NCBI GenBank assembly: GCA_017347445.1
Contig: AP021856.1
Span: 1,496,613-1,560,612, forward strand
Length of the DNA stretch: 64,000 nt
Direction: 5' to 3'
From: Candidatus Brocadia pituitae
GTDB lineage: Bacteria; Planctomycetota; Brocadiia; Brocadiales; Brocadiaceae
Both the position numbers and the translations under genes were made by a program. How positions within the stretch are numbered: the first letter of the stretch is position 1; every line of letters starts with the position of its first letter. The notes under the pieces were generated by a model. The model was not told the origin of the DNA. It searched no databases and saw only the letters and a program-made list of their open reading frames with translations. This document shows positions 1 through 64,000 of the stretch, piece by piece.

Positions 1-424
1 TGATAAGCACGGCATCCGTATCAGTCTGTGAAATATCGTATTGATTATTCCATTGGGAAAACTGGGGCGAAAGGTGATACTTTTCCTTCAGAATAATTCT
101 GGTGAGTGCACAGGAGGTTAAAGAACTTTTGTCTAAAGCTGCAGTGCGCATGTGTTGTATTGGTACCTTTGAATAGATCTTTACACTCTCAACGGCTTCA
201 TAAGAAGAGATGGAAATATCAGGGATGATGGCATACGTGCCACCTCTGAAATACTCAATTGAGGGTATGATGGCCACATCGATCTGATCATTGTTCAGCA
301 TGGTTGGCAGGAGGGAAGGCACTTCAAACAATAACTCAATGGAATTCGTGTGTTCATGTAGTCCGTAAATCAACGGTTTGGCGTTCATATAGGGAACAAC
401 GCCAAGTCTGAGTTTTTTTGCCAT
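1..424 (-). CDS. mqnA: Chorismate dehydratase MqnA, N-terminal part (cut by window edge)
   Basis: Reverse-strand gene starting at the ATG complementary to 422-424 and running off the left edge, so about 141 residues of a protein usually near 270-290 are present. The start reads MAKKLRLGVVPYMNAKPL, followed by a segment with IDVAIIPSIEYFRG. This is typical of the MqnA/MqnD periplasmic-binding-like fold. MqnA converts chorismate to 3-enolpyruvylbenzoate, the first step of futalosine-dependent menaquinone synthesis in the cytoplasm. Menaquinone is the expected membrane electron carrier for an anammox organism, which fits the respiratory genes elsewhere in the window. The C-terminal half and operon partners lie outside. 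MqnD is the main alternative, but the N-terminal VPYMNAKPL signature favours MqnA. Confidence 0.85.
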   Translation of the reverse strand, partial: MAKKLRLGVVPYMNAKPLIYGLHEHTNSIELLFEVPSLLPTMLNNDQIDVAIIPSIEYFRGGTYAIIPDISISSYEAVESVKIYSKVPIQHMRTAALDKSSLTSCALTRIILKEKYHLSPQFSQWNNQYDISQTDTDAVLI

Positions 425-576
425 AATGCCTGAATACTCTTGCCTAAATAAGGCTTCTTCTATAAACTATTGTATTGTAATTTTCTAGATCTATTCTATA
501 GGACTTTTCATAATTCTTCAATAGAGAATTATGGTGGTTGTAACGGATTGTCTTATTATTGTAAAGGAAGGAAAAT

Positions 577-1329
577 ATGAATCGTGAATTTTGCAAGACG
601 TATCTGGTAAAGAGGCTCGTAGCAAGCGTGCTGGTTGCATTTATGGTCTGTGGTACAATAACATGCAAGCATCTCTATGCCGAGGGACAGACAAAATATA
701 GCAAGGATTTTTTTGATAAATCGGAGTCTATAAAAGTTAAGGATCCCCTGGCGAGTATGCTCGGCGCAATGGATAAAGACGATGTGTTTGTTTATACGTA
801 TGCCGATGCAGTAAAATTTGCAGGACACTCCTGTCCGGCTGTTGCCGGCGCCTATAAGTCTACACAGATGGCGCTAAAGGCTTTATACGGTGATGAAATA
901 CCGGTCAGGGGAAATATAAAGGTCACCTTTAAAGGTGATATTGACTATAAGGTAAACGGGCCGATTTCTCAGATAGTGACCATGATAACCGGGGCTGCAG
1001 CGGAAAGTGGATTCAAGGGATTTGGTCCGGCCGGAAAACATGAAAGACGTAATTTAATGACGTTTGATAATAACCATGCGCCTGATCCATTGGCAATCTG
1101 TGACATAACATTTCAAAGGAGTGACACTGGAAAAAGGGTGGAAATAATGTATTGTGTTGAACGTGTATCAGGCAATGAGCGCATGGATAAGCTGATGTCC
1201 CTCGTGCTTTCTGGCAAGGCATCAGGGGATGAATCAAAGGAGTTTGGCAACTTGTGGCAGGAACGTGTTAAAACGATACTTCTCAATCCGCCGGAAGGCA
1301 CCTTTGTTGTAAAAGAAGTGAAAGAGTAA
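577..1329 (+). CDS. Exported FmdE-family protein
   Basis: A 250-residue protein with a good Shine-Dalgarno (AAGGAAGG) ahead of the ATG. Residues about 1-36 form a basic and hydrophobic signal peptide. The mature part carries GHSCPAVAGAY at residues 83-93, the signature of the FmdE-like fold (first described as formylmethanofuran dehydrogenase subunit E), where the His/Cys pair binds metal. Further cysteines occur near residues 174 and 193. Nothing nearby suggests methanofuran metabolism, and export argues against a role in cytoplasmic formate or CO2 fixation. Stand-alone FmdE domains are often of unknown function, so a periplasmic or anammoxosomal metal-binding or redox role is inference. It begins a codirectional run of secreted-protein genes up to 3521. 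Confidence 0.75.
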   Translation: MNREFCKTYLVKRLVASVLVAFMVCGTITCKHLYAEGQTKYSKDFFDKSESIKVKDPLASMLGAMDKDDVFVYTYADAVKFAGHSCPAVAGAYKSTQMALKALYGDEIPVRGNIKVTFKGDIDYKVNGPISQIVTMITGAAAESGFKGFGPAGKHERRNLMTFDNNHAPDPLAICDITFQRSDTGKRVEIMYCVERVSGNERMDKLMSLVLSGKASGDESKEFGNLWQERVKTILLNPPEGTFVVKEVKE

Positions 1330-1384
1330 TTGCAAAATTATGCGCTGAGAAATTGGAGTAAAATAAGTAGTCGGGTAAAGATCT

Positions 1385-1567
1385 ATGCCGTTTTATAACG
1401 ACGATGGAACAGAAATCAATCCGGATTTAGTGCCAAAACCGAGCCTTTGTGTGTCCTGTAAAAAGGATGATGATCCAGGGGAGGAGGTTCTCTGTATCTT
1501 AACCCGGGCAGACCAACAGGATCAGGCAGAATTTCAGTGCTTTGCTTATACTCCCGGGAAAAAGTGA
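1385..1567 (+). CDS. Small CxxC protein of unknown function
   Basis: A 60-residue ORF lying 55 bases after the FmdE-like gene and in the same direction. It has a CVSCKK motif near residue 22 and two further cysteines (residues 37 and 52), so a small zinc or iron site is possible. There is no signal peptide or membrane segment. The upstream sequence GGGTAAAG is only a weak ribosome-binding site. Acidic and polar composition with regular codon use supports a real gene. I do not recognise the family. Proteins with this look often follow a larger redox or metal-binding partner, but no function can be assigned. Confidence 0.5.
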   Translation: MPFYNDDGTEINPDLVPKPSLCVSCKKDDDPGEEVLCILTRADQQDQAEFQCFAYTPGKK

Positions 1568-1675
1568 TGGAGGCACGAGTTTTTTATCGGGATGTATTAT
1601 TCCTATGTGAAACTTTTTTCGCAATTTTTTCTAAAAAAATGAACGAGTGGTAATTTTGAGCAGGAGGATAGATCG

Positions 1676-2650
1676 ATGAAAAAGCTATCTGTAACTATAG
1701 TTATTTGGTTCACATGCTTATTACCTATCCGATATGTCCATGCGCAACAGGAGCAAAAAATATTTTCACCCTTGAATGAGTCAGGTAATCTGCATATATC
1801 GGAAATCCATAAATCTGATGGCACTCAGCATCATATCTCCTTGTATAAATTTGAATATGCAGCTCAGTTTATATGTGGTATACAAAAAGATCCGTTGAGT
1901 ACGAGGCTTGGAAAGGGGTATTATATAACGTCAATAACGATACACAACCCCAATGATACCGAAGTAAAATATTGTAAAAGCCTCGTGTTAACATACCCTC
2001 CGGGGGAGCAAGAGATAGGTAAGGCAATACCAATGGGTGAAGATGTTCTGATGGCTGGTGGGGCAGTGGAAATAGCGGGAGATGATATTCAGAAAGAGCT
2101 GTTCCCAAACGGATTTCCGGCATCTTGCGTAAAAGGGTTACTTGTTATCAGGAGCATGGCAAGTCTGGATGTTGATGCGCTTTATGAAACTGCGATAATC
2201 AATAGTGAAGGCAATATTGCAACCCTTCAGGATATTGAAGTAAAACACATTTTTGAGCGTGAACTCAAACAAAGGATGCTTCCGGACCTCATCATACGGG
2301 ATTTCGATAGAGACCAACTCAATGTTGATTGTTATGACTGGCCGGAAACCTGTGTTACGAGAGTGACTTTTACGATTGAGAATGCCGGGAGAATAAATGC
2401 CGGATCGTTTAATGTCAGGGTAGTATTTGATCCTGCGCAATCTGTTGTTGTTAATCTGGCAGTCGTAGGTATGGATGCCGGTATATCACAGGTATTTACC
2501 GTCAAAACTCCGCCAGGAATAAATTGTTTTGATCCGGACTGTGCGGTATGTGTTTTGGTTGATAGTGAAGATAGGGTTGCAGAATCGGACGAGGGAAATA
2601 ATTATTGTTGTATTAATAAGGCAGAAAAGGGTGAGCCGAAGGGTAAATGA
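1676..2650 (+). CDS. Secreted protein with C-terminal CARDB-like domain
   Basis: A 324-residue protein with a strong Shine-Dalgarno (CAGGAGGA, 1661-1668) and an N-terminal signal peptide cleaving near the AQQEQ sequence at about residue 24. The N-terminal domain (about 30-190) is beta-rich and unrecognised. From about residue 203 the pattern PDLIIRDF, then FTIENAGRINAGSF, then DSEDRVAESDEGNNYC is the classic layout of a CARDB (CARF-like cell-adhesion) immunoglobulin-type repeat. Several cysteines in this domain (for example FDPDCAVCV) could form disulfides or a metal site. It is probably exported to the periplasm or anammoxosome surface. It follows the small CxxC gene by about 110 bases and precedes the GlcG-like gene, so co-transcription is plausible but not shown. 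Confidence 0.7.
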   Translation: MKKLSVTIVIWFTCLLPIRYVHAQQEQKIFSPLNESGNLHISEIHKSDGTQHHISLYKFEYAAQFICGIQKDPLSTRLGKGYYITSITIHNPNDTEVKYCKSLVLTYPPGEQEIGKAIPMGEDVLMAGGAVEIAGDDIQKELFPNGFPASCVKGLLVIRSMASLDVDALYETAIINSEGNIATLQDIEVKHIFERELKQRMLPDLIIRDFDRDQLNVDCYDWPETCVTRVTFTIENAGRINAGSFNVRVVFDPAQSVVVNLAVVGMDAGISQVFTVKTPPGINCFDPDCAVCVLVDSEDRVAESDEGNNYCCINKAEKGEPKGK

Positions 2651-2759
2651 GAGTGGCAGTTTTCCGGGGCAGAGGAGCAGCATGACAAATATGTAGCCGG
2701 TTTTTTAAGGTCACAGATGAAAGAAGATTATAGAAAAGAGTTATAAGGAGACTGATAGC

Positions 2760-3521
2760 ATGAAGTATGGCAAAGGAATTTTTCATGGGTTTGCTGTATC
2801 ATTAATAACTACTGTATTATTTTTGCAAGGCGCTTCAGCGAATGGTTTGCCATCGCATGCCGAGCTGAAGGAAGCCCTTAAGGCAGTGGTGAAAGAGCAT
2901 AATGGCGGATTTGGTTTTCACATGTGGGCAACGATAGTTGATCGTGACGGCGTTGTAAAGGCGGTAGTCTTTTCCGGGAAAGACCGGGGAGATCAATGGC
3001 CGGGCAGCCGTGTGATTTCTGCTCAAAAGGCCAATACCGCCAATGCATTTAGTCTGCCGGAGTTTGCATTGTCGACCGCAAATCTGTTTTCTGCGGTGCA
3101 GCCTGGCGGTAGTTTGTTTGGGTTGCAGGAGAGCAATCCCGTTTCACCGGAAATTGCTTATGAGGGTTCGTCCGAAAAAAACGGGACGGAAAAAGACCCC
3201 ATGGTTGGACACAAAATAGGAGGGGTTAATGTATTTGGAGGAGGTTTGGCTCTTTACAATAGTGAGGGAAGGGTCGTTGGAGCTTTAGGGGTAAGCGGTG
3301 ATAGCTCTTGTGCCGATCACAATATTGCATGGAAGGTAAGGCATAGATTACAACTGGATTATGTTCCTGCCGGGGTTAGCCCATCAAAAGATGATAATAT
3401 TGTTTATGATATTACTAACGGCACGAGTGCGAGTGGCTGGGGGCATCCGCAATGTTCCCCGGAGGCAGCTCATATTGCCCGGGAATTTCCCAGGACACTC
3501 CCGGTACGAACGAAAAAATAG
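2760..3521 (+). CDS. Exported GlcG/HbpS-family (haem-degrading-like) protein
   Basis: A 253-residue protein preceded by a ribosome-binding site (AAGGAGAC) and starting with a signal peptide ending at about ASANG (residue 28). The body contains the GlcG/HbpS pattern: DRDGVVKAVVFSG, then AQKANTANAFS, then a glycine-rich NVFGGGLALYNSEGRVVGALGVSGDSS segment. The family includes secreted haem-binding HbpS and the uncharacterised GlcG. In anammox genomes, exported copies occur near cytochrome genes, so haem or small-molecule binding is plausible. Residues for a specific ligand cannot be assigned by eye. The last part (residues 205-253) is an extra tail with SGWGHPQCSPEAAHIA. It ends the codirectional block that began at 577. 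Confidence 0.75.
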   Translation: MKYGKGIFHGFAVSLITTVLFLQGASANGLPSHAELKEALKAVVKEHNGGFGFHMWATIVDRDGVVKAVVFSGKDRGDQWPGSRVISAQKANTANAFSLPEFALSTANLFSAVQPGGSLFGLQESNPVSPEIAYEGSSEKNGTEKDPMVGHKIGGVNVFGGGLALYNSEGRVVGALGVSGDSSCADHNIAWKVRHRLQLDYVPAGVSPSKDDNIVYDITNGTSASGWGHPQCSPEAAHIAREFPRTLPVRTKK

Positions 3522-3740
3522 CATTAACCAGCTACATCCATACCAGTCCAACGTATGAATTTAAAGTGCGCTAAAACACTCATTGATACCGCTAAAAACC
3601 CATGGCCTGTTGTGTAATGAATGATCCGTGATCAACGTATTGCTAATGACAGGGTGCTTGTTTGTGTTCAGGAGTTAGCGTTACAACAGAAAGTTGTTAC
3701 GACGGTAGTATTTTGCCGCGTACCACGGTTCTTTTGATAA

Positions 3741-4067
3741 GGCAAAAAATCTGGGATTTTTTGTAATGGAGAATTATTTTCGTTTGACAAAAGCCTTCTA
3801 ATAGGTGACCCCTTTGGCTTCCAGATCATGCGGGGTATGATGGATGTCCTTTATAAGATAGGCGACCGTCTCGTCATCGCTGATTATAAGACGGATCAGG
3901 TTACCATGACCGACCTGCCGGCGAAGGCGGAAAAGTACCGCTATCAAAAAGCGGTCTATGCGGAGGCCGTCAAACGTTGCGTGAAGATAGATAACCCGGA
4001 ATTCAAACTCATTTTTCTCAGGGTAGGGAGGGCGATATCGATTTTATTGTTATACGATTTTTTTTAA
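3741..4067 (+). pseudogene. Remnant of an AddA/RecB-type C-terminal nuclease domain
   Basis: An open stretch with no good start. It encodes LLIGDPFGFQIMRGMMDVLY, then DRLVIADYKTDQV, then a helix ending in KLIFLRVG. The order GxxD-x(n)-DYKTD-Q is the PD-(D/E)XK nuclease signature at the C-terminal end of AddA/RecB helicase-nucleases. The some 1000 residues of UvrD-type helicase normally found upstream are absent; 3522-3740 holds no helicase motif. This is therefore a 3' fragment left after deletion or recombination. The first ATG inside it (3828) has no ribosome-binding site. Its last bases overlap the 3' end of the opposite-strand DUF2283 gene. Confidence 0.7.
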
Positions 4068-4277
4068 TTTAAGTATTTTGGCTTGTGATGACTCCAATAT
4101 TGAATCGCGGAGAAAAGAACTTGCCTCTAATATTTCTATGCCAATTAATTCACCGCTCTCATTCAACTCAGCCGTAATATTTGGGCTTAACTCAATGCTA
4201 TCTGCTTCTTTTTCCTCAGAGATAACTATATGCAGAATATCTTCATCCTTAAAATATGCCATCTTTGTTTTATCCAT
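4050..4277 (-). CDS. DUF2283-family protein (downstream partner of a toxin-antitoxin-like pair)
   Basis: A protein of about 75 residues starting MDKTKMAYFKDEDIL at 4277. The later pattern GELIGIEILEASSFL is diagnostic of DUF2283, small beta-rich proteins usually encoded immediately beside a DUF4258-like partner. Its ATG lies inside the end of the upstream gene (8-base overlap with the stop at 4270-4272), which suggests translational coupling. A longer in-frame start at 4331 would lie inside the upstream gene and is less likely. Such pairs are commonly predicted as toxin-antitoxin modules, with DUF2283 as the likely antitoxin. That assignment is inference. The module lies in a zone of broken genes, consistent with mobility. 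Confidence 0.75.
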   Translation of the reverse strand: MDKTKMAYFKDEDILHIVISEEKEADSIELSPNITAELNESGELIGIEILEASSFLRDSILESSQAKILKLKKIV

Positions 4278-4557
4278 GTATGAACCTTCCTGTTTTAAGT
4301 CGGAAATTAATTTGTTGACGCGTAGTAGCATGAATTGAGACAGGTACTATTTCACTTCCAGGTTTCTCATATGGAATTATAACCAGCCTTTCGTAATGTT
4401 TACCTACTGCAATTAAACGTTGGGTTGCGGTATCGAAGTATATTTCTCCTGAATACCGTAATATATTTTCAATTTTTGGAAGTTCAAATCCTCTTAATGC
4501 TGCCCTATACTTCGTATAGTCAGTCCATACGATCTTTGACTCTTCAGGGGTTCTCAC
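4270..4557 (-). CDS. DUF4258-like protein paired with DUF2283
   Basis: A 95-residue protein on the reverse strand. The recognisable elements are KYRAALRGFELPKIENILRY, a segment YFDTATQRLIAVGKHYERLVIIPYE, and a C-terminal HATTRQQINFRLKTGRF. This block, ending in a conserved RxKTGRF-like tail, is typical of small proteins invariably placed directly upstream of DUF2283 genes. The fold is probably RelE/ParE-like as for DUF4258 proteins, so an RNase-type toxin role is a reasonable guess but unproven. The stop codon overlaps the start of the DUF2283 gene by 8 bases. A GGAGGGGATGTG stretch just upstream provides a strong ribosome-binding site. Confidence 0.65.
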   Translation of the reverse strand: MRTPEESKIVWTDYTKYRAALRGFELPKIENILRYSGEIYFDTATQRLIAVGKHYERLVIIPYEKPGSEIVPVSIHATTRQQINFRLKTGRFIHG

Positions 4558-4690
4558 ATCCCCTCCAATGTTTTGTATTTAATTATACTGTATAACGACA
4601 GGCCTGAGTCGCCCGGCTGGAGACTCGACAAAGAAACCTCCCACGTGGTTCGCGTCGGCCTCCAGGCCATGGTTAGCCATTCTCGGATGA

Positions 4691-5233
4691 TCATCTGCTT
4701 TCACGGACTGCTTTTTGCAGCGCTTCAAGTTCGGGTAGTCGCGAGAGCATCCTCTCGTTCTCTGGGAGTGGCACGGATACCGAAACAGTCCTGTGGACAG
4801 GGGTTGCATATCTAGGGACGTCAACCGAGACTGTCGCTCATGTATTCTTAGAAGATGGCAAGCGTCTGATGTCGGCGTCGAGAAGGCCGAGAGTGCCATC
4901 TAAGCGTTTGATCAGTTCATCCCTCGCAGCAACGCGCTCCTTCAGGCCTGCAGCCTTGATCTTCGCTGTTGTCAGCTCCGTCTGAAGAGCTGTAATCTTG
5001 GCTTCGTATTAGTCTGCCTTTGTGCGGTCGTTTGCGATTCTGAACAGCTCCAAAGTGAGACCAGTGCCAGCCAGCATCACCGAAAGAACGATGAAAATCC
5101 ATGAGAATTGAATAATCTGCTTCCTAGGTGTGCCAGTTCGCCGCTGTTCGCGGTAAAACGGCCTCCAGAAAAGCCAGATAATCAAACCACAAAGGCCAAT
5201 AAGGCCATAATTCAAAAAGGCGACAGGTGGCAT
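4691..5233 (-). pseudogene. Broken membrane/coiled-coil protein gene with two in-frame stops
   Basis: On the reverse strand one reading frame stays coding-like for about 180 codons from ATG 5233 to a TGA at 4691-4693, but it is interrupted by TAA (5009-5011) and TGA (4838-4840). Part one has two hydrophobic segments (FLNYGLIGLCGLIIWLFW and WIFIVLSVMLAGTGLTLEL). Part two is a charged helix (KITALQTELTTAKIKAAGLK) typical of a coiled coil. Part three contains VPLPENERMLSRLPELEALQKA. Because all three lie in the same frame with no indel, nonsense mutation of one gene is the simplest reading. The stretch is visibly richer in GC than the flanks, suggesting acquisition. I do not recognise the family. 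Confidence 0.6.
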
Positions 5234-5467
5234 ACGTGTGTCCTCGTAGGAGGGGCTAACATTCATTTTTATCTTTCTACTATAAATGGCAGTATTTTAT
5301 TTTGTACCTTATAAGTTGTCAAACAAAAACAGATAAAAATAAAATCCTTGAATTATGAAAATGTTAATAGGATAATGCCCTCGTTAAAACTGCCTGAGCA
5401 ATTATTCCTCTTGATAACTATTATTGAAGTGATAAGTTATTTTATGCGATTTTTCAGTGCTTAGCGA

Positions 5468-8458
5468 ATGAAGCAAGTTATCATCGAAAACCCAATTCTA
5501 AATTCACCTTTTGTAGAACCGACACGTCATTTCAAGTTTGCTGATGAAGGGATTACTAACGATGTTATTGAGAAACGCCGCATCAGCTCTTATTTTATTC
5601 CTATTGCCAGACCTAAAAAGAAAGGAAAACAATTATCATTTGATACGGAATGGACAGGAGATCGTATTGAAGAAAATACGATGGTAAATCAAATCCGTGA
5701 AAAAGTGTCCTTGTGGCGAAAAAACGATTATTACGATATTACAAAAAGAACCAGATTTCTGCTTGATTACTGGAATACTCCTGAGCGTGAAAAGAAACTA
5801 TTCTTTTGTCAGATAGAGGCGCTTGAAACCTTAATTTATATCACAGAAGTAGCCGCCAAACAGGGTGATTCGTGGGTTGAAAATACCATCCGGCAATCAA
5901 ATCAGGAGGCAAACCCACTCCTGTATCGCATTGCCTTCAAAATGGCTACCGGCACGGGAAAAACCGTTGTCATGGCTATGATCATTGCATGGCACGCACT
6001 TAATAAGTTAGCAAACCCGCAGGATGCGCGGTTCTCCGACACATTTTTGATTGTTGCCCCCGGCATTACCATTCGTGACCGTTTGCGGGTCCTTTTACCG
6101 AATGACGCGGGAAACTATTACCACCAGCGTGACATCCTTCCTCAGGATTTACGGGAAGAATTGCATAAGGCGAAAATCATGATAACCAATTTCCACGCCT
6201 TTAAGCTCAGGGAAAAATCAGATGCGGCAAGACTTACCAGGGATATTTTGTCAGCTAAAACCGGGGCATTTACAGAAACCCCGGATGAGATGGTGCGGCG
6301 TGTCTGCCGGGAACTGGGTTCCAAGAAAAATATTATTGTTATAAACGACGAGTCCCATCACTGCTATCGCCGTCGTACCGATGACGCAGGGGCAATTCAT
6401 GAGTCGTCCCTGCATGGCGAAGAGCGAAAAGAGGCTGAAAAAAGGAACGAAGAAGCTCGTATCTGGATTTCAGGGCTGGAAGCAGTTAAAGCAAAGATTG
6501 GTATCAAGGTTGTCTATGACCTTTCTGCAACTCCATCTTTCCTTCGGGGTTCAGGGTACCCGGAAGGCACACTCTTTCCGTGGGTTGTATCAGACTTTTC
6601 CCTCGTAGACGCCATCGAATCCGGCATCGTCAAGATTCCCCGCGTGCCGGTAGCTGATGACCAGATGACCGGCAGCCAGCCGGCTTACCGTGATCTCTGG
6701 ATGCGCATACGGGATGATTTGCCTAAAAAGGGCAGGAAAACAGATGCAGTAAGCGGTGAGCCGAAACTCCCCGCAGAACTTCAGGGCGCTCTTCATAGTC
6801 TCTACGGTAATTATGAAAAGGCCTATAAATTATGGGAACAAAGCGGGCGAGGAACACCGCCCGTCTTTATCGTAGTCTGCAATAATACCAATGTTTCAAA
6901 GCTGGTATTTGATTACATCTCTGGCTGGGAGAAGATATTGCCTGACGGCGCTACTATTATTGTCCCTGGACAGTTGCCTGTCTTTAACAATGAAAAAAAC
7001 GGCAGGTGGAGCGATAGGCCAAACACTATTCTGATAGATAGTCAGCAACTCGAATCAGGCGAGGCAATGAGCGATGAATTCAAAAAAATCGCCGCTTTGG
7101 AGATTGAAGAATTTAAAGCCGAATACCGCAAGCGTTATCCTGGACGCGATACTGAAAAACTTACCAATGAAGACCTGCTTCGCGAGGTGATGAACACGGT
7201 CGGCAAGACCGGCAAGTTAGGTGAAAACATTAAATGCGTCGTAAGCGTCTCAATGCTCACCGAGGGATGGGATGCAAATACCGTTACCCATATCCTGGGT
7301 GTTCGCGCATTTGGCACGCAGCTCCTTTGTGAGCAGGTTGTAGGCAGAGGGCTCCGCAGAATAAGTTGTCGCACAAATGACAATGGCATGTTTGAGCCTG
7401 AGTACGCTGAGGTGTATGGAGTGCCATTCTCGTTTATCCCATGTTCGGGTTCTGCAAATGGTCCAAAACCAGGTCCGGAAATTACCCGCGTTTATGCATT
7501 ACCCGATCGTGCGCATCTTGAAATAACCTTTCCGCGCCTTATAGGGTATGGCTATGAGATACCAGCAGAAAAAATCAAAGCAATCTTCACGGACGACTCA
7601 AAACTTATCCTCAGCACCGCTGATATCCCGACAAAGGTCGAACTTGACCCAATAGTTGGAGAATCCAGCATCCACACGCTTGATGGCTTAAAAACAAGGC
7701 GTCTCCAGGAAGTGGCGTTTCTTCTTGCCAAATTGACGCTGGAAAATCATTTCCAGGATGACAAGGGAAATACAAAACCGTATCTGTTTCCTCAGATACT
7801 CGATATTACAAGGCATTGGCTCAACACGTGTGTCGTGTGTAAGGACAACACCTTTCCTCAGCTTTTATTGCTTATTGAGTTTGCCCACAACGCCTCAGAT
7901 CGTATCTACCGGTCAATTATTCAATCTTCTCACGGTACGAAGGCATTAAAACCTATCCTGAAACCTTATGATACCCTGGGCTCCACCCGATATGTTGACT
8001 TTGATACCGTCAGACAAGTCTATCCAACGAGATTGAGCCACATAAGCCATGTGGTTGCGGATACAGACTCATGGGAGCAGAAACTTGCCCAATCACTTGA
8101 AGAAATGGACGAGGTTATATCGTATGCGAAAAACCACAAACTGGGCTTCACCATCCCCTATACGTTCAATGGAAAAGAAAAGAACTATGTTCCTGATTTT
8201 ATTGTCAGGTTGAGATTGCCTGGCGGGGAGAATAACCATTCTTCCATCCTCAATCTCATTATCGAAGTCACAGGGGAAAGGAAGGAAGAAAAAGAAGCAA
8301 AGGTTGCTACTGCAAGAGATCTCTGGGCGCCAGCCGTTAGTAACCACGGCGGTTTTGGCGCATGGGCATTTCTGGAGATCAGTGACCCGTGGAATGCAAA
8401 AGCAGAAATCAGAAACACTATAAATACGGTATTGGGAAATGTTAAAACTCTACCTTGA
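5468..8458 (+). CDS. Type III restriction-modification system, restriction (Res) subunit
   Basis: A 996-residue protein, the usual size for type III Res. Superfamily 2 helicase motifs are visible: Walker A MATGTGKT (residues 159-166), DESHH (D294, Walker B), DLSATPSF (motif III region), and QVVGRGLRR (motif VI). Near the C terminus YVPDFIVRL (D910) followed by LIIEVTGE forms the PD-(D/E)XK endonuclease core. Res uses ATP to translocate and cleaves DNA only in complex with its Mod subunit, encoded 1.6 kb downstream at 10063. The order res-first, with other genes between, is unlike the common mod-res layout. The start has no clear Shine-Dalgarno. Its last 20 bases overlap the PIN-domain gene. 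Confidence 0.88.
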   Translation: MKQVIIENPILNSPFVEPTRHFKFADEGITNDVIEKRRISSYFIPIARPKKKGKQLSFDTEWTGDRIEENTMVNQIREKVSLWRKNDYYDITKRTRFLLDYWNTPEREKKLFFCQIEALETLIYITEVAAKQGDSWVENTIRQSNQEANPLLYRIAFKMATGTGKTVVMAMIIAWHALNKLANPQDARFSDTFLIVAPGITIRDRLRVLLPNDAGNYYHQRDILPQDLREELHKAKIMITNFHAFKLREKSDAARLTRDILSAKTGAFTETPDEMVRRVCRELGSKKNIIVINDESHHCYRRRTDDAGAIHESSLHGEERKEAEKRNEEARIWISGLEAVKAKIGIKVVYDLSATPSFLRGSGYPEGTLFPWVVSDFSLVDAIESGIVKIPRVPVADDQMTGSQPAYRDLWMRIRDDLPKKGRKTDAVSGEPKLPAELQGALHSLYGNYEKAYKLWEQSGRGTPPVFIVVCNNTNVSKLVFDYISGWEKILPDGATIIVPGQLPVFNNEKNGRWSDRPNTILIDSQQLESGEAMSDEFKKIAALEIEEFKAEYRKRYPGRDTEKLTNEDLLREVMNTVGKTGKLGENIKCVVSVSMLTEGWDANTVTHILGVRAFGTQLLCEQVVGRGLRRISCRTNDNGMFEPEYAEVYGVPFSFIPCSGSANGPKPGPEITRVYALPDRAHLEITFPRLIGYGYEIPAEKIKAIFTDDSKLILSTADIPTKVELDPIVGESSIHTLDGLKTRRLQEVAFLLAKLTLENHFQDDKGNTKPYLFPQILDITRHWLNTCVVCKDNTFPQLLLLIEFAHNASDRIYRSIIQSSHGTKALKPILKPYDTLGSTRYVDFDTVRQVYPTRLSHISHVVADTDSWEQKLAQSLEEMDEVISYAKNHKLGFTIPYTFNGKEKNYVPDFIVRLRLPGGENNHSSILNLIIEVTGERKEEKEAKVATARDLWAPAVSNHGGFGAWAFLEISDPWNAKAEIRNTINTVLGNVKTLP

Positions 8459-8882
8459 TGTAAACATTTATAACCGTCCCTTTGATGACCAAATGGAAGT
8501 CAGGATAAGACTTGAAACAATAGCGATATTTTCAATCTTACAGAAGATAAAAAGCGGTGATTTCGGACTTTTGTGGTCTTTTGTGATTGATTATGAAAAT
8601 AGCCTGAACCCCTACGATGATATAAGGGTTGAAATAGAAATGGCTTCCTCTTTAGCAAATAATATGGTGACTCACGATGAGATTGTATATAATATGGCAA
8701 AGGAATTTGAATCAAAGGGGATAAAACCAAGAGATTCATTGCATCTTGCCTGTGCTGTAAAGGGAGATGCGGATTATTTTTTAACGTGCGACGATAAACT
8801 GATAAAAAAGGTATCCACCATGGGAATAGATCTCAAGATAATGAATCCGATAAGATTCGTTGAGGAAATGGAGGAAAAATAA
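8439..8882 (+). CDS. PIN-domain protein (VapC-like RNase)
   Basis: A 147-residue protein starting MLKLYLDVNIYNRPFDD, in which D7 is the first PIN acidic residue. Further acidic residues follow at GIKPRDSLHLACA (the central Asp of PIN domains) and ADYFLTCDDKLIKK (the last Asp pair). Length and layout match VapC-type Mg-dependent RNases. It overlaps the 3' end of the restriction gene by 20 bases and is followed directly (next base after the stop) by a small gene that is the likely antitoxin. Placement inside a restriction-modification locus suggests a TA module maintaining the island, or an accessory defence effector; the choice is inference. Confidence 0.8.
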   Translation: MLKLYLDVNIYNRPFDDQMEVRIRLETIAIFSILQKIKSGDFGLLWSFVIDYENSLNPYDDIRVEIEMASSLANNMVTHDEIVYNMAKEFESKGIKPRDSLHLACAVKGDADYFLTCDDKLIKKVSTMGIDLKIMNPIRFVEEMEEK

Positions 8883-9122
8883 ATGACCAGGATAGCAAGT
8901 GATATGGAAATAAGGCAAAAAGGACTGAAAATTTTATTTAAAAGTCTCGGAGAGGTTGACGCGATAAGATTTCTCTCTCAGATTACCTCCGAAAAACGGA
9001 ATTATCTGAAGCTCCAGGATAAACTTTTTGAAGATATGAGTGTTGAGGATATTTACAGGAAGGCAAAAGAATATTCCGGGAAAAAGCAATGTATGAAAAT
9101 GCAGAGAAAAACAAAATGTTGA
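8883..9122 (+). CDS. Small protein following the PIN gene, probable antitoxin
   Basis: A 79-residue protein whose ATG immediately follows the TAA of the PIN gene. The sequence contains MEIRQKGLKILFKSLGEVDAIRF and a predicted helical stretch SVEDIYRKAKEY, ending in a basic tail. I do not recognise a DNA-binding motif with certainty. Close coupling to a PIN RNase and the small charged composition support an antitoxin role. The order toxin-then-antitoxin is the reverse of classic vapBC. The gene ends only 21 bases before the left terminal repeat of an inserted element at 9144, so the last few codons (a cysteine- and lysine-rich tail) may have been changed by that insertion. Confidence 0.6.
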   Translation: MTRIASDMEIRQKGLKILFKSLGEVDAIRFLSQITSEKRNYLKLQDKLFEDMSVEDIYRKAKEYSGKKQCMKMQRKTKC

Positions 9123-9143
9123 CCAGAAATCATAGAAAAATTA

Positions 9144-9514
9144 GTAACAATTTAGTTTTTTTGAAAATCTCAGGAGAAAGCCGTGTTTTGCTGTCGGTAT
9201 CCGGGCGTATAACAAGGAGAGGCGGATTCAAAACATGTCTTTGTAATTTTCAAATCCTGAAAGGATGTCATGATTATAGCCAATGGATGCATTTTCTCCT
9301 GTTAACCCCGTAGGGGTGATATTGGTTTTTTATGTCGATGTCATGGCAATGTTATTTCACCCCTTCAGGGTTGTGTATTTTGTCTATCCATGGTTCTATA
9401 ATCATTTCAGCCCTTCGGGCTTTTTTACCGCAGAGCGGATTTGTTTTAGTGCGTGTGAATGCCCGCAGGTATGTGCCTAAAGAGAAAAGTGTTTTTCAAA
9501 AAGCCAAAGTGTTA
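9144..9514. repeat. Interspersed element with 23-bp terminal inverted repeats (copy A)
   Basis: The left end reads GTAACAATTTAGTTTTTTTG followed by AAAA (9144-9167). The right end (9493-9514) is its inverse, TTTTCAAAAAGCCAAAGTG followed by TTAC. The interior has no credible gene but contains small palindromic blocks such as CCCCGTAGGGGT and GCCCTTCGGGC. Read on the opposite strand, the right part and centre match 35225-35440 closely (GCGGTAAAAAAGCC, then GAAGGGGTGAAATAACAT, then GACATCGACATAA), so this is a dispersed family. Copy A has an additional internal block with GCTGAAATGATTATAGAACC. The arrangement is MITE-like. Confidence 0.75.
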
Positions 9515-9588
9515 CAATGTTTTCTGTAGAAAAACATAATTTCATACAACAGAAGGCAAATGAACATATTCCCGAAATTAGGGAAAAG

Positions 9589-9773
9589 GTACTACTTTAG
9601 ATTTTTGAAAATTAATGCTCATATTTTCGAGCATCATGGGTGGCACGGACAAGCTTTGCTTGTCCGTGATTGCATGCAAATTGGTCTAGGTCTTGTTGCC
9701 ACACGGACAAACGGAGTTTGTCCGTGCCACCCAACATAAACTGCAATATGTTTTCAAAAAGCTAAATTGTTAC
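9589..9773. repeat. Interspersed element with terminal inverted repeats (copy B)
   Basis: The right end TTTTCAAAAAGCTAAATTG followed by TTAC (9751-9773) is a near-consensus copy of the family terminus. The left end (9589-9611, GTACTACTTTAGATTTTTG and AAAA) is a diverged inverse. Inside is a second, unrelated hairpin: GGGTGGCACGGACAAG near 9649 pairs with a reverse copy ending GTCCGTGCCACCC near 9732, each arm itself carrying a small CTTG/CAAG hairpin. The flanks read GGGAAAAG before the left end and GGGGAAAG after the right end, a possible imperfect target duplication. It ends 24 bases before the YgiT-type gene and could supply its upstream region. Confidence 0.65.
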
Positions 9774-9797
9774 GGGGAAAGATTGTGTAGTCATTAC

Positions 9798-10043
9798 ATG
9801 CTATTAAAAAACAAAATTAAAAGATGCCCCCTTTGCAGTGGAGAACTGCATGATGGTACCACTGCTACGTCATTTTTCATCCGGGACAAAATCATTGTTG
9901 TCAAGGATGTGCCTGCTGAAGTCTGCAGTGAATGCGGGGAACCGTATATGAAAAGCAGTGTGGTTGATAGAATTGAAACCCTTCTGGATAAGCTCGAAGA
10001 CCTGCATTGTGAAATGTCGGTCGTTCAGTATAAGATTGCATAA
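9798..10043 (+). CDS. YgiT-type zinc-finger domain protein
   Basis: An 81-residue protein read from MLLKNKIKRCPLCSGELHDG at 9798. Two CxxC pairs, RCPLCSG (residues 9-15) and VCSECGEPY (about residues 41-49), form the zinc ribbon of YgiT/MqsA N-terminal domains. The rest, VVDRIETLLDKLEDL, is helical. There is no C-terminal HTH, so it is the short form usually paired with a DUF4258-type toxin. No such toxin is adjacent, but a DUF4258-like protein lies at 4270. A longer in-frame start at 9693 lies inside repeat copy B and encodes no domain, so I prefer 9798. It precedes the methyltransferase by 19 bases and is probably co-transcribed with it. Confidence 0.75.
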   Translation: MLLKNKIKRCPLCSGELHDGTTATSFFIRDKIIVVKDVPAEVCSECGEPYMKSSVVDRIETLLDKLEDLHCEMSVVQYKIA

Positions 10044-10062
10044 GCCAAGAGAAGATTAGTTT

Positions 10063-12720
10063 ATGGCAAAGAAAAAGAATTCATCAGCAAATATTCCCAT
10101 AGAAGCGCATATCCACAAAAAGGATAAACGCACCAATATCCCCACCGCAGAACTGAAGGATTTTGTTAAAGAGGATGAAGCCAAACCAAAAAAAATTCTC
10201 TATCCGCGCGACCCTTCCCTTGACCCTCAATTGGTGTGGAAGGGAAAGGACGAACAGGACCAAAAACCCTTAGAAATACCGGCAGTGCCCATTTACATAC
10301 AAGAGAAGGCACATCCGCAGGCGCTGATTGAAGATTTGCGCCAGACATCCACAGCATCACGACCGCAACAACTCAAACTCTTTGCCGATTTTAACGGCAT
10401 CGAGTTTGAAAAAGACATTGACTTCTATAAATACGAGAAGAACTGGTCAAACCGCATGATCCTGGGCGATTCCCTCCTGGTGATGAACTCCCTTGCCGAA
10501 AAGGAAGGACTGAAAGGCAAAGTCCAGATGATCTACTTCGACCCGCCCTACGGCATCAGATTCGGCTCAAACTGGCAGGTATCTACCAAAAAACGTGATG
10601 TGAAGGATGGCAGGGCAGCGGATTTAACGAGACAACCGGAGCAGATCAGGGCATTCCGCGATACGTGGGAATTAGGCATTCACTCGTATCTAAGCTATCT
10701 CAGGGACAGGCTTGTCATTGCAAGAGAACTCCTCACAGAAACCGGTTCCGTCTTTGTCCAGATCGGCGATGAAAACGTCCACCTCGTGAGATGCCTGATG
10801 GATGAGGTGTTTGGGAGTGAGAATTTTGTTTCAAAGATTATATTTAAAACAACTGCAGGTAAAGGAAGCGCAATTTTAGATAGTATTTACGACATGATTC
10901 TTTGGTACACAAAAGATATTAGTAGAGTGAAATATAGACAGTTGTTTGCTGAACGAGATTCTGCTGAGGATAAACAAAGATATAATTTACTTGAAACTAA
11001 AGATGGACTAATACAAAGGCTATCTCAAGAACAGATTGATGGAAAAGAAGCAATTGCAGATGGCAAGCAGTTTAGAATAACTGCTCTTAATTCGCAAGGT
11101 GAAACACAGGGTGAAACAGCAGACCCATTTGAATGGAGAGGTGAAATCTTCCATCCACCTACCGGAAGACATTGGTCAGTTGGGAAAGAAGGTCTGACAA
11201 ACCTTGATAAATTAAATAGGCTAATTGTAGAAGGTAAGAACCTGTGCTACAAAAGATATTTAAATGATTATCCTGTAGCACACATCAAAAATGTTTGGAT
11301 GGATACAGGCGGGGGCGCTCTTGTTCACGAAAAAGTTTATGTAGTTCAAACCACAACCAAAGTCATCGAACGCTGTCTCCTTATGACCACCGACCCTGGC
11401 GATCTTGTGCTTGATCCTACCTGCGGGAGTGGCACGACGGCCTATGTTGCCGAGCAGTGGGGCAGGCGGTGGATTACGATTGATACGAGCAGGGTAGCCC
11501 TGGCCCTTGCACGCACGCGCCTGATGTCGGCAAGGTATCCGTATTACAAGCTTGCCGATGCTGAAGACATCAAAAAAGGCTTTACCTATAAAACCGTCCC
11601 GCACGTCACCTTAAAATCCATCGCCAACAACCCCGATATCAAAGAGGGCATGAGCCGTGAGGAGATTGACGCCGCAATCAGACGCCACGCTGATACAGAA
11701 ATTCTCTATGACCGGCCGGATGAGGACAAAAAGCGCATCCGTGTAAGCGGTCCCTTTACCGTTGAAAGCCTCTCACCCCACCGCATTCTCGCTCCGGATG
11801 AGGAACGGCCTGAATCAGAGAAATCTCCAGAAAAGACCACAGGAAACGGGCAATTTGAACTGATGATCCTTGAAAATCTGAAAAAGGCAGGCGTACAAAA
11901 CACGGTCAGGAACGAGCGTTTAAAGTTTGACAGACTCGAAACCTTTGCAGGTCTTTATTTACATGGCGAAGGCGCATACACGGAGAACGGACAGACCAGA
12001 CGCGTAGCAATAAGCATCGGACCTGAGCATGGTACGGTAAGCTCGGATCTGGTAAAAGAAGCGGCAAAGGAGGCAGTGAAGGGAGTCGGCTTTGATCTGC
12101 TTATTGTATGCGGCTTTGCCTTTGACCCGTATGCAAATGAGGTGGTAAAACAGTTTTTACCTGAATCTTCCCATAAATCTAATGACCCTATTATTTCGGA
12201 GAGTATACGTCAGTATGGCAAACTCACCGTCCTTCTTGCCAGGATGAACCACGATCTGGCGATGGGAGATGAAGTCCTCAAAAAGACAGGCGCTGGCAAT
12301 CTCTTTATGGTATTTGGCGAGCCTGATATCGAAATCAAAAAAATCCCTTTAAAAAAAGAAGGCAAAGGGGAATTGCACATGATAACGGTAGAGATAAAAG
12401 GGCTTGATGTCTACGACCCGACCACAGGCCAGATAAGGAGTCACTCTACGGATGACATTGCCTGCTGGTTCATCGATACGGATTACAACGAAGAAAGTTT
12501 CTTTGTCAGGCACGCCTATTTCTGCGGCGCTGATGAGCCTTACGAAAAGCTCAAAAAGGCGCTCAGGGCGGAGATAAATGAATCCGCATGGGCAACGCTC
12601 TATTCCACCAAAAGCCGTCCCTTTTCAGTACCATCAAAAGGCAAAATCGCCGTCAAAGTTATCAATCACTATGGAGATGAAGTTTTGAAGGTTTACGATG
12701 TAAAATATTTATCGGTTTAA
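10063..12720 (+). CDS. Type III restriction-modification system, DNA methyltransferase (Mod) subunit
   Basis: An 885-residue beta-class methyltransferase. The catalytic motif DPPYG (D160) precedes the SAM-binding motif DPTCGSGTT (from D451), the order expected for type III Mod. Between them lies the target-recognition region. After the core, a long C-terminal part (about 560-885) carries unassigned domains with VKGVGFDLLIVCGFAFD. Mod methylates adenine at a short asymmetric site and guides Res. Bases about 10810-11340, encoding the recognition region, are much more AT-rich (by hand count 28-37 percent GC in sample 60-base lines) than both flanks (55-60 percent), so this domain was probably exchanged. 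It is longer than EcoP15I-type Mod (about 650 residues). Confidence 0.87.
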   Translation: MAKKKNSSANIPIEAHIHKKDKRTNIPTAELKDFVKEDEAKPKKILYPRDPSLDPQLVWKGKDEQDQKPLEIPAVPIYIQEKAHPQALIEDLRQTSTASRPQQLKLFADFNGIEFEKDIDFYKYEKNWSNRMILGDSLLVMNSLAEKEGLKGKVQMIYFDPPYGIRFGSNWQVSTKKRDVKDGRAADLTRQPEQIRAFRDTWELGIHSYLSYLRDRLVIARELLTETGSVFVQIGDENVHLVRCLMDEVFGSENFVSKIIFKTTAGKGSAILDSIYDMILWYTKDISRVKYRQLFAERDSAEDKQRYNLLETKDGLIQRLSQEQIDGKEAIADGKQFRITALNSQGETQGETADPFEWRGEIFHPPTGRHWSVGKEGLTNLDKLNRLIVEGKNLCYKRYLNDYPVAHIKNVWMDTGGGALVHEKVYVVQTTTKVIERCLLMTTDPGDLVLDPTCGSGTTAYVAEQWGRRWITIDTSRVALALARTRLMSARYPYYKLADAEDIKKGFTYKTVPHVTLKSIANNPDIKEGMSREEIDAAIRRHADTEILYDRPDEDKKRIRVSGPFTVESLSPHRILAPDEERPESEKSPEKTTGNGQFELMILENLKKAGVQNTVRNERLKFDRLETFAGLYLHGEGAYTENGQTRRVAISIGPEHGTVSSDLVKEAAKEAVKGVGFDLLIVCGFAFDPYANEVVKQFLPESSHKSNDPIISESIRQYGKLTVLLARMNHDLAMGDEVLKKTGAGNLFMVFGEPDIEIKKIPLKKEGKGELHMITVEIKGLDVYDPTTGQIRSHSTDDIACWFIDTDYNEESFFVRHAYFCGADEPYEKLKKALRAEINESAWATLYSTKSRPFSVPSKGKIAVKVINHYGDEVLKVYDVKYLSV

Positions 12721-12734
12721 GAAGGAGTTGCAAC

Positions 12735-14846
12735 ATGGTAACTACAAAATCAATCAGGTATGTATTGCCTTTTGTGTGTATTTTGTTCATTGCTACGGTG
12801 TCTGGCACATTTGCCAATGAGGTGCATGGAAATAAGATTCTGGGACACAATCTGGAGATTGAACTTTTTTTGAAAGAACACAAGATAAAGGCGGTCGATC
12901 ATGTGCGTGTTCAAGGTGAGGACAAGGAAAAGTTTTCGTGTTTCATCAACGGAGGATTCCAAATTCTGTCCGTTGGCGTTTTAAACAGAAAGTTAGCTTT
13001 CAAGACTACAGCACACGGAGACTGGCAGCGTTTGGAAATTACCATGCCGTCAGACCTGAGGCAAGCGGATGACGTAGTGCTGGATGTTGCATACGAAGGG
13101 GTTCTTTTTGGAAAGCCTGCCTCCCTGGAGTTGGAGGACGTTGGCGAAACGACTGGCATTATTGATGAGGCGGGGGTGTACCTGAGTCCTGCATGCGCGT
13201 GGTATCCGGATGTCCTTGGCTCTCTGTCGTCTTTTCAGGTGACGGTTGTTACGCCCGCAGGATACGAGGCTGTGACACTTGGCGCCCTGGTGAGCAGGAA
13301 AGTGGTTGGCGATAAGATATATGTTACGTGGGAAGAAAAGAATGTGTCAGAGGGATGTGACCTTGTGGCCGGGAAATATCAGATAACTCAGCTCAAACAT
13401 CAGGATATCGATGTTTATGCCTTCTTTTTCCCAGAGGATCAAGGTTTGGTGGATACCTATCTGAAGGCCACGACACGGTATCTGGATATGTACCAAAAGC
13501 TCCTGGGAGATTATCCGTACAGAAAGTTTGCCATTGTGGAAAATTTCTTTCAGACAGGATATGGAATGCCTTCATTTACCTTGCTGGGGAATACCGTGGT
13601 TAAAATGCCTTTTATTGTGGATACTTCGCTGGGACATGAGATTTTACATAACTGGTGGGGTAACTCGGTCTTTGTGGAAGAATCTCAGGGGAATTGGTGT
13701 GAAGGATTGACCACCTATATGGCGGACTATTATTATAAGGAACTCAAGGATAGCGACTCGGCAGTGGAGTATCGCAGTGATATTTGCAGAAAATACACCA
13801 ATTACGTCACGAAAAAGAACGATTTTCCTTTAAAAAATTTTATTGGCAGAAGAGATCAGACGACCCGGGCTATCGGATATGGGAAGACAGCCATGGTATT
13901 CCATATGCTCAGACGAATGGTTGGAGATGAGGTGTTTTATACATCCCTGCGAAGGTTTTATAAAGAAAAGATATGGCAGCGAGCGGGCTGGAAAGATATC
14001 CAATATGTATTTGAAGATACCAGCAAGATGAACTTGTCCTGGTTTTTTGAACAATGGATTCAGCGGGAGGGAGCTCCTTTTCTGGTATTGGGTAAAACGG
14101 AGGTTGAAAAAAACAAAGACGGCTGGGTTACCACGGTGGAGGTCATTCAAAAAGACAAAGGGTATCGCTTCTCCTTGCCTGTCCAACTGGAACTTGACGA
14201 AGGGGCATGTACTACGATTGCGGAATTAAAGGAACAGTCACAATTCATTTCCATTCAGACAAAATCTGAACCGCGTGCTGTTGAGATAGATCCACATTAT
14301 GAGGTATTCAGACGTCTCCATCTGGAAGAAATTCCTCCAACCATAGATTTTGTCCTGGGAGACGAAGAAAAGCTTATTGTGTATCCGACAAGCGGTGAAC
14401 GCGCTTCACAAGAGGCATATAAGAATCTTGCAGCATCTCTGTCGTCCAAAAAGGACGATATAAAGTCGGATGCTGAGATTACGGAAGCAGAAATAGCTCA
14501 AAAAAGCCTGTTCATATTGGGTGGGCTGACAGAAAACAAACTTGCGAAAATACTCACGGACCAGTTGCCAGCGGATTTTTCGCTTGGAGAAGGGTCGTTT
14601 GTAGTGAACAAAGTAAGGTATCAGGAGAAAGGCAACGCCATTCTCGTAAGTGCCAGAAACGCCAAGAACAGGTCAAAAGGAATCGTGTTGTTTGCCGGCC
14701 TTAGTGCAGATGCGATTAAAAGTACCGGATTTAAAATCCCTCATTATGGAAAGTATAGTTATCTTGCCTTTGCTGATAGTAAGAACATCGATAAGGGAAT
14801 ATATGCTGTAACGGGTAGTCCGCTTCGGAGGTCTTTGAGTAAATAG
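12735..14846 (+). CDS. Exported M1-family-like aminopeptidase
   Basis: A 703-residue protein with a strong Shine-Dalgarno (GAAGGAG) and a signal peptide ending near TFANE (residue 30). The zinc site is HEILHNWWGN (H301, E302, H305), with the third ligand probably E323 in WCEGLTTY. The spacing of 17 residues after the second His is slightly shorter than in classic M1 enzymes. Residues 1-200 form the N-terminal beta domain. After about residue 530 a C-terminal domain with LGDEEKLIVYPTSGE is present that I do not recognise. It is a periplasmic metallopeptidase, perhaps for nutrient or protein turnover. It follows mod by 14 bases, but its export signal and composition mark it as a separate functional unit. 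Confidence 0.83.
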   Translation: MVTTKSIRYVLPFVCILFIATVSGTFANEVHGNKILGHNLEIELFLKEHKIKAVDHVRVQGEDKEKFSCFINGGFQILSVGVLNRKLAFKTTAHGDWQRLEITMPSDLRQADDVVLDVAYEGVLFGKPASLELEDVGETTGIIDEAGVYLSPACAWYPDVLGSLSSFQVTVVTPAGYEAVTLGALVSRKVVGDKIYVTWEEKNVSEGCDLVAGKYQITQLKHQDIDVYAFFFPEDQGLVDTYLKATTRYLDMYQKLLGDYPYRKFAIVENFFQTGYGMPSFTLLGNTVVKMPFIVDTSLGHEILHNWWGNSVFVEESQGNWCEGLTTYMADYYYKELKDSDSAVEYRSDICRKYTNYVTKKNDFPLKNFIGRRDQTTRAIGYGKTAMVFHMLRRMVGDEVFYTSLRRFYKEKIWQRAGWKDIQYVFEDTSKMNLSWFFEQWIQREGAPFLVLGKTEVEKNKDGWVTTVEVIQKDKGYRFSLPVQLELDEGACTTIAELKEQSQFISIQTKSEPRAVEIDPHYEVFRRLHLEEIPPTIDFVLGDEEKLIVYPTSGERASQEAYKNLAASLSSKKDDIKSDAEITEAEIAQKSLFILGGLTENKLAKILTDQLPADFSLGEGSFVVNKVRYQEKGNAILVSARNAKNRSKGIVLFAGLSADAIKSTGFKIPHYGKYSYLAFADSKNIDKGIYAVTGSPLRRSLSK

Positions 14847-15097
14847 GCACATTTCCTCAGAGAAAATCATTCATGTTGTGGCAAACAGCATTATATTATG
14901 AAAACATCATTTCATTCGTGAAATTTTACAGAAAATATACTTCAGGAGAAATGCACGGGAATATGAATATTTAAGTATTATTAAAACTTATAACTTAGAA
15001 GATATTTTCATATTTTTGTATTTTTATTTTAGGTAGGAACAGTTTTTGTCACGTGTCTGTAGGCATTATTATTGGAAGGAGGGAAAAATTGTAAATT

Positions 15098-15835
15098 ATG
15101 AAACTGATATACGTACTTAGTGTCCTTTTTGCATTTTTATGTTGTAATTTAATATCTTCAAAGGATATACTAGCAGATAGCAAATATTCTGAGACAGAAG
15201 TTCCAGATGGTGGTACTATTATTGGCAATGTTAAATACATGGGTGAGTTGGCTGCTGTAGGATTAAATCTCTATCGTGATTGGGAATTATCAGATACATC
15301 GAAAACCACTTCTGAAAAGCTTATCTGCAGCAAGGTAAATAGCGGGTTAAAAAACGCCGTTGTTTCCCTCAAGGATATTACTCAGGGGAAAAAAAAGATA
15401 ATACCTGCGATCCATCCGATAATCGACCAGCAAAACAATTATTTCATTCCTCATGTAATTGCGATTGTGTCAGGCACAACCGTTGATTTCTTAAATGGCG
15501 ATGAGCAGATGCATAATATTCATACCAGGTCAACAAGAAACCAGCCTTTCAATTTTGGCACTACGTACAAACAAAGAATTTCAAAAAAATTCGATTACCC
15601 GGAGATCATCAAGATAACGTGCGACCTTCATAAAAATGCATATGCATGGATTGTCGTTCTTGATCACCCTTATTTTGATGCGACAGACAGAAACGGCTAT
15701 TTTGAAATTTGTGATATCCCGCCCGGAACCTATACATTCCAGGTATGGCATGAAGAATTAGGAACTTTAGAAAAGGAGGTAACGGTACATCCGAAAGAAA
15801 CTACGACGATAGAGTTTGTTTATTCACAGAATTAG
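15098..15835 (+). CDS. Exported cupredoxin-like protein with carboxypeptidase-regulatory-type C-terminal segment
   Basis: A 245-residue protein with a signal peptide (about residues 1-27) and a Shine-Dalgarno GGAGGG 18-23 bases upstream. The copper-site pattern is H139 and H142 in EQMHNIHTRS, then C175 and H178 in TCDLHKNAYAW. Relatives usually have CDxHxWM, the Met being the axial ligand; here that position is KN, so the Met is absent. A later segment YFEICDIPPGTYTFQVWHEELG is a carboxypeptidase-regulatory-like beta sandwich. It is expected in the periplasm or anammoxosome as an electron carrier or copper-binding accessory. It lies 79 bases upstream of the diheme cytochrome and octaheme genes, so it probably shares their transcript. 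Confidence 0.78.
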   Translation: MKLIYVLSVLFAFLCCNLISSKDILADSKYSETEVPDGGTIIGNVKYMGELAAVGLNLYRDWELSDTSKTTSEKLICSKVNSGLKNAVVSLKDITQGKKKIIPAIHPIIDQQNNYFIPHVIAIVSGTTVDFLNGDEQMHNIHTRSTRNQPFNFGTTYKQRISKKFDYPEIIKITCDLHKNAYAWIVVLDHPYFDATDRNGYFEICDIPPGTYTFQVWHEELGTLEKEVTVHPKETTTIEFVYSQN

Positions 15836-15914
15836 CAATGAAAAAGATGCAGGTGTTAATGAGGATAATGTGTTTGAGTATCTACAATGGCAATCGGAAA
15901 GGAGGATAGGCGAT

Positions 15915-16697
15915 ATGAAACCTAAGGTCTTATTGAATAAGGTTAGCTTTTGGTGTGTTACGGCGGTAACAAGCGCAGCGCTGATGCAGAGTATAGCGCC
16001 GGTAACTGCCAACGAAGTTAAGATACCGACAGAGGTTACCGATTTAGGTAAGGATACCTATAAAAAGTATTGTAGCCCCTGTCATGGCGAAGAGGGTAAG
16101 GGAGACGGGCCTGTTGCAAGGTCGATGCTTCCTAAACCGCGTGATTTTACCCGAGGTGCTTATAAATTCAGAACAACTCCGAGTGGTTCACTTCCAACAG
16201 ATGAGGATATCTACCGTACGGTTTCTTTTGGGGTTCCGAATTCTACGATGATTCCGTGGGACATTTTGACGGAAGAACAACGGGCGTCGGTAATTCCTGT
16301 CCTGAAGAGTTTTTCTGAGGCGTTTGAAGTCAGGAAACCTGACGCACCCGTAGAAGTTGGTTTACGGGTTAGACCTACGGAAAAATGTCTTGCAGAGGGG
16401 AAAAAGATTTATGAAGAAAAACTGGAGTGCTGGAAGTGTCATGGCATTGAAGGACGCGGAGATGGTCCCAGCGCTGCTGAGCAGGAAGATGATTTTGGTT
16501 TTCCGATAAAACCCTTTGATTTTACTACAGGAAAATTTAAGGGAGGCAATTCACCTCAGGATGTTTACCTCAGATTTACCACAGGGTTGAACGGTACTCC
16601 CATGCCATCGTTTGCGAAGGAGCTTACTGACGAAGAAAGATGGTGTTTGACGTATTATGTAATGTCACTCATTAAACCAGAAGAAACGAAAAAATAG
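15915..16697 (+). CDS. Exported diheme cytochrome c, partner of the octaheme protein (kustc0457-like)
   Basis: A 260-residue protein starting MKPKVLLNK at 15915, chosen because GGAGG lies 10-14 bases upstream; an in-frame start at 15816 would overlap the cupredoxin gene and lacks a signal peptide at its N terminus. It has a signal peptide (to about residue 32) and two haem motifs, CSPCH (C53) and CWKCH (C172), each followed by GxxGKGDGP or GxxGRGDGP as in class I cytochromes c. Duplicated single-haem domains make up the whole protein. In Kuenenia a diheme protein and an HAO-like octaheme protein encoded side by side form a 60-haem complex. The same gene order here supports an equivalent complex, with this subunit passing electrons to the octaheme site. 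Confidence 0.85.
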   Translation: MKPKVLLNKVSFWCVTAVTSAALMQSIAPVTANEVKIPTEVTDLGKDTYKKYCSPCHGEEGKGDGPVARSMLPKPRDFTRGAYKFRTTPSGSLPTDEDIYRTVSFGVPNSTMIPWDILTEEQRASVIPVLKSFSEAFEVRKPDAPVEVGLRVRPTEKCLAEGKKIYEEKLECWKCHGIEGRGDGPSAAEQEDDFGFPIKPFDFTTGKFKGGNSPQDVYLRFTTGLNGTPMPSFAKELTDEERWCLTYYVMSLIKPEETKK

Positions 16698-16728
16698 ATA
16701 GCATCTAATACCTATGGAGGTGAATGAA

Positions 16729-18339
16729 ATGAAAAAATTTGGAATAGGGTTGTGTTTGTCTGCGATGCTGTTTACTTCTGCGGCGTGGGCAGCCGAACTA
16801 CCACCCAAGAAGGAAACGCCACCAGATCTGTATGAGGGGACGCCCGACTGGTATAGGGCGACTTATAAAGATAACGTTGGACTCCGCGAGGGTTCAGGAC
16901 CATTTAAAGATTATTTCAAACCACAGATGTTGGATATGTACTGGCAGCCCAACCGCCACTATGAACCCATGAAGAACCTGGATCATTCTATCTTTATTGA
17001 AAAAGAAAGAAGGGATCTGTGTATAACATGTCACGAAGAAGCAACCCCGGGCGTTGTGAGAGATTGGAGAGGTTCCGGCCATAAGAATCCCAAGAGCACT
17101 CCCTATCTGTCTGCAAGAACGTCCGAAATTGAAAAACGCACCAACAGGATTTTAAATGAAGTTGATTGTTTCGATTGTCATGCTGACACGAAAAAGAAAC
17201 AGATCAGGATGCCAACCGGCGAGGTGTGCGGTGAATGCCACAGGCCGCAGTTTGATGACTTTCTGCGCGAGAGAGAAATGGGACGTCCCAACCACATCCA
17301 GTCGTGGGAGGCAAATACGATCGTGCCGTGGTATGCAGAGGCTGCGCGAAGAGGGTATTTATATGGGCAGCACGGTTGTGATTTGTGCCATTCCGGTGCC
17401 GAAAAATGCGATGTATGTCATACCCGGCATAAGTTCAGCGCCGCCGAAGGCAGACAGCCAGAGGCCTGTATTACCTGTCATATGGGGCCTGACCATCCTG
17501 ATGCTGAGTCCTATGGTGAGTCAAAGCATGGCGTAATCTATCATAAGGAAGAAGAGCATTTTGATTTCAACCGGCCATTATCTGAAGTAAGACCCGGAAA
17601 GGACTATCGCACCCCAACATGTCAGTTCTGCCACATGTATGAAAAGCATGGCAGGTTTATTCACAATCCGGTTATGAAGGGTATCTGGCGTATGGGTACG
17701 ATACCGCCGAAGAACCTGGAATATACTTCTTCCTTGAAGGATTATCCTTACGGCATTAAGATTATTGGTGATAAAATCGATATCTATTCGGAAGAAAACA
17801 TTGCCAAGAGGTCATATTGGTTAGAGGTCTGCGCCAAATGCCATAGCGACCGTTTTGCCGATACCTATTTGAAATCATTGGATGAGTTCATGTTTCAGGC
17901 TCATACCTTGGCAGACAGGGCTCAGAAGATTGTTGAAGACTTAATTGCCGACGGTTACCTCTATCCCAGCGCTGCGGACAGGGATCCGTATCCTTTAAGC
18001 GACGGGATTGAAAAGCAGCTGAGTCCGGCATTTCTCGGTGAACCTATTTATAACGCCTTTAAGACTTTGAAGGGCAAATTCCCGGTAGTGGGGCCAATTC
18101 TTGGTGTGTATGGTATGTTCATACAGCAGCAAGACAATCCGTCCAATATCGAGAATATGTACAATCGGTTATGGTTCTGGTATAAACTTCAGGGCTACAA
18201 AGGTACTGCACATGTCCAGCAGGACGTATCCTGGTGGTGGGGTCAGGCGCCTATGATGATGGAGTTTACGAAGATTCAGTCAGAGGCAGCAAGGCTGCGC
18301 AGGGAAGGACGTATTGAGAAGGTGACTCTGACAAAATAG
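16729..18339 (+). CDS. HAO-family octaheme cytochrome, probable reductase type (kustc0458-like)
   Basis: A 536-residue protein from MKKFGIGLCLSAML (16729); a GGAGGTG Shine-Dalgarno precedes it. The signal peptide ends near AWAAE (residue 22). Eight CxxCH motifs run from CITCH (C98) to CAKCH (C368), with the tight pair CDLCH/CDVCH in the middle, as in the HAO fold. In the C-terminal region where oxidising HAOs carry the haem-crosslinked tyrosine, this protein reads YKGTAHVQQDVSWWWGQ, unlike YKGMAHGSWNDATYSDG of the second HAO at 41256. This fits the proposed nitrite- or NO-reducing branch, but activity is inference. It is co-transcribed with the diheme gene 31 bases upstream and ends at the terminator at 18381. 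Confidence 0.87.
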   Translation: MKKFGIGLCLSAMLFTSAAWAAELPPKKETPPDLYEGTPDWYRATYKDNVGLREGSGPFKDYFKPQMLDMYWQPNRHYEPMKNLDHSIFIEKERRDLCITCHEEATPGVVRDWRGSGHKNPKSTPYLSARTSEIEKRTNRILNEVDCFDCHADTKKKQIRMPTGEVCGECHRPQFDDFLREREMGRPNHIQSWEANTIVPWYAEAARRGYLYGQHGCDLCHSGAEKCDVCHTRHKFSAAEGRQPEACITCHMGPDHPDAESYGESKHGVIYHKEEEHFDFNRPLSEVRPGKDYRTPTCQFCHMYEKHGRFIHNPVMKGIWRMGTIPPKNLEYTSSLKDYPYGIKIIGDKIDIYSEENIAKRSYWLEVCAKCHSDRFADTYLKSLDEFMFQAHTLADRAQKIVEDLIADGYLYPSAADRDPYPLSDGIEKQLSPAFLGEPIYNAFKTLKGKFPVVGPILGVYGMFIQQQDNPSNIENMYNRLWFWYKLQGYKGTAHVQQDVSWWWGQAPMMMEFTKIQSEAARLRREGRIEKVTLTK

Positions 18340-18380
18340 CAATTGTAGAGCATTTGTAAAAAGATAAGACAGATTAGTAA

Positions 18381-18416
18381 AAAAAGCCCATGATGTTGTT
18401 CGTCATGGGCTTTTTT
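18381..18416. terminator. Two-sided intrinsic terminator
   Basis: Stem GCCCATGA (18386-18393) pairs with TCATGGGC (18403-18410) around a 9-base loop, flanked by an A-run on the left and TTTTTT on the right. It can therefore stop transcription from both directions: the octaheme operon from the left and hemC from the right. It sits 42 bases after the octaheme stop codon and 66 bases before the hemC stop. Confidence 0.85.
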
Positions 18417-18482
18417 ATTTGGTCGAAGGCAGGAAATAAACTTGAGACCGTACTGTTAACCGTTTCCGGAATAAGTAACGCT

Positions 18483-19439
18483 TTATATTTGATCGACACG
18501 TGCCTGAAATTCCTGGCGGATTTCATGGAGAATCCGCTTGCCGCCACTTTCCAGCATTCTTTCGGCAAGTTCTTCTCCCAGCTTTGCAGCTTGAGTGGAA
18601 TGGCCGCTGTGACTGTCCCTGATGGCATGACCACCGTCCACGGTACAAATGATCGCCTCAAGGAATACTTGATTGTTTTGTATTTGTGCATATGCCCCAA
18701 TGGGCACCTGACAGCCGCCTTGCAGTTTCGCCAGAAGAGCCCGTTCTGCCTCTATGGCAATTCTGGTCTGTGTATCGTTAAGAGCAGAAACGATTTTCAG
18801 AACTCGTTCGTCATCTTTTCGGATTTCAATACACAGTGAACCCTGTCCTACTGCAGGAAGCATAATATCGAACGGTATAATCTGGCTAATCGGTCCCGCA
18901 TAGCCCATTCTTCGTAATCCTGCGTGGGCAACAACAATCGCATCCAGGTCGTCCGTTTCAAGTTTTTTGAGCCGGGTATCCAAATTACCCCGTAGATCCA
19001 AGATTTTGAAATCAGGCCTGAAAGCTAGTAATTGTGCCCTTCTTCGAAGGCTGCTGGTGCCAATACGCGCATTATCCGGCAGCTTTTCTAAATTGGCATT
19101 GTTGTTACTAATAAGGGCGTCATGGGGGTCTTCACGCGTGGGTGTTGTGCCGATCATTAACCCTTCGTGCAGCTCTGTTGGTACGTCTTTGGCGCTGTGG
19201 ACGGCAAGGTCAATCTTGCTCCTCATTAGCGCTGTTTCAAGCTCCTTGGTAAAGAGACCGACTCCCCCTAAACGCGATAGGGGGGCATCGGTGATCTTGT
19301 CACCTTTGGTAGAAATTTTTTCGATCTGAAATTCATATCCGGGATTTAACCTTTTGAGCTCTGATATGACCCAATTTGTTTGGATAAGCGCAAGTTTACT
19401 GCCCCTGGAACCTACGATAATCTGTTTTTCCTTTGCCAA
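18483..19439 (-). CDS. hemC: Porphobilinogen deaminase (hydroxymethylbilane synthase)
   Basis: A 318-residue protein on the reverse strand with the complete HemC signature. VGSRGSKLALIQT is at the N terminus, VHSAKDVPT in the active-site region, GTSSLRRRAQL as the substrate-binding arginines, and LQGGCQVPIGAY carries the cysteine that holds the dipyrromethane cofactor. It polymerises four porphobilinogens to hydroxymethylbilane for haem and sirohaem synthesis in the cytoplasm. Length is normal. Convergent placement next to a multihaem operon makes biological sense for an organism with very high haem demand, but the genes are on opposite strands and share only the terminator. No other haem gene is adjacent. 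Confidence 0.95.
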   Translation of the reverse strand: MAKEKQIIVGSRGSKLALIQTNWVISELKRLNPGYEFQIEKISTKGDKITDAPLSRLGGVGLFTKELETALMRSKIDLAVHSAKDVPTELHEGLMIGTTPTREDPHDALISNNNANLEKLPDNARIGTSSLRRRAQLLAFRPDFKILDLRGNLDTRLKKLETDDLDAIVVAHAGLRRMGYAGPISQIIPFDIMLPAVGQGSLCIEIRKDDERVLKIVSALNDTQTRIAIEAERALLAKLQGGCQVPIGAYAQIQNNQVFLEAIICTVDGGHAIRDSHSGHSTQAAKLGEELAERMLESGGKRILHEIRQEFQARVDQI

Positions 19440-19942
19440 TGCAGATTCTCTCCATTTTTGATAAAAATATTCATGAATTAATGCAAAAAGCCGTGTTTGA
19501 TAATATCATAATATGCTATAGGTGTCAAACTACTTTGTCTGCTGCAAATCTGGTGCACAGGACTATTTTAGGGGTGTATCTAGAATTCTGGTGTTTAAAA
19601 AATAATCAACTGGTGTTTTTGAAAAGACTCAATTCCTTGCCAGCTGATATACTGATAGCGTGTAGTAAGAAATTCGCTTGACATAAAAGGTTTACCGGTT
19701 TATAGAATAAAGGGAATTTAGCAATTTGTTCGATAGAGGCAAACCCTAAGTGAACAGGGGGTGCAAAGCATAAGGGTCTTGCTGGCCGTTTAAACAGTTT
19801 AAGCCGCTTAACCCGCTCAAACAGCTTTGAAAAAGACAGTCTTGCTGCCGAAAATGTTTTCAGGAAAATATTTTAGCAGAAATACTTTTTTATTTATGAA
19901 GGCCCCACGTCTTTTTTTGATAAAGGGAAAGGAGTGTCAACC
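19440..19942. other. Intergenic region between hemC and a secreted protein gene
   Basis: About 500 bases without a credible gene. The left half presumably holds the hemC promoter (reverse strand). The right half contains a GEMM-like RNA motif (19737-19790), then AT-rich sequence and the Shine-Dalgarno of the gene starting at 19943. No repeat-family terminus is seen. Confidence 0.5.
19737..19790 (+). promoter_or_regulatory. GEMM-like (cyclic di-GMP-I riboswitch-like) motif, incomplete
   Basis: The sequence AGGCAAACCCTAAGTGAACA is followed by GGGGGTGCAAAGCATAAGG and GTCTTGCTGGCC. The order GGCAAACC, hairpin (CCCT/AGGG), GG-GCAAAGC, GGGTCT, GGCC resembles the core of GEMM riboswitches. Differences: TG replaces the usual AC before GCAAAGC, the tetraloop-receptor hairpin is missing, and I see no GTTGCC/GTTACC closing strand. 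It may be a diverged or decayed aptamer, or chance. It would act on the gene at 19943, about 150 bases downstream. Confidence 0.3.
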
Positions 19943-20512
19943 ATGAACATGTCCAGAGTAAAAATGCATGGTTTCATTACCGGGGCAGTTGTATTGACGA
20001 CGTGCATGGGAATAGAACTGATGCCGTCTAAGGTAAATACTTCACATGCCGTATTTGGAGACCATCCGGAACAGACGATGCGGCGCAAAGAAATGGAAAA
20101 ATCGGCGGTGACCCTTGAGGATGTGGCAAAGTTTGTCGAAGAATACGTGCGGAAAAATTCAAAGGACGGACTATTTAAATACTATGATAGACATACCAAA
20201 AAAGAACTGGAGCTCATTTTTGATAGGATACATCGGGAAAAACTCTCGAAGATAAAAAAGAATGAGTATTTTGTCTGTGTCGATTTCAAAGGAAAGGATG
20301 GCAAGGCCTACGATCTTGATTTTTTTGTTGAGGGGAAAAGCAGGAATTATTTTACTATTGATAAAAAGGGCATTTCCGTCCATAAGGTAAATGGAAAGGA
20401 AAATTATACCTGGAACTTTAATAAGAAAAAAGGCCTGTGGGAGAAACAGGCGCTTATTATTGAAAAGGAATATCCTGAACCCAAGAAAAAGACACATCCC
20501 GGCTATCCTTAA
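19943..20512 (+). CDS. Exported protein of unknown function
   Basis: A 189-residue protein from ATG 19943, preferred over an upstream GTG (19934) because AAAGGAG lies 8 bases before it. The N terminus has a signal-like hydrophobic stretch (FITGAVVLTTCMGIELM). The mature part has a helical segment VTLEDVAKFVEEYVRK, then a beta-rich section with YFVCVDFKGKDGKAYDLDFFVEGK and a proline/lysine-rich tail. The middle resembles small periplasmic domains that bind ligands through an extended sheet, but I cannot name a family. It stands alone, behind a possible c-di-GMP-type RNA element, so second-messenger control is conceivable. Confidence 0.6.
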   Translation: MNMSRVKMHGFITGAVVLTTCMGIELMPSKVNTSHAVFGDHPEQTMRRKEMEKSAVTLEDVAKFVEEYVRKNSKDGLFKYYDRHTKKELELIFDRIHREKLSKIKKNEYFVCVDFKGKDGKAYDLDFFVEGKSRNYFTIDKKGISVHKVNGKENYTWNFNKKKGLWEKQALIIEKEYPEPKKKTHPGYP

Positions 20513-20615
20513 AGCGGTTTGCCGTACCAAATTCCCCTGGCTATCGGTAAGATAAGGGGCCTCGCTTGCCATTTATGATACCAACCTGGAACGGTTAGCT
20601 TGGCCCGGCAAGGGA

Positions 20616-20825
20616 GTGGGTTGGTTCAGGGATATTTTTATACTCTGTAGGATAACATGGGTTAATCGTGACGAGTACGTCAGAAAGGAACGAGTTACAA
20701 GCAAAAGGGTCTTGAAATACCAAGGCATTGCTCTTTTGTTAGGTATGATATTCTACAGCGCTTCAACTGTTACCTACGCAAGCGATGCGGTCAAAAAGAT
20801 TTGGATCCAGTACTGGGCACACTGA
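20616..20825 (+). pseudogene. Possible remnant of a small secreted-protein gene
   Basis: A GTG-initiated frame of 69 codons contains a good signal-peptide-like stretch, KRVLKYQGIALLLGMIFYSA followed by STVTYASDA, and then ends after only 14 more residues. Just after the putative cleavage site the neighbouring frame reads KDLDPVLGTLTN before a stop, hinting at a frameshifted short mature part. It overlaps the possible upstream extension of the radical SAM gene. This could be a decayed gene or a very short secreted peptide; evidence is thin. Confidence 0.25.
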
Positions 20826-20841
20826 CAAATTAATAACAGAG

Positions 20842-21795
20842 ATGAATTTTGAAGATACATTAAAACACTTTGGTATCCAATTAAGGCGTAAAAACCCGAA
20901 AACGCTCCAGATAAACGTAGGGAAGTTATGCAATCAGTCTTGTATTCACTGCCATGTAGATGCCGGTCCAAAGCGAACCGAAATGATGTCGACAAAAACC
21001 GCGGACCGTATCTTAGACTTGCTAGCCAGGATGCCTTCAATTGAACTCGTTGATTTCACAGGAGGCGCACCGGAACTTCATCCGGCGTTCCGGTATATGA
21101 TTCATCGGGTTCGTTCACTGGGACGTCGTGTTATAGACCGGTGCAATCTCACCGTCTTGCAGGCTAAAGGGCAGGAAGACCTGGCGGAATTTTTCCGGGA
21201 TCATTGCGTTGAAGTGGTTGCTTCGTTACCCTGTTATTCCAGAGAAAACGTGGATAAACAACGTGGTCGTAATGTGTTTGATAAGAGTATCGACGCTCTA
21301 CGAAGGCTTAATTCGTTGGGATACGGGCAGGAAGGAAGCAGATTGAGATTAGACCTGGTCTATAATCCTGGCGGTGCTTTTCTTCCACCGTCTCAGAAGG
21401 AGTTAGAAAATCAGTATAAAAAGGAACTATGGGAACAGTTTGGCATTGTTTTTAATCAATTGTGTACCATGGTGAATATGCCCATCAAGCGGTGGGGGGA
21501 ATACCTTGTACATACCGGTCAAGCGGAAGGTTATCGTGAACTCCTTGTTAACGCCTTTAACCCGCAGACGATTGATAATGTGATGTGCAGGACGCTCATT
21601 TCAGTCAGTTGGAATGGACGAGTCTATGACTGCGATTTTAATCAGATGCTCGAAATCCCGGTTGGGGGTCGTCTCAGGACAATATGGGACATTGAATCCT
21701 TTGAGGAATTTAAGCATGATTTCATTGCAACCGGAGCACACTGCTTTGGTTGTGCGGCTGGGGCTGGAAGCAGTTGCGGAGGTTCGCTGGTATGA
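20842..21795 (+). CDS. ArsS-like radical SAM protein
   Basis: A 317-residue protein read from MNFEDTLKHFG at 20842; in-frame sequence before this does not look conserved. The radical SAM cluster is CNQSCIHC (C30, C34, C37), within LQINVGKLCNQSC. TGGAPELHP follows as the SAM-binding GGE-like motif. The C-terminal region carries NVMCRTLISVSWNGRVYDCDFNQ and a tail CFGCAAGAGSSCGG. This arrangement is characteristic of the ArsS family (arsenosugar-type radical SAM proteins). The tail cysteine position is a selenocysteine in some relatives, but here codons are ordinary. The true substrate is unknown in most organisms. No arsenic genes lie nearby. It follows possible remnants and precedes the diguanylate cyclase. 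Confidence 0.82.
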   Translation: MNFEDTLKHFGIQLRRKNPKTLQINVGKLCNQSCIHCHVDAGPKRTEMMSTKTADRILDLLARMPSIELVDFTGGAPELHPAFRYMIHRVRSLGRRVIDRCNLTVLQAKGQEDLAEFFRDHCVEVVASLPCYSRENVDKQRGRNVFDKSIDALRRLNSLGYGQEGSRLRLDLVYNPGGAFLPPSQKELENQYKKELWEQFGIVFNQLCTMVNMPIKRWGEYLVHTGQAEGYRELLVNAFNPQTIDNVMCRTLISVSWNGRVYDCDFNQMLEIPVGGRLRTIWDIESFEEFKHDFIATGAHCFGCAAGAGSSCGGSLV

Positions 21796-22005
21796 TGTTT
21801 CATGGAAATCGTTGCTGTGACGTTGCAATCTTGAGATTATACCGGTTTTGCATTTACAGAAGGCACAACGAATTTAACAGATGAACTTTTGCAATTACGT
21901 AATTCAAGCAGAAAGAAGAATAAAGGAAAAAGCTACCAAGTCTTTCTGTATTGCATATCTCATTCTTTTCAGATATAGTAATAAACCCGATATAATTGAA
22001 TTTAT

Positions 22006-23523
22006 TTGAAACAAAAACGATTGGAAGATGCTTTGAAGAAACCTGATGTATCTCCGGAAAATGACGTGACTAACACTGCTGAAGAACTGGCAAAAAAAAA
22101 TAAAGACCTGCAATCTGAAATTATTGAACGCAAACGTGCAGAGGAAGAACTTCGTAAATTATACCGCGCTATAGAGCAAAGTTCAAGCACCGTGGTAATA
22201 ACGAACAGCCGGGGTATTATCGAATACGTAAACCCCAAGTTTGCTCAGTTAACAGGCTACCATCCCGAAGAAGTCATAGGAAAAAATCCACGCATCCTAA
22301 AACCCGACAACGTATCGTCTGAAGAATTCCGTCAAATGTGGGAGACCATTACCGCGGGAAGGGAGTGGCGGGGTGAATTTTGTAACAGGAAAAAAAATGG
22401 CGAACTCTATTGGGAATTTGCATCCATTTCAGCGGTAAGGAACTCACAGGATGCCATCACGCACTTCGTTGCCGTTAAAGAAGATATTACTGAGCGAAAG
22501 CGGGCGGAAGAAGAAAGAAATAAACACATTAAGGAACTCGAGGATTTCATGTCCTATTCCACAACCATGAACGATGCGGCAACCGAAGATGCGGTATTTA
22601 AGCATATGGTTCTCGCCTTACGAAAACATTTTGCCCCGGATATTGTTGCTGTAATAATGCTCGACAGAGAGAGAAATATGTTGTACGTGCCTATGATAGA
22701 TCCCGCTATGCCGGTACAAGAACTCATCAGGCAAGAAGTCGTCCTTGACTCCTCTCTCTGCCGCGTAATGAAAACAGGCGAGGAGTGTTTCGTAAAAGAC
22801 ATCACCAAAGATACTTCCTGTGAGTGTGTAATCTACAAAGATGAACAGGGGGGTTATTTGTGCATTCCTTTAATAGCAGGTGGGATAACGTTTGGAATCG
22901 TTCTGCTGATAAAAAAAGATATTCGCTGCTGGGATGACGAAAAGACCCATAGGCTTATATCAAACTATGTGGGGCTGACGGCTTTGTCTCTCCACAGGCT
23001 GGAACTCCTGGATATCGCGAAACATAGGAATATAACAGACGAGCTTACCGGGGTATACAATAGAAGATTCCTCAATGAGATACTGGACAAACAGTTAATC
23101 CTGGCAAAAAGACGTAATGAACATGTTAGCCTCCTTCTTCTGGATTTGGATCATTTCAAAAATTTGAATGACACATACGGAAATAGGGTAGGTGACCGTT
23201 TGTTGCAACAAATAGCCAGGGTTCTGAACGACTCTGTGAGTAAATCAGATATTGTTGCACGGTACGGCGGAGAAGAATTTGCCATTATTATGCCTGCATT
23301 GTTCGCAACACAAGCCCTCGTGAAGGCAGATGCAATTCGGAGAATTATTGAAGTCACTGACTTTGATGATATTGTATCGGGACAGACTCTTAACATAACC
23401 ATAAGCATTGGGATTGCTGCATACCCTGAGCATGGGACAGACCAGGAAACCCTGATAAAGCTTGCAAACAAGGCGTTGCATAAGGCAAAAGAAGAAGGAA
23501 GAAACCGGGTAGAAGCGCTTTAA
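22006..23523 (+). CDS. Diguanylate cyclase with PAS and GAF sensor domains
   Basis: A 505-residue cytoplasmic protein with no membrane segment. Order: coiled coil (about 20-50), PAS (about 50-170, with AIEQSSSTVVITNSRGIIEYVN and a PAC end FVAVKEDITERKRAEE), GAF-like domain (about 180-340), and GGDEF (about 345-505). The active-site motif is RYGGEEF near residue 418, so it should make cyclic di-GMP. Five residues upstream the product-inhibition site RxxD reads SKSD, so feedback control through the I-site is probably absent. The start is a TTG with a stop three codons upstream and no clear Shine-Dalgarno, so the true N terminus is uncertain. No effector gene is adjacent, though a GEMM-like motif lies 2.2 kb upstream. 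Confidence 0.85.
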   Translation: MKQKRLEDALKKPDVSPENDVTNTAEELAKKNKDLQSEIIERKRAEEELRKLYRAIEQSSSTVVITNSRGIIEYVNPKFAQLTGYHPEEVIGKNPRILKPDNVSSEEFRQMWETITAGREWRGEFCNRKKNGELYWEFASISAVRNSQDAITHFVAVKEDITERKRAEEERNKHIKELEDFMSYSTTMNDAATEDAVFKHMVLALRKHFAPDIVAVIMLDRERNMLYVPMIDPAMPVQELIRQEVVLDSSLCRVMKTGEECFVKDITKDTSCECVIYKDEQGGYLCIPLIAGGITFGIVLLIKKDIRCWDDEKTHRLISNYVGLTALSLHRLELLDIAKHRNITDELTGVYNRRFLNEILDKQLILAKRRNEHVSLLLLDLDHFKNLNDTYGNRVGDRLLQQIARVLNDSVSKSDIVARYGGEEFAIIMPALFATQALVKADAIRRIIEVTDFDDIVSGQTLNITISIGIAAYPEHGTDQETLIKLANKALHKAKEEGRNRVEAL

Positions 23524-23582
23524 AGGTTTTTATTCTGAAATGATATCCGCAAAGTGAAATGGTAAAACGTGCATGAAAAAGG

Positions 23583-24449
23583 TTAATGGCCTTCTTTGGG
23601 GTTCTCCCATGTGTGACTCGCGATCGTATAGCCAGTGATCTTGCTAAGAAAGGGAATTGCCAGCATGCCAGGTAAGTTAGTGCAGCGCTTGGTATCCCGG
23701 AAACCCCTGAGTCCGATGGTCATGCCTTTGTGGCCCATGCGCGGCTGAGCCCGGTAGGTGCCTAACAATCGATCCCACCACGACAGGTTGAAGCCGAAGT
23801 TACTGTTGGTTTCGTTGTCTTCCACTGAATGGTGTACCCGGTGCATGTCTGGTGTGACTATGAACCAGCGCAGTACATGGTCTATACCACGCCGTATACG
23901 TACATTTCCATGGTTAAACAGGGACGTTGCATTCAGTACCACCTCAAATACGATTACCGCGATCGTGGGTGGCCCCAGCGTTATAATTACCGCAAATTTG
24001 ATTAGCATGGAGAGGATAATCTCGAAAGGATGAAATCGTGTGCCGGTAGTGACATCGATGTCCAGATCGGCATGATGCATGCGGTGTATCCGCCAGAAAA
24101 CAGGGAGTGCGTGGAACATTACGTGCTGAAGATAGATGGTGAAGTCCATGGTAACTATCGATATAACGACAACGGAACTGTATGGTATCCGGCAGTAATT
24201 GAAAAGACCCCATCCGTGTTTCTGCGCAAATACCGTCATGCCCACCGCCGCTGTTGGAAAGATGATGCGCAATAGGAAGCTGTTCAGGAATGTAATACCA
24301 AGATTGTTCATCCAGCGGAGTACCCTCGATACCGTGAGCACCCGCCTGGGCAACACTAGTTCCCAAAGAGTCATCATCCCCAGGGTACCGAAAAAGGCAC
24401 TGAGGCGGATGATAACCTCGTGACTGATGATAAAATCACTCATGTACAT
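23583..24449 (-). CDS. Sterol desaturase / fatty acid hydroxylase superfamily membrane protein
   Basis: A 288-residue membrane protein with hydrophobic segments near residues 8-30, 45-65, 85-105 and 150-175. Histidine clusters characteristic of the di-iron superfamily are visible: HVMFHALPVFWRIHRMHH (about 115-132) and HRVHHSVEDNETNSNFGFN (about 210-228). WWDRLLGTYR follows, as in the family. These enzymes hydroxylate or desaturate lipids in the membrane using O2 in aerobes. In an anaerobe the reaction is unclear. Anammox bacteria make ladderane lipids and hopanoids, so a lipid-modifying role is plausible inference. It is transcribed toward the diguanylate cyclase gene. The start may be M1 or M3. 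Confidence 0.82.
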   Translation of the reverse strand: MYMSDFIISHEVIIRLSAFFGTLGMMTLWELVLPRRVLTVSRVLRWMNNLGITFLNSFLLRIIFPTAAVGMTVFAQKHGWGLFNYCRIPYSSVVVISIVTMDFTIYLQHVMFHALPVFWRIHRMHHADLDIDVTTGTRFHPFEIILSMLIKFAVIITLGPPTIAVIVFEVVLNATSLFNHGNVRIRRGIDHVLRWFIVTPDMHRVHHSVEDNETNSNFGFNLSWWDRLLGTYRAQPRMGHKGMTIGLRGFRDTKRCTNLPGMLAIPFLSKITGYTIASHTWENPKEGH

Positions 24450-24724
24450 GTATTGGTTAAACTTTTATGTTGAATTTGCGTCTTGTTTTCTATGGAAATT
24501 CTTACAAAGAGTCCTTCATAAAATACTATAGCTGAATGCAGGCCGTTTATCAATACGAAGCCATCATTATCCGGTCTTTTTACAAATTTGTAATTGACAG
24601 CTGGAAGTAACAGGCAATTATAATTTTCAGTAAATGACATAAAAAAGTATATATCTCCTTTTTCCCCTCTCACCAGAGGTGTGAGAATTTCTGAATCTTT
24701 ACTATTTGAGATTTGAGAGAAAAG

Positions 24725-26044
24725 ATGAATGAACAAAACACAACAGGTTACAAACGGGTTCTCGCAGAGATATCCAAAACCAGGGATGTTTTTACCGAAC
24801 TGGACGATTTTTTCCGTAAGTCAGACGATGATATTTCCCATGATCCGGATGATCTGCGGGAAGGAATCGGCCGTTTACCTGGTCTTGGCCGGTTGATGTT
24901 CCTCATACCCTGTGTAATCAACCGCCTTGAGGAAGATATACCTCAGATGCAGGAAGGTGAAGATGTAGCGTTAATCATAGAAGGACTGCAGACGATACAA
25001 AAAGGCATACAGGGTGTATTGACCTATTATCTGCAGGATAATGTCGAAGACACACTTAATTTACTCGGCAATGTCCTATCGAAGATAGGTAAACTTTCTG
25101 GTAAAAAGACCCAATCCGGTGTTCGCGTCTTCCGCGACATCGCGAGAATTGCGCCGGACTTTCAGATTATCTTTGGTATGCTGGAAGGCTTTCAGGGAAA
25201 CAGAAAAATCATGCCCAAAGAACCGGAAATCAATACGGCGTGGTCACCTGAATGCTGGTTGGATTATTACCGGGAACAAGCCAGACTTGAAGAACCCCTG
25301 ATAGCAGTGGTTGATGCCGAAGGACTCTCTGAGGCAAATCTTGAAAAGGGCTTTCAACGGATGATGGAAGAAAGCGCACAACGGGACAAGATGATGGAAA
25401 AGCAGTTCATCACGTATACAATGATGAGAAACAGGGATGCTGCCTTCAGCACCGAATATCCGGAAGGGTTCCTGGATCTTTCAGAGATTCCTGACATAAC
25501 AGACAGGGAAGACGATGATGATTGTGATTATGAAGTCAGGGCTATAGACCTCCGTTACGGGGAAGAGGAAGAAGAGACATCCGAACCTTGGGCAAGTTCC
25601 CTGCCAGAGCTTTGCAATTGGAATAAAACTACCCCTGAATCATCCTTTGACGATTCAGGATTATGTCGCCAGGATTTTGAAGATGATCCGGTTTACTGTC
25701 TGCTTAATCCTTTTATGCATAGCCTTTTTGAATGCCTGAAGCAGCAAGACAATCATCAGAATAAGCAGGGTAAAAGCGGGGAAAGCGAGACGCGTTCACC
25801 TCTGGAGCACTATGTAATAATCCTGGCCCTCAAGGCACAGGTGCGTATATCTTCGTGTGGAGTTTTGGCTGAAGACCTCGGACACGATGCGCCAAGAAAA
25901 GGTGTTTATCTGTTTGCCATGGAATGCCTGGAAAGGATTGATGAAGCCGCAAAAAGATTCCCCCGGAAACATCTTTGTCATCTTGCTGCCGAAGCACGAA
26001 ATATCAAAAAACAGATCGAGAGGATACTTACAGAAGACGTATAG
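24725..26044 (+). CDS. Protein of unknown function, mostly helical and acidic
   Basis: A 439-residue protein starting MNEQNTTGYKRV at 24725, with GAGAGAAAAG upstream. Without a signal peptide or membrane segment, it is probably cytoplasmic. The N-terminal half is helical (DVALIIEGLQTIQKGIQGVL). The centre is a long acidic linker with runs such as REDDDDCDYE and GEEEEET. The C-terminal part (about 340-435) has a helical domain with FAMECLERIDEAAKRFPRKH. I do not recognise the family. It stands alone between a divergent membrane gene and the foldase gene, so context gives no hint of function. Confidence 0.6.
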   Translation: MNEQNTTGYKRVLAEISKTRDVFTELDDFFRKSDDDISHDPDDLREGIGRLPGLGRLMFLIPCVINRLEEDIPQMQEGEDVALIIEGLQTIQKGIQGVLTYYLQDNVEDTLNLLGNVLSKIGKLSGKKTQSGVRVFRDIARIAPDFQIIFGMLEGFQGNRKIMPKEPEINTAWSPECWLDYYREQARLEEPLIAVVDAEGLSEANLEKGFQRMMEESAQRDKMMEKQFITYTMMRNRDAAFSTEYPEGFLDLSEIPDITDREDDDDCDYEVRAIDLRYGEEEEETSEPWASSLPELCNWNKTTPESSFDDSGLCRQDFEDDPVYCLLNPFMHSLFECLKQQDNHQNKQGKSGESETRSPLEHYVIILALKAQVRISSCGVLAEDLGHDAPRKGVYLFAMECLERIDEAAKRFPRKHLCHLAAEARNIKKQIERILTEDV

Positions 26045-26129
26045 TTTGTTAAGGTTGAAACCCAACAAGATTATTGAAGTAATGAACGTCTGATGTTAGG
26101 GTTACTGCAATCGAAAGGAATTTCTCAGA

Positions 26130-26199
26130 GGATAAACGCCGTAATGGTAGGCAAATCAAAGGAGAAAATCAATAGGAAGGTAGCTGGCCGTGTTTATCC
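26130..26199 (+). ncRNA. Candidate structured RNA or operator upstream of the foldase gene
   Basis: GGATAAAC (26130-26137) pairs exactly with GTTTATCC (26192-26199). The latter runs directly into GATAAAC, so a second pairing is possible. Between them lie GTAGGCAAATC and GGTAGCTGGCC. The first is reminiscent of GGCAAA in the motif at 19737, and GCTGGCCGT occurs in both. The element lies about 190 bases before the ATG at 26393 in a 350-base gap. Function unknown. Confidence 0.3.
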
Positions 26200-26392
26200 G
26201 ATAAACACAAATTCCCCCAAACTTCTCATGATTGTTTCACAATTTTCAAGTTTTCCTTTGAACCTTTTTTGCCTCCGCTAATGAGTGTTACAAAAACATT
26301 GACACTGTAATTTTACCTGTGATATAATCCAAAATCAATTTTTTACCTATTCCTATATTAAATGACCTTCTTTTCATGAAATATTTATCTGT

Positions 26393-27349
26393 ATGAAGAT
26401 TCCTGTGACAATTCCTTTTCTCGCTGTAATGCTTTCTGTCGGTATCTTTTTCAACCAGGCAATCGCCGGTGCGGAAACGAAAGCTCCGAAATCCTCAAAG
26501 AGCGAGCCTCAAATTATTACCGATAAAAACATTGTGGCGATGGTAAATGGTCAGAAGATTACCAAGCAAGAACTTTATAATTTATTAATTGATACCTATG
26601 GAGAGGACGCATTAGATGTGCTTATTCGCAGGACACTGATTTGCCAGTCGGCGGAAAAAGAGGGGATCAGGGTTACTGATGCCGAAGTAGAGCAAAAATT
26701 GAAAGATCTCATTAACAACGAAATTGATGGTTTACTACGTACGTATCGGATTAAAGACAAAGCAGACCTCGAAAAAGAATTAGCCAGGGCTGGTACCAGC
26801 CTTGCAAAATTAGAAGAAAAGATGGCAATAAGGATGAAAAAACAGGCAGAGGTTGAGCTCCTTGCTGATCGTCTTATGAAAAAAACCATTGCCATTACTG
26901 ATGAAGATTTGCAAAAAGCATATGAGCAACAGTATGGTGAGAAGATTGAAGCCAGTCAGATCGTCTTCAGAACCCATCGCGAGGCTGAAGATACGCTCAA
27001 AAAATTGCAGGCGGGCGCTGATTTTGCCACCCTTGCAAAAAATGAATCGGTTGATCGTATTTCTGCCGCCCGGGGGGGGAAGATGCAGCCCTTTAGCCCA
27101 AAGGACGCAATGGGCGCTGAGGTAGCACACTTAAAGGTCGGTGAGATCAGTGGTATTATAAAAACCGACTATGGCTACCATATTATTAAAATTACGGATA
27201 GAAAGCCACCGAGTAACAAGAGCTTCAAGTCTGTCAAGGGAGAACTGGAAAAGATCGTCAGAAATCAACAATATAAAGAGAGAATTGGTCCCTGGCTGAT
27301 TAGTCTGGTTGAAAGCGCGTCGATCTTGAAAAATTTAGGGAATGATTAA
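26393..27349 (+). CDS. Exported peptidyl-prolyl isomerase of the parvulin/PpiC type (SurA-like foldase)
   Basis: A 318-residue protein with a signal peptide (about residues 1-27). An N-terminal SurA-like helical part contains MVNGQKITKQELYNLLIDTYG, a coiled middle follows, and one rotamase domain (about 185-290) is marked by EASQIVFRTHREAEDTLKKL, SVDRISAARGGKMQPF and KTDYGYHIIKITDRK. It catalyses proline isomerisation and chaperones proteins outside the cytoplasm. In an organism with many exported multihaem proteins a foldase of this type is expected. It lies about 100 bases before the aminotransferase. The upstream gap (26045-26392) holds a stem-forming element. Confidence 0.87.
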   Translation: MKIPVTIPFLAVMLSVGIFFNQAIAGAETKAPKSSKSEPQIITDKNIVAMVNGQKITKQELYNLLIDTYGEDALDVLIRRTLICQSAEKEGIRVTDAEVEQKLKDLINNEIDGLLRTYRIKDKADLEKELARAGTSLAKLEEKMAIRMKKQAEVELLADRLMKKTIAITDEDLQKAYEQQYGEKIEASQIVFRTHREAEDTLKKLQAGADFATLAKNESVDRISAARGGKMQPFSPKDAMGAEVAHLKVGEISGIIKTDYGYHIIKITDRKPPSNKSFKSVKGELEKIVRNQQYKERIGPWLISLVESASILKNLGND

Positions 27350-27445
27350 GCTTTCGAATATTGGTTTTCCATGGAATGACCAGAAAATCGAAACGGCTCT
27401 TTTATAAAATATACCATTTGATTCTTTGGAAGAAAAAAAGACACC

Positions 27446-28642
27446 ATGCCTGAAGAGTTTGTTATTAACGTTGCCCAAAGGGTAAAACAATTACCTCCGT
27501 ACCTGTTTGGGAGACTAAATGCATTAAAATATGAAAAACGAAGGAATAATATCGATGTAATTGATTTGGGTATGGGGAACCCGAATGACCCCACTCCCCA
27601 GCCGGTCATTCAGAAATTGTGCGAGGCGGTACAGGATCCAAGGAACCACCGATACACGGTTTCAGCCAACGGTATATATAATCTCAGGCGTGAGGTTGCA
27701 AAATATTATGAAAGGCAATTTGGCGTAACCCTTGATCCTGACGAAGTGGTATGCACCATTGGATCAAAGGAAGGGATTTCTCACCTCTGTTTAGGGTTAC
27801 TGGAGACGAGTGATACGGTGGTAGTTCCCAATCCCGCCTTTCCAATTCATATCCATGCGGTAAACCTCGCTGGTGCCCATGTCGTCAGTGTGCCACTCAC
27901 AGATGATGAGCAGTTTTTGCCGAATCTTATCAAGGTAACCAAAAATCTCAATCCTCTGCCTAAGCTTATCATTTTAAATTTTCCACATAATCCTACTGCG
28001 GTTACCGTTGAACTAAGTTTCTTTGAAGAGATTGTGCCGTTTGCCAGGAAGCACAATATTATTATTGTCCATGATTTTGCTTACTGTGGAATCGCATTTG
28101 ATGGTTATAAGCCGCCCAGCTTTTTGCAGGTGAAAGGCGCTAAAGATGTGGGTGTGGAATTTAATACTATGTCCAAATCTTTTAACATGGCTGGCTGGAG
28201 ATTGGGCTTTTGTGTCGGGAACAAGGAGATTGTAAGTACCCTGGCAAAGGTCAAGGGCTATTATGATTACGGTATCTTTCAGCCGGTGCAAATTGCCTCA
28301 ATTATAGCGCTCCGGGAATGTAATAAATATACCAGTGAACAGGCCCAAATTTACCAGAATAGAAGGGATGTGCTTTGTGAAGGACTGAACCGCATCGGCT
28401 GGGATGTCAAAAAACCAAAGGCATCGATGTTCGTATGGGCCCCCATTCCCGAAAAATGGCGATCGATGGGTTCGGTGGACTTTGCCTATAAACTCATGAA
28501 TGATGCCGAGGTGTCTGTTGCCCCGGGAGCAGCCTTTGGAGAGCGTGGCGAGGGGTATTTGAGATTGGCAATTGTAGAAAACGAGCTGCGTCTTAAACAA
28601 GCTGTCCGTCAGATTGATCGTGCCCTGAGAGATAAGCCTTGA
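27446..28642 (+). CDS. Class I/II aminotransferase (AlaC-like)
   Basis: A 398-residue PLP enzyme of normal length. Motifs: IDLGMGNPNDPTPQP (substrate-binding N terminus), NFPHNPTA, HDFAYCGIAFDGY (the Asp and Tyr contacting PLP), and the Schiff-base lysine in FNTMSKSFNMAGWRLGF. RLAIVENELRL supplies the carboxylate-binding Arg near the C terminus. Sequence style fits the AlaC/LL-diaminopimelate-aminotransferase-like subgroup, where alanine transamination is typical. In Planctomycetes a role in lysine synthesis is also possible. It ends 4 bases before rnfC, so it is probably in the same transcript, although no metabolic link is evident. Confidence 0.85.
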   Translation: MPEEFVINVAQRVKQLPPYLFGRLNALKYEKRRNNIDVIDLGMGNPNDPTPQPVIQKLCEAVQDPRNHRYTVSANGIYNLRREVAKYYERQFGVTLDPDEVVCTIGSKEGISHLCLGLLETSDTVVVPNPAFPIHIHAVNLAGAHVVSVPLTDDEQFLPNLIKVTKNLNPLPKLIILNFPHNPTAVTVELSFFEEIVPFARKHNIIIVHDFAYCGIAFDGYKPPSFLQVKGAKDVGVEFNTMSKSFNMAGWRLGFCVGNKEIVSTLAKVKGYYDYGIFQPVQIASIIALRECNKYTSEQAQIYQNRRDVLCEGLNRIGWDVKKPKASMFVWAPIPEKWRSMGSVDFAYKLMNDAEVSVAPGAAFGERGEGYLRLAIVENELRLKQAVRQIDRALRDKP

Positions 28643-28646
28643 TCCT

Positions 28647-29987
28647 ATGATGACCCGTGTTAAAGCACAATTAAAAACGTTTCTCGGTGGCATTCATCCG
28701 GCAGAGGATGGAAAAATCCTTACCCTTGCTAAGCAAAAAGCGACCATTCCACTTCCCAAAACTGTGTATTTGGTTATGAGCCAGCACATTGGTGCTCCGG
28801 CAAAACCGATTGTTAAAAAAGGCGACATGGTTAAAAAAGGGCAGTTGGTTGGCGATGCACAAGGTTTTATTTCTGCTCATGTGCATGCATCTGTTTCAGG
28901 GAAAGTTGTCGATGTTGCTCCGTGGCCGCATCCAGTTACCGGGATAAAGTGTCCTGCCGTTATTATCGAGAATTCTGGGGAAGATGCTTGGGTGGAAGAT
29001 ATGAACGTGGCCGTGGATACCGATCACCTTTCTCCCGAAGAGATCAGGCATTGTATCCAATCAGCCGGTATTGTGGGACTGGGAGGCGCAACCTTTCCTA
29101 CGCATATAAAACTCACCCCACCGAAAGATAAAATCATTGACACGGTGGTCATGAACGGTGCAGAATGTGAGCCATATCTTACCTGCGATTACCGGCTTAT
29201 GCTCGATAAACCCCATGAGATAATACAGGGTTTGAAGCTGATGATGAGATGCATTGGCTGTAAGAAGGCGCATATTGGCATTGAGGAGAACAAAAGGGAC
29301 GTTTATACCATTTTCAAGGATATCGCATCGAAGGATCCTGATATAAAAGTAGATCTTATGGAGGTAAAGTACCCGCAAGGGGCAGAGCATCAACTCATTA
29401 AGGCTCTGTTAAACCGGGAATTTAAACCAACGCAATTGCCTTTAGAAGTGGGGGTAATTGTGGTTAATGTGGGGACAGCTTTTGCTGTGTATGAGGCCGT
29501 AAAATTTCATCGGCCACTCATAGAAAGGATTGTTACCGTTACTGGGAACGGTGTCGAAAATCCGCAAAATTTTTTAGTGCGTCTGGGGACACCGGTCAGA
29601 CGATTACTGGAGGAGGCAAAACTTACCGCGGACGTGAATAAAATCATCTTTGGCGGCCCTATGATGGGTATTGCACAGGGAAATATTGACACCGCCGTTA
29701 CGATTAAAGGGACGGGCGGTATTCTGGTGTTGCGCGACGCCCAAAGATGGGAGTCTCACGCGTGCATCCGGTGCGGGCGTTGTGTCGATAGCTGTCCTTA
29801 TGGGCTTAATCCCAGTGAGTTAAGCATCGTATGCGAAGCGAAAGAATTTGACCTGGCGCTCGACAATAACGTTATGGAGTGTAAAGAATGTGGTTGTTGC
29901 AGTTATATATGTCCGGCAAAAAGACCGATTGTGCATCTCATTAAATTTGCAAAAGGTGAAATTGCCAAACGCAAGTCGAAAGGATAA
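28647..29987 (+). CDS. rnfC: Rnf electron transport complex subunit C
   Basis: A 446-residue protein with an N-terminal RnfC/barrel-sandwich part (KGDMVKKGQLVGDAQGFISA), an NADH/FMN-binding-like centre (GLGGATFPTHIKL, MNGAECEPYL), and two 4Fe-4S clusters near the C terminus, CIRCGRCVDSCP and CKECGCCSYICP. RnfC is the peripheral NADH-oxidising subunit of the ion-pumping Rnf complex, coupling NADH to ferredoxin. The start is an ATGATG pair; the first is used here. It is followed by rnfD and rnfG in the same direction. Genes for RnfA, RnfB and RnfE are not in the window. Confidence 0.93.
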   Translation: MMTRVKAQLKTFLGGIHPAEDGKILTLAKQKATIPLPKTVYLVMSQHIGAPAKPIVKKGDMVKKGQLVGDAQGFISAHVHASVSGKVVDVAPWPHPVTGIKCPAVIIENSGEDAWVEDMNVAVDTDHLSPEEIRHCIQSAGIVGLGGATFPTHIKLTPPKDKIIDTVVMNGAECEPYLTCDYRLMLDKPHEIIQGLKLMMRCIGCKKAHIGIEENKRDVYTIFKDIASKDPDIKVDLMEVKYPQGAEHQLIKALLNREFKPTQLPLEVGVIVVNVGTAFAVYEAVKFHRPLIERIVTVTGNGVENPQNFLVRLGTPVRRLLEEAKLTADVNKIIFGGPMMGIAQGNIDTAVTIKGTGGILVLRDAQRWESHACIRCGRCVDSCPYGLNPSELSIVCEAKEFDLALDNNVMECKECGCCSYICPAKRPIVHLIKFAKGEIAKRKSKG

Positions 29988-30044
29988 ATACTCGTCTTTG
30001 CTGCATGGTTTTTAAAAAAGCGGTTGGAGCGGTAACTAACTTAC

Positions 30045-31076
30045 GTGTCAAACCAAACTGAAATTCGTTGCAATTTAATCATGAGTGTTTCCCCTCATAT
30101 CTATGATGGGGGAAATATTCCACGTATTATGTGGACCGTGGTGCTTTCGTTGATTCCGGCGGGAATTGCAGGGGCTTTTGCCTTTGGATATTACTGTCTT
30201 TCTGTTGTTTTTCTCTGTTGTATAGCGTCTGTTGTTACCGAGGCAGTTATTTTGTTATTACGGAAACAACCGCTTCTCAGCGCTATGAAAGATGGTAGTG
30301 CGGTGGTAACGGGTATCTTGCTGGCATACACTTTACCACCAGGTGTACCGTGGTATATCTCTATTGTCGGGTCATTTTTTGCTATTGCCATCGTAAAGCA
30401 TACCTTTGGGGGTTTGGGAAATAATATCTGGAATCCGGCTCTGGCAGCGCGGGCATTCCTGCAGGTAGCCTATCCTGCCGCAATGAACTCGGACTGGCGT
30501 ATTCTGCAGCATGGCATAGGCAACATCGTTCACAGTATTACTAGGATTGATCCTGCCGGTAAACTGGTGGATGCTGTTACGCGGGCAACACCCCTGGCAA
30601 AAGAGGCGGGAGCAGAAACCTATACCCTTGGCCAGTTGTTTATGGGAAATGTTCCTGGTTGTATCGGAGAGACCTCCGCGATTGCTTTATTGCTGGGCGG
30701 CTCTTATTTGATTTACAAGCGCTGCATTAAGTGGTACGTCCCTGTTTATTATATTGCAACCATGTTCATTATGGTACTTATTTTGCCTTCTCGGGTGGCA
30801 ACTCCCTGGGCGAATAATCCCTTGTATCATATCTTTTCAGGGGGGTTATTTCTGGGGGCATTCTTTATGGCGACCGATATGGTGACGTCTCCTTTAACCA
30901 AGCGGGGGCTGGTCATATTTGCAATTGGTACCGGCGTACTTACGGCGTTGATCCGTTTTTATTCTGGCTATCCCGAAGGGGTATGCTATTCCATTTTGCT
31001 TATGAACACAGCAACGCCGCTCATTGACCGGTATACAAAACCGAGACTTTATGGGACCAGGGTAAAAAAGGGTTAA
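30045..31076 (+). CDS. rnfD: Rnf electron transport complex subunit D
   Basis: A 343-residue integral membrane protein with about nine hydrophobic segments. It starts SNQTEIRCNLIMSVSPHIYDG, where SPHI is the typical RnfD beginning. The covalent-FMN region is DAVTRATPLAKEAG (the Thr of ATPL). FAIAIVKHTFGGLGNNIWNPAL is another conserved stretch. The chosen start is a GTG at 30045; the in-frame ATG 12 codons later (MSVSPH) is an alternative. It stands 57 bases after rnfC and one base before rnfG. It is part of the membrane core that couples electron flow to sodium or proton transport. Confidence 0.92.
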   Translation: MSNQTEIRCNLIMSVSPHIYDGGNIPRIMWTVVLSLIPAGIAGAFAFGYYCLSVVFLCCIASVVTEAVILLLRKQPLLSAMKDGSAVVTGILLAYTLPPGVPWYISIVGSFFAIAIVKHTFGGLGNNIWNPALAARAFLQVAYPAAMNSDWRILQHGIGNIVHSITRIDPAGKLVDAVTRATPLAKEAGAETYTLGQLFMGNVPGCIGETSAIALLLGGSYLIYKRCIKWYVPVYYIATMFIMVLILPSRVATPWANNPLYHIFSGGLFLGAFFMATDMVTSPLTKRGLVIFAIGTGVLTALIRFYSGYPEGVCYSILLMNTATPLIDRYTKPRLYGTRVKKG

Positions 31077-31077
31077 C

Positions 31078-31806
31078 ATGCAAAAAAAGGCTCAGTATAC
31101 CATTACCCTGGCGTTAGTTTCTCTCCTGGCATCTCTGGGTGTATCCTCAATTTTTTTGCTTACAAGAGATACGATTAAGAAAAAGGAACTGGCCGTGCGC
31201 ACTGAGGCATTGTATGTGGTATTACCCGGCCTGGAAGGTGCTCCCGGTGAGGTGACGCCTGCAGAGGTATCCGAGCAGGATCGCGTTTATAAAGGACTCA
31301 ACAAGGCCGGCCAGCTGATTGGTTACGCGGCATGCGGAGAGGCTCAGGGATATTCAAGTAAGATTAAGGTTATGGTAGGTTTGGATCCTCATCTTGAAAA
31401 GATCATTGGCATTAATATCCTGGCTCAGAATGAGACCCCGGGGCTTGGCACAAAAATGACCGAGATTGAAAGCACTACTACCCTGTGGAGTTTAATTTTT
31501 GGGAGAGAGCTGGAAACAGTCGACTGGGATAGTGAAGAAGCCTGGCAATTACCAATGTTCAGGCAGCCTGAAAGAATAAAAAAATACGGGTTATTGAAAA
31601 AAGAGAAAAAAGTTCAACCTTGGTTTCAGCAGCAATTTCAGCAGAAAACCTGCAATCAATTGATTGTGGCAAAGGTAAAAGATGATGAAAAGATTACGGC
31701 CATTACCGGAGCAACGATATCAACAAAGGCCGTGGTCAATGCGGTTCAAAATGCCGTGAATAAAATAAAGGGCATTATTCAGCCGCCAACATGGGAAATG
31801 AAATAA
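31078..31806 (+). CDS. rnfG: Rnf electron transport complex subunit G
   Basis: A 242-residue protein with one N-terminal membrane anchor (YTITLALVSLLASLGVSSIF) and an exported FMN-binding domain. The flavinylation motif is ITGATISTKAV near residue 208, in which the Thr binds FMN covalently. NETPGLGTKMTE is also typical of the family. The ATG lies 1 base after the rnfD stop codon, so translation is coupled. It is followed not by rnfE but by scpB, so the usual C-D-G-E-A-B order breaks here. Confidence 0.92.
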   Translation: MQKKAQYTITLALVSLLASLGVSSIFLLTRDTIKKKELAVRTEALYVVLPGLEGAPGEVTPAEVSEQDRVYKGLNKAGQLIGYAACGEAQGYSSKIKVMVGLDPHLEKIIGINILAQNETPGLGTKMTEIESTTTLWSLIFGRELETVDWDSEEAWQLPMFRQPERIKKYGLLKKEKKVQPWFQQQFQQKTCNQLIVAKVKDDEKITAITGATISTKAVVNAVQNAVNKIKGIIQPPTWEMK

Positions 31807-31834
31807 GTTTTAGAGATTAACGGCTTTGTGGTCT

Positions 31835-32362
31835 ATGAAATGTACGGAAGAAATTAAACCCATCGTTGAATCCCTGATATTCGCTGCTGGAGAACCGATT
31901 CCCCTTCGTAAACTCACCGATCTGATCGAAGGGGTCGATGGCGCTCAGATTCAGGAAGCGATCGCTCAGTTAAGGAGTGATTATGATGTGCAAGGCAGGT
32001 CATTCCAGATCGAAGAAATTGCCGGTGGCTATCAATTCTTTACCAAACCTGAATATTATGAATGGATAGCAAAGTTACGGAAGAAATCAGGAGAAACGAA
32101 ACTCTCGCAAGCGGCATTGGAAACACTTGCGATTATTGCCTATAAACAACCCATATTGCGCGCAAATCTGGAATCCATCCGCGGGGTTCAGTCAGGTCAG
32201 CTCATCAGATTGCTTATGGAGAAAGATCTGGTTAAGGTTGTGGGAAGGGACGAATCCCTGGGGCATCCTTTACTCTACGGCACAACGAAAAAGTTTCTTG
32301 AATATTTCGGACTGAAGGATATTAAAGACCTGCCGCAGGTTGAAGAATTGGAAGCGCCTTAA
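31835..32362 (+). CDS. scpB: Segregation and condensation protein B
   Basis: A 175-residue protein read from MKCTEEIKPIVESLIFAAGEP at 31835; a TTG three codons upstream is less likely. The two winged-helix domains of ScpB are visible, with IEEIAGGYQFFTKPEYYEWI in the middle and LSQAALETLAIIAYKQPILRANLESIRG, followed by VVGRDESLGHPLLYGTTKKFLEYFGL. ScpB binds ScpA and SMC to condense chromosomes. scpA is not adjacent. It sits 28 bases after rnfG and may be cotranscribed, with no known functional link. Confidence 0.93.
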   Translation: MKCTEEIKPIVESLIFAAGEPIPLRKLTDLIEGVDGAQIQEAIAQLRSDYDVQGRSFQIEEIAGGYQFFTKPEYYEWIAKLRKKSGETKLSQAALETLAIIAYKQPILRANLESIRGVQSGQLIRLLMEKDLVKVVGRDESLGHPLLYGTTKKFLEYFGLKDIKDLPQVEELEAP

Positions 32363-32586
32363 CTAGAGTAAACGCAAAAAGAAAGTGTTATTGCGGGGTA
32401 CTTGCCAAAAAGCAATCTCTCTATGACTGTCATTCCGGCCAAAGCGAGGAATCTCATGGGTTTATTTCGCTTGTGCTCGCAACCTCGGCTTCGCTGTCGT
32501 TTGTTTCGACCCGTACATGTCAACGTATTTAATGCGCTTATTCTACTTCATGAAACTGACATACCGCCTGGCATACGTAAAGAAAT

Positions 32587-33270
32587 ATGAAATTCAACCA
32601 GTTACATTCATGGCGTCTGGACTATAAAAAGGCCATCGAATTACAGAAGACTTTACGGGAACGGCTCATTTTAAAAAGGGTCACGGGAAAAATCTGTACG
32701 GTGGCAGGGGCAGATGTTTCTTATGAAAAACACGGCGATCTCTTTTTTGCCGGTATCGTTGTATATACATTAAGTAAGCAGCTAGAGAAGGTTGAGGAGG
32801 TTACGGCTATTGATAGGGCGAGATTCCCGTATATTCCCGGTCTCCTCTCCTTTCGCGAAGCGCCTGTATTGCTGAAGGCATTTAAAAAACTGAAAAACGA
32901 TCCTGATGTTATCCTGTTTGATGGTCAGGGAATTGCGCATCCACGCCATTTTGGGTTAGCGTCACACCTGGGGCTCATTCTTGACAGGCGGGCGATTGGA
33001 TGTGCAAAAAGCCGGCTGGTAGGCGAATTCCGGTGTGTAAAAAATGTTGCCGGTTCGTATTCTAAACTATTTTACCAGCATGAAGTTGTTGGAGTTGTAT
33101 TAAGGACAAAGGTAAATACAAAGCCTGTCTTTGTATCTCCCGGTCACAAAGTAAATTTGGCATTTGCAATTCGTATTGCTTTGGCAACGTGTGTCGGATA
33201 TCGTATTCCAGAGCCGGTACGACAAGCCCATTTATTAGTAAATAGAGTAAGGAAAGAACATATACAATAA
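32587..33270 (+). CDS. nfi: Endonuclease V
   Basis: A 227-residue protein with the endonuclease V signature. VAGADVSYEKHG supplies the first catalytic Asp, RFPYIPGLLSFREAP is the family's most conserved segment (PYIPGxLxFRE), and LFDGQGIAHPRHFGLASHLG carries the second Asp and base-recognition loop. It nicks DNA one base 3' of deaminated adenine (inosine), a repair role plausible under nitrosative stress because nitrite and NO deaminate bases. The connection to anammox chemistry is inference. The 220-base region before it shows no gene. Confidence 0.93.
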   Translation: MKFNQLHSWRLDYKKAIELQKTLRERLILKRVTGKICTVAGADVSYEKHGDLFFAGIVVYTLSKQLEKVEEVTAIDRARFPYIPGLLSFREAPVLLKAFKKLKNDPDVILFDGQGIAHPRHFGLASHLGLILDRRAIGCAKSRLVGEFRCVKNVAGSYSKLFYQHEVVGVVLRTKVNTKPVFVSPGHKVNLAFAIRIALATCVGYRIPEPVRQAHLLVNRVRKEHIQ

Positions 33271-33519
33271 CACGGTATCATTTTTGCTTGATATTTTATA
33301 ACGCCATAAAGCTACAACGAAAGCCACCTTGGTAAAGAGGGGTATAAAAAAATTACAATGAAAAGAATGTAACCAGCGGATACAAAGAAAAACTTGTATT
33401 ACGGTAAGACGTTAAGGTAAAGCATGTCATCGTGTGATATTTCTTGAATTCCAGGTATTACATTCCGTTAAAAGGGAAAGAAGCAAGAGAAAATATTTTC
33501 TCAGTTGAGGGTAAAGCAT

Positions 33520-35217
33520 ATGAAAATAAAGGCAGTGATCTTTGATCTGGACGACACATTATATGATTGTACAGGTTCACTTATTGAAGCATCCAGGAGA
33601 CGTGCTGCCAGGGCAATGGTGGAGGCTGGGCTTCCATGTTCCGAAGAAGATGTTTATCAAATGCAAAAGGACCTTACGGAAAAATATGGCGCGTATCATC
33701 TTGTGTTTAACGAAATAGTGGAAAAATATCATGCGGATAATAAGTTGGTCAATATTGCTTACAAGGCATATAACAGTAGCGAAGTCTCGGAGATACAGCT
33801 ATTTCCGTATGTTATTTCTACCCTTAAAGAATTAAAGGAAAAAGGGTATAAACTTTTTCTGCTCACCGTTGGCGTCCATGAGCGTCAGGAAAAAAAGATA
33901 CAAATTCTTGGACTGAAACCATTCTTTGATGAGATTGTAATCAATGATCAGGAGATTGGACTTCTCATGGAAGATTGTATGGGGAATCTTGTCAGAAGAC
34001 ATAATATTAGCTCAACAGAAGCCGTTATGGTTGGTGACAGGGTACGGGATGAATTACGTATTGCCAAATCAATTGGCATGACTACCATCCAGATGCTGCA
34101 TGGGCGATTTAAGAATGAACCTTCGATGAACGAGTATGACAGGCCGGACTATAAGATCAAACGTGTTTTTCAGATTCCTACCATCCTGCAACTCAGCAAT
34201 ATGGGAAAGACGCCAGAAAAGCTTAAGATTGTTGCCATTGGAGGTGGCACAGGGCTTCCCATCATGCTTGATGGTTCCAAGACCTACAGCAAGCATCTTA
34301 CTGCCGTCGTAACTGTCACTGATTCCGGGAGGAGTTCCGGTATTTTGAGAGAGGAATTTGGCATCCTGCCGCCAGGTGATGCAAGGAACTGCCTGATAGC
34401 GCTTTCTGAAACAGAAGAGCAGGAACGGGAGTTATACCAACTGTTTCAATACCGGTTTGACAGGGGTTCGCTGGAAGGCATGAGTCTTGGAAATTTATTA
34501 ATGACGGCCTTAACGGACATAACAGGAAGCTTTGAACAGGCTATTAAAAGGGCGAGTAAAATATTAAACATACGGGGAAAGGTGCTTCCTTCAACGCTTG
34601 CAAATACCCATATCTGCGCAGAACTGGAAGATGGAACTTATATAGAAGAGGAATTTAACGTGCGTGCAGTAGGTAAGTCGCCGATTAAGGACGTCTTCCT
34701 AAAAGATAACAATGTAGCTTCTCCTCCGGAAGCCATAGAAGAAATTCAAAAGGCCGATATTATCGTAATAGGTCCTGGGAGTCTGTATACCAGTATTATT
34801 ACAAACTTACTGGTACCAGGTATCAGAAATGCCATCCGAAGCAGCAAGGCGATCAAGATATATATTTGTAATATTGTTACCCAGCCTGGCCAAACCGACC
34901 TTTATAAGGTTTCACACCATATTAATGCCATTATCAAATATCTTGGAGAAGGTGCGCTGGATTACGTGATTGTAAATAATAACATTCCCCGCAGAGATAT
35001 CCTGGATAAATATCAGAAAGAAGGGGCTGAGGTGGTTTTAATGGATGAGGGCGTGTATAATTTAAACGTCAACGTCAAAAAAGCCGACTTAGTTGAAGAC
35101 CTTCACCGGAAGCGTATCTTATGGGAAAAGCAAGATTTACTCCGTCACGATCCCGACAAGCTTTCTGATTCAATTTGCAGGGTCTATGCAAATTTACCAT
35201 TGTTAACGGCAAATTAA
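33520..35217 (+). CDS. Fusion of a HAD-family hydrolase with a YvcK/CofD-like protein
   Basis: A 565-residue protein from MKIKAVIFDLDDTLYDC at 33520. Residues about 1-220 are a HAD phosphatase: DLDDTLY (nucleophile Asp), a later LLTVGVHE segment (motif II), and MVGDRVRDELRIAK (motif IV). From residue 237 the sequence reads IVAIGGGTGLPIML, then VTVTDSGRSSGILREEF and GPGSLYTSI, the hallmarks of the YvcK (gluconeogenesis factor)/CofD-like family. YvcK proteins bind UDP-sugars and influence cell wall and central carbon flux. A HAD domain on the same chain is not the standard form. UDP-glucose dehydrogenase is the next gene (convergent), consistent with UDP-sugar metabolism. Confidence 0.85.
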   Translation: MKIKAVIFDLDDTLYDCTGSLIEASRRRAARAMVEAGLPCSEEDVYQMQKDLTEKYGAYHLVFNEIVEKYHADNKLVNIAYKAYNSSEVSEIQLFPYVISTLKELKEKGYKLFLLTVGVHERQEKKIQILGLKPFFDEIVINDQEIGLLMEDCMGNLVRRHNISSTEAVMVGDRVRDELRIAKSIGMTTIQMLHGRFKNEPSMNEYDRPDYKIKRVFQIPTILQLSNMGKTPEKLKIVAIGGGTGLPIMLDGSKTYSKHLTAVVTVTDSGRSSGILREEFGILPPGDARNCLIALSETEEQERELYQLFQYRFDRGSLEGMSLGNLLMTALTDITGSFEQAIKRASKILNIRGKVLPSTLANTHICAELEDGTYIEEEFNVRAVGKSPIKDVFLKDNNVASPPEAIEEIQKADIIVIGPGSLYTSIITNLLVPGIRNAIRSSKAIKIYICNIVTQPGQTDLYKVSHHINAIIKYLGEGALDYVIVNNNIPRRDILDKYQKEGAEVVLMDEGVYNLNVNVKKADLVEDLHRKRILWEKQDLLRHDPDKLSDSICRVYANLPLLTAN

Positions 35218-35224
35218 AATGTTA

Positions 35225-35440
35225 GTAACACATTAGCTTTTTGAAAAACATCTTTCTCAATAGGCGAATATCTGCAGGTATTCACACGCAACAAAACCAA
35301 ATCCATTATGCGGTAATAAAAGCCTGAAGGGGTGAAATAACATCGCCATTACATCGACATAACAAACCAAAGTTGCCCCTGCGGGGTTAAACAGGCAAAA
35401 TTGCATCAATTAGCTATAATCAAGCCATCCTTTTTAATAT
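35225..35440 (+). repeat. Interspersed element, one terminal repeat visible (copy C)
   Basis: It begins with GTAACACATTAGCTTTTTG plus AAAA (35225-35247), a copy of the family terminus. It continues with GCGGTAATAAAAGCCTGAAG, GGGTGAAATAACATCGCC and CCCCTGCGGGGTT, and matches the reverse strand of 9244-9514 along most of its length. No inverse terminus was found at the right, so the element is either truncated or one-ended. It lies in the gap between the HAD-YvcK and ugd genes. Confidence 0.65.
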
Positions 35441-35566
35441 AATATAGGAATCAAGATGCTGGATGGATTGAAGAAAATGGGGCAGAAATATTCACCCACT
35501 TTCCTATGGCTCTCATGGAGAGGATTGCCTGATTCAGGAACTGCAACCCTCATGACTCACCATCGT

Positions 35567-36952
35567 TTAAAAATGCGTAAGTGCTGGTTTTCCTATTGGG
35601 TAAACGTTAAAACCAATTTTGTAGATTTCCTGATGATCCAAAATATTGCGTCCGTCAAAAAGAAAAGCGGGTTTTTCCATACCCTCAAAAATCTTTTTAT
35701 AATCCAGTGTTTTATATACATCCCACTCGGTCATAATTGCAATAGCATGTGCACCCTGTGCTGCCGTAAATGGGTCGGATTCAAACACTATGTTTTGACG
35801 GACGTCCTTTAAATCCTGTTCCGCATTCTGTAATGCCTCGGGATCCGTTATAACAACGAGAGCACGTTCCTCAACGAGCTTTCTGGCAACATAAATAGCC
35901 GGAGATTCACGGGTATCACCCGTATTTGCTTTAAAGGCAAAACCGAAAAGAGCAATACGTTTTTGTGCAATCGTATTAAACATGGCGTGGATCATTTTCT
36001 GAACAAAACGTTCTTCCTGGTACTCATTGATCGTTACAACATTTTCCCAATATTGAGCAACCTCATGAAGACCGTAATGCTCACAAATATAGACCAGGTT
36101 GAGGATGTCTTTCCTGAAACAAGAACCACCGAAACCAACGCTTGCGTTAAGAAATTTTGAGCCAATCCTGGAATCCATGCCAATTGCATGTGCTACCTTT
36201 TTAATGTCGGCCTCTGTTCTTTCACAGAGGGCAGAGATGCTGTTAATCGAAGAAATTCTTTGAGCCAGAAATGCATTTGCCACAAGTTTTGAGAGTTCTG
36301 CACTCCAGACATCGCAGGTAATAATCCGATCCCTCGGAACCCAATTGGCGTAGATTTCAACGACTTCCCGAATTGCCTTTCGCCCCCTTTCAGTCTCCCG
36401 GGAGCCAATAAGAACACGATCCGGATTTTCCAGATCGGAAACGGCAGTTCCTTCGGCGAGAAATTCCGGATTTGAAATTACATCGAAATGGATGCCTGTA
36501 TTCTTTCCATGAAGAATTCGTTCCATAGCCTCAGCAGTCCTGACGGGCAGGGTGCTCTTCTCAATAATGATTTTGTCTGACTCTGCGACACGAACAATGT
36601 CCCTGGCTGTTTTCTCCCAAAACTGCAGATCTGCGGTTTTCCCGGCCCCTTTGCCATACGTCTTCGTAGGTGTGTTGACAGATACGAAGATGATGTCTGA
36701 CTCTTTAATATTCCCTTCGATATCAGTAGAAAAAAACAAATTTTTTCCCCGAGCTTTCTTGACAACTTCCAATAAGCCCGGCTCATAAATAGGCAGATTA
36801 TCGGTTTGCCATGCCATAATTTTTTGTGAGTTTATATCAGCAACAGTCACATTATACTGTGGACATTTAGCCGCAATCATTGCCATGGTAGGCCCGCCAA
36901 CATATCCTGCACCGATACAAAGAATATTTTTGTTAAATTTTTTATGAGACAT
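35567..36952 (-). CDS. ugd: UDP-glucose 6-dehydrogenase (animal/plant-like type)
   Basis: A 461-residue enzyme with ILCIGAGYVGGPTMAMIA (NAD-binding Rossmann motif), VSVNTPTKTYG, SNPEFLAEGTAV, and the catalytic cysteine in SVGFGGSCFRKDILNLV. The C-terminal NAD/UDP domain includes FAFKANTGDTRESP. Length and motif detail match the eukaryote-like UGDH group rather than the shorter bacterial TuaD type. It oxidises UDP-glucose twice to UDP-glucuronate for polysaccharides. The convergent neighbour at 33520 is a UDP-sugar-binding-type protein. The reverse-strand promoter should lie in 36953-37044, just before repeat copy D. Confidence 0.93.
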   Translation of the reverse strand: MSHKKFNKNILCIGAGYVGGPTMAMIAAKCPQYNVTVADINSQKIMAWQTDNLPIYEPGLLEVVKKARGKNLFFSTDIEGNIKESDIIFVSVNTPTKTYGKGAGKTADLQFWEKTARDIVRVAESDKIIIEKSTLPVRTAEAMERILHGKNTGIHFDVISNPEFLAEGTAVSDLENPDRVLIGSRETERGRKAIREVVEIYANWVPRDRIITCDVWSAELSKLVANAFLAQRISSINSISALCERTEADIKKVAHAIGMDSRIGSKFLNASVGFGGSCFRKDILNLVYICEHYGLHEVAQYWENVVTINEYQEERFVQKMIHAMFNTIAQKRIALFGFAFKANTGDTRESPAIYVARKLVEERALVVITDPEALQNAEQDLKDVRQNIVFESDPFTAAQGAHAIAIMTEWDVYKTLDYKKIFEGMEKPAFLFDGRNILDHQEIYKIGFNVYPIGKPALTHF

Positions 36953-37044
36953 ATCTTTCTATTCTCTGAATTAAGGGTAAGGAGATAAATTAACAGTTCT
37001 CTATTATGTGCTTATTTTATTTCCTGAAGCAAATTCAAACTTTC

Positions 37045-37190
37045 GTAACAAGGTAGTTTTTTGAAAAAGTAGGGGCGAAGCATTTGCTATTATCATGAAC
37101 GCATTTATACCAAAACGGGCAAATGCTTCGCTCCTACCCTGTATGACAAATATTGCAATTGTTGAAAATTTCAAAAAACTAAATTATTAC
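37045..37190. repeat. Interspersed element with two terminal repeats and an inner palindrome (copy D)
   Basis: Left end GTAACAAGGTAGTTTTTTG plus AAAA (37045-37067); right end ATTTCAAAAAACTAAATTA plus TTAC (37168-37190). Inside, GTAGGGGCGAAGCATTTGC (37069-37087) pairs with GCAAATGCTTCGCTCCTAC (37119-37137). The flanking bases AACTTTC occur just before the left end and two bases after the right end, a possible target duplication. At 146 bp it is the clearest short family member. Confidence 0.7.
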
Positions 37191-37557
37191 TAACTTTCTG
37201 GTATGATTACTATACCGTAAATATACCCTGATTCAATAAATATTTTGATACTCAATAGATGCCTCTGTTGAATAACCTCAGTTTATGAGAATTGTTAGTT
37301 TTTACAATTTTGTTCTCTGGAAAATTAAAATAGCGCAAGTTTTGAAGAAATACCCGCAGAGGCTTTTTAAATAAGCCATACCGTGCTAGTATTCGCAACT
37401 ACACGTGAATAAAATCGCAACTTTAATGGGCCGTTGATTAATCAACAAAAACAGGTATTGTATTTTATTAAACTAATGGTATTATAAATACGGAAATTAT
37501 TTAAAACGGGATCTTCATTACAGCAAAAAGGAAGAAATAGTAAAAAAGAATAAATAG
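37191..37557. other. AT-rich intergenic region
   Basis: About 370 bases of AT-rich sequence between repeat copy D and the first YkgJ-type gene. I see no gene, tRNA or hairpin terminator; it presumably holds the promoter of the gene at 37558. Confidence 0.4.
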
Positions 37558-38013
37558 ATGGATAACTTTATAACGGATAAAAATACAGATATTCAAGGTG
37601 ATATTAGGCCTTGGTACAAAAAAGGTTTGAGGTTTGAATGTCAGCGATGCGGCAGGTGCTGCCGGGGAGAACCTGGTGTGGTGTGGGTTAATGAAAAGGA
37701 GATCGATAAGATATCATTATTTTTGGGTATCGCAAAGGACGTATTTGCTAAAAACTATTTGAGAAGTATTAACGGCCGATTCAGTCTCCTGGAATACGGT
37801 AACGGTGATTGTATTATGTACGATAATGGCTGCAAGATTTATCATGCAAGGCCGTGTCAGTGCCGGACGTTTCCGTTCTGGAAACCAAATCTGGAAAATC
37901 AATCGGAGTGGGAGAAGTTAAAGAAGACATGTCCCGGTGTAGATAAAGGGGAGTTGCATACGATGAAAGAAATTGAGGATGATTTAAAAATATATGAAAA
38001 TCGTTTTGGTTAA
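37558..38013 (+). CDS. YkgJ-family cysteine-cluster protein
   Basis: A 151-residue protein with CQRCGRCCRGEPG (CxxCxxCC, residues about 30-37), then CIMYDNGCKIYHARPCQCRTFPFW (about 85-108). This is the standard YkgJ/UPF0153 arrangement, proposed to bind zinc or an iron-sulphur cluster through eight cysteines. The end of the segment FPFWKPN is also typical. The biochemical role of the family is not settled. A second, diverged member follows at 38098. There is no signal peptide, so it should be cytoplasmic. No clear Shine-Dalgarno is seen; upstream is AAAAAAGAATAAATAG. Confidence 0.83.
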   Translation: MDNFITDKNTDIQGDIRPWYKKGLRFECQRCGRCCRGEPGVVWVNEKEIDKISLFLGIAKDVFAKNYLRSINGRFSLLEYGNGDCIMYDNGCKIYHARPCQCRTFPFWKPNLENQSEWEKLKKTCPGVDKGELHTMKEIEDDLKIYENRFG

Positions 38014-38097
38014 TATAATATTGTAAATTTAAACCAACGACGATGGCAGTGCGTGCTCCACCATTCCATGGTGGTAAAAATATTCAAGGGTTCATTC

Positions 38098-38556
38098 ATG
38101 GAAAATCCCTCAAAACTAGAGAATCTCTATGCAGAATTAGAGAAACTCTATCAACTTTTAGAAAAAGAATTAACAGGGCTAAATCCCGGTTGTGACAGGT
38201 GCGGTACCTGTTGTGATTTTCGTGCCTTTGATCATGTGCTTTATGCAAGCAGTATTGAGGTTGGTTTGATTGCACGGAAGGCAGAAATACCGGATTTTAA
38301 CGTTGCAGACAACATATGTCCTTTTCTGAAGGATAATCAATGCAGTATCAGGGATTTACGAACGCTAGGGTGTCGAATTTTCTATTGTAACCCCTCTTAT
38401 AAGCAAATATTAGGTGAGATGTATGAAAAATATTATCACATGATTAAGGATCTGGTCATCAGGTACAATGTCCAATGGAAATATCGGCCTTTTCTAAACC
38501 ACTTAGTTTATTTCAAGCAATATCATGAGAGCTTGTTGTTTAATAAGCAAGCATAA
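38098..38556 (+). CDS. Second YkgJ-family cysteine-cluster protein
   Basis: A 152-residue protein read from MENPSKLENLYAELEKL at 38098; an upstream in-frame start at 38053 lacks support. CDRCGTCCDF is the first cysteine cluster, and CPFLKDNQCSIRDLRTLGCRIFYCNP the second. The N terminus is a short coiled-coil-like helix absent from the protein at 37558. The two neighbours share the family but little other sequence, so they are old duplicates or independently acquired. Probable metal or Fe-S binding; function unknown. Confidence 0.8.
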   Translation: MENPSKLENLYAELEKLYQLLEKELTGLNPGCDRCGTCCDFRAFDHVLYASSIEVGLIARKAEIPDFNVADNICPFLKDNQCSIRDLRTLGCRIFYCNPSYKQILGEMYEKYYHMIKDLVIRYNVQWKYRPFLNHLVYFKQYHESLLFNKQA

Positions 38557-38615
38557 GATGTTAATACGGATTAATTTAACCGCGCAATGGATAATGAATA
38601 TCAAACAATGAATTC

Positions 38616-39626
38616 CTATATGCGGAACATTGGATGATTCATAAAACCGGTTAAGGTCAATCCGCCACCGGAGTGAATCAGGAGTATATTCCCTTTAAGG
38701 TTTTTGTCTAAAACCGTTTGCCGCGCCGTAAGAAACAGCTTGACTGAATAGATGGGGTCGGTGAGAATGCCATCCACCCTGGCAATACGCTGTATTTCTC
38801 TGAAAATTGCCTTGTTGACACTACCAAATGACTTGGCGACCGTAGGATAATAAATATGATATTCAGGTAATGCTTCAGGAGCAACCTCAAGAAATTCCAT
38901 GGAGTATTGAATAACCCGGGATAATCCCACTTGAAAATCCTCAAATGAGCCTGCCAGTACCACGATATGAAAATTCATCTTCCTAACAAGGGCAGCAGCC
39001 CCAGCCATAAGAGATTGTGCGACCATCCCTGTTCCGGCATCGATAAAAATATGGTCGAAACGAACCCCCAATTCCCTCTCGTTGCGCAGGATATCGACAA
39101 GCAGGCTTAAAGAACCTGGCAGCGCTAACGGATGATGTGCCCCCTCGGGAAGCACGAAGATCTTTATTCCCTGTGACATTCTTTTCTCTGCGTAATTGTT
39201 GGCCATAATTTCACAATCAGCCCAGTGGGCACGGGAAATCCAATGGATTTCGCTGTCATCAACAAACAGTGAAAGTAACTTTGCGTTACCGAGTTTTTGA
39301 GGTGGAGGTCCAAGTAAAAAAGGAGTTATCCTGATATTGTTTTCCGTCAGAGTTTGAGCCGCTGAAAGTACGTTGTTTGAATTAGCCCCGCCAATTACAA
39401 CCACTTCCTCAATCCTCTGTTGTTTTAATGCAGGGATTATCGATGCATGTTTCCGTAACTTTGTTCCCGATACTCCAAAACTCAGCTCGTCATCCCGCTT
39501 TACCCACATATCTAGACGGTCAAACCAGTGTAAACGATGAATTCGGCTCTGGAGACGAAAGGCTTCAGCTGTTTCCAACCGGCAGGCGTCTGCAACCTTT
39601 TTATAAAGCTCGTTTTCCTGAATCAT
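38616..39626 (-). CDS. PLP-dependent enzyme of the ACC deaminase / D-cysteine desulfhydrase family
   Basis: A 336-residue reverse-strand protein. LDMWVKRDDELSFGVSGTKLRKHASIIPAL contains the PLP lysine in GTKLRK, in the position typical of ACC deaminase/D-cysteine desulfhydrase (fold type II). VVIGGANSNNVLSAAQ is the phosphate-side asparagine region, and LLIHSGGGLTLTGF the C-terminal glycine loop. It is likely to eliminate H2S from D-cysteine or deaminate a related amino acid. The exact substrate cannot be read off. It is convergent to the YkgJ pair and its promoter region (39627 on) includes repeats. Confidence 0.83.
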   Translation of the reverse strand: MIQENELYKKVADACRLETAEAFRLQSRIHRLHWFDRLDMWVKRDDELSFGVSGTKLRKHASIIPALKQQRIEEVVVIGGANSNNVLSAAQTLTENNIRITPFLLGPPPQKLGNAKLLSLFVDDSEIHWISRAHWADCEIMANNYAEKRMSQGIKIFVLPEGAHHPLALPGSLSLLVDILRNERELGVRFDHIFIDAGTGMVAQSLMAGAAALVRKMNFHIVVLAGSFEDFQVGLSRVIQYSMEFLEVAPEALPEYHIYYPTVAKSFGSVNKAIFREIQRIARVDGILTDPIYSVKLFLTARQTVLDKNLKGNILLIHSGGGLTLTGFMNHPMFRI

Positions 39627-40368
39627 AGTAATTATTTACAGTGCAAGAAAGCTGCAACCAAAATGTTTTAACCACAGAGGCACGAAAAATACGGAGTAAA
39701 AACTTATAAAAAAGAAAGGGTTTCATAAAGTAATACTATAACAAATAAAGCGTGTATTGAACATCACGTAATTTTATATCATGGCACATTCATTTTGCCT
39801 ATCCTGCACTGTCCAAAGGTGCATGTCAAATATCTTCTTTGTAAATTAGGTTGGGTTTTAAAAGACAAAAACCTAATGGCTTTTTTACCCACCCCTAAAT
39901 CGCCTCCCAAGAGAGGACTTCTCAAATTCCCCTCTTGAGAGGGGCAAGGGGTGTGTAAGGCAATAACAAAAAGTTTGAAATTCCTTAACGTTAACGTAAA
40001 TCAGGTATGCGGCGACTTTTCCTTGGAGAGCGAAGGATCTCTCCATACTATAATTGCAACTTTAAAATTACGAAATATCGTAGACAATAAGCGTATTTTC
40101 GTTATTTTTTGTAATTTCGTAAATGTCTCCGTTGGTTCATTAAAAGTCGTAACTAATTCATTTTATTGTTGTTGGGTCTTGCCTGAATGCATCGGCATAT
40201 GATTTGTTCTTTTAAAGTACAAAACAAATAGGGATTCATGTAACGGCGTGTATATTTTCAGGTTATTGAGAAAGGAGGCTGATGATATGGTAGAAGGCTT
40301 GCAAGATTGGCAGAAGACCTTGACAGTATGTACCGTTACACAACAAACGTTTTTTAGGAGGGCTTGCG
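39627..40368. other. Repeat-bearing intergenic region
   Basis: About 740 bases with no confident gene. It holds a dispersed repeat (39641-39742), an inverted repeat in 39894-39952 (CCTCCCAAGAGAGG then CCCCTCTTGAGAGG), and a long AT-rich inverted repeat with TTACGAAAT near 40070 and ATTTCGTAA near 40113. Near the end, an AAAGGAGG site (40271-40278) precedes a 54-codon frame that overlaps the next gene out of frame (see rejected items). Confidence 0.5.
39641..39742. repeat. Dispersed ACCACAGAGG-type repeat, first copy
   Basis: GTGCAAGAAAGCTGCAACCA, then AACCACAGAGGCACGAAAAA, then AAAAACTTATAAAAAAGAAA and GTAATACTATAAC. The same order of blocks, with substitutions, is found at 45931-46043 and, more weakly, near 33310-33410. 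No terminal inverted repeats are evident. It is probably a decayed mobile or intergenic repeat. Confidence 0.5.
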
Positions 40369-40818
40369 ATGAAGATCTATATTTCAAGAATAATGGCCTT
40401 GTTCATTGTCGCAGGTATATCAACGTGCATTTTCGCGGCGAACGGGAATAAAGGTGATTGGGGATTTGATCCAAAGTATTACAAATATGCCTTAATCGAG
40501 GGTGAAATAACTTCAATCGATCACGATAATGGGATACTCCGAGTGAAAGGAACAGATGAACAGATATTTTTCTGTGAGCACACAGAATTTTTTAACGGGG
40601 ATATTTCATTACCAATGGAAAGGGTGTTCCATCCCGTGAAATTCAGCAAAGATCAAAAAATACAGGCGATCAATGTCAGCGTTGGGGACATGATTAAATC
40701 CCGATATAGCAAATTCGATAATAGCAAGATATATCTGGACACTTGTCTGGTGGGAAAAGACCTGGCATCAAAAGATATAGCAGGTGGCAAAGGCGATACC
40801 TTGCTATCGGAAAAATAA
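40369..40818 (+). CDS. Small exported protein of unknown function
   Basis: A 149-residue protein with an excellent Shine-Dalgarno (AGGAGGGC) and a signal peptide ending near CIFAANG (residue 24). The mature part is a beta-rich domain with IEGEITSIDHDNGILRVKGTDEQIFF, which looks like an OB-type or small beta-barrel fold common in periplasmic proteins. There are no haem motifs. It ends about 100 bases before the 57-codon membrane ORF and 440 bases before the HAO gene. Its role could be linked to that locus, but nothing in the sequence proves it. Confidence 0.6.
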   Translation: MKIYISRIMALFIVAGISTCIFAANGNKGDWGFDPKYYKYALIEGEITSIDHDNGILRVKGTDEQIFFCEHTEFFNGDISLPMERVFHPVKFSKDQKIQAINVSVGDMIKSRYSKFDNSKIYLDTCLVGKDLASKDIAGGKGDTLLSEK

Positions 40819-40856
40819 GGTTGTTCATTTAAGATTTTAAATTCTTAACCAATTAT

Positions 40857-40899
40857 GCCACAAAGACACAAGCACTTCATGTAATTGTGTCTTTGTGGC
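40857..40899 (+). promoter_or_regulatory. Perfect 15-bp inverted repeat ahead of the HAO leader
   Basis: GCCACAAAGACACAA (40857-40871) and TTGTGTCTTTGTGGC (40885-40899) are exact reverse complements around a 13-base loop. No U-run follows, so it is not an ordinary terminator. It ends just 4 bases before the Shine-Dalgarno region (AGAAAGGAGGG) of the 57-codon ORF. It could be an mRNA-stabilising 5' hairpin, a processing site, or an operator. Confidence 0.55.
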
Positions 40900-40917
40900 T
40901 AGAGAAAGGAGGGAAAA

Positions 40918-41091
40918 ATGTTAGCAACACAAGATATCGTGAAAAGAGTGCTGGTTCTCTCTTTGGTGCCCTTTGTAATTTTTCTTTTGCCAACTTTTTT
41001 TTATGTCATTATCGTACTCAGCTTGGGGAAAATAATTGATATGTTCAGCAGAGTATGTTATTTTCGATACAAAACCCATTGCAACTCTTAA
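40918..41091 (+). CDS. Small membrane protein upstream of the octaheme gene
   Basis: A 57-residue ORF, MLATQDIVKRVLVLSLVPFV onward, preceded by AAAGGAGGGAAAA. It has a long hydrophobic segment (about residues 11-38, including VIFLLPTFFYVIIVLSLG) and a polar, cysteine-containing tail. Size, strong ribosome-binding site and single membrane span support a real small protein. It lies 164 bases before the HAO start in the same direction and is followed by two further mini-ORFs. It could be a haem-protein assembly factor, a leader or an anchoring peptide; none is shown. Confidence 0.6.
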   Translation: MLATQDIVKRVLVLSLVPFVIFLLPTFFYVIIVLSLGKIIDMFSRVCYFRYKTHCNS

Positions 41092-41115
41092 TTCTCTTCT
41101 TCTTAGGAGAAGAAT

Positions 41116-41154
41116 ATGTATAGCATACCAACATTTATCAGGAAAGGGGGGTGA
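41116..41154 (+). CDS. 12-codon mini-ORF in the HAO leader
   Basis: ATG at 41116 with AGGAGA (41105-41110) upstream; it reads MYSIPTFIRKGG then TGA. The Shine-Dalgarno lies in the 3' arm of a small hairpin (TTCTTCT 41097-41103 with AGAAGAA 41108-41114), so its translation could be gated. Its end overlaps the Shine-Dalgarno of the next mini-ORF. Confidence 0.35.
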   Translation: MYSIPTFIRKGG

Positions 41155-41159
41155 TTCAT

Positions 41160-41186
41160 ATGCTATCAGTCAGTTTTGTTTCTTAG
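41160..41186 (+). CDS. 8-codon mini-ORF in the HAO leader
   Basis: ATG at 41160, reading MLSVSFVS then TAG, preceded by the very strong AAGGGGGGTG site (41144-41153). It ends 69 bases before the HAO start. A short translated leader could couple ribosome traffic to expression of the following gene, but it may be accidental. Confidence 0.35.
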   Translation: MLSVSFVS

Positions 41187-41255
41187 GAAATATTGTTTAA
41201 TGTTTGAGTTTTGGTTACTTTACATCACGGTAAAGATGTGAAAAAGGAGGAGATA

Positions 41256-43013
41256 ATGGGTAAATTTTTGAAAGTAACATTAGCGTCGGTTATAGGTTTT
41301 GGTGCCATGGGTGTGGCAGCCAGCCTGATGACAAAAGAGGTAAAGGCCGTAGAAATTATCACTCACTGGGTACCGCACGAAGTATATGGACAGATAGGCG
41401 AACCGGATAACAACGGTAAGGTGTTTTTCTCTGGTTTAGGTGCAAAATATATGGGATATCCTAAGGACTCAGGTGCACCGCCTTATCCAGGGAAATACAG
41501 CAAATTCTGGAAGACGTTGCCTGCATACCGTTATTACATTCCTGACTATATGTACAACAGGGATGAGGTAAGGCCTTCGAACCCGATTAAGGGTACGTTC
41601 CAGTTAGAGCAGTGTATTGCCTGTCACTCAGTTATGACCCCTGGCATTGTAAGGGATTATAAGAAGAGTGCGCATTCAAGGGCAGAACCGAGCCCAACGG
41701 GTTGTGATACCTGTCATGGCAACAATCACCAGAAGTTGACCATGCCGTCGTCGAAGGCTTGCGGTACAAGCGAGTGCCACGAGACGCAGTATTCGGAGCA
41801 GGGTCAGGGAGGTATCGGTTCACATGCATCCTGTTCAAGCTTTGCGCAGGTAGAATGTGCATGGTCAATTGAAAGACCGCCGGGAGACACGGCTGGTTGT
41901 ACGTTCTGTCACACCAGTCCGGAAGAAAGGTGCAGCACTTGTCACCAGAGGCATCAGTTTGATCCGAAGGTTGCAAGGAAGTCAGAACAGTGCAAGACAT
42001 GTCACTGGGGTAAAGACCATAGGGATTGGGAGGCATATGATATTGGTCTTCATGGTACGGTATACCAGGTGAACAAGTGGGACCCCAAGCAGTTTGACTG
42101 GGATAAGAAGTTGGCCGATGCAGATTATGTAGGCCCGACCTGCCAGTATTGCCACATGAGGGGCGGTCATCATAACGTGCAGAGGTTTAGCACGGTGTAT
42201 GCCAGTATGGGTATGTCGATGGCCGATCGTGGAGCGCCGATATGGAAAGAGAAGAGAGATCGTTGGGCATCGGTGTGCGATGATTGTCATTCACCAAGAT
42301 TTGCGAAGGAGAACCTGCAGGCAATGGATGAATCGGTTAAGGATGCCGGTTTGAAGTATCGTGAGACCTTCAAGATAGCCGCAGACCTTGTTAAGGATGG
42401 TGTTGCTGATCCCATGCCAAAAGATTTGTGTCCTGACTGGTCAGGTCAGCATATCTGGAGTTTGAAGATAGGCGCATATCATGATGATCCGGCATTTGGT
42501 GGTAAGGCTGGTGAGTCAGGTGAGTTCAGGATGTCGAACTGCACGGATATTGAAAGGTTGTGCTTTGAGAGCGTTGGATATTTCCAGACATACATCTACA
42601 AAGGTATGGCGCATGGTTCATGGAACGATGCTACATACTCTGATGGTTCGTTCGGTATGGATCGTTGGTTGGTCAACGTGAAGCAGGACGCTTCTCAGGC
42701 AAGGAGACTTGCCGCCCTTGAGAAGAAGGTTGGCATTACCTGGGTTCCGGAGAGTTTCTGGAAGACGGGCGAATGGCTTGATCAGTTGACGGGTCCGTAC
42801 ATCGTGAAGAATCACCCTGGAAAGACGATATTCGATCTGTGTCCTGACCCAGGTTGGTTAGATACGCACCATGCACCTGCTGAGGAAGTTGAGTACATCA
42901 ACAGGAAGATAAAAGAACTCGGCTGGGCGGCCGGTTTTGAGCATAAACTTGAACACCATGATTCGGGACATGATCCTGCAGCAAGGTCGCAGAGATTATC
43001 ACCACACGAATAA
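41256..43013 (+). CDS. Octaheme hydrazine dehydrogenase / hydroxylamine oxidase-type protein (HAO family)
   Basis: A 585-residue protein from MGKFLKVTLASVIG at 41256, with AAAGGAGGA upstream. It has a signal peptide (cleavage about residue 32, after VKAVE). Eight haem motifs: CIACH (C120), CDTCH, an atypical CGTSECH (C169, CX4CH), CTFCH, CSTCH, CKTCH, CQYCH and CDDCH (C341). The C-terminal region has YIYKGMAHGSWNDATYSDG (Y446-Y461), where the tyrosine cross-linked to the catalytic haem of oxidising HAOs is expected. This fits the anammox hydrazine dehydrogenase or hydroxylamine oxidase group, which act as trimer assemblies in the anammoxosome; I cannot decide between them. It ends at a terminator and faces a sigma-54 activator. 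Confidence 0.88.
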   Translation: MGKFLKVTLASVIGFGAMGVAASLMTKEVKAVEIITHWVPHEVYGQIGEPDNNGKVFFSGLGAKYMGYPKDSGAPPYPGKYSKFWKTLPAYRYYIPDYMYNRDEVRPSNPIKGTFQLEQCIACHSVMTPGIVRDYKKSAHSRAEPSPTGCDTCHGNNHQKLTMPSSKACGTSECHETQYSEQGQGGIGSHASCSSFAQVECAWSIERPPGDTAGCTFCHTSPEERCSTCHQRHQFDPKVARKSEQCKTCHWGKDHRDWEAYDIGLHGTVYQVNKWDPKQFDWDKKLADADYVGPTCQYCHMRGGHHNVQRFSTVYASMGMSMADRGAPIWKEKRDRWASVCDDCHSPRFAKENLQAMDESVKDAGLKYRETFKIAADLVKDGVADPMPKDLCPDWSGQHIWSLKIGAYHDDPAFGGKAGESGEFRMSNCTDIERLCFESVGYFQTYIYKGMAHGSWNDATYSDGSFGMDRWLVNVKQDASQARRLAALEKKVGITWVPESFWKTGEWLDQLTGPYIVKNHPGKTIFDLCPDPGWLDTHHAPAEEVEYINRKIKELGWAAGFEHKLEHHDSGHDPAARSQRLSPHE

Positions 43014-43043
43014 AGCGTTGTTTTATTTTTAGTTATCTGTTAA

Positions 43044-43080
43044 AGGAAGCTGTGCGATGTTTGCATAGCTTCCTTCTTTT
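43044..43080 (+). terminator. Intrinsic terminator after the octaheme gene
   Basis: GGAAGCTGTGC (43046-43056) pairs with GCATAGCTTCC (43063-43073), followed by TTCTTTT. It lies 30 bases past the HAO stop codon and 15 bases before the stop of the reverse-strand regulator gene. Confidence 0.85.
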
Positions 43081-43094
43081 ATGAGAAATGCAGC

Positions 43095-44723
43095 CTAAGG
43101 CCGTTTCTGAATACCGAAGGCCTTCATTTGAGATGCCAGGGTGGTAGGTTTCATGCCGAGAAGTTCCGATGCTCCACCATGGCCTGACACCTTCCAATGT
43201 GTTTGATGGAGAGCTGCCAGGATATTTTCTTTTTCCAGCTTTTTTAAATCCTCATACGTTAGGATTCCTTCGGATTGTTTCATGCGTTTGACATGAGTGG
43301 GCGCCTTCAGTAAGCCTTTTTCCATAGCACTTTCCGGCACATCTATTCGCAACTCCCTTCCTCCCGATAAAATTACTGCACGCTCAATCACATTGCGTAG
43401 TTCCCGTATATTTCCAGGCCAGTCGTAGTTCCGGAGCTGAAGAATGTGCTTTTCCTTTAAAGGCAATTGCTTCAGCCCCATGGTTTGACAGAGCTGTTTT
43501 AGAAATTCTTTTGCTAAAAGAGGTACGTCTTCCTTCCTGTCCCGGAGAGGAGCAATTTCCAGGGGAAAAGCGCTTAAGCGAAAGTACAGGTCCTGCCGGA
43601 ATCGTTTTGATTCCATTTCCTTCTTCAGATCCCGATTGGTAGCGGCAATCACTCGCACATTTACCCTGCGGGTCTTTTCCTCTCCAATCCTTTCGTATTC
43701 ACCTTCCTGGAGCACGCGCAGCAACTTGCTTTGCAGTTCAAGGGGGATATCCCCTACCTCATCAAGAAACAGGGTTCCCCCGTCTGCAAGCTGGAATCTT
43801 CCGGTACGATCTCTCAGCGCCCCGGTAAATGCGCCTTTCACGTGTCCAAAAAACTCGCTCTCAAAGAGTTCGCGCGGGATAGATGCGCAGTTGACTTTAA
43901 TGAGAGGATGGTCTTTTCGTCTGCTTTGTTGATGAATTGCCAGGGCGACGAGTTCTTTTCCTGTCCCTGATTCTCCATGAATAAGTACCGTCGTGTCAGT
44001 GGGCGCTACCAGCTCTATTTGTCGAAGAATTTTTTGCAATGCGGGACTCTGCCCTATGATATTTCCAAAATTATAACCACCGCGGACGGTGTCGCGGAGA
44101 TATTCATTTTCCAGTTCCAGTTGATGGCGTAATTGTTCAATTTCCTCAAATGCCCTGGCATTGGCAATAGCTGATGCCGCATTGTAAGCGAAGGTTCGAA
44201 GCATGACCAGGTGCGACTGTTCCAACACTTTTCGGCTGAAAAGGGCTAACACGCCAAGGGTTTCATCCCGAAACATTAATGGTTGACCGGCAAAACTGGC
44301 TATTTTTTCCTGCTTTGCCCATTCCTGATCCAGCAACCATGCAGGATTTTTGATGATATCATTACGTAAAATAGCCTTGCCGGTTCCTCCTATATAGCCT
44401 ATTTTCCCCGTTGCAGTAATGTTGTCCATTTCTTCAGTATAAAGAGGAAAGCGTTTATAATGCCCTTTAAGCCCCGTGTATCGTTGCTTATTATGAAACG
44501 ACCGGCCATTGCTCGCTACCAGATGCAGGCATTTCGTCTGATCGGGACAATTTTTTAACCACGGGCAGACATTGCATAGATCGCCGGGTCCTATGACCCA
44601 GATTCTGGCAAGGACAACATGAGGATCATCAGCCAACCCATTCACGATATTACGAAAAACGACATCCACTGCGCGTTCATTGGCTACTGACAAGGCGATG
44701 GATTGAAAGAATTCGATATTCAT
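43095..44723 (-). CDS. Sigma-54-dependent activator with GAF sensor and four-cysteine motif
   Basis: A 542-residue protein. N-terminal GAF-type domain (about 1-205) carrying C50, C53, C59 and C65 in LCNVCPWLKNCPDQTKC, a likely Fe-S cluster or metal site. Then the AAA+ domain with GESGTGKE (Walker A, about residue 250), GAFTGA (sigma-54 contact), and LFLDEVGDIP (Walker B). A Fis-type helix-turn-helix closes it (about 500-540, WKVSGHGGASELLGMKPTTLASQMKAFG). It is transcribed toward the HAO-type gene, their ends 81 bases apart. It probably senses redox state, NO or an oxygen species and opens a sigma-54 promoter. The target is unknown; the HAO gene is the obvious candidate but its promoter is not identified. 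Confidence 0.88.
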   Translation of the reverse strand: MNIEFFQSIALSVANERAVDVVFRNIVNGLADDPHVVLARIWVIGPGDLCNVCPWLKNCPDQTKCLHLVASNGRSFHNKQRYTGLKGHYKRFPLYTEEMDNITATGKIGYIGGTGKAILRNDIIKNPAWLLDQEWAKQEKIASFAGQPLMFRDETLGVLALFSRKVLEQSHLVMLRTFAYNAASAIANARAFEEIEQLRHQLELENEYLRDTVRGGYNFGNIIGQSPALQKILRQIELVAPTDTTVLIHGESGTGKELVALAIHQQSRRKDHPLIKVNCASIPRELFESEFFGHVKGAFTGALRDRTGRFQLADGGTLFLDEVGDIPLELQSKLLRVLQEGEYERIGEEKTRRVNVRVIAATNRDLKKEMESKRFRQDLYFRLSAFPLEIAPLRDRKEDVPLLAKEFLKQLCQTMGLKQLPLKEKHILQLRNYDWPGNIRELRNVIERAVILSGGRELRIDVPESAMEKGLLKAPTHVKRMKQSEGILTYEDLKKLEKENILAALHQTHWKVSGHGGASELLGMKPTTLASQMKAFGIQKRP

Positions 44724-45158
44724 GATTTCAAGTGTAAACTATGATTACGTTGGTTTCAACGAGATTTCGTATCTCCGCGCCCGAAGTTGTGATATGTACT
44801 CAGGAGTCTCATAAATCCCCCCGTTTACGGGGGGATTATGGGGGGGGAGAGCAACCGAAGGCCTAATTCAGCCGGGCCAAACCACGAGAGAATAACGAGT
44901 AATGCATCACTTCAATTTGAGAAAAAGGTGTTGGAGTAGGGAATTTGTGAAAGTGTGCGTATGGGGCTTTTGGAGATTGGGGCATCAGAGAATGATATAC
45001 CGATTATTCGGTATTTTAAAAAACTGCCAACGCTTGTCTTTTCTGAAACTGAAATAAATGAAAACTCAATGGTAAACACTCCATTTGTTTTTTGAGGTTT
45101 ATACGGATGTCATTTATTGCTCACCGCCTGGTTAACCAAGATAAGCTCATCTGAATTT
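44724..45158. other. Intergenic region with a C/G-run hairpin
   Basis: About 435 bases between the sigma-54 activator and a reverse-strand membrane gene. It includes an inverted repeat of the type CCCCCCGTTTACGGGGGG (44818-44835), a common intergenic repeat. The rest is AT-rich, with no gene I can support. The activator's promoter should lie at the left. Confidence 0.4.
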
Positions 45159-45635
45159 TTAGAGAATGCCTTTTTCAAGGTGATGCTTTCTCGATATTGC
45201 AAGAGCGGCATCTTTGAGCGTTACTTGCTTCCTGTAAGCCCAATCGACAACAGTCATCCAGAAAAGTCCCAGCAGGGCAGTTCCGCCCGCTGCCAGCATT
45301 CCAGAAGCAATCCAGCCTATTGGGCCAAAAAAATTAGTGACCTCTGCAACTAATCCCGATGCGCTTTTAGCAATTGCATATCCTCCCCCACCTGCCACAG
45401 CAATGAGGATTCCAGCCTTGCCAAGAATTTCGAGAATGCTATGCTCAGAGATCCTTTCGCTGAAGTACTCTTCGTAAATCATCGCGCACATGACCATATC
45501 CGTTGCGATGAGGGCGATATGTGACGGGATTTCTGCGCCTGGTTTTGGCACCCCGCCAATAACAATATTGCCCGCAGAAAATTCTGCAATCTTCAGTAGC
45601 GTTTTCCTGCGTTTACTCCACATGCTTTTTGACAT
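45159..45635 (-). CDS. Small membrane protein of unknown function
   Basis: A 158-residue protein starting MSKSMWSKRRKTLLK at 45635, with GGGAGGG upstream; an in-frame start nine codons earlier is less supported. The middle contains GAEIPSHIALIATDMVMCAMIYEEYF, then two glycine-rich hydrophobic stretches (about 80-100 and 108-135, FFGPIGWIASGMLAAGGTALLGLFW). It is an inner membrane protein with two or three spans. I do not recognise the family with confidence. No operon partner; the neighbouring sequence (45663-46077) holds a dispersed repeat. Confidence 0.6.
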   Translation of the reverse strand: MSKSMWSKRRKTLLKIAEFSAGNIVIGGVPKPGAEIPSHIALIATDMVMCAMIYEEYFSERISEHSILEILGKAGILIAVAGGGGYAIAKSASGLVAEVTNFFGPIGWIASGMLAAGGTALLGLFWMTVVDWAYRKQVTLKDAALAISRKHHLEKGIL

Positions 45636-45662
45636 GAAAAACCCTCCCTTATGCTTGACCAT

Positions 45663-46077
45663 TTGTTATTGTTAATAAAACCGTTATTCGGAGTACAAAC
45701 ACTTTGCTCTATGCAACCTGACATTTACCTATGTGTTGCCTGAAATATACCACAAAATCACTCTTTGTCAAATGATAAAGAATCGGGGGGCTTTCAGATA
45801 AAATTAGTAACATATTTTGTGCCCTGGAACCACAGATTCACAAGCTCAACCTTACAGTCCGGATAAATTTTGGTTGTTATATCTGCAGACTTGGTTTAGT
45901 CTGTTGTCTTCATTGGTCTGAATAATCATAGTGCAACAAAGCCGCAACCAAAAAGAGTTTCACCACAAAGCGCACAAAGTCTTACACAAAGGACACAAAG
46001 AAAAACTTACAAAAAAAAGAAGTTTTAAACGGTAATACTTTATATGCCTTCATTTTTCTTCGTCGCTCTTTTTGTCA
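45663..46077. other. Intergenic region with dispersed repeat
   Basis: About 415 bases holding the dispersed repeat at 45931-46043. The remainder, including the promoter side of the reverse-strand membrane gene at 45635, shows no gene or hairpin of note. Confidence 0.4.
45931..46043. repeat. Dispersed ACCACAGAGG-type repeat, second copy
   Basis: GTGCAACAAAGCCGCAACCA, then ACCACAAAGCGCACAAAG, then AAACTTACAAAAAAAAGAAG and GGTAATACTT. The blocks follow the same order as 39641-39742. It lies immediately upstream of the STAS-HATPase gene and may contribute its leader. Confidence 0.5.
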
Positions 46078-46938
46078 ATGCATAATCAATACGTAATAAA
46101 CCAAATTACAGAAGATACCTTCGAACAGTTTCTGCACGGCTATAAAGAGTCACAGGAAATTGACCTTCACGAGGTAACTTTTATTGATCCTTACGGCATG
46201 GTTGGCCTGCTTGAGATGGGAGTGTTTCTTAGATCAAAGGGGATCCAAAAGACTCTGTATCTTCCCGCATCAGAAGAGGTCCTCAAATACCTTGATCGGA
46301 TGGATTTTTTCAAATTTGCCGGTGGGTATTTCAACTTAAAACCGTCTCAACCGCAAATCTCAGAAAAATATCTGAGAAGCTCTTACTCGGATGTCCTCCT
46401 TGAAATCACACCCATAGAAAAGTCGGACGATATTCATTTCATTGTTGGGAAGGTGAAAGGCCGCGCCCAAGCAATCCTTGCAAGACATCTCCACTACGAT
46501 GAAAGGGCAATCAACGGTTTTATTGTGGCTCTTTCAGAAGTGTGTCAGAACATCATTGAGCATAGCAAAAATAAGGGGTTCGTAGGTATCCAGAAATATT
46601 ATTTTCAAAATATGAATAAGCATGTCGTAAAAATTGCCGTTATGGACATTGGTATAGGTTTCAGGATTTCCTTATCGGAAAGATTTTCATTGAAAAATGA
46701 CATTGAAGCTATTGAAAAGGTAATTCTTCACGGTGCTTCCAGATATGCCGAAAAGGGCAGGGGGCACGGGCTTGCCGCCGTAAGGCGCTTTGTCAGCCAA
46801 TGGAACGGCAAACTTTCTATTCGTTCGGGCACTGCAAAACGCGCGATAATACCTGCATGGGCATGGGGGAGAGAGAAAGAAATCCATCTCACCCAATTCC
46901 CCGGTACCCAGATCAACATCCTCCTGCCTGAAATATGA
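46078..46938 (+). CDS. STAS-like domain fused to a histidine-kinase-type ATPase domain
   Basis: A 286-residue cytoplasmic protein from ATG 46078. The first 100 residues look STAS-like (IDLHEVTFIDPYGMVGLLEMG). From about 120 the Bergerat ATP-binding fold follows: N box with ALSEVCQNIIEHS, G1 DIGIGF, and G2 GRGHGLAAVRRF. There is no HisKA dimerisation domain, so this is an anti-sigma-factor-type (SpoIIAB/RsbW-like) kinase rather than a two-component sensor. It could control a sigma factor or partner-switching protein. No sigma factor is adjacent. The 3' end has a decayed copy at 47690-47840, beyond the mazEF pair. Confidence 0.75.
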   Translation: MHNQYVINQITEDTFEQFLHGYKESQEIDLHEVTFIDPYGMVGLLEMGVFLRSKGIQKTLYLPASEEVLKYLDRMDFFKFAGGYFNLKPSQPQISEKYLRSSYSDVLLEITPIEKSDDIHFIVGKVKGRAQAILARHLHYDERAINGFIVALSEVCQNIIEHSKNKGFVGIQKYYFQNMNKHVVKIAVMDIGIGFRISLSERFSLKNDIEAIEKVILHGASRYAEKGRGHGLAAVRRFVSQWNGKLSIRSGTAKRAIIPAWAWGREKEIHLTQFPGTQINILLPEI

Positions 46939-47048
46939 TTGTTTCCCTGTTGTGGTATTGAGTGTGCTAAAGCGCATAAGATATTGTAATTCAGTATTCT
47001 TTGTGGTATTCTATTTTACATGATATAGTATTATAAGGAGGGTATAAG

Positions 47049-47324
47049 ATGCCGGTCACAAAACTTGGGATAAGCGTTCCTAAAGAACTTCTTGAAGAAG
47101 TAGATATGATATCAAAAGAATTAAAAAAGAATAGAAGTGAAGTTATCCGGGATGCAATAACGAAAATGATAAATGCTTACAGGAGACAACAGGCCATAGA
47201 AAAGGCAGAAAAAATTTACAAAGAGATTGCGGAAGACGACAAGCGTCTTGGGGAAGATTTATTGAGCATCTGCGAAAAGCCCGGTGCAAAATATAAAGCT
47301 TGCAGGAAGACAAAGAGGAAATGA
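47049..47324 (+). CDS. Ribbon-helix-helix (CopG/MazE-like) antitoxin
   Basis: A 91-residue protein with TKLGISVPKELLEEVDMISKELKKNRSEVIRDAI, the ribbon-helix-helix pattern of CopG-type antitoxins, followed by a basic tail that should contact the toxin. AAGGAGG precedes the ATG. Its TGA overlaps the toxin ATG by 4 bases (ATGA at 47321-47324), so the pair is translationally coupled. It represses its own promoter in such systems. It lies between the STAS-HATPase gene and a decayed copy of that gene's 3' end. Confidence 0.85.
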   Translation: MPVTKLGISVPKELLEEVDMISKELKKNRSEVIRDAITKMINAYRRQQAIEKAEKIYKEIAEDDKRLGEDLLSICEKPGAKYKACRKTKRK

Positions 47325-47680
47325 AACAACCAAAAAGAGGCGAGATATACTTTCTTGATTTCCGCCCTTCAAAAGGCAGGGAAATGAAAGGTAGCCATCC
47401 TGCCGTAGTCATTCAAAACGATGTTGGTAATAAAGTAAGCAGTCTTATCATAGTAGCCGCCATAACAAGCAATCTCAAGGTAGCTGACCTTCCTGTTGGT
47501 GTTATGATAATGCCAGAAGAAAGCGGTCTCTCTCATAAATCAGTTATTCACCTTGGGCAGATATACACCATTGATAAAGAAAGACTTGAGAATTATGTCG
47601 GAATGCTTTCTCTGAGTAAGATGTTGGAAGTTGATAAGGCAATTGAGATAAGCCTGGGATTGAACGAATTTTGGAAGTAG
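47321..47680 (+). CDS. MazF-type endoribonuclease toxin
   Basis: A 119-residue protein from MKQPKRGEIYFLDFRPSKG at 47321. RGEIYFLDFRPSKGREMKGSHPAVVIQND is the conserved MazF N terminus (the Arg and the loop that binds RNA), and SVIHLGQIYTIDKERLENYVGML the conserved C-terminal region. MazF cuts mRNA at short sites; the antitoxin at 47049 neutralises it. Length is standard. A longer TTG-started frame (47300) is unlikely, given the ATGA overlap. Confidence 0.88.
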   Translation: MKQPKRGEIYFLDFRPSKGREMKGSHPAVVIQNDVGNKVSSLIIVAAITSNLKVADLPVGVMIMPEESGLSHKSVIHLGQIYTIDKERLENYVGMLSLSKMLEVDKAIEISLGLNEFWK

Positions 47681-47689
47681 GTCACGGCT

Positions 47690-47840
47690 ATATTGGAGTA
47701 AGGCGTGTTGCCCATCAATGGAACGGCAAACTTTCCATCTGTTCGAAGACCGCTAAATTTTCATAATACCTTTATTGGCAGAATATGAATCCAATCTCGC
47801 CTATTTCCCCGATGCCCGGATCAACACCCTTCTGCATGAG
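47690..47840 (+). pseudogene. Decayed copy of the 3' end of the STAS-HATPase gene
   Basis: The stretch AATGGAACGGCAAACTTTC (47716-47734) is identical to the HATPase gene (46800-46818). Further downstream, CCCCGATGCCCGGATCAACA resembles CCCCGGTACCCAGATCAACA of 46899-46918. Between these the sequence is recognisable but has lost the frame through several indels. It therefore lies in the same order and orientation as the true gene end, one mazEF module away. Confidence 0.7.
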
Positions 47841-47843
47841 GTC

Positions 47844-48377
47844 TTATTTTTGTTCACCGGATAACCCGGTTATTAAGGACTTTATTTCGTTATCGATCAG
47901 CGGCTTATGATATGCCTGATGGTAGACTATCTTTAATGCCTGATCAACAATCAGTATCTTGCATTTGTTATCCAGTCCCCCAAGCGCCTTTGTTACGGCG
48001 CCATCCCAGTCCAAGAGAAAAGGGATCTCTTTTGACGTCGGGTCTTGAGCTGAAATTTTCGACTTAAGCACCCCTCTTGGAATCAGTGCAGGTCTCTTCC
48101 GCAAATCCATGATCGAAATTATCTGTGTTAACGGATTGTCCTGGATCACCTTTTTCAACTCTGTTTTACCGTTGATTGCATCCTGAAGGGTTGTCTTGCT
48201 TTGCAAAACAACCAGGGTTATCTTGTCTTTCAAATAAGACGATGAATACTTCTTGCCATGCGGGTCTTCCAGGTTAAAATCAACAAACGTATTCCCTACT
48301 TCAACACCGGAACCAACAAGGGGGATCAAATGTACCAGAGATACTGCCATAAAAAACCAGCACAAGGTATTTTTCAT
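47844..48377 (-). CDS. Exported thioredoxin-fold protein without CxxC
   Basis: A 177-residue protein with a signal peptide (to about residue 23). GNTFVDFNLEDPHGKKYSSSYLKDKITLVVLQ is a typical AhpC/TSA-like entry into the thioredoxin fold, and EIPFLLDWDGAVTKALGG and KILIVDQALKIVYHQAYHKP are later strands. The usual cysteine pair is absent (residues around 55-65 read LVVLQSKTTL), so it is unlikely to be a redox thioredoxin and more likely a binding or chaperone variant. Possible role in assembling exported metalloproteins is inference. The reverse-strand promoter is in 48378-48500. Confidence 0.65.
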   Translation of the reverse strand: MKNTLCWFFMAVSLVHLIPLVGSGVEVGNTFVDFNLEDPHGKKYSSSYLKDKITLVVLQSKTTLQDAINGKTELKKVIQDNPLTQIISIMDLRKRPALIPRGVLKSKISAQDPTSKEIPFLLDWDGAVTKALGGLDNKCKILIVDQALKIVYHQAYHKPLIDNEIKSLITGLSGEQK

Positions 48378-48854
48378 ACGCTATAACCTTTCTCAACAGA
48401 TTGTTGACAGTTAAGGCAACCAACGTTCTTTCCTTGAAATAGCTACTATACTATCATGACCGTGAAATTTCACGAAAATATTTGAAAAGTTAGTTCCCTT
48501 AATAACGATGTTTGTCAAATGGTGTATGGGTGAAGCATTTGCCTGTTTGGGCATGAACGTATCTATGCAAATGATAGCAAATGCTTCACCCATACCTTCT
48601 CAAGAAGCTAAATTGTTACAAAAAAAAGTAATATGTTTCTGACAATCTGGCTGTTTATTCAAATTTTCCGTTGACATATTATTTTATAAAATTACAATTC
48701 AATTGAATCAATAGAATATGCTGCTTGTCTTTGATAATAAATATTTGACCAAAGAGTATTATGATAAATACCGATAAATCCCCTCTGTCAAGAGGGGTTG
48801 GGGGTGTGTACCTTATCTCTTTACAAAAATTGTGATAATGGAGGATATTCAGGT
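48378..48854. other. Intergenic region with repeat copy E
   Basis: About 480 bases between divergent genes. It contains the repeat element at 48502-48619, AT-rich sequence, and an inverted C/G block (TCCCCTCTGTCAAGAGGGG, 48779-48797). A GGAGGATATTCAGGT leader precedes the next ATG at 48855. Confidence 0.45.
48502..48619. repeat. Interspersed element with inner palindrome (copy E)
   Basis: The right terminus TTCTCAAGAAGCTAAATTG plus TTAC (48597-48619) matches the family. The left terminus is strongly diverged (ATAACGATGTTTGTCAAA, about 48502). Inside, GTATGGGTGAAGCATTTGC (48524-48542) pairs exactly with GCAAATGCTTCACCCATAC (48577-48595). The inner palindrome is the same type as in copy D, in a diverged form. 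Confidence 0.6.
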
Positions 48855-49088
48855 ATGAAAGATGGCCTTAATAAAGAGGCATTAAAAAAGTATTATCATA
48901 AAACCTTAGAGAAATTTAAAAAATACTACAATGACCCTGAGCAGCATCACAAGATACTCACAGAACTGGGATTTACCTACGTGGATGACGGCTGCGACGG
49001 CTTTTGCCCTGAGTGTGAACAAAAGCCGGACTGCAAGGTATATGAAGAGTTGAAGGATGAGTGGGAAGGGTTTTATCGTAATAATTAA
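48855..49088 (+). CDS. Small cysteine-containing protein of unknown function
   Basis: A 77-residue protein from MKDGLNKEALKKYYHKTL at 48855, preceded by GGAGGATATTCAGGT. The last third has DDGCDGFCPECEQKPDCKVY, a possible zinc site of four cysteines. The N-terminal half is helical and basic (YHKTLEKFKKYYND). There is no signal peptide. Good Shine-Dalgarno and codon use support it. I do not recognise the family. Confidence 0.6.
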   Translation: MKDGLNKEALKKYYHKTLEKFKKYYNDPEQHHKILTELGFTYVDDGCDGFCPECEQKPDCKVYEELKDEWEGFYRNN

Positions 49089-49302
49089 TATTTCGTTATG
49101 ACGAATTTTACTACCACATTGCCCGCTGTCCCCCAGGCAATAAAATACCTCGTAGGACTTCAGATGGGGATTGGGTTGTAAAGGGATTTAAAGAGTATCT
49201 ATGCAATTTTTGTTGATACAAAGGTAGTATCAAATATTATGAAACTTCTTTTGTTTCCCATAATTTGTTAGTTTGCAGATGAAGACAACTATAAAATGGT
49301 CT

Positions 49303-49625
49303 TATGCAAAGAGCAAAAATTTATCATGACATTACATCTGCAGATAACGATGACAATAAATATGCTGTGGATGTGAAAAGCACTTATAGTCGGATAAGAA
49401 AAATTCGATGATTACTGGATGACAAATATAAAAAGCTGTGTTATATTTTGCATTATTTCAGTCTTGCATCATAAAAAGGCCATTTAAGAAATAGCCCATG
49501 ATTATGGTTATGAACCCAAAGAAATAAACGGGTCTGATAAATACGATGTATCAATATGGGAATGGACGGAAGGGGGTAATAGAAAGTTGAACGAATGGAA
49601 AGCGGCGAAAAGAGGGGGCATCTGA
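49303..49625 (+). pseudogene. Coding-like remnants in a long gap
   Basis: The 600 bases from 49089 to 49685 have no intact gene. At 49303 a 35-codon frame starts MQRAKIYHDITSADNDD. At 49488-49625 another frame reads EIAHDYGYEPKEINGSDKYD followed by VSIWEWTEGGNRKLNEWKAA. Both look like genuine protein sequence but lie in different frames separated by stops, so this is probably a broken gene. No family recognised. Confidence 0.3.
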
Positions 49626-49685
49626 TACAATTAGTGGATGCAAAACGAAAGAAGTACATTTAAAGAGAGAGGAAGGATATGATAC

Positions 49686-50528
49686 ATGGCAATACACCCG
49701 GAATACGATGTAGAGAAGATGTCTGACAACGAAATCCTGGACAAACTTAACACCTTTGGACTCAATATCACTATAGAAGGGTTTAAAGAGGTGGCATCAG
49801 ACACCAAATCGCCAAGCAAATTAGCGCACCGGTGGTCAGAACCAATCTATCATTTTTATTACAATGCCATTTCTGAACTCTGGAAAAGACATCTCACCCA
49901 TGTAAAGAATCCAGAGATTCTAGCTGACCTTGTGGAAGACATCATGAATACCTACGATGATAACAGAGATAAGCTCGACCGCGAAGTATTTCTGAGTGTC
50001 TATGACAAATTGAAAAAATTGTATCACGATCTTCTTAAGGAAGGCGGAACCCCGGATAAAGCACTTTACCGAGAGGTTGAGGAGGTTGTTTATGATGACA
50101 TTGAAGGATTTATATCAGAAATTATTCCTGGATTTCCCGGTCATGGACTGGTAGACGAAGCGGTAGGCCTTGGACGATGGTTTGCTCAGTTTTCTGAACA
50201 CCCAAATGAATTGTTAAAAAAGGTTGGAGGTATCCTTGCGGAAGCGGGTAGGAGAGAAGACGCCGTAAAACAGATAAATGAAAATCTGCAAATTTCCCCA
50301 AATGATGTATGGGCCGTTGTACATGCCGGAGACGCAATGATTAAACTCGGAGATAGCGAGGCGGCGGAGGGTTATTTCCTTAAGGCATACAGAATGGTAA
50401 AGGACAAATCCAATAAGATCGAAATCCTTGAAAGGATAATCAATCTTTATCGTGCAATACACTGCCATGAAAAGGGGCTCAAATTCGAAGATGAGTACGT
50501 CGAGCTTACCGGGCAACAAAACCCATAG
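49686..50528 (+). CDS. TPR-type protein, SEC-C tail displaced by a frameshift
   Basis: A 280-residue protein. Residues 1-185 are helical and unrecognised ([19 protein letters not shown]-like region and [20 protein letters not shown]). Residues 190-275 look like tetratricopeptide helices ([34 protein letters not shown]). The frame stops at 50528. In the -1 frame the sequence continues [20 protein letters not shown] and ends with [14 protein letters not shown], a SEC-C zinc motif ([13 protein letters not shown]). SEC-C tails are usually part of such proteins, so a one-base change between about 50505 and 50528 has probably detached it. GAGAGAGGAAGG precedes the ATG. Confidence 0.75.
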
Positions 50529-50542
50529 AAGCAAAAGAAACT

Positions 50543-50620
50543 ATGGGCAGAAATGCGCCATGTCCCTGTGGTATCGGTAAAAAATACAAGAAGTGCTGCA
50601 TGAATAAAACATCAATTTAA
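50543..50620 (+). pseudogene. Detached SEC-C zinc-binding tail
   Basis: A 25-codon stretch beginning [19 protein letters not shown], in a frame different from the gene ending at 50528. CPCGxGxKYKKCC is the standard SEC-C motif (as at the end of SecA). The frame upstream of its ATG still reads as expected for linker sequence, which supports a frameshift over a separate small gene. Confidence 0.6.
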
Positions 50621-50673
50621 TTATGGATTTGTAATTCGATGTTAAGGAATTTCAAAGTATACTGTTTTTAGTG

Positions 50674-50746
50674 TGTCATTCCCACGAAAGTGGGAATCCA
50701 GGCATCTTTTTGGAGAACCTGGATTCCCGTTTACACGGGAATGACA
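50674..50746. repeat. Palindromic intergenic repeat (TCATTCCC-type)
   Basis: TGTCATTCCCACGAAAGTGG at the left is mirrored at the right by CCCGTTTACACGGGAATGAC. Each half is itself a small hairpin, with GAATCCAG and CTGGATTC pairing between them. Such double-hairpin repeats are widespread between bacterial genes. It lies between the TPR gene and the regulator at 50786. Confidence 0.75.
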
Positions 50747-50785
50747 AAGTAACGCAAAGTCGTAGCCATAACAGCCAAATTCAAA

Positions 50786-51346
50786 ATGAATTGTTACAAT
50801 CTTTATAAACTCCTGAAAGAAGAGCTGGGAAACGGCTCGAATGACCTTGTTACCCGGCAGTCAGGACAGGCAGTTAGGGGGCGTATTGAAAGGGATCTCG
50901 CACAGGAGAAAGGCGGAGTAATCGTTGCCCTTGATTTTTCCAGGATAGGGATTATCGATTATTCATGTGCCGACGAGATCGTGGCAAAACTAGTGTCCAG
51001 GCTTCTGAGTAGTGAATATGGAGACAAATACCTTACCCTGACAGGCCTTAATGAAAACCAAAAGGAAAATATTGAAGTGGCCCTTGAACGGAAAGACCTC
51101 GCCGTTATGGGGGAGATGCGGGATGGAAAACATATCCTGCTGGGAAGTCTAAATAAATATCTCAAGGAGACATTAACCCTCATCCTCAAAAAAGGAAAAA
51201 TTTCTGCAAAAGACCTCTCGGAAACCCTGAAACTGGAATCCAACACAAGCGGGACAAGGCTTTTGAACCTCCACAAGAAGCGCCTGGTAAAACGAACCGA
51301 TGAAATGATGGCGGGCGGGAAGGTATGGGTGTATGAAAAGATCTAA
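50786..51346 (+). CDS. STAS-like (DUF4325-type) protein with C-terminal winged helix
   Basis: A 186-residue protein. VIVALDFSRIGIIDYSCADEIVAKLV (about 46-73) is the STAS-like segment, with Asp and Ser in the position that is phosphorylated in anti-sigma antagonists. The last 60 residues (LILKKGKISAKDLSETLKLESNTSGTRLLNLHKKRLVKR) form a winged helix of the type used for regulated binding of DNA or a partner. It is therefore a likely partner-switching or transcription-control protein and might act with the STAS-HATPase protein at 46078. No Shine-Dalgarno is obvious. Converges on corA. Confidence 0.75.
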   Translation: MNCYNLYKLLKEELGNGSNDLVTRQSGQAVRGRIERDLAQEKGGVIVALDFSRIGIIDYSCADEIVAKLVSRLLSSEYGDKYLTLTGLNENQKENIEVALERKDLAVMGEMRDGKHILLGSLNKYLKETLTLILKKGKISAKDLSETLKLESNTSGTRLLNLHKKRLVKRTDEMMAGGKVWVYEKI

Positions 51347-51361
51347 AAATCGCTGCTTGTT

Positions 51362-52486
51362 TTAGCTTTGCGGTGTTGCAGACTTGTTGTAATGGGCATG
51401 TGGTTTGTATGTCGTATGTCCCCACTTTTTCTTTTTGAAATAAAATGCCATGATAATGCTGACGGCAGACATGATGAACATAATCAGCGGGTACCCCCAG
51501 CGCCATTCAAGCTCCGGCATGTATTTAAAATTCATTCCGTAGATGCCGGCGATAAAAGTCAGAGGCATGAATATCGTGGCAATCATGGTGAGTACCTTAA
51601 TGTCGGCATTCAATCTGTTATTGATGCTCGAAAGGTAGATGTCAAGCATCCCCGCAACCATTTCCCGGAATGTTTCCAGCGTATCAATTATATGGATGGT
51701 GTGATCGTAAATATCTTTCAGGTAAATTCTGGTAGATTCCTGAATCAGCAAAGATTCCCCCCTCTCCAGCCCGCCGATTACCTCACGCAGTGGCCACACG
51801 GAACGGCGTAGTAAGATCATGTTCCTCTTCAAATTATAGATGGTGTGTAAAATGCCAGGAGTTGGTTCCCTGACTAATTCATCCTCCAATAATTCTATCT
51901 TTTCACCCATTGTTTCCATGATGATAAAGTAGTTATCAACAATTGCATCAATAAGGCAGTATGCAAGGTAATTAGCCCCCAGCTTTCGTATACGGCCTTT
52001 ATTTGTCCTGATTCGGTCTCTGATTACTTGAAAAATACCAATCTCACTTTCCTGGAAGGAAATGACAAAGTTTTGTCCTAAAATCAGACTTACCTGTTCA
52101 GAGACAATCTCGCCGTCCTTGCCGTTGAAATACACCATTTTCAGGACAAGATAACTGTATGTCTCAAAATCCTCAATCTTGGGACGTTGATCCGTGTTCA
52201 TGATGTCTTCGACGATAAGTGGGTGCAGTCCAAAACCTTCACCCAGTTTTCCTAATATTTCACTCTGGTGAATTCCGTCGATGTTTATCCACGCCACCAT
52301 GGGACGGCTTTTATCCTTAAAGGGAAGACATTCTTCGATTGATTTTGCCTCTCGCTCATAAAAGCACCCTTCATTATATTCGGTGATGGTAATCCTTATC
52401 TTTTCGGTCTTTTTTTCTCCAATATGGATTAGTGTGCCAGGCGGGAGACCGGCTTTTTTTGATCGTTTTTTGGTGAGTTTTACCAT
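51362..52486 (-). CDS. corA: CorA-type divalent cation transporter
   Basis: A 374-residue protein on the reverse strand from MVKLTKKRSKKAG at 52486; an ATG three codons upstream is possible. A long cytoplasmic alpha/beta domain is followed by two C-terminal membrane helices, with IYGMNFKYMPELEW between them. The GMN tripeptide is the CorA selectivity signature. KWGHTTYKPHAHYNKSATPQ is a basic tail. It should import magnesium (or cobalt) as a pentamer. It converges on the regulator at 50786. Confidence 0.93.
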   Translation of the reverse strand: MVKLTKKRSKKAGLPPGTLIHIGEKKTEKIRITITEYNEGCFYEREAKSIEECLPFKDKSRPMVAWINIDGIHQSEILGKLGEGFGLHPLIVEDIMNTDQRPKIEDFETYSYLVLKMVYFNGKDGEIVSEQVSLILGQNFVISFQESEIGIFQVIRDRIRTNKGRIRKLGANYLAYCLIDAIVDNYFIIMETMGEKIELLEDELVREPTPGILHTIYNLKRNMILLRRSVWPLREVIGGLERGESLLIQESTRIYLKDIYDHTIHIIDTLETFREMVAGMLDIYLSSINNRLNADIKVLTMIATIFMPLTFIAGIYGMNFKYMPELEWRWGYPLIMFIMSAVSIIMAFYFKKKKWGHTTYKPHAHYNKSATPQS

Positions 52487-52626
52487 CGTAAGCACCTTTT
52501 TAAGAAATGGTTTTGATATTATGTTAGATACGAAGTGATGATAACCAACTTACCCGGGAAACGTAACTTTTTTCTCTGATTTCACGGCCGGCCTGGACCG
52601 GTTCCGGGGAATGCATGACGCACTCA

Positions 52627-53178
52627 TTAGTATATGGTTTCTTCGATGGTCAGGCAATTTGAGGATTTATTCAGGGCGTATGGACACGTTGTGGGGCAAT
52701 TGTCCGGTTGGAGCCATTGGTGTCCGCCTTTGCACCGGCATATTTTCAGCCTGCTGCGCATGAGTTGATTTGGCCATTGCTTAAAAAAAGGGAAAAGGGC
52801 ATTACTGATGGAAGTGAATGCTTCCTGTCGTTCAGTTACATTCTTTGCATTTTTCAATGACTCTGCCCCTTCAAGGATGTGCTGCATCATGTGCTGGCCT
52901 GGTCCCTCTGGTTCGGTCTGAATACCTAATGCGGCAGCATCAAGTACTGTCTGCGCCAGGCTGGCGATCTCGCTTGTCCCGCCTTTTACCATATAGCTAA
53001 AAATGTATTGATACCCCATCAGTATTGTTTGAAAATGAATGTATGTCCTCTTTCCGATCGTAATGATCATATCGTCCATATGATCATGCCCCTCGTGTGC
53101 AAACACGGGGATAGGACAATGAAAAACCCAAAATAAAAGAAATAAAACAACCCTTCTTACATATCGATATTTTACCAC
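52627..53178 (-). CDS. Exported histidine- and cysteine-containing protein
   Basis: A 183-residue protein with a signal peptide ending at about VFAHEGHDH (residue 27). HEGHDHMDD at the mature N terminus is a likely metal-binding site (copper or zinc). The middle is helical (DAAALGIQTEPEGPGQHMMQHILEGAESLKNA), and the C terminus holds RLKICRCKGGHQWLQPDNCPTTCPYA, a cysteine-rich metal motif. The overall plan resembles periplasmic copper-tolerance accessory proteins, but I cannot name the family. It lies 113 bases downstream of the lipoprotein at 53292 (same strand) and may be cotranscribed with it. Confidence 0.6.
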   Translation of the reverse strand: MVKYRYVRRVVLFLLFWVFHCPIPVFAHEGHDHMDDMIITIGKRTYIHFQTILMGYQYIFSYMVKGGTSEIASLAQTVLDAAALGIQTEPEGPGQHMMQHILEGAESLKNAKNVTERQEAFTSISNALFPFFKQWPNQLMRSRLKICRCKGGHQWLQPDNCPTTCPYALNKSSNCLTIEETIY

Positions 53179-53291
53179 ATCAAACTCCTTTATCGTAATG
53201 ACGCAAATACTTTACGCAGCTTTCTTTCATATGCGGTGGCGGCAACCCATTAATCGTCACCCGCCGGATAAATTCACCTTGCTCCGTGCTT

Positions 53292-53963
53292 TCAAGGCTT
53301 GCCATCACCTTCCGTCGCTTCCTCTTTGTCATTGCCACTCTCTTTTTCCAGGACTTCATCCAGGATTCCACCCAGTTTCTCTATCCCTTTTTTTATTTCT
53401 GCCACATAGCGTTGCAATGCCTCATCCATTTTTTTTGATGCTACTTCGCCCATCTTTTCCATTTTTTCTTTATATTCTGGAAATTTTTGTTTTATCTCCC
53501 CAAGGGCTACATCCATACGTTCTGATAATTTTCCTCCCAGTTCTTGTAAGTTTTTTGCAATCTCAGAAAAGGAATCATCTTCCATGATCGTCTTTTTTGT
53601 TTCAGCGTAATCCACTCTCCATTCACCATCCTCCTTTTTAAGAATCGTTTGGATAGGAAAAGTCGTTTCTGTGCCATGTTTCGGTAATCGAACGGTAGTA
53701 TCTATGGTAGCAAGGTCACCATCAATGATAATCTTGCCAAACGTCACTGCCGCATCTTTGAACTGTTCATTGGATGGATCGATCAAGATGCGGGTTGATG
53801 TCGTGGCATATCCGCGGCCGTTTTCAATATCCTGAACTTTCATAGCTTCCCAAAAACATTGTGCTACTTCCTGCGGGGGTTTATCCACTTGGCATCCAGA
53901 CGTAAGGGTGAGGGTTAAACTAAACAGATAAACACAAACCCGGCGCAATCGCCCTGAAATCAT
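53292..53963 (-). CDS. Lipoprotein with NTF2-like domain and coiled-coil tail
   Basis: A 223-residue protein with a lipobox LTLTSGC (Cys about residue 24). Residues 30-125 look like a small NTF2-like/DUF4878 domain (QEVAQCFWEAMKVQDIENG, FPIQTILKKEDGEWRVDYA). The tail (about 140-210) is heptad-like and lysine/glutamate-rich (IAKNLQELGGKLSERMD, KEKMEKMGEVASKKM), suggesting a coiled coil. It is anchored in a membrane, probably as a scaffold or assembly lipoprotein. It is transcribed before the histidine-rich protein gene. Confidence 0.65.
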   Translation of the reverse strand: MISGRLRRVCVYLFSLTLTLTSGCQVDKPPQEVAQCFWEAMKVQDIENGRGYATTSTRILIDPSNEQFKDAAVTFGKIIIDGDLATIDTTVRLPKHGTETTFPIQTILKKEDGEWRVDYAETKKTIMEDDSFSEIAKNLQELGGKLSERMDVALGEIKQKFPEYKEKMEKMGEVASKKMDEALQRYVAEIKKGIEKLGGILDEVLEKESGNDKEEATEGDGKP

Positions 53964-54243
53964 TATGATTCCTCCTCAAAATCTATCTGTAAACGGATTG
54001 TTTGATAGCAATAAGCTATATAAAATATAGGGTTTTTATGCAACTTTCTCAAGTTAATTATGAAATGGTGATGTTTCAGAAAACGGAATTATGAGCAAAT
54101 ATCCTGCATGTCCAGGAAGATTACGATATGCATAATTTCTTCTTGAGTGTTTTTTGAAAAACGCTATACTTTCACTACCGTTTTATTTCAACTCATAAGA
54201 ACGTATTCTTGCGGTTTTCAATTCTGGAGGCCAGGTAAATACG
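53964..54243. other. Divergent intergenic region
   Basis: About 280 bases between divergent genes. It should hold both promoters; AT-rich blocks but no clear -35/-10 pair could be assigned by eye. No repeat terminus is present, apart from a TTTTTTGAAAAACGCT stretch near 54150 that resembles only part of the family end. Confidence 0.4.
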
Positions 54244-55956
54244 ATGAAGATGAAGGCGTGCCTGGTTGCACTTCTTATCGTCATTTCGTCATTCGTTTTT
54301 ATAATAGGCAACCCGGTGCGTGGAAATACAGAAAACCGGGAACCTCATGCACCCAAAGAGCCAATTGCAAAAGAAGAGGTAAATACGCTCGATACCCTCG
54401 CCGATGTTATTCAGCTTGTGACTGAATTAGAAGGAGAAATCGAAGGGGAAAAAACAAAACTCCGTGAGGCAAAGACACATGAAGAAAGATCGGAAATAAC
54501 GAAAGAAATTGACAAACTCAATGAACGGCGGGAATCTCTTAAGATAAATTTTGAGGAAATTGCAACCGGTCTGGATCTGGAAACGTTTTATCAAAAACCT
54601 CAAAAACGTTTTGACTGGAAGGAAGAGATCCAGACACTGATAGGCCCGATTATTAATGACTTAAAGACAATGACTGCCCGTCCACGGTTAATTGAAAATC
54701 TGCGGACACAAGTGGCTTACTATGAAAAGCAAATTTCACTGGTAAAAGAGGCCCTGGAAAACATCCACGCAATTACCGTTCAGGTTAAGGACGAATCCCT
54801 GAAGAATCAACTCATCGGTCTTGAAAATACCTGGAATAATAAAGGGCGGCAAATTTCAAGTCAACTTACCATTGCAAAATATCAATTGACTGACAAATTG
54901 GGCGAAAGAAGGACATTTCTTGAATCGAGTAAAAATATCATTCGGGTATTTTTCAAAAGCAGGGGAAGAAACTTTGTCCTGGCGGTATTTGCATTCCTTT
55001 TTGTATTTTTTTTGCTTCGCTACATTCACCTGCACATTTACAAGGGAAGCACCATTCACAAGACGGTGGCAGGTTCATTTTACATACGGCTTGCGGACGT
55101 ATTGTTTCATATCCTCACCTTTGTTGGCGCTACCGGGGCGTTGCTGATCGTGTTATACGTTTGTGGCGACTGGGTACTTTTGGGTGTGGCATTTATCTTT
55201 ATTTTAGGTCTCATATGGACGGCAAAACAAACCCTGCCCCGTTTCTACGAACAGGGGACACTCTTATTAAACCTTGGGCCCGTGAAGGAAAATGAGCGGG
55301 TAATATACAACGGTCTCCCCTGGAAGGTGACTTCATTGCACTTCTATACCCAGTTGGTTAATCCGGAATTAAAGGGTGGAAGGATAAGGCTGCCCTTGAA
55401 CGAACTCAAGGACATTCGGTCGCGTCCCTACCACCACGATGAACCCTGGTTTCCGTGCAAAGAAAACGAATGGGTTGTCCTCACCGATGGAACCATGGGG
55501 AGAGTAGCAATACAAACGCCTGAAATTGTGCAGCTTATCGTGGGGGGCGGAAGCTCTAAAACGTATCCCACCGCAGAATTTTTAAAACAAAACCCCCTGA
55601 ACCTCTCGCGGAACTTTTGCGTCAGGGTTACTTTTGGCATCGATTATCAGCATCAGGCAATATGTACTACCGAAATTCCGCCGAAATTGAAAGAGGCGGT
55701 AACCACAGGACTTGTTAACGCGGGCTATCGGGATGAAATCACAAATCTGAACGTGGAATTTAAAGAAGCAGCCGACTCATCCCTGGACTATGTAATTTTT
55801 GCTGAGTGTTCAGGACGAATTGCAAAAGACTATTATAAACTATCCAGAATTATTCAAAAGATCGCCTTGGAAACGTGCAATCAAAATGGGTGGGAAATTC
55901 CTTTCACAACATACACCGTCCATACAGTTCCATCTCCTCACAATTCATCCCCATAA
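54244..55956 (+). CDS. MscS-like mechanosensitive channel protein with large periplasmic domain
   Basis: A 570-residue protein with a signal peptide (to about residue 28) and a coiled-coil-rich exported region (about 40-235: VIQLVTELEGEIEGEKTKLREA, IDKLNERRESLKINFEEIA). Then about three membrane helices (240-262, 275-305, 310-330) and a beta domain with LGPVKENERVIYNGLPWKVTSLHFYTQ. This order (periplasmic coiled coil, few membrane helices, MscS-type beta domain) is typical of the larger MscS relatives. The pore helix is not obvious as the usual glycine/alanine pattern, so function as a channel is likely but not certain. It stands alone before the insertion sequence. Confidence 0.75.
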   Translation: MKMKACLVALLIVISSFVFIIGNPVRGNTENREPHAPKEPIAKEEVNTLDTLADVIQLVTELEGEIEGEKTKLREAKTHEERSEITKEIDKLNERRESLKINFEEIATGLDLETFYQKPQKRFDWKEEIQTLIGPIINDLKTMTARPRLIENLRTQVAYYEKQISLVKEALENIHAITVQVKDESLKNQLIGLENTWNNKGRQISSQLTIAKYQLTDKLGERRTFLESSKNIIRVFFKSRGRNFVLAVFAFLFVFFLLRYIHLHIYKGSTIHKTVAGSFYIRLADVLFHILTFVGATGALLIVLYVCGDWVLLGVAFIFILGLIWTAKQTLPRFYEQGTLLLNLGPVKENERVIYNGLPWKVTSLHFYTQLVNPELKGGRIRLPLNELKDIRSRPYHHDEPWFPCKENEWVVLTDGTMGRVAIQTPEIVQLIVGGGSSKTYPTAEFLKQNPLNLSRNFCVRVTFGIDYQHQAICTTEIPPKLKEAVTTGLVNAGYRDEITNLNVEFKEAADSSLDYVIFAECSGRIAKDYYKLSRIIQKIALETCNQNGWEIPFTTYTVHTVPSPHNSSP

Positions 55957-56045
55957 GCCCATGCACCGGGCACATTCCCAACTTTTTGTAAATAGTGCAC
56001 CTGCCTGTTGGCTGACATATTGTATCGCAAATATCTTGCATGATT

Positions 56046-58055
56046 AACCCGACTTTCGCAATTCGCACCCAAAAAAGGTCATTTTTGGGCATTTGTCTCC
56101 TGGAAACCATTGATTTTACTGGGGTCGATTTCAAAAACGGCTTGTAGTGCCGACCTACCCTCTTGACGACTTCACGGTAGCGTGAGAAAATGTCCGCATG
56201 TTTTTACGAGAAAAGACACGGACAAAAGACGGGAAAACCCACCGGTATTGGAGCGTCGTAGAAAACCGCCGGATCAGCGGAGGAAGAGTGGACAGCGACA
56301 AGTGCTCTACCTGGGAGAACTCAATGACAACCAACGAGCGGGGTGGGTTCGGACGATAGAGGCGGTCTGGGGAGAAAAGCCCACGGCAAGACAACTGGCA
56401 TTATTTCCGGACGACCGGGAAGCCTTACCCATAGCGGATTGTGAGACCGTCCAGGTGAGGTTGGACAAGATAGAATTGCGCCGTCCCCGGGAATGGGGAG
56501 CAAGTTGGTTGGGATTATATGTGTGGGATATGTTGGAACTGGACACCTTTTGGAGGAGTCGTCTGCCATCAAGCCGGAAGGGGACAAGCTGGCTGAACAT
56601 GCTGAAGGCGCTCGTCTGTTACCGGTTGATCGATCCGGGGAGCGAATTTCGTTTTCATCGTGAGTGGTACGTGCGGAGCGCAATAGGCGATCTGCTGGGA
56701 GAGGATTATTCACTGGCGCAGAAGGACAAGGCGTATCGTTGTTTGGACTTGTTGCTTGAGCATCGCGATGAGTTGTTTGGGTTTCTCAAAGGGCAATGGG
56801 GCAAACTGTTTGAGGCGAAGTACGATGTCCTGTTGTATGATTTGACGAGTACGTATTTTGAGAGTGAACCGCCACCGCCGGATGCTGTGAGTAAAAAACG
56901 TTTTGGGTACAGTCGTGACAAACGTTCTGATTGTGTGCAGGTGGTAGTGGCGTTGGTATTGACGCCGGAAGGGTTTCCTGTCGCCTACGAAGTATATCCT
57001 GGAAATACCAGGGACACGGCAACCCTGGGGGAATTTTTGAATCGGATCGAAAAGCAGTATGGAAAATTTCGGCGCACGTGGCTTATGGATCGCGGTATTC
57101 CAACGGAGGAAATGCTGGAAAAGATGCGTGAGCGCGGGATTGATTATTTGGTTGGCACTCCCAAGGGACATTTGAGCCGTGTGGAAAAACCGTTACTTGA
57201 GCAGACGTGGATTCAGGCGCGGGAAAGCGTCCGTGTGAAAATTCTTCAGCAAGAGTCGGAGTTGTACGTTTACGTGGAAAGCCAGGAACGGGTGGCCAAG
57301 GAGCGTTCCATGCGTCGGCGCAGACTCAGACGTTTGTGGGCGGGTTTGCGCGAACTTCGCAATCGCAAGAGCATCACGCGCGACGACCTGCTGATGCATA
57401 TCGGGGCGTTAAAGAAAGAAGCGGGACGAGACTTCAGACTGGTCAATATCTCTATTCCCGAACCGCAGGAACCGGTCAAGGAGAATACGTTCCGGTTTAG
57501 TTTGGATCGGGAACGCCTGAGGCAGGCGTATCGGCGCGAGGGGCGTTATTTGCTTCGTTCCAACATGCAAGCCACCGCACCAGAAACCGTGTGGGAAAAT
57601 TATTTGCTGTTAACGCGGATTGAACAGGCATTTAAGGATTTGAAGGGGTCTCTTTCCATCCGCCCGATATGGCATCAATTGGAAAAGAGGATAGAAGCCC
57701 ATATTTTTGTTTCCTTTTTGGCATTCTGTCTCCACACGACACTGCGAAATCTTGCCCGGGGGCGAGCCGCAGGGCTGACGTCTGAAGCAATTTTGGAAAA
57801 ACTATCGAGCATGCAAATGATTGATGTTCATTTACCGACGACGGATGGCCGTTACATTGTCATGAGCCGTTATACCCAGCCGGAAAAGGATGTTTCACTC
57901 CTTTTGGCACAATTGGGATTAACGCTTCCTGAACAACCGCCGCCCAAGGTTTATGGATCGGGACAGGTCGGTCTGTAGTGCCGACCTTTTTACATGACCC
58001 CTTGAATTTACTGGCTTAGCGGGTTGTCTACCCCTCGAATTGCGAAGGTCGGGTT
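56046..58055 (+). mobile_element. IS1634-like insertion sequence, 2.0 kb
   Basis: Terminal inverted repeats of 20 bp: AACCCGACTTTCGCAATTCG (56046-56065) and the inverse of CGAATTGCGAAGGTCGGGTT (58036-58055), differing at one position. A single transposase gene fills the interior. Near each end TGTAGTGCCGACCT occurs in direct orientation (about 56144 and 57975), perhaps a subterminal transposase site. I could not find a convincing target duplication: the left flank ends TTGCATGATT and the right begins AACCCTGACA. The element appears inactivated by a frameshift in the transposase. Confidence 0.85.
56198..57978 (+). pseudogene. IS1634-like transposase, frameshifted near the N terminus
   Basis: Read from ATG 56198 the N terminus is MFLREKTRTKDGKTHRYWSV and continues to SGGRV, the style of related elements. 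At 56291-56292 one base appears missing: the next sequence, QRQVLYLGELNDNQ, is in another frame and continues to 57978 (about 560 residues). DDE features: YDLTSTYFE (first Asp), LMDRGIP (second Asp), and LLLTRIEQAFKDLK (the Glu). A continuous frame from 56182 exists, but its first 37 residues (highly basic, RRRKPPDQRRK) are probably non-native. Thus the gene is either broken or requires frameshifting. Confidence 0.8.
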
Positions 58056-58095
58056 AACCCTGACAGGGTTTGGAACCCTGTCAGGGTTGTTTTTT
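58056..58095. terminator. Strong hairpin after the insertion sequence, before the cyclase gene
   Basis: AACCCTGACAGGGTT (58056-58070) and AACCCTGTCAGGGTT (58074-58088) pair around a TGG loop; each half is itself near-palindromic. TTTTTTCC follows (58091 on). This can act as a terminator for forward transcription. It is also the type of hairpin found in many dispersed genomic repeats, and the IS ends directly at it, so it may have been the insertion target. Confidence 0.6.
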
Positions 58096-58100
58096 CCAGA

Positions 58101-58736
58101 TTACGGTGTCTTTTTTAATACTACCCGCGCCGGACTGCCATCGCCACCCTTTATTTTCAATGGCAAGACAATTAATTCGTAATCTCCGGGTTGTACCTCT
58201 CTCAAATCAAGCCCTTCGATGATAATGATCCCTTTTTTTAAGAGTGTGTGGTGGGCATCTGCATGCAAGTTGTCAAATTTATCGACCGAAAGAGAATCTA
58301 TTCCGACCAGTTTCACATTATGAACCGCTAAATATGCGGCGGCCTCTCGTGTGATATAGACAAAATCCTTTTTAAATTCAGTATATTTCCCACAGGCAGA
58401 GTTCTTTGTTTTAAAAATGACCCGCTTGCAATTTTCAATTCCTAATGATTTTATTTCTTTCACGTCAATTTTTTCATTATGTTTTATTTCAAATACCGTT
58501 GCATCTCCGATGAGGGAATCTAATGGAATTTGGTCAACCGTGATACCGTTTTCATCAAAGTGATAGGGGGCATCAATATGGGTGCCACAATGGGAGCCAA
58601 ATGTCAGTTCAGAAAGGTTCCATGCATCGCCGCTGGAAATCCTTTTTGTTTTTCGAATGGATACGGCAGGATCTGTGGGCCACGTGATGAGGGTATCCGA
58701 TATAGCTTGTGTTATATCGTAGAAAGACGGATTCAT
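58101..58736 (-). CDS. Cyclase-family metal-dependent hydrolase (kynurenine formamidase-like)
   Basis: A 211-residue protein of standard size for the family. SHCGTHIDAPYHFDENG is the signature HGTHxDxPxHF metal site (here with Cys before Gly), and LVGIDSLSVDKFDN and HHTLLKKGIIIIEGLDL are other conserved parts. The family contains kynurenine formamidase and several hydrolases of uncertain substrate. There is no kynurenine pathway gene nearby, so the substrate is open. The reverse-strand gene is isolated, with the IS behind it. Confidence 0.85.
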   Translation of the reverse strand: MNPSFYDITQAISDTLITWPTDPAVSIRKTKRISSGDAWNLSELTFGSHCGTHIDAPYHFDENGITVDQIPLDSLIGDATVFEIKHNEKIDVKEIKSLGIENCKRVIFKTKNSACGKYTEFKKDFVYITREAAAYLAVHNVKLVGIDSLSVDKFDNLHADAHHTLLKKGIIIIEGLDLREVQPGDYELIVLPLKIKGGDGSPARVVLKKTP

Positions 58737-59400
58737 AATTCAGTTAGACACCCATGCTCTTAGATGATCGCAACCAAAATAACTACCCCTCTTTCCTCTC
58801 CCGCGTCAGGAGGGGATTAGGGAAATGAGATACAGCCTTTACAGTGTCCTTCTTCACAAGGAGGGGATGCTCTGCAGCGCTCATCATACATGGCGCTCTC
58901 CCTCCCAGTCTTCAACGTAAGCGTTCGTTTAAGCTCATGCCAAAGACTCACACCGGGAGTTCGGCCAAGCGTTTGTCGAAGTCCGTTCATCCTGAGCTTG
59001 TCGAAGGATCTTTTCTAACAATGAAGAAGAATTGCGATAACGTATCAATAAGGGTTCAAGATGTCAAGCAAACTTATTTTGGAAAATAAAAGGTGATTGT
59101 TTACATCAGATACGAGTGACTTGGTTGGTGGCATGGAGTAATGATGAAAAATGAATTAAGCCACGAGGAAAAAGGAGAGCATCATTTCATGGCTGATATT
59201 TGGGTGAGGGCGTATGAGAAATCCATCGATCTTGCTGGGTTTCATTTTATTCAACCCATTCTGCCTGACAACGCAAATCCTATTTTCGGTTAACCTGCAA
59301 AGACATGATGTCATTGCCAATAATACGCTTTGAGCTTGACAGAAATTTCTCATAATATTAATATTATGACGTAAGAACAACTTTACTCTGCACAATATTT
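58737..59400. other. Long intergenic region, no gene supported
   Basis: About 660 bases with no convincing gene. It contains short direct and inverted blocks such as TTCATCCTGAGCTTGTCGAA (58987-59006, a very widespread intergenic repeat) and GGAGGGGAT-type blocks near 58810 and 58858. AT-rich sequence near 59340 (ATAATATTAATATTATGACG) may include the promoter of the histidine kinase gene. Confidence 0.4.
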
Positions 59401-59430
59401 GTGATTCAGAAGAGTGGACAACAACGATCC

Positions 59431-61794
59431 ATGCAAAAGAGCCACAAAATACTTGTCATCGACGATGATACGATGATGCGCGTATCGCTCAAGGGGCTGC
59501 TTGAGGAGAATGGGTACCATGTTTATGCGGTACCTCATCATGATGATGTTGTTCACATTCTCACGAAACATGGCATAGACTTAATACTTCTTGACCTGAT
59601 ACTGCATGATGTTGCCGAACTTTCCCTCGTTGACAGAATCAAAGAGGTCTCACCGGACACGATCATTCTTGTTATGATTGACCAGGACAAAATTAGGACC
59701 GCAATCAATACCCTGTGCCTGGACACGGTCGATTATATCCTGAAACCGTTTGATCCTGACTATTTAAAAAAGACCATAGAAAAAGCTCTTTACAAGCAAC
59801 AGTTAGAAGCCAGCCTGAAAAGAACACTCAAAGAGAAAGAAATCATCAGTAACGCCAATAAAATCATTGCCACCAGTCTGGATATTCGGGAAAGCTTTTC
59901 CGATGTATGCAGGGAGTTAAAGAAGGTCATACCATTTGATCGTGCCTGCTTGATTACTTCGAATGAACAGGGACAATGGTTCCAGGTGTTTGCGCTTGCG
60001 AAAACGTATCATTTCAGCGAGATTAATGAAGGAGAATTGTTTCCCCTGTCCGGCAGCCTTCTTGAGGAAATTATCAAAACAGGCGAGCCTGTAATCGTCA
60101 ACAATACAGAAACAGGCCGATTCTGGACAGACAGGGTATTATTAAAAGAAAGGATACACTCACGACTTGGGTTTCCCCTTACCTATAAAGGAAGGGTGCT
60201 AGGCGCTTTTACCTTTGGGAGTGAAAAACCAAATAGTTTTCATGAGCAATGTTATTATTACCTCTGGCAGATAGCGCCGCAACTTGCCATTGCTATGGAA
60301 AACACAAAGCTGTTCAATCGTATCAAGGCTTCAGAAGAACGGTATAAGACGTTATTTAACCATGCCGCAGATTCTATGATGATGATCGACCTGAACGGCA
60401 AGATTCTTACCGTCAATCAGCGGGAGGAAATCATTATCGGTTATACGATGGAAGAACTTTTAGGCAGGTATATTTATGATTTTTTGCCTGAAACATCGAA
60501 ACGGTTTGTTTCCGAGCTTCTTGCTATGGCGGTTCATGAGAATGTTCAGACAACCGAGATCGAGGTTATCAGCAAGAATCAGCAAATCTTAGTTATGGAA
60601 CTGGATATTACCGTAGTTAAAGAAGGAGGCAATATCTTATACCTGCTGATCCATTTCAGGGACATAACAAGAAGAAAGAACCTGGAATTGGAACTTATCG
60701 AGGAAAAGAAAAAACTGGATAATATTGTAAGAGAAATCGGCGCAGACCTTTTGGTTATCGATCGCCATAGCAAAATATGCTGGGCGAATAAGCGATTGAC
60801 CGAACATCATCCTTCAGGCAAACAGATTCTTCGTCAAACCTGTTATGATGCATATTGTCATCTTCAATCGGTTCCTGAGGATTGTCCATCTGTCCGTGTA
60901 TTTGATACGGGAAGAATAAGCCAGACGGAACGGGTAATTTATCATCACCACAAAAAAAAATACTGCAATGTGATTAGTTCTCCCATTTTCGATAAAGACG
61001 GCAATGTTGTGCAGGTGCTTGAATTAATTCAGGATATTACCGAGAGAAAACAGGCGGAGGAAAAACAACAAAGACTTCAGCAGCAGCTTGTGCATTCCGA
61101 TCGATTAATCTCGATTGGACGGCTTGCCGCTGGCGTTGCTCATGAGATTAATACCCCGCTGGCAATTCTTTCTGGTATGATACAGGGCTTTCTTGAGCGG
61201 AATGGTACTTTTAACAGCGAGACGATAAAGGAATTTAAGACGATGCAAAAGGTAACAAAGCGCATTGAGAAAACCGTTGATTCTTTACTGGAATTGTCTC
61301 ATTTTGAGAGAAATGAACAACCAAAACCAGTGAACATCAATGAACTGATTAAAGACACGATTTCCCTCATCATGGAGCAATTCACTGCAAAAAACAAAAA
61401 TATCATGGTAAAACTGTCTTCCCGCCTGCCAAAGATCAAAGGTTTTGCTGAACAATTGCAGCAGGTATTTATGAATCTCCTGATTAATGCTGATGATGCT
61501 ACGGTTGATGGGGATACGATTTCAATAACAACAAGTCAAAAAGAAAAAAACACCGTCTGTATCAGTTTTAAAGATACCGGCGCGGGGATCTCTGATGAGA
61601 TACTGTCTAAAATCTTTGATCCTTTTTTTACCACGAAAGAAGTGGGAAGAGGAACCGGTCTGGGATTATCAATCACCTATGGGATCGTGCAAAGACATCG
61701 GGGTACAATTCAGGTTAAAAGCAAAATAGGCAGGGGCACGGCCTTTTATATCAGCTTGCCCACAGACTTTGGAAAGGCAGTGGCACATGGATAG
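59431..61794 (+). CDS. Hybrid histidine kinase: receiver, GAF, two PAS-like domains, kinase core
   Basis: A 787-residue protein read from [13 protein letters not shown] (59431); a GTG ten codons upstream is possible. Order: receiver (about 1-120, LILLDLIL containing the phospho-Asp, [11 protein letters not shown] with the Lys), GAF (about 150-300), PAS (about 310-440), second PAS-like domain with [16 protein letters not shown] (440-555), HisKA (560-640, [13 protein letters not shown] with the His), and HATPase (about 660-785, with [22 protein letters not shown] and [10 protein letters not shown]). It lacks membrane segments, so it is a soluble sensor. It overlaps the next gene by 8 bases. Confidence 0.88.
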
Positions 61795-62413
61795 AGGGAT
61801 AAAAATATTAGTCGTTGACGATGATAAGGATTATAATCAATATTTGACAAAATTTTTAACTGATGAAGGATATGTTGCCAGAGGGATTACAAAGCCGATG
61901 GATACCTTGCCTGCTCTGGAACAGGAAAAGTATCATATTGTTATTCTGGACCTCAAAATGCCACAAATAAGCGGCACGGAATTGCTGAAGGAGATAAAAT
62001 CGAGATATCAGAATGTCTGTGTTATTATATTGACGGGGTATCCTTCATTCAAAACGGCGGTTGAAACGATGAAGCACGATGCCTTTGACTATTTGAAAAA
62101 GCCGTTTGACTTAAACGATTTGCGGAAGGCACTGACTAACGCGCAAAAGACGTATTGTCTTGTGGGAAGCTCAAAGGACAGGTTGAAGAGCTCTGTGGGG
62201 AAAAAACTGAAATCGTTGCGAAAGGGCAAAAAAATTACGCAAAAACAACTGGCAAATCGTACCGGCTTATCACCCAGTTTATTATCCCAGATCGAAAACG
62301 GACAAATTGCAGCTTCTCTGATTACCCTTGATAAATTATCTGCAGCATTGAATGTGAAGATAGCATACTTTCTGGATGAAGAAACGGATAAACCGGCTGT
62401 AACGATTAGCTAA
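61787..62413 (+). CDS. Response regulator with receiver and XRE-type DNA-binding domain
   Basis: A 208-residue protein from [17 protein letters not shown] at 61787, overlapping the kinase stop codon by 8 bases. The receiver (1-125) has VVDDDKDY, ILDLKMPQ (phospho-Asp), ILTGYPS and YLKKPFD. The C-terminal part (about 145-200) is an XRE/Cro-type HTH: SLRKGKKITQKQLANRTGLSPSLLSQIENGQ. The receiver-XRE combination is rare among response regulators, which usually carry OmpR-, NarL- or NtrC-type domains. It is almost certainly the partner of the kinase at 59431. The targets are unknown. Confidence 0.87.
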   Translation: MDRGIKILVVDDDKDYNQYLTKFLTDEGYVARGITKPMDTLPALEQEKYHIVILDLKMPQISGTELLKEIKSRYQNVCVIILTGYPSFKTAVETMKHDAFDYLKKPFDLNDLRKALTNAQKTYCLVGSSKDRLKSSVGKKLKSLRKGKKITQKQLANRTGLSPSLLSQIENGQIAASLITLDKLSAALNVKIAYFLDEETDKPAVTIS

Positions 62414-62457
62414 AAGCAAAAACGGAGCATCATTATTTTTAAAGGAGCCTTTCGTGC

Positions 62458-63981
62458 ATGGATAACTTACTCAATATTATTTCAAACCTCGGTTCTCCGA
62501 AGATTATGGTTATCGGTGATTTTATGCTTGACAAATACGTGTGGGGGGAAGTTAAACGCATCTCGCAGGAGGCACCGATACCCGTAATTAGTGTTTCTTC
62601 TGAAGACGTTCGGCCCGGCGGCGCCGGAAGCGTTGTGAACAATCTGCAGACCTTGGGCGCACAGGTACTTGCATGCGGAATTATCGGCGATGATGCTCAC
62701 GGGCACACCCTTATGGATATTTTCCGCGGCATGGGAGTTGATGTTGAGGGAATCAGTATTGATAAAAGCCGTCCAACCATTCTGAAAATGCGTTTCCTGG
62801 GCCATTTGCAAACCGCAGGGAAGGGAATTCAGCAACTGTTGCGTGTTGATTATGAAAAGACTCATCTTATCTCTGAGGAAATTGAGACACGCCTTGCCGG
62901 TTATTTGAGGAAAAACATGCCGCTGTGTGATATCGTTCTGGTTTCTGATATGAATAAGGGCCTGCTTTCTCATTCACTGTTGAAAACCATCGTGGCTCTC
63001 AGTAAGAAGCATAATAAGATGGTGATCGTTGATCCGAAACTTATGAGCGATTATTCCTGTTACGAGGGCTTTACCGCCATGACTCCCAACAGAAACGAAA
63101 CGGAGATTGCCACTGGAATAAAAATCAGCGACATCGATAGTCTAAATCGCGCTGGAAACAAGCTGGCCTCCAGCCTTTCTCTGGAATATTGCGTCATTAC
63201 CATCGATAAAGACGGCATGTTTCTCTACCATAAGAATGGTAGCGGAAAGATTATCCCGACGGTTCCACGGGCTGTGTTTGACGTAACGGGGGCGGGCGAT
63301 ATGGTGTTGAGCATGTTTGGTATGGTGGCCGGCAGTGGGCATAGTTTTGAGGATGCCGCAATTCTTGCAAATATCGCAGCGGGAATAGAAGTGGGCAAAG
63401 TTGGGGCAACGCCGGTCAGCAGGAGTGAAATTCTTAGCGAACTTATGGGGGGAAGAAGCCAGATATCAGGCAAGATTAAAGACGCCGAAGGAATACAGGG
63501 CATTGTAAACGAGCATAGGAAGAAAAATGAGAAGATTGTATTCACCAATGGTTGTTTTGATATATTACACGTGGGACACATTGAGTACTTGAAATTTGCC
63601 CGTAAACAAGGAGATTTGCTCGTAGTGGGGCTAAATACCGACCGCTCTGTCAGAAGCCAAAAGGGACCCACTCGACCCTTTGTTTCTGAAACGGAACGGG
63701 CAAAAATGCTTGCAGCATTAGAGGACGTAACGTATGTGGTGCCATTTGATGAACTGACGCCCTTGAGTCTAATCAATGCCGTAAAACCGGATGTGCTGGT
63801 AAAGGGAGAAGATTGGAAGAGCGCCGGGGCGGTAGGGGGCGAATTTGTGGAATCCTATGGGGGAAAAGTTGTCTATGCACCTTTTGTGGAAGGTGTTTCT
63901 ACCACCAACATCGTTTCCCGGATAATCAAGCGGCATAGCCAGCTGGAATCTTTAAAGGATGCGGCGAGTCAAATTCAATAA
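62458..63981 (+). CDS. hldE: Bifunctional heptose 7-phosphate kinase / heptose 1-phosphate adenylyltransferase
   Basis: A 507-residue protein with the two HldE domains. Residues 1-330 are a ribokinase-like kinase (IMVIGDFMLDKYVWGEV, RPGGAGSVVNNLQTLGA, and VFDVTGAGDMVLS with the catalytic Asp). Residues about 355-500 are a nucleotidyltransferase (FTNGCFDILHVGHIEYLKFA with HVGH, and VKGEDWKSAGAVGG). It makes ADP-D-glycero-beta-D-manno-heptose for lipopolysaccharide cores. AAAGGAG precedes the start. Presence of this gene indicates an outer membrane with LPS, which fits a planctomycete with a Gram-negative-type envelope. Its stop overlaps the next ATG by one base. Confidence 0.93.
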   Translation: MDNLLNIISNLGSPKIMVIGDFMLDKYVWGEVKRISQEAPIPVISVSSEDVRPGGAGSVVNNLQTLGAQVLACGIIGDDAHGHTLMDIFRGMGVDVEGISIDKSRPTILKMRFLGHLQTAGKGIQQLLRVDYEKTHLISEEIETRLAGYLRKNMPLCDIVLVSDMNKGLLSHSLLKTIVALSKKHNKMVIVDPKLMSDYSCYEGFTAMTPNRNETEIATGIKISDIDSLNRAGNKLASSLSLEYCVITIDKDGMFLYHKNGSGKIIPTVPRAVFDVTGAGDMVLSMFGMVAGSGHSFEDAAILANIAAGIEVGKVGATPVSRSEILSELMGGRSQISGKIKDAEGIQGIVNEHRKKNEKIVFTNGCFDILHVGHIEYLKFARKQGDLLVVGLNTDRSVRSQKGPTRPFVSETERAKMLAALEDVTYVVPFDELTPLSLINAVKPDVLVKGEDWKSAGAVGGEFVESYGGKVVYAPFVEGVSTTNIVSRIIKRHSQLESLKDAASQIQ

Positions 63982-64000
63982 TGAAGAAAAGAGAGGGCGT
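63981..64000 (+). CDS. Start of a following gene (six codons only)
   Basis: ATGAAGAAAAGAGAGGGC overlaps the hldE stop by one base and runs off the window. The overlap suggests translational coupling in an LPS-type operon. Nothing can be said about the product. Confidence 0.3.

Follow-up and report, generated by a model that had tools for sequence, protein, structure and literature searches.

What kind of metal site, if any, is carried by a cupredoxin without axial methionine whose gene stands in front of those for a diheme cytochrome and for an octaheme HAO-like protein (HAOr), and does it serve the latter? The question is raised by a window of 64,000 nucleotides from the anammox bacterium Candidatus Brocadia pituitae (Brocadiaceae; contig AP021856.1), in which the three genes form a plus-strand series closed by a strong terminator. 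In window coordinates the locus comprises the following features.

12735 to 14846, plus strand: peptidase M1-like upstream neighbour (context, outside the operon)
15098 to 15835, plus strand: cupredoxin-like protein, ORF of 245 amino acids
15915 to 16697, plus strand: diheme cytochrome c of the kustc0457 type, 6h5l_B orthologue, 260 amino acids
16729 to 18339, plus strand: octaheme HAO-like HAOr of the kustc0458 type, 6h5l_A orthologue
18380 to 18416, plus strand: terminator hairpin of 16 pairs with a U-run, between the octaheme gene and convergent hemC
18483 to 19439, minus strand: hemC (hydroxymethylbilane synthase), convergent neighbour (context)

An earlier note on this DNA had described three genes in one direction with short gaps and a single terminator, and the layout bears this out. 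The diheme ORF spans 15816 to 16697 from a TTG codon, with ATG 15915 as the likely true start; the octaheme ORF opens at 16714, and 16729, which is preceded by GGAGGTG, is the likelier start. Given these starts the spacers measure 79 and 31 nt. None of 200 shuffles was as good as the terminator hairpin (-27.7 kcal/mol, z -4.7), and a simple scan, which itself missed this hairpin, found no plus-strand terminator-like site between the three genes, which are presumably cotranscribed. The octaheme and diheme proteins match chains A (1090 bits) and B (440 bits) of the Kuenenia 60-haem complex (PDB 6h5l) over nearly their full length; both partners of the kustc0457-kustc0458 complex thus have their orthologue here, in agreement with the assignment made in the note. 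The cupredoxin had three weak matches in the PDB with no 6h5l chain among them, so that, as far as can be told, the complex was apparently seen without it.

The cupredoxin is probably exported. It has a signal-like N-terminus (helix 2-16 of the model), a cupredoxin domain (residues 102-188 approximately) and a CarboxypepD_reg-like domain (194-241). Its diagnostic residues are encoded as follows, with frequencies in the 28 Brocadiaceae copies of a genome search and in the 22 Brocadiaceae rows of our alignment.

15512 to 15523, plus strand: H139 (15512-15514) and H142 (15521-15523), in 28/28 copies and 22/22 rows
15620 to 15631, plus strand: ligand loop C175-D-L-H178, with Cys, Asp and second His in 28/28 and 22/22
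15635 to 15643, plus strand: N180-A181-Y182, replacing Trp-Met-Ser/Thr
15710 to 15712, plus strand: C205, special to the Met-less clade (22/22 Met-less versus 0/28 Met-bearing rows; replaced by Ser in L036, one more copy of the clade)

Type-1 blue copper proteins of the plastocyanin/azurin type combine a cupredoxin beta-sandwich with two His, one Cys and an axial Met (or Gln), a band near 600 nm and a narrow EPR hyperfine pattern. The predicted model (pLDDT 85.7), which carries no metal, adopts the cupredoxin fold with such a beta-sandwich, and H139, C175 and H178 supply two His and the Cys in the H...C-x2-H arrangement in 28/28 copies. The axial Met (or Gln) is missing. H139, H142, C175 and H178 are thus where the note had placed them, and Met is absent as it had claimed, but its reading of the site as KN was off by one residue: the motif is C175-D-L-H178-K179-N180-A181-Y182, and the places of Trp and Met are taken by N180 and A181. 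The best 25 rows of the VIA list (Z 12.0-13.2, rmsd 1.6-2.4 Å, 81-95 residues) include a NirK domain, plastocyanins, amicyanins and 5fc9; the absence of a family from this list is uninformative. In a profile search of solved cupredoxins the best-scoring domain, 9cck_A, keeps Trp-Met, and the best single-domain match, 5fc9, carries Arg where Met is expected. In the motif of red copper nitrosocyanin a second His follows about eight residues past the Cys, with a Glu as further ligand; residues 176-184 of the window protein read DLHKNAYAW, and such a site was rejected because the motif His is absent.

The loss of Met is a clade property that is fixed in the Brocadiaceae. All 28 genome-search copies retain the ligands but not the Met, and in a scan of 80 loci Met stands at C+6 in 58/58 other relatives and 0/22 clade loci. 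This Met count covers all 80 loci; the scan patterns contain CD[ILV]H, and ligand conservation was therefore counted on the 28 genome-search copies. The alignment comprises 49 of the 80 loci plus the window, 31 having been omitted as redundant, truncated, frameshifted or devoid of a plus-strand ORF hit. In the tree the Met-less rows form a single clade (support 100/100) on a long stem (0.97), whose sister L119 (96/87), from another family, keeps Met and has its cupredoxin directly before a diheme-octaheme pair. Position 180 is the fifth most variable of 216 mature positions in the 22 rows, in which the surrounding H178, K179, A183 and W184 are invariant; position 181 is restricted to A, S, T or a deletion, both in these rows and in the 28 copies. 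The cupredoxin gene is under selection, given its median dN/dS of 0.136 (purifying), about five times that of HAOr (0.027) and on par with that of the M1 neighbour (0.139); a pseudogene was rejected on this basis. Internal stops suspected in some orthologues proved to be the normal C-terminal stop (L035, L036, L039) or were not found in the aligned part (L022, L034), and in G007/L037 (= L112, B. carolinensis) the reading frame is shifted where several A follow each other, possibly by a sequencing error.

Gene order is equally constant within the family. A close octaheme orthologue occurs in 27 of 33 Brocadiaceae genomes and is adjoined by the cupredoxin on the same strand in 26 of these 27; in the remaining one (G024) each of the two sits at the end of a contig. 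Between the last codon of the cupredoxin and the start of the diheme gene, as extrapolated from tblastn ends, there are 73-98 nt at 22/22 measured loci, and the M1 peptidase is likewise a conserved upstream neighbour. Across the Brocadiaceae genomes examined the cupredoxin is present or absent together with HAOr: in G032 the trio is absent and M1 and hemC lie about 445 nt apart, and in G020, a single contig of 4.4 Mb that shares its genus code with G025 and G028, neither the trio nor the M1 gene was found. The five genomes without trio include G016, G017 and G032, these three being only 58-85% complete. By contrast, none of seven diheme-octaheme pairs of the Scalindua family (f4; octaheme identity 58-62%) with more than 900 nt upstream has a cupredoxin neighbour. 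A diverged cupredoxin at this place was considered and rejected, the ORFs examined encoding PAS-domain proteins (L072, L073, L079), HisF (L078) or a formate/nitrite transporter (L091); upstream of the diheme in L075 and L077 no ORF matches the cupredoxin. HAOr thus does not strictly need the cupredoxin, which is not an obligatory partner of the diheme-octaheme pair. The dedicated partner proposed in the earlier note, for which pairs without this neighbour were named as counter-evidence, is supported in the Brocadiaceae by adjacency, short spacer and conserved upstream elements, and falls in the Scalindua family, where such pairs occur.

The conserved upstream elements stand before the cupredoxin gene.

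14909 to 14924, plus strand: palindrome ATTTCATTCGTGAAAT, candidate upstream activator site
15036 to 15050, plus strand: sigma-54-like element GGAACAGTTTTTGTC (GG-N10-GT)

Each is weak when taken alone: the palindrome has one exact match, with 0.15 expected when one mismatch is allowed and one present in 13/100 shuffles, and the sigma-54-like element was matched in 6/100 shuffles. The GC at -12 of the sigma-54 consensus reads GT here, and exact GGAACNNTTTTTGTC occurs once in the organism's own genome, as does a backwards control. RpoN is encoded in this genome, and TTTCAT-N2/3-TGAAA is found in 22/22 Brocadiaceae upstream regions. A search for sigma-70 promoters gave 10 versus 12.1 expected.

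The palindrome-plus-promoter architecture is common to the HAOr operon and an NXR-type cluster, in each case before a cupredoxin gene. With a promoter pattern tuned on the same sequences in which it was counted, and whose 62 hits include the same places several times, the strict form occurs at 10/18 NXR-type loci, the two cupredoxins being paralogues. The strict palindrome is missing in 8/17 Brocadiaceae NXR-type loci, one of which (L129) has only 18 nt upstream, and was found in 0/4 Scalindua ones. The cupredoxins at the cluster ends (1799115 and 1817502 in the own genome) are related to the HAOr-operon protein (42% and 36%), and the former shares its upstream architecture; unlike it, both keep Met at C+6 (CDVHKWM, CNVHSEM). 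A location of 1817502 between NXR alpha and beta was discarded, as an ORF after it, considered as beta, is Dxr and the proteins of beta type and heme-b type are encoded on its opposite side. The cluster is putatively assigned to NXR on the basis of type II DMSO-reductase-family alpha, beta, heme b and chaperone proteins scoring below curated cut-offs. According to the portions of the papers available to us, the nxr cluster of Kuenenia is kustd1699-kustd1713 (PMC6423088), two blue copper proteins, kustd1699 and kustd1713, appear by name in PMC11897245, and HAOr and NXR operons of Kuenenia are jointly down-regulated under NO feeding (PMC6423088).

Both the gene order and the idea of a redox partner are already in print for kustc0456 (KsCSTR_49510) of Kuenenia, which lies beside kustc0457-kustc0458 just as the window cupredoxin lies beside its pair. 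Excerpts of PMC12053348, citing Kartal 2013, propose it as redox partner of the octaheme protein and report its down-regulation along with kustc0457 under hydrazine. The published label is type-1 blue copper, whereas the 28 Brocadiaceae copies have no axial Met, Kuenenia being seen via Met-less L109 (Kuenenia hertensis); no mention of this loss was found in the accessible text on kustc0456-type proteins.

Taking these data together, we propose that the protein is a functional three-ligand or open-site copper protein that serves HAOr through an altered metal site and is not an ordinary blue copper protein, a reading to which we give about an even chance. The exported cupredoxin would probably be the first gene product of the HAOr operon in the Brocadiaceae. 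Its ancestor would have carried the usual type-1 ligand set (His, Cys, His, Met); the Trp-Met pair would then have been lost once on the Brocadiaceae stem and regained in no copy seen. Most likely, copper would still be bound via H139, C175 and H178, and electrons exchanged with the diheme/HAOr complex, in contact with it, at a shifted potential, with the axial place vacant, occupied by water or filled by a different residue. The order of genes at the sister locus L119, the gene spacing, the G032 gap, the Arg of 5fc9 and the common response to hydrazine count in favour of this proposal; against it count the Trp-Met pair of 9cck_A, a relaxed N140 (see below), fast evolution, 6h5l and the Scalindua HAOr without cupredoxin, a possible disulfide and the long stem.

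The first alternative is a non-copper or metal-free derivative that kept the fold as a structural, chaperone or regulatory subunit and lost electron transfer along with the Trp-Met docking patch. Trp and Met were indeed lost together, and the second sphere is relaxed, N140 beside ligand H139 being Thr in 12/22 rows. Moreover, C175 and the new C205 are the only conserved Cys, so that a disulfide blocking copper is possible, although L036 without C205 argues against it in that copy. Invariance of C175, H139, H142 and H178 (28/28) is however unexpected without a metal or thiol function; at the level of sequence the conserved His/Cys/His set favours a retained metal, and we consider this alternative doubtful but worth taking seriously.

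Another model is suggested by the purple cupredoxin Nmar1307 of Nitrosopumilus (PDB 5fc9), which, to judge from the title of a referenced paper, reportedly has an open binding site. In an open-site cupredoxin the copper carries water and no axial ligand from the protein. Both proteins have a cupredoxin fold without axial Met (28/28 copies and 22/22 clade loci here) in a nitrogen-cycle organism, and 5fc9 is a top match in fold and profile; Nmar1307 differs in being single-domain and archaeal and in keeping the Trp lost in the Brocadiaceae, and its Met was probably lost independently. As cited in the available part of PMC6790972, Nmar_1307 oxidises NO to nitrite. The window protein might likewise handle NO or nitrite itself, which it would buffer, scavenge or deliver beside HAOr. 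The small residues at position 181 could leave a free coordination position, but could also stem from relaxed selection. HAOr is a proposed nitrite-to-NO enzyme (parts of PMC12485887 and PMC6423088), and it is a leading candidate for nitrite reductase here, since in the own genome NirK is not matched above the cut-off and cytochrome d1-like proteins are limited to two matches barely above theirs (26.8 versus 25.5 bits). This role is disputed in the section of PMC11897245 at hand, where HAOr fractions had no discernible activity. Passages of PMC12485887 describe a fraction enriched in HAOr whose activity exceeded that of the previously purified protein 125-fold, suggest the isolation procedure as cause of the gap and note NirS in the fraction. 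On balance, direct NO or nitrite handling appears rather unlikely to us.

A third possibility, that Tyr182 has taken over the ligand role of Met (C-D-x-H-K-x-[AST]-Y), is quite improbable. In the Kuenenia-type copies one residue is deleted, which brings this Tyr to precisely the position that Met once held (CDIHKEYAW in L109 and L111), and Tyr occurs in 20/22 clade rows versus Ser or Thr in 23/28 Met-bearing ones, but L094 has Asn and L095 Cys, and loop length varies among copies. Least credible is a mere passenger gene functionally unrelated to HAOr, a view compatible with the Scalindua-family pairs and the equally conserved M1 gene but hardly with upstream elements in front of the cupredoxin, a short spacer of constant length before the diheme gene and the coming and going of the cupredoxin with HAOr.

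It is tempting to speculate, as a rather long shot, that the Brocadiaceae made an open-site copper protein, able to bind NO or nitrite or to tune HAOr, out of what had been an ordinary blue-copper partner of this enzyme, and that it is driven together with the NXR cluster by one enhancer-dependent promoter type; if the protein is lost during purification, this would help account for differences of two orders of magnitude among published nitrite-reductase activities of HAOr. Through their common upstream architecture, HAOr and NXR-type operons would belong to one regulon, in agreement with their joint down-regulation as described in the available part of PMC6423088. A conserved neighbour of HAOr probably carries a non-standard metal site yet is labelled an ordinary blue copper protein. 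It is disputed whether anammox obtains its NO from nitrite through HAOr, and the Met-less neighbour of HAOr is a specific protein that could be restored to it.

The host genome is a single contig of 4,075,302 bases in which the window occupies positions 1,496,613-1,560,612. As the earlier note had read them, the genes for a cupredoxin, a diheme cytochrome c and an octaheme HAO-like protein (HAOr) run in a single direction and close with a terminator:

Features of the HAOr operon (window coordinates)
14909-14924 and 15036-15050, palindrome and σ54-like element before the cupredoxin gene
15098-15835, + strand, cupredoxin ORF, 245 residues
15816-16697, + strand, diheme ORF; start probably ATG 15915, preceded by GGAGG
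16714-18339, + strand, octaheme ORF; start probably 16729, preceded by GGAGGTG
18380-18416, + strand, hairpin of 16 pairs with a U-run, ahead of the convergent hemC

Both downstream genes match PDB 6h5l, the diheme protein as chain B and the octaheme protein as chain A. In the cupredoxin protein a hydrophobic N-terminus is followed by the cupredoxin domain and then by a domain resembling CarboxypepD_reg (PF13620, 33.9 bits; cut-off 32.3). Its cupredoxin part was not recognized by Pfam; the predicted model shows this domain clearly (mean pLDDT 85.7), and approximately residues 102-188 align with plastocyanins, amicyanins, a NirK domain and 5fc9 (Foldseek, VIA-align).

H139, H142, C175 and H178 are all in place, as claimed previously, and the axial methionine is indeed missing; the Trp-Met place, however, reads N-A rather than K-N, with C-D-L-H-K-N-A-Y standing where C-D-x-H-x-W-M is expected. 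The four residues are retained and the methionine is missing in 28 of 28 Brocadiaceae copies found by genome search (own genome plus one copy from each of 27 others). The Trp place of these copies is occupied by K, N, H, Y, E, S, R, D, Q or G, and the Met place by S, A or T, or it is deleted. Among 22 aligned rows position 180 ranks fifth in variability out of 216 mature positions, and C175-D176, H178-K179 and A183-W184 are invariant; beyond these rows, K179 is replaced by Arg in locus L029 and A183 by Cys in L036.

Close orthologues of the octaheme protein (84-100% identity) occur in 27 of 33 Brocadiaceae genomes and a close cupredoxin in 28; in G030 the cupredoxin gene is accompanied by part of a diheme gene where a contig ends (L102). 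The earlier note had taken the copper-type protein for a dedicated partner of the diheme-octaheme pair. Gene order agrees with this within the Brocadiaceae, where cupredoxin and octaheme genes are adjacent on the same strand in 26 of 27 genomes (in the 27th, G024, each is at a contig end), but not in family f4, which we infer to be Scalindua: its octaheme orthologues are 58-62% identical, and no cupredoxin precedes the pair in any of seven loci with >900 nt of upstream sequence (L072, L073, L075, L077, L078, L079, L091). Between cupredoxin and diheme genes, 22/22 Brocadiaceae loci have 73-98 nt, and L119, a locus of another anammox family, has 173 nt. Neither cupredoxin nor octaheme gene was found in five of the 33 genomes (G016, G017, G020, G031, G032). 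In G032 (58% complete; L179) the upstream peptidase M1-like gene and hemC lie about 445 nt apart with no trio between them, and in G031 other genes follow the M1 gene. In G020, a relative with a single 4.4-Mb contig, neither trio nor M1 gene was found, and this may be a loss.

Three observations concern related loci. A gene for a formate/nitrite transporter (L091 92-970; PF01226, 216 bits) precedes one Scalindua-family diheme-octaheme pair. In G034 (family f3), Met-bearing cupredoxins lie on both sides of its own such pair (L076 8023-8784 and 11584-12348, the latter being L119). HAO-like copies at window 41613-42404 and own-genome 863575-864366 score identically (115.8 bits), which suggests a recent duplication.

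A genome scan found the methionine absent in 22 of 80 loci, the Brocadiaceae HAOr neighbours, and present in the other 58. In a tree computed with both motif residues masked, the 22 Met-less rows form one clade (support 100/100) on a long stem of 0.97, and Brocadia are the closest named relatives of the window gene. The sister of this clade (96/87) is L119, whose cupredoxin has the motif CDVHKWM and also directly precedes a diheme-octaheme pair. Although the tree by itself cannot separate gain from loss, the presence of Met in all 58 other loci speaks for a single loss, after the gene already adjoined the pair. The clade is further marked by Tyr182 (20/22 rows) and by Cys205 (22/22 versus 0/28 Met-bearing rows; Ser in L036). 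With a median dN/dS of 0.136 (97 pairs, dS < 1.5), the cupredoxin gene is fast-evolving yet under purifying selection; the diheme gene had a median of 0.07 (119 pairs), the octaheme gene 0.027 (36 pairs) and the M1 gene 0.139 (43 pairs). The B. carolinensis copy (L037 ~1540; L112) is frameshifted at an A homopolymer, through either a real change or a sequencing error.

A TTTCAT-N2/3-TGAAA palindrome precedes the cupredoxin gene in 22/22 Brocadiaceae loci, followed in 21 by GGAA[CT]-N7-G at 124-126 or 134-135 nt (GGTAC in L107). The arrangement resembles a σ54 promoter with an upstream activator site, the -12 GC being replaced by GT or GA; RpoN is encoded in the genome. The same pair of elements (L086 8755-8902) precedes a paralogous cupredoxin at one end of an own-genome cluster encoding alpha, beta, heme b and chaperone proteins of the type II DMSO reductase family (below curated cut-offs). 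Because of these proteins, and because the blue copper proteins kustd1699 and kustd1713 of Kuenenia (passages of PMC11897245) lie at either end of the published nxr cluster (kustd1699-kustd1713; passages of PMC6423088), we take the cluster as putative NXR. The pair recurs in nine of 17 further Brocadiaceae NXR-type loci (L115, L116, L118, L120, L124, L125, L126, L131, L136), so that, own genome counted, 10 of 18 have the strict form, each before a cupredoxin gene; spacings are 124-125 or 133-137, two classes about one helical turn apart. The strict palindrome is absent at the other eight and at 4/4 Scalindua NXR-type loci. The pattern, fitted to the sequences in which it was counted, matched 62 times in 1.26 Mb (with some places counted more than once): 50 matches precede a cupredoxin Met-less by motif, 11 the NXR-type one, and one lies in L029, whose loop CDIHRSS is likewise Met-less. 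It had no match in reversed sequence or four simulated sequences, and none in nine own-genome stretches that surround further HAO-like genes, in eight regions upstream of Scalindua-family diheme genes or in the 286 nt preceding L119. Singly, the elements are weak in the window: of 100 shuffles, 6 and 13 contained a match. Duplication of the cupredoxin gene may have copied the promoter with it.

The three kept ligands, under purifying selection, speak for a metal; the missing Met and Trp point to a shifted potential, an opened site or an altered docking face. When solved structures were searched by profile, the top cupredoxin domain, 9cck_A, had Trp-Met intact, whereas the top single-domain cupredoxin, 5fc9, has Trp-Arg. 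The latter is the purple cupredoxin reported to have "an open binding site". Passages of PMC6790972 cite it as capable of oxidising NO to nitrite, and the boldest alternative is that the Brocadiaceae cupredoxin itself would perform direct NO/nitrite chemistry. HAOr is a candidate nitrite reductase in passages of PMC6423088 and PMC12485887, a role disputed in those of PMC11897245. The portions of the literature searched held no mention of the axial Met loss or of its fixation in Brocadiaceae. Given the kept ligands with lost Trp-Met, the matches among solved structures and the disputed candidacy of HAOr as nitrite reductase, we favour an altered copper protein that would serve the HAOr complex.
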